From positions 1 through 11,161 of the forward strand of contig JAKAHL010000035.1 in the NCBI GenBank assembly GCA_021815005.1: a stretch of DNA of 11,161 nt, written 5' to 3'. Within the stretch, counting starts at the first letter, position 1; each line of letters opens with the position of its first letter. Origin of the DNA: Chloroflexota bacterium (GTDB lineage Bacteria > Chloroflexota > Limnocylindria > Limnocylindrales > CSP1-4). The notes below the pieces were generated by a model. It was not told where the DNA came from, made no database searches, and saw nothing but the letters and a program-made list of their open reading frames with translations. Both the position numbers and the translations under genes were made by a program. Below are positions 1 to 11,161 of the stretch, piece by piece.

Positions 1-1068
1 GAGGCCCACCGTCCGCTGCTCGAGGGCGACATCCCGATGCGCGACCCGCTGCCGCGCGTGGCGCTGGTGCCGGGCGTCGGCGGCGTGATCGCCGGCGCCT
101 CGGCCGAGGACGCCGGCCGGGCGGCCGAGACGGCGTACCACGCCGGGATCACGCTGGCGCGCACGAAGGACGCCTTCGGCCAACTGGCGCCGCTGCCCGA
201 GCCGGAGACGTTCCGCTTCGACTACTGGCCGCTCGAGCTCTACAAGCTGACGCTGGGCGACCCCGGCCGACCGTTCGCCGGCACGGTGCACATCGTGACC
301 GGCGCCGCGTCGGGCATCGGGCGTGCTATCGCGCTCGAACTCGCGAAGGCGGGCGCAAGCGTGGTCGCGGCCGACCTCGACGGAGACTCGCTCCAGCTGC
401 TCGCCGATGAGGCCGCCGCGGCGGGAGCGCCCCGGCCCGCCTGGGTGGCCGGCGACCAGTCCGACGAGGCGGTCGTCAGCGAGACGGTCCGGACGGCGAT
501 CCGCCGGTTCGGCGGGCTCGACGGCGTGGTGGTCAACGCCGGCATCGGCATTGCCTCGCCGCTCGAGGAGCTGGAGACCGCCCGCTGGCGCCGCGGCCTC
601 GAGGTCAACCTCACCAGCGCCTTCCTGCTCACCCGCGAGGCCCTGCGGCGGATGCGGGTGCAGGGCATCGGCGGCGCCATCGTCTACGTCGCCAGCAAGA
701 ACGCCTTCGCCCCCGGGGCCGGCTTCGGCGGCTACTCGGTGACCAAGGCCGGGATGGTTCAGCTGATGCGGATCGCCGCCCTCGAGGGCGGGCCGCTCGG
801 GGTGCGCACCAACGCCGTCAACCCCGACGCCGTCTTCGACAACTCCCGCCTCTGGGCGGGCGGCCTCCGCGAGCAGCGCGCCGCGGAGCACGGCATCAAG
901 CCCGAGGAGCTGGAGGACTTCTACGCCAGGCGGAACCTGCTGCACCGGCACGTGACGACCAACGACGTCGCCAGCGCGGTGCTGTTCCTCCTGTCGGAGG
1001 CGTCGTCCCGGACGACGGGCGCCGTCATCCCCGTCGACGGCGGCGTGGCCGCCGCGTTCCCGCGCTGA
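1..1068 (+). CDS. Bifunctional class II aldolase / short-chain dehydrogenase, C-terminal part (5' end outside window)
   Basis: The frame is open from base 1, so the gene begins upstream; the ATG at 37 is internal. The first ~85 residues match the linker that joins the aldolase half to the dehydrogenase half in RhaD-like fusions (about 680 residues): VALVPGVGG, then EPETFRFDYWPLE. The rest is a complete SDR Rossmann domain. It has the NAD-binding motif TGAASGIG (nt 298-321), an NAG motif (VVVNAGIG), a catalytic Ser (AGC at 694-696), the YSVTK catalytic motif (nt 733-747), and the usual C-terminal TGAVIPVDGG. Known relatives split rhamnulose-1-phosphate into DHAP and lactaldehyde and then oxidise the aldehyde to lactate. 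Because the gene heads an operon with a sugar importer and MtnK, I infer an aldolase for a 5-deoxy- or 5-methylthio-pentulose 1-phosphate, with the SDR half acting on the released aldehyde. The family is secure; the substrate is not. Confidence 0.88.
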   Translation, partial: EAHRPLLEGDIPMRDPLPRVALVPGVGGVIAGASAEDAGRAAETAYHAGITLARTKDAFGQLAPLPEPETFRFDYWPLELYKLTLGDPGRPFAGTVHIVTGAASGIGRAIALELAKAGASVVAADLDGDSLQLLADEAAAAGAPRPAWVAGDQSDEAVVSETVRTAIRRFGGLDGVVVNAGIGIASPLEELETARWRRGLEVNLTSAFLLTREALRRMRVQGIGGAIVYVASKNAFAPGAGFGGYSVTKAGMVQLMRIAALEGGPLGVRTNAVNPDAVFDNSRLWAGGLREQRAAEHGIKPEELEDFYARRNLLHRHVTTNDVASAVLFLLSEASSRTTGAVIPVDGGVAAAFPR

Positions 1069-1129
1069 ACCCGACTGCGACGAGGAGGAGCAGAGGAGGA
1101 GACCGCAGACGCACTGAGCCCGCCGTCGA

Positions 1130-1143
1130 TTGGACCTGTCCAA
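1130..1143. promoter_or_regulatory. Inverted repeat just before the binding-protein start; possible operator
   Basis: TTGGAC-CT-GTCCAA is a perfect 6-base inverted repeat that ends inside the ribosome binding site of the next gene. It recalls HutC/DasR-type GntR operators (TGGTCTAGACCA-like), and a HutC-type regulator is encoded downstream at 6756. It could also be a small hairpin that controls access to the ribosome binding site. No matching second copy was found in the window, so the assignment is tentative. Confidence 0.35.
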
Positions 1144-1150
1144 GGAGGAG
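1142..1150 (+). promoter_or_regulatory. Strong ribosome binding site of the binding-protein gene
   Basis: AAGGAGGAG lies three bases before the ATG at 1154. It is the best Shine-Dalgarno match in the window and fits the high expression expected of a binding protein. Two similar purine runs at 1083-1090 and 1094-1102 have no start codon at a suitable distance. Confidence 0.7.
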
Positions 1151-1153
1151 TGA

Positions 1154-2302
1154 ATGTCCCGCCACACGTACATCGCCGGGCTGCTCGGGACCATGCTGCT
1201 GGTGAGCGCGTGCTCCCAGACGCCGGCCGCGACAACCGCCCCCGTCGCCTCGACCGCCCCGTCGGCCGCGGCCTCGGCCGCCTCGTCGGCCGCCGCCACG
1301 ACGGCCGCCAGCGGTGCCCCGTCCGCCGCCGCCCCGAGCACCGCGGCCAAGCCCGCCCCGTTCGACCAGGGCCCCGTCAAGATCGCCATGGTCCGCCAGT
1401 CGGGCGCCGGCGACTACTTCCAGCAGTGGGGCCTCGGCTCCACCAAGCAGGCCGCGGCCCTCGGCTTCGACATGCAGGTCTACGACGCCCAGGCCGACAA
1501 CGCGCTGCAGGCGACGCAGATGCAGACCGCGATCGACTCCGGCGTCGCCGGGATCATCGTGGACCACGGCCTGGCCGACACCATGAACCCGCTTATCAAG
1601 ACCGCGCTGGACAAGGGCATCCCGGTCGTCGTGTATGACGTCGAGACCACCGACCCGCGCGTCGTCCACACCACCCAGAGCGACGCCAGCATGGCGACCG
1701 CGGTCCTCACCCAGATGACCACGGACCTCGGCAAGGGCGCCAACATCGGCTATGTCAACGCGCTGGGCATCGCCCCGCTCGACCGGCGCAACGTCGTCTT
1801 CCAGAAGTTCGTCAAGGACAACAACTGGAACGTCGAGTTCTTTGTCGGCAAGTTCACCAACGCCGTCGCGACCGACAACGCCGTCCTGGTGGACGCGGCC
1901 CTCAAGGCCCATCCTGACGTCACGGGCATCTTCGCGCCGTATGACGAGCTCACCAAGGGCACCCTCGTCGCCGTCAAGAACAACGGCCTCGACGCCAAGA
2001 TCAGGGTCTACGGCATCGACATCAGCAATGCCGACCTCCAGCTGATGACCACCCCGGGCAATCCGTGGAAGGCCACAGCCGCCACCGACCCCGCCGGCGT
2101 CGGCGCCGCCGTCGTGCGCGCCATGGCGCTCAAGCTCGCGAACCAGCTGAACGGGACGGACTTCCAGTTCCCCGCCCAGCTGATCACCCAGGACTACCTC
2201 AACAAGAACAACATCACCAACATGGACCAGCTTCGCGTCGCCATGCCGGAGCTCGCCGAGGCCAGCCAGATGACCGCGAGCTGGATCACGGTCGCGTACT
2301 AG
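1154..2302 (+). CDS. Sugar ABC transporter substrate-binding lipoprotein (ribose/RhaS-type)
   Basis: 382 residues. The N-terminus is a lipoprotein signal peptide: a hydrophobic stretch ending in the lipobox LVSAC with Cys20. A low-complexity Ala/Ser/Thr/Pro linker (about residues 21-70) follows, typical of tethered receptors in high-GC bacteria. The remainder is a type I periplasmic-binding fold (Peripla_BP_4). It opens with VKIAMVRQ, with GIIVDHGLAD, KGIPVVVYDVE and GIFAPYDELTKGTL further on. It should capture a sugar-like ligand outside the membrane and deliver it to the importer encoded next. The ATG at 1154 was chosen for the strong Shine-Dalgarno sequence. From memory of LsrB, the AI-2-contacting residues (including the IAPDANALP segment) are not conserved, so an AI-2 receptor role looks unlikely. 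Methylthioribose, 5-deoxyribose or a related sugar is inferred from the neighbouring kinase. Family certain, ligand unknown. Confidence 0.92.
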   Translation: MSRHTYIAGLLGTMLLVSACSQTPAATTAPVASTAPSAAASAASSAAATTAASGAPSAAAPSTAAKPAPFDQGPVKIAMVRQSGAGDYFQQWGLGSTKQAAALGFDMQVYDAQADNALQATQMQTAIDSGVAGIIVDHGLADTMNPLIKTALDKGIPVVVYDVETTDPRVVHTTQSDASMATAVLTQMTTDLGKGANIGYVNALGIAPLDRRNVVFQKFVKDNNWNVEFFVGKFTNAVATDNAVLVDAALKAHPDVTGIFAPYDELTKGTLVAVKNNGLDAKIRVYGIDISNADLQLMTTPGNPWKATAATDPAGVGAAVVRAMALKLANQLNGTDFQFPAQLITQDYLNKNNITNMDQLRVAMPELAEASQMTASWITVAY

Positions 2303-2313
2303 GCACCCGCGTT

Positions 2314-2347
2314 CGCTCCCCGGCCGCCGCGCCGCGGTCGGGGAGCG
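2314..2347 (+). terminator. Intercistronic hairpin between binding-protein and ATPase genes
   Basis: The arms 2314-2327 and 2334-2347 can form a 14-base-pair stem with one G-U pair and a 6-base loop. It begins 12 bases after the stop codon. No T-run follows, and the ATPase gene starts 43 bases later, so it is not a classical intrinsic terminator. Stem-loops after the binding-protein gene are well known in ABC operons (for example malE-malF). They stabilise the upstream message or attenuate transcription, so the receptor is made in excess over the membrane parts. Confidence 0.7.
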
Positions 2348-2389
2348 ACACCATGGCGGTTCGTTCCCTCCCCGAGTTCTGGAGCCCCG

Positions 2390-3910
2390 ATGGACGGCCC
2401 GGCAACCCAAGCAGTCGTCTCCCTCGCTGACGTCAGCATGGCGTTCGGCTCCAACCGGGTGCTGTCCGGCGTGTCGATGGAAGTCAGGCCCGGCACGGTC
2501 CAGGCGCTCATCGGCGCCAACGGGGCCGGCAAGTCCACGCTGATCAAGATCCTGTCCGGCGTCTATCCGGAGCACGGCGGGACCATCACCATGGATGGTC
2601 GGCCGGTCCGCCTCGATTCCCCCGCCACGGCCCGCCTCCTGGGGATCCACACCGTCCACCAGAAGATCGCAGACGGCGTCATCCCCGGCCTCACGGTGGC
2701 CGAGAACCTGGTGTTCGACAGCCTGACCCAGCCCTCGTTCGGCGTGCGGTTCTCGCTCAAGGGCATCCTGCCGCGGGCCCGCGAGGTCGCGTCCAGCCTC
2801 GACCTGAACTGGACCGACGCCGTCCTGCGCAAGGACGTGTTCGAGCTGGGCATCGCCGACCAGCAGATGCTGCTGCTCGCCCGCGCCCTCCACCAGAAGC
2901 CGCACACCCTCATCCTCGACGAGCCCACGTCGGCGCTCTCGATGGCCGAGGTGGAGCGCCTGTTCGAGGTCATCCGCGGGCTCAAGGCGCAGGGCGTCGC
3001 GATCCTCTACGTGTCCCACCACCTGTCCGAGATCGACACGCTGGCCGACTCCCTCGTCGTCCTGCGCGACGGCAAGATCCGGCTGGGGCAGGAGCGCCCG
3101 TTCTCCTGGAACGAGGTCGTGCGCGCGATGCTCGGCGACCAGGTCCTCGACGAGGAGAACGCGATCGTCGAGCGGCGCGGGACCGAGGTGCGCCTCGCCC
3201 TGCGCGGCGTGCCCCTCCGCCCGGACCGCCCGCCGCAGGACCTCGACCTGCGGGCGGGCGAGGTGACCGGGCTCATCGGCCTGCTCGGCGCCGGCAAGAG
3301 CGAGTTCGCCCGGGGCGTGTTCGGCGCCACGCCGTTCACGCAGGGCTCGATGCTCCTCGACGGCGCCCAGTACGCGCCGCGGTCGCCCGGGGACGCGGTG
3401 AAGCGCGGCGTGTACCTGGTGCCCGAGGACCGCGCCGCCGAGGCGCTGCTGCCGGGCTGGGACATCGCCCGCACCTCATCGCTGCCGTTCCTGTCCTCCC
3501 TGGCGCCCCGCGGGCTCGTCCCGCGCGGCGCCGAATCCAGGCGCGGCCGCTGGGTCATCGGCGAGCTGGACGTGGTGGCCACCGGCGTAACCCACAACGT
3601 GGACGAGCTCTCCGGCGGCAACCAGCAGCGCGTCGTCGTCGGCCGGTGGATGGCCGGCAAGCCGAGGGTGTTCGTGCTCGACGAGCCGTTCCGGGGCGTG
3701 GACATCGGCGCCCGCGCGGGGATCAGCCGCAAGCTCCGGGCGCTGGCCGCGGAGGGGGCGGCCGTGGTGATCACCTCGGCCGACGTGGACGAGATCCTCC
3801 AGAGCTGCGACCGGATCCTGGTCCTCGGGGACGGCGTGATCCGTTCTGACACCTACATCCGCGAGACCACTCGCGACCTGATCATCGAGCGCATGTCGGA
3901 GATTGCCTGA
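2390..3910 (+). CDS. Sugar ABC transporter ATP-binding protein, two fused ATPase domains (RbsA/XylG type)
   Basis: 506 residues, the normal length for the ribose/monosaccharide family with two nucleotide-binding domains in one chain. Domain 1 has Walker A GANGAGKST (42-50), Q-loop Gln91, Walker B LILDEPTSAL (174-183) and the H-loop YVSHH (207-211). Its signature is degenerate (ELGIADQQM at 152-160), as is common in this family. Domain 2 has Walker A GLLGAGKSE (297-305), a canonical LSGGNQQR signature (407-414) and Walker B VFVLDEPFRG with Glu432. The ATG at 2390 has GGAG five bases upstream. It powers import of the ligand caught by the lipoprotein. The stop codon is one base from the permease ATG, so the two are probably translationally coupled. 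Confidence 0.95.
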   Translation: MDGPATQAVVSLADVSMAFGSNRVLSGVSMEVRPGTVQALIGANGAGKSTLIKILSGVYPEHGGTITMDGRPVRLDSPATARLLGIHTVHQKIADGVIPGLTVAENLVFDSLTQPSFGVRFSLKGILPRAREVASSLDLNWTDAVLRKDVFELGIADQQMLLLARALHQKPHTLILDEPTSALSMAEVERLFEVIRGLKAQGVAILYVSHHLSEIDTLADSLVVLRDGKIRLGQERPFSWNEVVRAMLGDQVLDEENAIVERRGTEVRLALRGVPLRPDRPPQDLDLRAGEVTGLIGLLGAGKSEFARGVFGATPFTQGSMLLDGAQYAPRSPGDAVKRGVYLVPEDRAAEALLPGWDIARTSSLPFLSSLAPRGLVPRGAESRRGRWVIGELDVVATGVTHNVDELSGGNQQRVVVGRWMAGKPRVFVLDEPFRGVDIGARAGISRKLRALAAEGAAVVITSADVDEILQSCDRILVLGDGVIRSDTYIRETTRDLIIERMSEIA

Positions 3911-3911
3911 G

Positions 3912-4958
3912 ATGGACGCCCCTGCGACGCCGACCGCCCAGCAGGCGGCGACCCCGATGTCCGAGCGGATCCGCGACCTGACCGTCCGCTACGGCGTCAT
4001 CGCCATCACGATCTTCCTGCTGGTCTTCTTCCTCGCCTCGGAGGACACGTTCCGCCGCTCGACCACGCTGCTCTCGGTCCTGAAGTACGCGTCCGTCACC
4101 GCCATCGGCGGCCTGGGGGTCACGACCGCCATGGTGGTGGGCGGCATCGACCTGTCCATCGGCGGCACGGCCGGCATGGCGGTGACCATCTCCGCCATGA
4201 CCATGGTGATCTACGACCAGGTGGGCTGGGTGGCGATCGGCGCGGTGCTCGTCTCGGGCGCCCTGGTCGGCCTTCTGAACGCGTTCCTGATCGTCAAGCT
4301 GCGGATCCCGGACATGCTCGCCACGCTGTCGATGATGTTCGTCGTCCAGGGCCTCAAGCTGGTGTTCGTGGACGGCCAGTCGGTGTCCTCGGGCATGCCG
4401 CTGCCGGACGGCAGCTTCGCCGTCGGCCGGTTCACGCCCGATTTCCTCGCGATCGACAACGGCTTCGTGGGGCCGCTCCCCGTGCCGGTCCTGATCCTCA
4501 TCCTGGTGACCCTGGCGGCGTGGATCTTCCTCACCCGCACGCGATGGGGCCGCGTCATGTACGCCATCGGCGCCAACCCGGAGGCCACCCGCCTCGCCGG
4601 CGTGAGCGTGTCCCGCTACCGGGCGCTGGCCTACGTGATCTCGGGGCTGCTGGCATCGGTCGCCGGCCTGATCCTGTCGTCCCGCATCGGCCAGGGAGAC
4701 ATCTCCGCCGGCAACTCGCTGCTCCTGGACTCGGTGGCCGTGGCGCTGGTCGGCATGTCGGTCATGGGCCTGAACCTGCCGAACGCGTGGGGCACCTCGC
4801 TGGGCGCGGTCATGCTGGGCATCCTGATCACCGGCCTGACGATCGCCGGTGTCCCGTACTACGCGCAGGACGTGGTCAAGGGATCGGTCCTGGTGGTTGC
4901 CCTCGTGTTCAGCTTCACGCTCTCGCGCAAGAAGGCCCGCTACGTGTCCGCCGTGTAG
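3912..4958 (+). CDS. Sugar ABC transporter permease (BPD_transp_2 / RbsC type)
   Basis: 348 residues, highly hydrophobic, with about eight to ten predicted membrane helices. Family landmarks are GGIDLSIGG early in the chain, then GANPEATRLAGVS in the cytoplasmic loop that contacts the ATPase, and GTSLGAVMLGILITG before the last helices. A TTG start at 3903 would overlap the previous stop codon, but the ATG at 3912 has GGAG ten bases upstream and is preferred; the ATG at 3957 is another possibility. It is the only permease gene of the importer, so it presumably forms a homodimer, as RbsC does. AI-2 (Lsr) importers instead have two different permeases. It is followed after 43 bases by mtnK. Confidence 0.94.
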   Translation: MDAPATPTAQQAATPMSERIRDLTVRYGVIAITIFLLVFFLASEDTFRRSTTLLSVLKYASVTAIGGLGVTTAMVVGGIDLSIGGTAGMAVTISAMTMVIYDQVGWVAIGAVLVSGALVGLLNAFLIVKLRIPDMLATLSMMFVVQGLKLVFVDGQSVSSGMPLPDGSFAVGRFTPDFLAIDNGFVGPLPVPVLILILVTLAAWIFLTRTRWGRVMYAIGANPEATRLAGVSVSRYRALAYVISGLLASVAGLILSSRIGQGDISAGNSLLLDSVAVALVGMSVMGLNLPNAWGTSLGAVMLGILITGLTIAGVPYYAQDVVKGSVLVVALVFSFTLSRKKARYVSAV

Positions 4959-5001
4959 GCGGCCACCACGACTCCACCCCCCCGCACGGCAGGCAGGCAC
5001 G

Positions 5002-6231
5002 ATGTCCGAGACGTACGAGATCCTGGCCCCCACGACCGTTGTCGACTACGTGGCGCGCAACCCGAGGCTGGCGGCGGCCCTCCCGCCGGCGTCGATCAGC
5101 GACGTCAGGGAGGTTGGCGACGGCAACCTGAACCTGGTGTTCATCCTGTCGGGCCCCGGCGGCGCGCCGGGCATGGTCCTCAAGCAGGCCCTGCCCTATG
5201 TGCGGCTGGTGGGTCCGGACTGGCCCATGACGCCGGACCGCGCCGCGAAGGAGGCGAACGCGCTCCGGGTGCACGGGCGGCTGGCGCCGGGCCTGGTCCC
5301 GACGCTCTACGACTACGACGCCGAGCGCTACGTCATCGCGATGGAGGACCTCTCGGACCACGCCGTCTGGCGCCATGCGCTCAACCGTGGCGAGCGCCAC
5401 GAGGGCGCGGCAGCGGACGTGGGCGTGTACGTGGGCGAGGTGGCCTTCGGCACGTCGGTGTTCGGCATGGATCCCCACGAGGAGAAGGCGGCGCTCGCCG
5501 CGGCGGTGAACCCGCAGCTGTGCGAGATCACCGAGGACCTGGTGCTCACCGAGCCCACCCGGCCCGCGCAGCGCAACAGCTGCCTGCCCGCCAACGAGGC
5601 GGACGCCCGCGAGCTGATCGAGGACGACGCGACCGTCAGCGAGATGGGCTGGCTCAAGGTCCAGTTCATGACCCAGGCCGAGGCGCTGATCCACGGCGAC
5701 CTCCACACCGGCTCCGTGATGGTCCGGGCGGCGGCCGACGGCCAGCCGCGCTCCACCAAGTGCTTCGACTCCGAGTTCGCGTTCTACGGGCCGGTCGGCT
5801 TCGACCTCGGGCTCACCTACGCCAACTACGTCATCGCCGCCGCGCGCGCCTTCGCGCTGGGCGAGGACGAGCGCGCCGCCTGGGCCCTGTCGCTCCTGGA
5901 CGAGACCTGGCGCGCCTTCGAGGCCACGTTCCGGGCCCGCTGGCCGACGCGTCGCGACCCGCGCGTGTTCACCGACGACGTGCTGGAGCAGTTCATCGCC
6001 AAGGTGGCGGTGGACGGCATCGGGTTCGGCGCCGCCGAGGCGATGCGCCGGGTCGTGGGCCTGGCCAAGACCGCGGACATCGAGACGCTCGAGCCGGCGC
6101 TCCGCGAGGGGGCCGCACGGGGCGTCCTGCGGGCCAGCCGGATGATGGCCACCACGCGCCACGCCGATTCGACGGCAGCGGGCATCGCGGCCCGGGCGGG
6201 CGACATCCTGCTGGCGGCCCGCACCCGATAG
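5002..6231 (+). CDS. mtnK: S-methyl-5-thioribose kinase
   Basis: 409 residues, the usual MtnK length. MtnK phosphorylates 5-methylthioribose at C1 with ATP in methionine salvage and belongs to the aminoglycoside-phosphotransferase/choline-kinase fold. Visible landmarks shared with Bacillus MtnK are the glycine-rich loop GDGNLNLVF (39-47), VLKQALPYVRLVG with the ATP-binding lysine, MEDLSDH, the catalytic loop HGDLHTGS (231-238, Asp233), and the metal-binding FDSEFAFYGPVGFDLG (Asp256, Glu258; DPE in Bacillus). The ATG at 5002 was chosen because it aligns with the family N-terminus; longer frames reach back into the permease gene. It sits inside a sugar-importer operon headed by an aldolase/SDR and not with the classical salvage enzymes. 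This suggests import and degradation of methylthioribose or 5-deoxyribose rather than methionine regeneration. The kinase assignment is strong; the physiological substrate is inferred. Confidence 0.93.
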   Translation: MSETYEILAPTTVVDYVARNPRLAAALPPASISDVREVGDGNLNLVFILSGPGGAPGMVLKQALPYVRLVGPDWPMTPDRAAKEANALRVHGRLAPGLVPTLYDYDAERYVIAMEDLSDHAVWRHALNRGERHEGAAADVGVYVGEVAFGTSVFGMDPHEEKAALAAAVNPQLCEITEDLVLTEPTRPAQRNSCLPANEADARELIEDDATVSEMGWLKVQFMTQAEALIHGDLHTGSVMVRAAADGQPRSTKCFDSEFAFYGPVGFDLGLTYANYVIAAARAFALGEDERAAWALSLLDETWRAFEATFRARWPTRRDPRVFTDDVLEQFIAKVAVDGIGFGAAEAMRRVVGLAKTADIETLEPALREGAARGVLRASRMMATTRHADSTAAGIAARAGDILLAARTR

Positions 6232-6277
6232 CGCCCGTTCCACCGGAGGCTACCTGACCCTGGGAGGAGGCGAGGAC

Positions 6278-6640
6278 ATGAGCGACGGACCGCGCGAGGT
6301 CGCCGAGGCCTACTGGCGCGACGAGGGTGCGCGCGACGTGGACGCCGTGATGGCCCACTACCACCCCGCCGCCGAGTTCCGCGAGCCGGGCGGCCTCGTC
6401 CGGCGAGGGCACGCCGAGATCCGCGCGTACTACGAGGCGTCCTGCGCCGCGTACCCGGGCCTGTGGGTCAGGATCGTGGCCGAGATCGTGATCGGCGACC
6501 GCGGGGCGCTCGAGTGGGTCGCGGAGCTCACCGACCGCGAGGGTCGGCGATACCCCGCCAGCGGCGTCAACATGGTCGAGGTGCGGGACGGCAAGTTCAC
6601 CTCGGTCCGCTCGTACTTCGACACTAGCCACATCCCGTGA
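6278..6640 (+). CDS. NTF2-like (SnoaL-type) small protein of unknown function
   Basis: 120 residues. The order of segments fits the cone-shaped NTF2/SnoaL fold: an N-terminal helix (VAEAYWRDEGARDVDAVMAHY), the strand AEFREPGG, a helix with GHAEIRAYYEASCAAYP, and closing strands VNMVEVRDGKFTSVRSYFD. These are usually small dimeric enzymes or ligand-binding proteins; no specific activity can be read from the sequence. A very good ribosome binding site (GGAGGAGG at 6263-6270, seven bases before the ATG) and a 46-base gap after mtnK place it as the last gene of the operon. It may act on an intermediate or product of the sugar pathway. It is not LsrG, which has a ferredoxin-like ABM fold. Confidence 0.8.
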   Translation: MSDGPREVAEAYWRDEGARDVDAVMAHYHPAAEFREPGGLVRRGHAEIRAYYEASCAAYPGLWVRIVAEIVIGDRGALEWVAELTDREGRRYPASGVNMVEVRDGKFTSVRSYFDTSHIP

Positions 6641-6668
6641 CGCCGCCCCGCGGCCCGGCGACCCACCG

Positions 6669-6674
6669 TACACT
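6669..6674 (+). promoter_or_regulatory. Possible -10 box upstream of the GntR gene
   Basis: TACACT in the 115-base gap before the regulator gene resembles -10 boxes of high-GC bacteria. No convincing -35 box stands in front of it, so support is weak. It would allow the regulator to be transcribed separately from the importer operon. Confidence 0.25.
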
Positions 6675-6688
6675 TCCCAGCCAGTGCG

Positions 6689-6726
6689 CCGGCGCCTCCG
6701 CCGACGCGGGTGTGGGCGGACGCCGG
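6689..6726 (+). terminator. Hairpin between the NTF2-like gene and the GntR gene
   Basis: CCGGCG (6689-6694) and TCCGCC (6697-6702) pair with GGCGGA (6715-6720) and CGCCGG (6721-6726). This gives 12 base pairs with a two-base bulge and a 12-base loop. There is no T-run. It could end the importer operon, act as a roadblock in the leader of the regulator, or be an accident of high GC. Confidence 0.35.
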
Positions 6727-6755
6727 TTGGGCGCCGTCCCTGATGGGGGAGTCCG

Positions 6756-7502
6756 ATGGGCCGCGACATGACCGCCCCGACGGGGCTGGCGCAGCCGCTG
6801 ACCAGGGCCCAATGGCTTGCCGGCGATCTCCGCTCGCGGCTGCTCAAGGGCGAGTGGGAGCGTGGCGGGCGCCTGCCCAGCGAGAACGAGCTGGCCGCCA
6901 GCTACCAGGTCTCGCGGGTCACCGTCCGGACCGCCCTCAAGTCGCTCGAGGGCCAGGGGATGGTGGACATCCGCCACGGCGCCGGGACCTTCGTGGCCGA
7001 CTTCGGCGTCGCCATCCGGGCCGGCCTCCAGGAGCTGGGCTCCATGACGGCCACGATCCGCGAGCTGGGCCACGAGCCGGGCATGGAGTGGCGGACGCAG
7101 GAGACGCGTCCGGCGACGGAGGCCGAGGGCGCGCGCCTCGACATTCCCGCCGGCCAGCCCGTGGTGTGCCTCGAGCGGGCGGTGCTCTCCGACGGCGAGG
7201 TCGTCGCCTTCTCGTACGACGCCATCCGGCTCGACGTCCTGCCGCCGGGGACGGTCCAGCGCATCGGCTCGGGCTCCGTGTTCGAGGTCCTCGAGCAGGC
7301 CGGGCTGCGGCCGAAGCGGGCCTTCGCGCGGCTGCACGCGGTGCTGGACCGCGAGATCGGATGGGGGCCCGGGCGCCCGGACAACGGGCTGTACCTGTTG
7401 CTCGACCAGGTGCACTACTCCCCGGCGTCGGTGCCGCTGATGTACAGCCGCACCTACTTCGTGGAGGGCGCCTTCGAGTTCGTGATCATCCGCACCGCGT
7501 AG
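6756..7502 (+). CDS. GntR-family transcriptional regulator, HutC/UTRA subfamily
   Basis: 248 residues. The N-terminal winged helix-turn-helix of the GntR family is clear: LPSENELAASYQVSRVTVR (40-58) is the helix-turn-helix core, followed by LKSLEGQGMV and the wing RHGAGTFV (73-80). Residues from about 95 onward form a UTRA effector domain, in which HutC-type regulators bind sugars, sugar phosphates or amino acids. The ATG at 6756 has GGGGGAG just upstream; an ATG at 6768 is possible. It sits right after the importer operon and convergent with lsrF, so control of one or both operons by a pathway metabolite is likely. Most members are repressors released by ligand; the sequence does not show which effector is used. 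Confidence 0.92.
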   Translation: MGRDMTAPTGLAQPLTRAQWLAGDLRSRLLKGEWERGGRLPSENELAASYQVSRVTVRTALKSLEGQGMVDIRHGAGTFVADFGVAIRAGLQELGSMTATIRELGHEPGMEWRTQETRPATEAEGARLDIPAGQPVVCLERAVLSDGEVVAFSYDAIRLDVLPPGTVQRIGSGSVFEVLEQAGLRPKRAFARLHAVLDREIGWGPGRPDNGLYLLLDQVHYSPASVPLMYSRTYFVEGAFEFVIIRTA

Positions 7503-7506
7503 GGCC

Positions 7507-7534
7507 GCCCTGCGCAGACCGCCCTGCGCAGACC
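7507..7534 (+). repeat. Two-copy tandem repeat, 14-base unit
   Basis: GCCCTGCGCAGACC occurs twice, perfectly and back to back, in the 77-base gap between the convergent regulator and epimerase genes. It starts four bases after the regulator stop codon. A recent slippage duplication is the simplest origin. Confidence 0.85.
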
Positions 7535-7538
7535 GGCC

Positions 7539-7568
7539 GGCGCAGCGTGGCCCGGCGCAGCGTGGCCC
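7539..7568 (+). repeat. Two-copy tandem repeat, 15-base unit
   Basis: GGCGCAGCGTGGCCC occurs twice, perfectly and back to back, four bases after the end of the 14-base tandem repeat. A six-base pairing (GGCCGG at 7535-7540 with CCGGCC at 7572-7577) encloses the array, so the gap may fold, but no good bidirectional terminator is evident. Confidence 0.85.
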
Positions 7569-7579
7569 GGACCGGCCCG

Positions 7580-8311
7580 TCAGCCGCCGGCGGCACCGGC
7601 GCGCAGCTCCCCGAGCAGGTGCCGGGCGTTCGCGCCGACATCGGCGGTGCCGTCGAAGACGGCGCTGCCGGTGACCACGAGATCAGCGCCCAGCGCGCCC
7701 ACCCCGCGGATGTTCGCCTTCGTGACGCCGCCGTCGATGCCCACCGGGATGGGCCGGCCCGACGCCCGGACGAGGTCGCGGACGCGCGCCACGCGGGACC
7801 CGGTGGCGGCGCTGAACTTCTGGCCGCCCCAGCCCGGGTTGATCGCGAGGAGCATCACGTAGTCCAGCTCGTCGAGGAGCGGCGGCAGCACCTCGAGCGG
7901 GGTGCCGGGGCTGATGGCGAGGCCGCGCAGGATCCCGCGCGACGGGTCGTTCTCGTTGGCCAGGCCGCCGATTGTCTGGAGCACGCGATGCGGGTTGCGC
8001 GCGGACTCCACCTGGAACGTGAGCATGTCGGCGCCCGCCTTGGCGAACATGGCCACCTTCTCGAGCGGCTCCTCGATCATCAGGTGGACATCCTTGAGCA
8101 GCGGCGTCCGCTGCGCCCGGACGAACGGCTCGCCCACGGTCAGCATCGGGCAGAACACGCCGTCCATCACATCGGTGTGGACCACGCCCACGCCCGCCGC
8201 CTCGAGCCGGGCGAGCTCGTCGCCCAGGTGCGCGAGGTCCGCGGTGAGGATGCCGACCGAGAGCTGGGGCGCGCCCGCCGCGAGGCGCGCCGCCAGGGCC
8301 TCAGCGCCCAC
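7580..8311 (-). CDS. Ribulose-phosphate 3-epimerase family protein, LsrE-like
   Basis: 243 residues, a TIM-barrel epimerase of the RPE family. The metal and catalytic residues are all present: His45 and Asp47 in VVHTDVMDG, His76 in KDVHLM, and Asp193 in PVGIDGGV. The phosphate-binding GSAVF follows at 215-219. The motifs LSVGIL, DGVFCPMLTVG and KDVHLM differ from ordinary Rpe (typically SPSIL, DGHFVPNLTIG) but match my recollection of Salmonella LsrE, the epimerase homologue at the end of its AI-2 operon. Position after lsrF supports an LsrE-like role. The GTG start at 8311 lies six bases after the last base of the lsrF stop codon and lacks a clear Shine-Dalgarno, so translation is probably coupled. 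A housekeeping or allulose-6-phosphate epimerase role cannot be excluded. Confidence 0.88.
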   Translation of the reverse strand: MGAEALAARLAAGAPQLSVGILTADLAHLGDELARLEAAGVGVVHTDVMDGVFCPMLTVGEPFVRAQRTPLLKDVHLMIEEPLEKVAMFAKAGADMLTFQVESARNPHRVLQTIGGLANENDPSRGILRGLAISPGTPLEVLPPLLDELDYVMLLAINPGWGGQKFSAATGSRVARVRDLVRASGRPIPVGIDGGVTKANIRGVGALGADLVVTGSAVFDGTADVGANARHLLGELRAGAAGG

Positions 8312-8316
8312 CGGCG

Positions 8317-9216
8317 TCAGGCGCCCGTCGAGCCCGCCGCGCCGTGGCGCAGCGTCTCGAACAGCTCGAGCGCCTGCCTCGGGGGCAGGTCCTCGTGGAC
8401 GACCGCGTTCACCGCCCTGAGCATGGCCAGCGGGGCCTCGCTCTGGAAGATGTTGCGGCCCATGTCAACGCCGGCGGCGCCCTGCTGGATGGCGCGATAC
8501 GCCATCGTGAGCGCGTCGAGCTCGGGGAGCTTCTTGCCGCCCGCCATCACGATCGGGACCGGGCACGAGGCGGTCACGGTCTCGAACCCGTCCTCGACGT
8601 AGTAGGTCTTGACCATCTGGGCGCCCAGCTCGGCCGCGATGCGGGTGGCGAGCCGGAAGTAGCGGGCGTCGCGGACCATGTCCTTGCCCACGGCGGTCAC
8701 GCCCAGGACGGGCAGCCCGTAGCGCAGGCCCGCGTCCACCAGGCGCGTCATGTTGTGGACCGACTTGGTCTCGTTGGGCCCGCCGACGAACACCTGGACG
8801 CCCACGCCGCACGTGTTGAGCCGCAGCGCGTCCTCCACGTCCACCGCGATCTCCTCGTCGGAGAGCTCGCGCAGGATCGAGGGGCCGCCGCTGGCGCGCA
8901 GGACCACCGGGACGGCCGGGGCGGACGGGATCACCGAGCGCAGGATGCCGCGGGTGCAGAACAGCGCGTCCACGTGGCCGAGCAGCGGGACGATATCCAC
9001 GTCCACGCGCTCGAGGCCGGTCGTGGGGCCGAGGAAGTAGCCGTGGTCGATGGCCAGCATGACCGTGCGGCCGGTGTCGGGGCGGAAGACCCGGGCGAAG
9101 CGGTTCTGCATGCCCCAGTCGAGGGCTCCCGCGCCCTTGAGGTAGAACGCCCGGTTCCGCTGGGGGACATCGTGGTGGTAGTACTTGGCCTGCTGGATGT
9201 CGTCGGTGTCGGCCAT
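8317..9216 (-). CDS. lsrF: 3-hydroxy-5-phosphonooxypentane-2,4-dione thiolase (AI-2 processing aldolase)
   Basis: 299 residues. LsrF is a class I (DhnA-type) aldolase-fold enzyme that transfers an acetyl group from the phospho-dione made from phosphorylated AI-2 to coenzyme A, giving acetyl-CoA and DHAP. Similarity to the E. coli protein runs over nearly the whole length: [63 protein letters not shown] and [11 protein letters not shown]. The Schiff-base lysine is Lys203 in VKTYYVE, the same number as the known catalytic lysine. The ATG has AAAGGA seven bases upstream (9224-9229 on the + strand). It is transcribed first, with the epimerase gene second. No lsrK or lsrG is present in the window, so either they are elsewhere or the enzyme works on a different phosphorylated sugar product. 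Confidence 0.93.
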
Positions 9217-9331
9217 CGCGGGGTCCTTTCGACGTCGGCTTGGTGACGGTGCGGGGCCTGCCTGACGCGAGCGAGGCCAGACGACCGGGAAACGGCCCGG
9301 GCAGTCGTTCGGCCGGGACAGCAGACGACAG

Positions 9332-9344
9332 GTTGTCCTACAAC
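9332..9344. promoter_or_regulatory. Operator-like inverted repeat over the lsrF transcription start
   Basis: GTTGT-CCT-ACAAC is a perfect inverted repeat with a three-base centre. It lies four bases downstream of the lsrF -10 box, where the start site is expected. Its shape (TTGT-N3-ACAA) is like sites bound by GntR-family repressors, most closely the FadR branch. A protein bound here would block transcription. Confidence 0.6.
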
Positions 9345-9348
9345 TGGA

Positions 9349-9378
9349 ATCCTACCGCCCCTGCTTCGCCAGTGTCAA
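9349..9378 (-). promoter_or_regulatory. Sigma-70-type promoter of the lsrF operon
   Basis: Read on the - strand, a perfect -35 box TTGACA (complement of 9373-9378) is followed after 18 bases by TAGGAT (complement of 9349-9354). This is the only consensus -35 noticed in the window. It predicts a start near 9340 and a leader of about 125 bases before the lsrF ATG. Confidence 0.7.
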
Positions 9379-9413
9379 CGCGGTCCGCGAGCTCGCCCGC
9401 CGCCATGTTCCTG

Positions 9414-9425
9414 TGAGGTTCCTCA
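9414..9425. promoter_or_regulatory. Inverted repeat in the divergent control region
   Basis: TGAGG-TT-CCTCA is a perfect five-base inverted repeat 48 bases before the likely GTG start of the small membrane protein, and upstream of the lsrF -35 box. It could be a binding site for a regulator of the redox cluster. The bound protein is unknown. Confidence 0.35.
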
Positions 9426-9472
9426 TCCGCGCTGTCAGCGAACCCAAAGGAACCGGGCCGAGACTTCAGCCC

Positions 9473-9841
9473 GTGAACGCAAGCATTCCCGCCCGCATCC
9501 ACGCCCGCTCCCGCGCGGACCGTCGGCTCCAGTCCATGACGCTCGGCGCCGCCGCGCTCGGCATCGCCGCCACCGGCGTGTTCGGCTATGCGGCCGCCCT
9601 CACCTACACCGGCGCGACCAGCACGGTCAGCGCGGCCGAGCGGCCGGCGAGCGCCGGCGCCGGAGGCCAGGGCCAGTCGGCGCCCGCGGCCGCGCAGGGG
9701 CAGGCGGCCTCGGGCGGCGTCTCCGACCAGAGCGGCCAGGGCGGCGGCATCCTCGTCAACCCGTTCTTCGGCAGTCAGCAGGCCGTCACCGCGCCCGCCA
9801 CCACCGGCGGCCACTCGCACGCGGTGAGCGGCGGCTCCTGA
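9473..9841 (+). CDS. Small single-helix membrane protein with low-complexity tail, unknown function
   Basis: 122 residues from the GTG at 9473. A basic N-terminal tail (ARIHARSRADRRLQS) precedes one hydrophobic helix (TLGAAALGIAATGVFGYAAAL). A Gly/Ala/Gln/Ser-rich stretch follows, ending in a small His-containing segment (GGHSHAVSGGS). The charges suggest the N-terminus inside and the tail outside. The start is uncertain: a GTG at 9413 would place coding sequence over the palindrome at 9414-9425, and an ATG at 9536 would leave the helix as a signal anchor; none has a clear Shine-Dalgarno. I do not recognise the family. Its place before a ferric-reductase-like gene suggests an accessory subunit of that redox system. 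Confidence 0.6.
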   Translation: MNASIPARIHARSRADRRLQSMTLGAAALGIAATGVFGYAAALTYTGATSTVSAAERPASAGAGGQGQSAPAAAQGQAASGGVSDQSGQGGGILVNPFFGSQQAVTAPATTGGHSHAVSGGS

Positions 9842-9851
9842 CGGCCTGAGC

Positions 9852-9891
9852 GCGGCGCCGACCCCGCCGCGCCCCAACGTTCCGGCGCCGC
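9852..9891 (+). terminator. Hairpin downstream of the small membrane protein gene
   Basis: GCGGCGCCG (9852-9860) can pair with CGGCGCCGC (9883-9891), a nine-base stem with a 22-base loop, starting ten bases after the stop codon. No T-run follows. It may limit read-through into the next gene, but such pairings also arise easily at this GC content. Confidence 0.35.
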
Positions 9892-9907
9892 CCAGCGCGC
9901 GAGCCGG

Positions 9908-9913
9908 TACGAT
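9908..9913 (+). promoter_or_regulatory. Possible -10 box upstream of the ferric-reductase-like gene
   Basis: TACGAT in the 152-base gap is a good -10 match for a high-GC bacterium and lies about 80 bases before the ATG at 9994. The -35 region is not recognisable, so this is tentative. Confidence 0.3.
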
Positions 9914-9993
9914 CGCGCTCGCGCCGAGGCGCGCGCCCGTTCCTCCCGTCCCGCCCCGAGCCGAGCCCAACCGCCCAGGAGCCACTCCCGCCC

Positions 9994-10593
9994 ATGTTCG
10001 ACCAGATGCTCTGGTTCGTCGCCCGCGGCTCGGGCGTCGTCGCCCTGCTGATGGCCACGGTGGCCGTCTGCTTCGGCATGCTGACCGTCGCCCGCTTCTC
10101 GAGCGACACGTGGCCGCGCTTCTTCAACCTCGAGCTGCACCGGCGCATCTCGCTGCTCGCGGTCGTGTTCATCGGCGTCCACATCGTGGCCGCCGTGCTC
10201 GACCCGTGGGCGAAGCTGGGCTGGTCCGCCGCGCTCGTTCCGCTCATCTCCTCGTACCGCCCGCTGCCCGTGGCGATGGGCGTGGTCGCCATGTACCTGT
10301 TCGTGGCGCTGATCCTGACCAGCCTGCTGCGGAGCCGCATGCCGCAGCCCCTGTGGCGGGCCGTCCACTGGGCGGCCTACGCGATGTGGCCGCTCGCGCT
10401 GGCCCACGGCTTCTTCTCCGGCAGCGATGCCGGCTCGCTGTGGATGATGGCCGTGGACGCCGTCGCCATCGGGGCCGTGGCCGCGAGCCTCCTGCTGCGC
10501 CTGTCGTTCTGGGACGAGAACCGCTCCCGGCTGGAGGACACCGTGGGCGCGTCCTCCTGGGACGAGGCCACGCGCCGCGGACGCGGCCGGTGA
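9994..10593 (+). CDS. Ferric-reductase-like transmembrane protein, b-haem binding
   Basis: 199 residues with about five or six hydrophobic helices. Two pairs of histidines, His49/His63 (LELHRR, GVHIVAAV) and His125/His138 (RAVHWAAY, LAHGFF), are 14 and 13 residues apart in separate helices. This is the arrangement that binds two b-type haems in the ferric reductase/NADPH oxidase/MsrQ domain. There is no flavin or NAD domain in the chain, so electrons must come from a partner. The NuoF-like protein, whose GTG start overlaps this stop codon, is the obvious candidate. The ATG at 9994 has AGGAG twelve bases upstream. A role in electron transfer across or into the membrane is inferred; the final acceptor is unknown. 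Confidence 0.85.
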   Translation: MFDQMLWFVARGSGVVALLMATVAVCFGMLTVARFSSDTWPRFFNLELHRRISLLAVVFIGVHIVAAVLDPWAKLGWSAALVPLISSYRPLPVAMGVVAMYLFVALILTSLLRSRMPQPLWRAVHWAAYAMWPLALAHGFFSGSDAGSLWMMAVDAVAIGAVAASLLLRLSFWDENRSRLEDTVGASSWDEATRRGRGR

Positions 10594-11161
10594 CGGCGCG
10601 CCTGCTGGCCGGCCCGGACCTCGCCGCTGGGGCCGAGTCGCTCCCCAGCCACCGCGCCCGCCTGGGCGACCTGCCGGGCCGGGCCGAGCGCGAGCACCTG
10701 ATCCCGGCGCTGCTGGGCGCGGGCCTGCTCGGGCGCGGTGGCGCCGGCTTTCCCGTGGGCCGCAAGTGGGAGTCGGTTGCCGGCCGCTCGAGGGGCGATG
10801 CCGTGGTCCTCGCGAACGGGGCCGAGGGCGAGCCGCTGAGCCACAAGGACCGCGTGCTCATGGCCACCCGGCCGCACCTGGTGCTCGACGGTCTGGAGCT
10901 CGCCGCCGAGGCCGTCGGCGCTCGGCGCGCCGTGCTCTACGTGGGCTCCGAGCACACGCAGGCGATCGCCGCGCTGGAGCGCGCCCTCGGCGAGCGCGAG
11001 GCGGACCGCGCCCGGACGCTGCCCCGGGTGCCCATCGCGATCGTCACCCCTCCGGTCTCCTACGTCGCGGGCGAGGAGTCTGCCGCCGTCCACTTCGTCA
11101 ACGCCGGTGACCCTCGGCCCACGACCGTCCCGCCGCGCCCGTTCGAGAAGGGCGTCGGCGG
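10590..11161 (+). CDS. NuoF-like NADH/FMN-binding protein, N-terminal part (3' end outside window)
   Basis: 190 codons are visible from a GTG at 10590, which overlaps the preceding TGA (GTGA), and the frame is open to the window end. Landmarks of the complex I 51-kDa/NuoF family are present: RGGAGFPVGRKW (49-60), which binds FMN and NADH, NGAEGEPLSHKDRVLM (76-91), corresponding to the N-DEGEP-KDR motif of NuoF, and YVAGEESA (158-165). NuoF passes hydride electrons from NADH through FMN to an iron-sulfur centre; the cysteine-rich part lies beyond the window. The short N-terminus and the position beside a b-haem membrane protein argue against ordinary complex I. They suggest a stand-alone NADH dehydrogenase feeding that protein. 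Reverse-strand frames over this stretch are shadows. Confidence 0.85.
   Translation, partial: MTARLLAGPDLAAGAESLPSHRARLGDLPGRAEREHLIPALLGAGLLGRGGAGFPVGRKWESVAGRSRGDAVVLANGAEGEPLSHKDRVLMATRPHLVLDGLELAAEAVGARRAVLYVGSEHTQAIAALERALGEREADRARTLPRVPIAIVTPPVSYVAGEESAAVHFVNAGDPRPTTVPPRPFEKGVG

Follow-up and report, generated by a model that had tools for sequence, protein, structure and literature searches.

LsrF encoded among salvage genes for S-adenosylmethionine-derived five-carbon sugars in Chloroflexota suggests a possible route from waste to acetyl-CoA

In the window, a stretch of 11,161 nucleotides from a Chloroflexota bacterium, as in some other uncultured bacteria, LsrF, known mainly for destroying the quorum signal AI-2, sits with genes for the salvage of five-carbon sugars left over from S-adenosylmethionine (SAM), an arrangement that suggests a possible route from this waste to acetyl-CoA. 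A sugar ABC transporter, an aldolase/SDR fragment and a SnoaL-like gene, none of them mentioned in the sequence-only reading, accompany mtnK (Table 1). The transporter and the fragment belong to the same operon as mtnK and, since base 1 of the window is the contig start, this operon is cut at its 5' end. As the sequence-only reading had described, the MtnK operon and the LsrF/epimerase pair are convergent, with a regulator between the two gene sets.

Table 1. Features of the window relevant to the proposed salvage locus.
Feature	Position	Strand	Evidence or remark
C-terminal part (mostly SDR domain) of PRK08324-type class II aldolase/SDR fusion	1..1068	+	cut by contig start
RbsB-like sugar-binding protein, ABC importer	1154..2302	+	PF13407 115 bits
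ATPase of sugar ABC transporter	2390..3910	+	PF00005
Permease of sugar ABC transporter	3903..4958	+	PF02653
MtnK/DrdK-type kinase (5-methylthioribose / 5-deoxyribose kinase family)	4999..6231	+	TIGR01767
SnoaL-like protein	6278..6640	+	PF12680 62.7 bits
GntR/UTRA regulator	6756..7502	+	PF00392 + PF07702
Ribulose-phosphate-3-epimerase-type enzyme, paired with LsrF	7580..8311	-	PF00834 163 bits
LsrF (3-hydroxy-5-phosphonooxypentane-2,4-dione thiolase family)	8317..9216	-	NF006081

The window LsrF scored 489.9 bits on its family model (cut-off 297), found LsrF itself as its top PDB match (3gkf/3glc, 407 bits) and is 64% identical to Enterobacter LsrF. It keeps D57, K203, D251, R254 and the phosphate-binding glycines, the roles of the catalytic residues being those described in PMC2728841. 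Lys203, already recognised from the letters alone, is invariant in 10/10 aligned LsrF sequences; across 118 LsrF rows (117 different, L159 and L167 being one gene), D57, K203, R254, G226, G227 and G253 occur in all 118 and D251 in 102, with Asn replacing the LsrF-typical Asp251 in genome G478 of family f10. The neighbouring enzyme, conserved in alignment A2, had been called LsrE-like. It is of the RPE type, with the rpe model fitting best (176 bits, below the cut-off of 212.6); the 'epimerase' model PRK14057, which we take to be that of LsrE, gave only 114 bits against a cut-off of 530. A Salmonella record has, following lsrG, a product named 'epimerase' to which the window enzyme is 36% identical, so that the LsrE-like label is fair in a wide sense only.

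MtnK reached 361.6 bits on TIGR01767 (cut-off 275), with PDB 2pyw and 2olc as structural matches, and the top NCBIfam models of the transporter ATPase were monosaccharide ATPases, all below cut-off. The first gene of the window is by homology a member of the PRK08324 / RhaD_aldol-ADH family, with no model over cut-off: the window copy is a fragment covering positions 346-689 of the 689 of NF006190 (333.6 bits, below cut-off), and its full-length relative at L048 scores 554.6 against 567.75 for TIGR02632. The fragment contains PF13561 and PF00106 domains and, by eye, the YxxxK motif of the SDR; the Aldolase_II domain is kept in the full-length relatives L048, L049 and L050. The nearest single-domain models and structures of the SDR include 3-hydroxybutyrate dehydrogenases, and the nearest model of the Zn-dehydrogenase (ZnADH) found beside LsrF in other lineages is L-threonine 3-dehydrogenase, in each case below the curated cut-offs. 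Both 3-hydroxybutyrate and L-threonine 3-dehydrogenases act on a CH3-CHOH group placed beta to a carbonyl.

A fuller operon is found in L048, L049 and L050, where the order is SorC-type regulator (PF04198 sugar-binding domain), class II aldolase, MtnA, aldolase/SDR, ABC transporter, MtnK, SnoaL and GntR, facing epimerase and LsrF as in the window. Upstream MtnA and class II aldolase genes were present in 3/3 relatives whose contigs extend there; at L048 these score 402.5 bits (TIGR00512) and 161.6 bits (PF00596, putatively of the Ald2 clade), and both class II aldolases of that operon have intact metal/catalytic motifs on reading by eye. In the window's own genome assembly (G000, 72% complete), whose contig is cut where the relatives carry mtnA, that gene was not found. 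The SnoaL-like gene and the intervening GntR/UTRA regulator were each present in 5/5 MtnK+LsrF loci (the window and, by tblastn, L048-L051).

The claimed absence of the kinase LsrK and of an LsrB-type receptor was borne out at the model cut-offs. LsrK (NF008187) was over cut-off in 0/5 MtnK+LsrF genomes of the class sample (completeness 72% for G000, 85% for G088 and 90-93% for the other three) and in 4 of the 12 genomes searched, all of these from the group of five that carry LsrF but lack MtnK. FGGY kinases scored below cut-off in 12/12, all five MtnK+LsrF genomes included, where they reached 232 bits. The window binding protein scored 24.8 bits on the LsrB model (cut-off 384) and is 21% identical to Salmonella LsrB. 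LuxS was found in 0/12 genomes (control, 5/14). Read together with that of its relatives, the window operon is probably of the DHAP-shunt (5-deoxyribose/methylthioribose) type, rather than an AI-2 operon.

The search for co-occurrence of mtnK and lsrF proposed earlier was run in two overlapping samples, and the operons were linked in every genome with both genes over cut-off. Among the 151 genomes of the class sample, LsrF was over cut-off in 10, MtnK in 7 and both in 5, always on one contig and a few kb apart (5/5); about 0.5 such genomes would be expected by chance, a rough figure because the genomes are related. In the phylum sample, 5/5 genomes with both over cut-off had them linked. In the class sample 2/7 MtnK genomes were without LsrF, each having MtnA nearby; the corresponding figure in the phylum sample was 4/9, and there 28/33 LsrF genomes had no MtnK over cut-off. 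Homologous genomes in which the two operons are never linked, named at the outset as grounds for rejecting the connection, did not come to light in either sample. Nor did a separate lsr operon, as judged from lsrK over cut-off in 0/5 class-sample genomes (G478 of the phylum sample was left out of this check). Two sister clades within the window's family differ in the kinase that accompanies LsrF, which is MtnK in the one and LsrK in the other, so that one kinase is swapped for another.

Other Chloroflexota families and two betaproteobacterial MAGs also have LsrF next to MtnA, MtnK or MTA phosphorylase. Family f10 has LsrF in 7/150 genomes, with an adjoining SDR in 7/7, MtnK on the examined stretch in 3/7 and MtnA upstream in 6/7 (0.2-0.4 kb away in five and 2.3 kb away in L199; in the seventh genome the contig stops next to LsrF); MtnA, LsrF and SDR lie in series on one strand. 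Elsewhere we found MtnA-LsrF-ZnADH (G465, L171), an MTA-phosphorylase-family gene (below cut-off) with a class II aldolase against ZnADH-LsrF (G168, L178), LsrF-ZnADH with MTAP and MtnA near (G266, L213) and, in MAGs, aldolase/SDR-MtnA-LsrF (L063, Burkholderiales) and MtnA-LsrF (L113, betaproteobacterial).

Of 78 LsrF loci from other taxa, 52 had an SDR and 8 a Tdh-like ZnADH within 3.5 kb, the best dehydrogenase match being on LsrF's strand in 60/60; 18 loci had neither, and between 3.5 and 10 kb the same limits gave no SDR/ZnADH match. An aldolase domain was detected in only 33 of the 78, so LsrF is accompanied by a dehydrogenase more regularly than by an aldolase (60 vs 33). The epimerase stands beside LsrF in 24/78. 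MtnK was found at 0/78, and MtnA adjoins LsrF at only 2/78, a third copy (L108) being 3.8 kb distant and on the opposite strand; MtnA is common generally, in 44/50 LsrF genomes (43 over cut-off) vs 9/14 controls (8 over cut-off). Other kinases accompany some LsrF-SDR loci (rhamnulokinase-like in 4/78, IolC-like in 4/78), so several sugars are probably handled by the LsrF family.

The known LsrF substrate P-HPD, CH3-CO-CHOH-CO-CH2-O-PO3, is 4-dehydro-5-deoxyribulose-1-phosphate, that is, 5-deoxyribulose-1-phosphate oxidised at C4. We consider it somewhat better than an even bet that the locus serves the uptake and salvage of SAM-derived 5-deoxypentoses via C4 oxidation, with LsrF yielding DHAP and acetyl-CoA. 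The sugar, 5-deoxyribose from radical-SAM 5'-deoxyadenosine and perhaps methylthioribose, would be taken up by the importer and phosphorylated at C1 by MtnK, and MtnA, encoded upstream in the relatives, would isomerise it to 5-deoxyribulose-1-phosphate. From here two branches are conceivable. In the established DHAP shunt a class II aldolase cleaves this intermediate, releasing DHAP and acetaldehyde. In the other branch, its C4 hydroxyl would be oxidised by a dehydrogenase, which is the SDR domain in the window and the Tdh-like Zn-dehydrogenase in other lineages, to give P-HPD, and LsrF would cleave this with CoA to DHAP and acetyl-CoA; the configuration at C3 of the intermediate may be fixed by the RPE-type epimerase. 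The earlier suggestion that LsrF and its epimerase process a product of an MtnK-phosphorylated sugar gains from the gene order in several lineages and from the structural identity of P-HPD. The regular pairing of LsrF with a dehydrogenase in other taxa, the exchange of MtnK for LsrK between sister clades and the nearest models of the dehydrogenases also speak for the route. Gene identities, conserved linkage and the retained catalytic residues of LsrF are observed, whereas the substrate and every enzymatic step are what we infer. Several observations count against the route. With two class II aldolases in the operon, LsrF is not needed for C-C cleavage, and in the window clade LsrF and the SDR are some 7 kb apart, in operons that face each other. 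The genomes with only one of MtnK and LsrF, the scarcity of MtnK and MtnA at LsrF loci of other taxa, the 18 such loci with neither dehydrogenase, the other kinases at some loci, Asn251 in G478, the general commonness of MtnA and the failure to find mtnA in G000 also weigh against it.

The main rival remains that LsrF is a plain class I aldolase splitting the unoxidised 5-deoxyketopentose-1-phosphate into DHAP and acetaldehyde, with the SDR or Zn-dehydrogenase handling the aldehyde as alcohol dehydrogenase does in the DHAP shunt. It would predict the same gene linkage, both the fold and the lysine of class I aldolases are present in LsrF (PMC2728841), and PRK08324 fusions, whose family models are named for rhamnulose-1-phosphate, join an aldolase to a dehydrogenase. 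We nevertheless judge it unlikely: E. coli LsrF is described as a CoA-dependent thiolase (PMC7828210 and the 2014 paper it cites), a second, dedicated class II aldolase is already present in the operon of three relatives, and the closest likeness of the dehydrogenases is to enzymes that oxidise secondary alcohols in beta-hydroxy-carbonyl compounds. Still less probable is the combined AI-2 and methylthioribose island envisaged by the sequence-only reading, in which LsrF and the epimerase would degrade imported AI-2 (DPD) with another kinase alongside the DHAP shunt. The closeness to Enterobacter LsrF and the family relatives that couple LsrF and epimerase to LsrK speak for it, but it is weakened by the results for LsrK, LuxS and the binding protein given above and by 0 LsrG matches in the loci searched (window, L048-L138 and L167-L183; Salmonella query, tblastn 1e-3, a short protein with no positive control). 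Furthermore, the two kinases target different hydroxyls: MtnK phosphorylates the anomeric one. LsrK phosphorylates AI-2 at C5 (PMC2728841).

DrdK, of the same kinase family as MtnK, acts on methylthioribose as well as 5-deoxyribose (PMC6079011), which would allow MTRu-1-P to be oxidised at C4 and cleaved by LsrF to DHAP and methylthioacetyl-CoA. The window clade has Leu62 where most LsrF have Gln, possibly a room-making change, but Leu62 also occurs at loci without MtnA or MtnK, and the MtnA-linked LsrF of L063 and L167 keep Gln. Acireductone dioxygenase (MtnD, PF03079) was over cut-off in 0/9 genomes, weak in 2 (control seen in 5/14, over cut-off in 2/14), which makes a classical methionine salvage pathway improbable here, and we regard this variant as very unlikely. 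A chance meeting of two unrelated catabolic operons in one lineage seems the least credible account: four of the five phylum-sample cases do fall in one LsrF clade, where the gene sets are convergent and not co-transcribed, but f10 has MtnA, LsrF and SDR serially on one strand, and linkage of LsrF to MtnA or MTA phosphorylase is seen in additional lineages.

Beyond this locus, we put forward, with somewhat less than even confidence, that LsrF originally and more widely serves to cleave oxidised 5-deoxyketose-1-phosphates thiolytically, in a 'thiolytic DHAP shunt' resembling beta-oxidation, and that enterobacteria borrowed it for the special case of AI-2 degradation. In this shunt a sugar kinase or phosphorylase would be followed by an isomerase, a C4 dehydrogenase and LsrF, with DHAP and acetyl-CoA as products; enterobacterial LsrK and LsrG would reach the same P-HPD by another road, and the LsrF-dehydrogenase pair beside the green sulfur bacterial RuBisCO-like protein (RLP) would perform the same chemistry. 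If true, LsrF, filed as a quorum-sensing enzyme, would have a metabolic role where no AI-2 machinery was found, lsrF alone would be poor evidence of AI-2 signalling, and the dehydrogenases would gain a testable substrate, perhaps with a clue to the RLPs beside LsrF in Chlorobiaceae.

The locus shares with the Lsr AI-2 system (LsrK, LsrF, LsrG, LsrACDB, LsrR, LsrE) the LsrF family, an RPE-type epimerase and an importer of the sugar ABC class; it differs in that MtnK replaces LsrK, neither an LsrB-type receptor nor LuxS was found, and a dehydrogenase would replace the P-DPD isomerisation step. Compared with the PRK08324 / RhaD_aldol-ADH family at large, the fusion is tied here to MtnA/MtnK and LsrF, and a role of this fusion on rhamnulose-1-phosphate would be putative. 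The MTA-isoprenoid shunt of Rhodospirillum rubrum, which uses an RLP (PMC5893883), likewise passes through MtnA, but no RLP match was obtained in the window or L048-L051; an RLP-type gene does accompany MtnA-LsrF-SDR in some f10 loci (L167, L201, L203), and Chlorobiaceae have an RLP with aldolase/SDR-LsrF.

Another close parallel is the DHAP shunt (DrdK-DrdI-DrdA in Bacillus thuringiensis; MtnK-MtnA-Ald2 in E. coli ATCC 25922), whose kinase, isomerase and class II aldolase belong to the families that share an operon, and a transporter, in the relatives of the window. The PF04198-domain regulator of the relatives also resembles the E. coli repressor MtnR (PMC12632272). MtnR/YjhU is presumably a regulator of the type with this domain. 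In the main text of part of the DHAP-shunt literature, 'lsr' has 0 occurrences. Aerobic growth of E. coli on 5-deoxyribose loses two carbons as acetaldehyde/ethanol, a reported limit (PMC10986504); the proposed route, if true, would be a carbon-saving branch of SAM by-product salvage by which every carbon of 5-deoxyribose enters central metabolism, in the form of DHAP and acetyl-CoA. Where the published shunt ends in an aldehyde, the present locus adds LsrF, the epimerase, the aldolase/SDR fusion and the SnoaL-like protein.

The sequence-only reading had placed an MtnK operon opposite an LsrF-epimerase pair, and this observation was correct, MtnK and LsrF both scoring clearly above their curated cut-offs; its picture of the surrounding genes proved incomplete. 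The two genes at 9994-10593 and 10.6-11.16 kb showed no tie to the MtnK/LsrF finding.

Genes assigned in the window (SDR, short-chain dehydrogenase)
Feature	Position	Strand	Evidence or remark
Aldolase/SDR fusion, C-terminal fragment	1-1068	+	profile searches
Sugar-binding protein, ABC ATPase, permease	1154-4958	+	profile searches
MtnK	4999-6231	+	361.6 bits (curated cut-off 275); matches solved MTR kinase 2olc
SnoaL-like protein	6278-6640	+	profile searches
GntR/UTRA regulator	6756-7502	+	profile searches
RPE-type epimerase	8311-7580	-	profile searches; faces the + strand genes
LsrF	9216-8317	-	489.9 bits (curated cut-off 297); matches solved LsrF 3glc
Ferric-reductase-like membrane protein	9994-10593		PF01794
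NuoF/RnfC-type-looking open reading frame	10.6-11.16 kb		by eye

The assembly (G000; 2.05 Mb, 72% complete) has its contig start at window base 1, and the 5' part of the operon was read from the farther-reaching contigs of three relatives, L048 (genome G141), L049 (G088) and L050 (G008). There a SorC-type regulator (PF04198) comes first, followed by a class II aldolase (PF00596), MtnA (402.5 bits with TIGR00512 in L048) and the complete aldolase/SDR fusion, and after these by the transporter, MtnK, SnoaL and GntR genes, with LsrF and the epimerase opposing; families were assigned by profile scan in L048 and by homology in L049 and L050. The MtnK and LsrF of G088 share 97-98% identity with the window copies. 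When G000 was searched at the DNA level with the relatives' upstream part, the start of the window scored 792 bits, and all other matches were short and did not exceed 69 bits, so we infer, rather than see, an mtnA in G000. The window locus is classed as a putative DHAP-shunt operon with an LsrF module attached.

The linkage of the two genes extends beyond the window, since MtnK and LsrF were linked in all five genomes carrying both, in each of two overlapping samples. In the class sample (151 genomes; LsrF over cut-off in 10, MtnK in 7, both in 5) they share a contig and are separated by a few kb, and they were likewise linked in 5/5 in the phylum sample (400 genomes; LsrF in 33, MtnK in 9, both in 5). 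The samples share G000, G088, G008 and G083, the fifth genome being G141 (class) or G478, from another family (phylum). MtnK without LsrF was found in G090 and G065 (class) and in G065, G269, G313 and G321 (phylum), and LsrF without MtnK in 5 of 10 and 28 of 33 LsrF genomes, respectively. LsrK over cut-off directly adjoins LsrF in four of the five class-sample genomes that have LsrF and no MtnK; the fifth, G150, has no LsrK over cut-off, and its contig end adjoins LsrF. In the LsrF tree (118 rows, 117 different), the five-row MtnK clade (support 100/98) is sister to the four-row LsrK clade (98/75), the two being joined at 97/90. The simplest reading is that the kinase was replaced while LsrF and the epimerase remained.

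The loci of the LsrK sister clade (L053, L054, L055 and L056) carry LsrK and a 2-hydroxyacid-dehydrogenase-like gene, and L053, the only one Pfam-tested for this, also has a glyoxalase/VOC gene. No LsrG match was found in these four loci, and their gene set offers a possible alternative to LsrG. In L051 (G083), a URO-D-family protein (PF01208; 5093-6217, - strand) lies downstream of the epimerase, and a clustered relative is also present in the LsrF locus L082.

The substrate of LsrF, P-HPD, is CH3-CO-CHOH-CO-CH2-OPO3, and 5-deoxyribulose-1-phosphate is CH3-CHOH-CHOH-CO-CH2-OPO3; a single oxidation at C4 separates them. The DHAP shunt and the LsrF pathway would be connected by a dehydrogenase that acts on a methyl-carbinol beta to a carbonyl. 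Near named relatives of the two dehydrogenase types encoded in LsrF loci, all below cut-off, are 3-hydroxybutyrate dehydrogenase for the SDR and L-threonine 3-dehydrogenase for the Tdh-like Zn-dehydrogenase (ZnADH), and both of these named enzymes oxidise a methyl-carbinol beta to a carbonyl.

A dehydrogenase of one of these two types is the more constant partner of LsrF. Of the best 80 LsrF loci listed from named genomes, where more exist, L059 and L060 are the G008 and G141 loci again, so that 78 from other taxa were counted; counts were made by tblastn, ORF clustering having missed genes such as the aldolase/SDR of L081. In 52 of the 78, LsrF has an SDR no more than 3.5 kb away, and in 8 a ZnADH, with the best match on LsrF's strand in 60/60 loci having either; 54 of 56 separate SDR matches within that distance are also on this strand. 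No SDR was found 3.5-10 kb from LsrF across ~650 kb, many of these far stretches being alike, and likewise none at a weaker limit or in two listed loci examined match by match. The aldolase domain was found in only 33 of the 78 and is therefore often absent where the dehydrogenase stays. Neither dehydrogenase was detected in 18, of which 10 have more than 1.5 kb on both sides. The same loci contain the epimerase (24), a RuBisCO-like protein (RLP; 14), PDH-E1-like genes (9), a rhamnulokinase-like kinase (4), an IolC-like kinase (4) and MtnA (3, two adjacent to LsrF); MtnK was found in 0/78, and LsrK in none at a 300-bit limit, with weaker matches in L108 and L127. Within the phylum, an SDR or ZnADH is no farther than 3.5 kb from LsrF in 25 of 41 LsrF loci (40 genomes; G186, G315, G367 and G382 left out), a count that omits generic SDR matches of at most 109 bits (L055, L056, L169, L170) and L217, where the contig breaks off within the aldolase domain. 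In the window clade, the SDR is not adjacent to LsrF and is the most distant part of the operon that faces it.

Fourteen Chlorobiaceae loci (L067, L071, L078, L083, L085, L091, L092, L095, L098, L101, L105, L128, L130, L132) conserve the order aldolase/SDR fusion, LsrF, RLP, second SDR; according to PMC5893883, what the Photo-type RLP2 of Rhodopseudomonas palustris does is an open question. Five further loci (L062, L082, L088, L102, L109) have LsrF-epimerase-SDR, with or without the aldolase domain, near PDH-E1-like genes in 5/5, together with an IolC-like kinase in all except L062 and, in some of them, FBA-like aldolase or E2-like genes; this group apparently represents a different sugar pathway with the same LsrF module.

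The association with MtnA recurs in other lineages. In another family of the phylum (f10), LsrF is present in 7 of 150 sampled genomes; an SDR adjoins it in all seven stretches and MtnA lies upstream in six, the seventh contig (L200) stopping beside LsrF. MtnK and a second MtnA lie farther away in three (L167, L201, L204), and in some stretches a class II aldolase domain follows, along with transketolase halves and an RLP. Genome G465 has MtnA-LsrF-ZnADH (L171) and a second LsrF (L206) without any of these partners. In G168 (L178), ZnADH-LsrF is faced by a class II aldolase and by a gene of the MTA phosphorylase (MTAP) family that stays under its cut-off (118 bits against 274.85), and in G266 (L213) MTAP (300.4 bits, same cut-off) and MtnA lie near LsrF-ZnADH. 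The order aldolase/SDR-MtnA-LsrF was found in a Burkholderiales MAG (L063) and MtnA-LsrF in a betaproteobacterial MAG (L113). Overall, 11 of the 41 phylum loci have MtnA, and 14 have MtnA, MtnK or MTAP.

The window LsrF retains all residues named in the structure paper (PMC2728841), namely Asp57, Lys203, Asp251, Arg254 and the phosphate-binding glycines. Lys203 is invariant across the 118 rows, and Asp251 is replaced by Asn in 16 (15 different genes), including L167. These form a divergent subgroup (L148-L162 and L167), mostly adjoining a Zn-dehydrogenase, SDR or aldolase/SDR fusion; in its member G294 (L153, L208) none of the three was found within 14.5 kb. Residue 62 (window numbering) is Gln in 103 rows, Leu in 13 (the entire window clade, 5/5, and L070, L081, L113, L118, L160-L162 and L172) and Met in 2 (L106, L171). 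As a marker of MtnA-linked LsrF it was rejected, L063, L108 and L167 having Gln and L171 Met; it is kept only as a lead, because Leu also occurs in loci without MtnA or MtnK and the MtnA-linked types vary. An AlphaFold model of the window LsrF, built from ten sequences, had a mean pLDDT of 66.8, and no conclusion is based on it.

Of the two options offered by the sequence-only reading, a combined salvage island for AI-2 and methylthioribose or a new pathway, the former was dropped as first choice after checks for LsrK, LuxS, LsrB and LsrG. Classical methionine salvage was also set aside, no acireductone dioxygenase being found over cut-off. Several points speak against the proposed LsrF route. 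The relatives' operon encodes a pair of class II aldolases whose motifs are intact, so LsrF may be dispensable to the classical shunt, and LsrF itself might act as a plain aldolase. Moreover, MtnK-MtnA is found without LsrF as well, some of the LsrF-SDR loci carry kinases for other sugars, and the epimerase and SnoaL protein are assigned no step in the putative route. MtnA anywhere in the genome (44/50 LsrF genomes, 9/14 controls) carries little weight, because it is also common in controls.

In the open-access literature, LsrF was not found joined to 5-deoxyribulose or to a RuBisCO-like protein, nor the DHAP shunt to thiolase and acetyl-CoA. The sole match for LsrF with MtnK concerns plant salt stress by its title and abstract start; by title, the listed matches for LsrF with MtnA are all unrelated, and none for 'phosphonooxypentane' deals with an LsrF-DHAP-shunt link. 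Absence from literature of open-access scope is not proof of novelty. The published shunt, as described in PMC6079011, converts 5-deoxyribose via 5-deoxyribose-1-phosphate and 5-deoxyribulose-1-phosphate to DHAP and acetaldehyde, and E. coli LsrF is described as splitting phosphorylated AI-2 into acetyl-CoA and DHAP (PMC7828210). During aerobic growth on 5-deoxyribose, E. coli reportedly excretes the carbon of acetaldehyde as ethanol and so loses it (PMC10986504); the advantage of the proposed LsrF route, if true, could be carbon retention.
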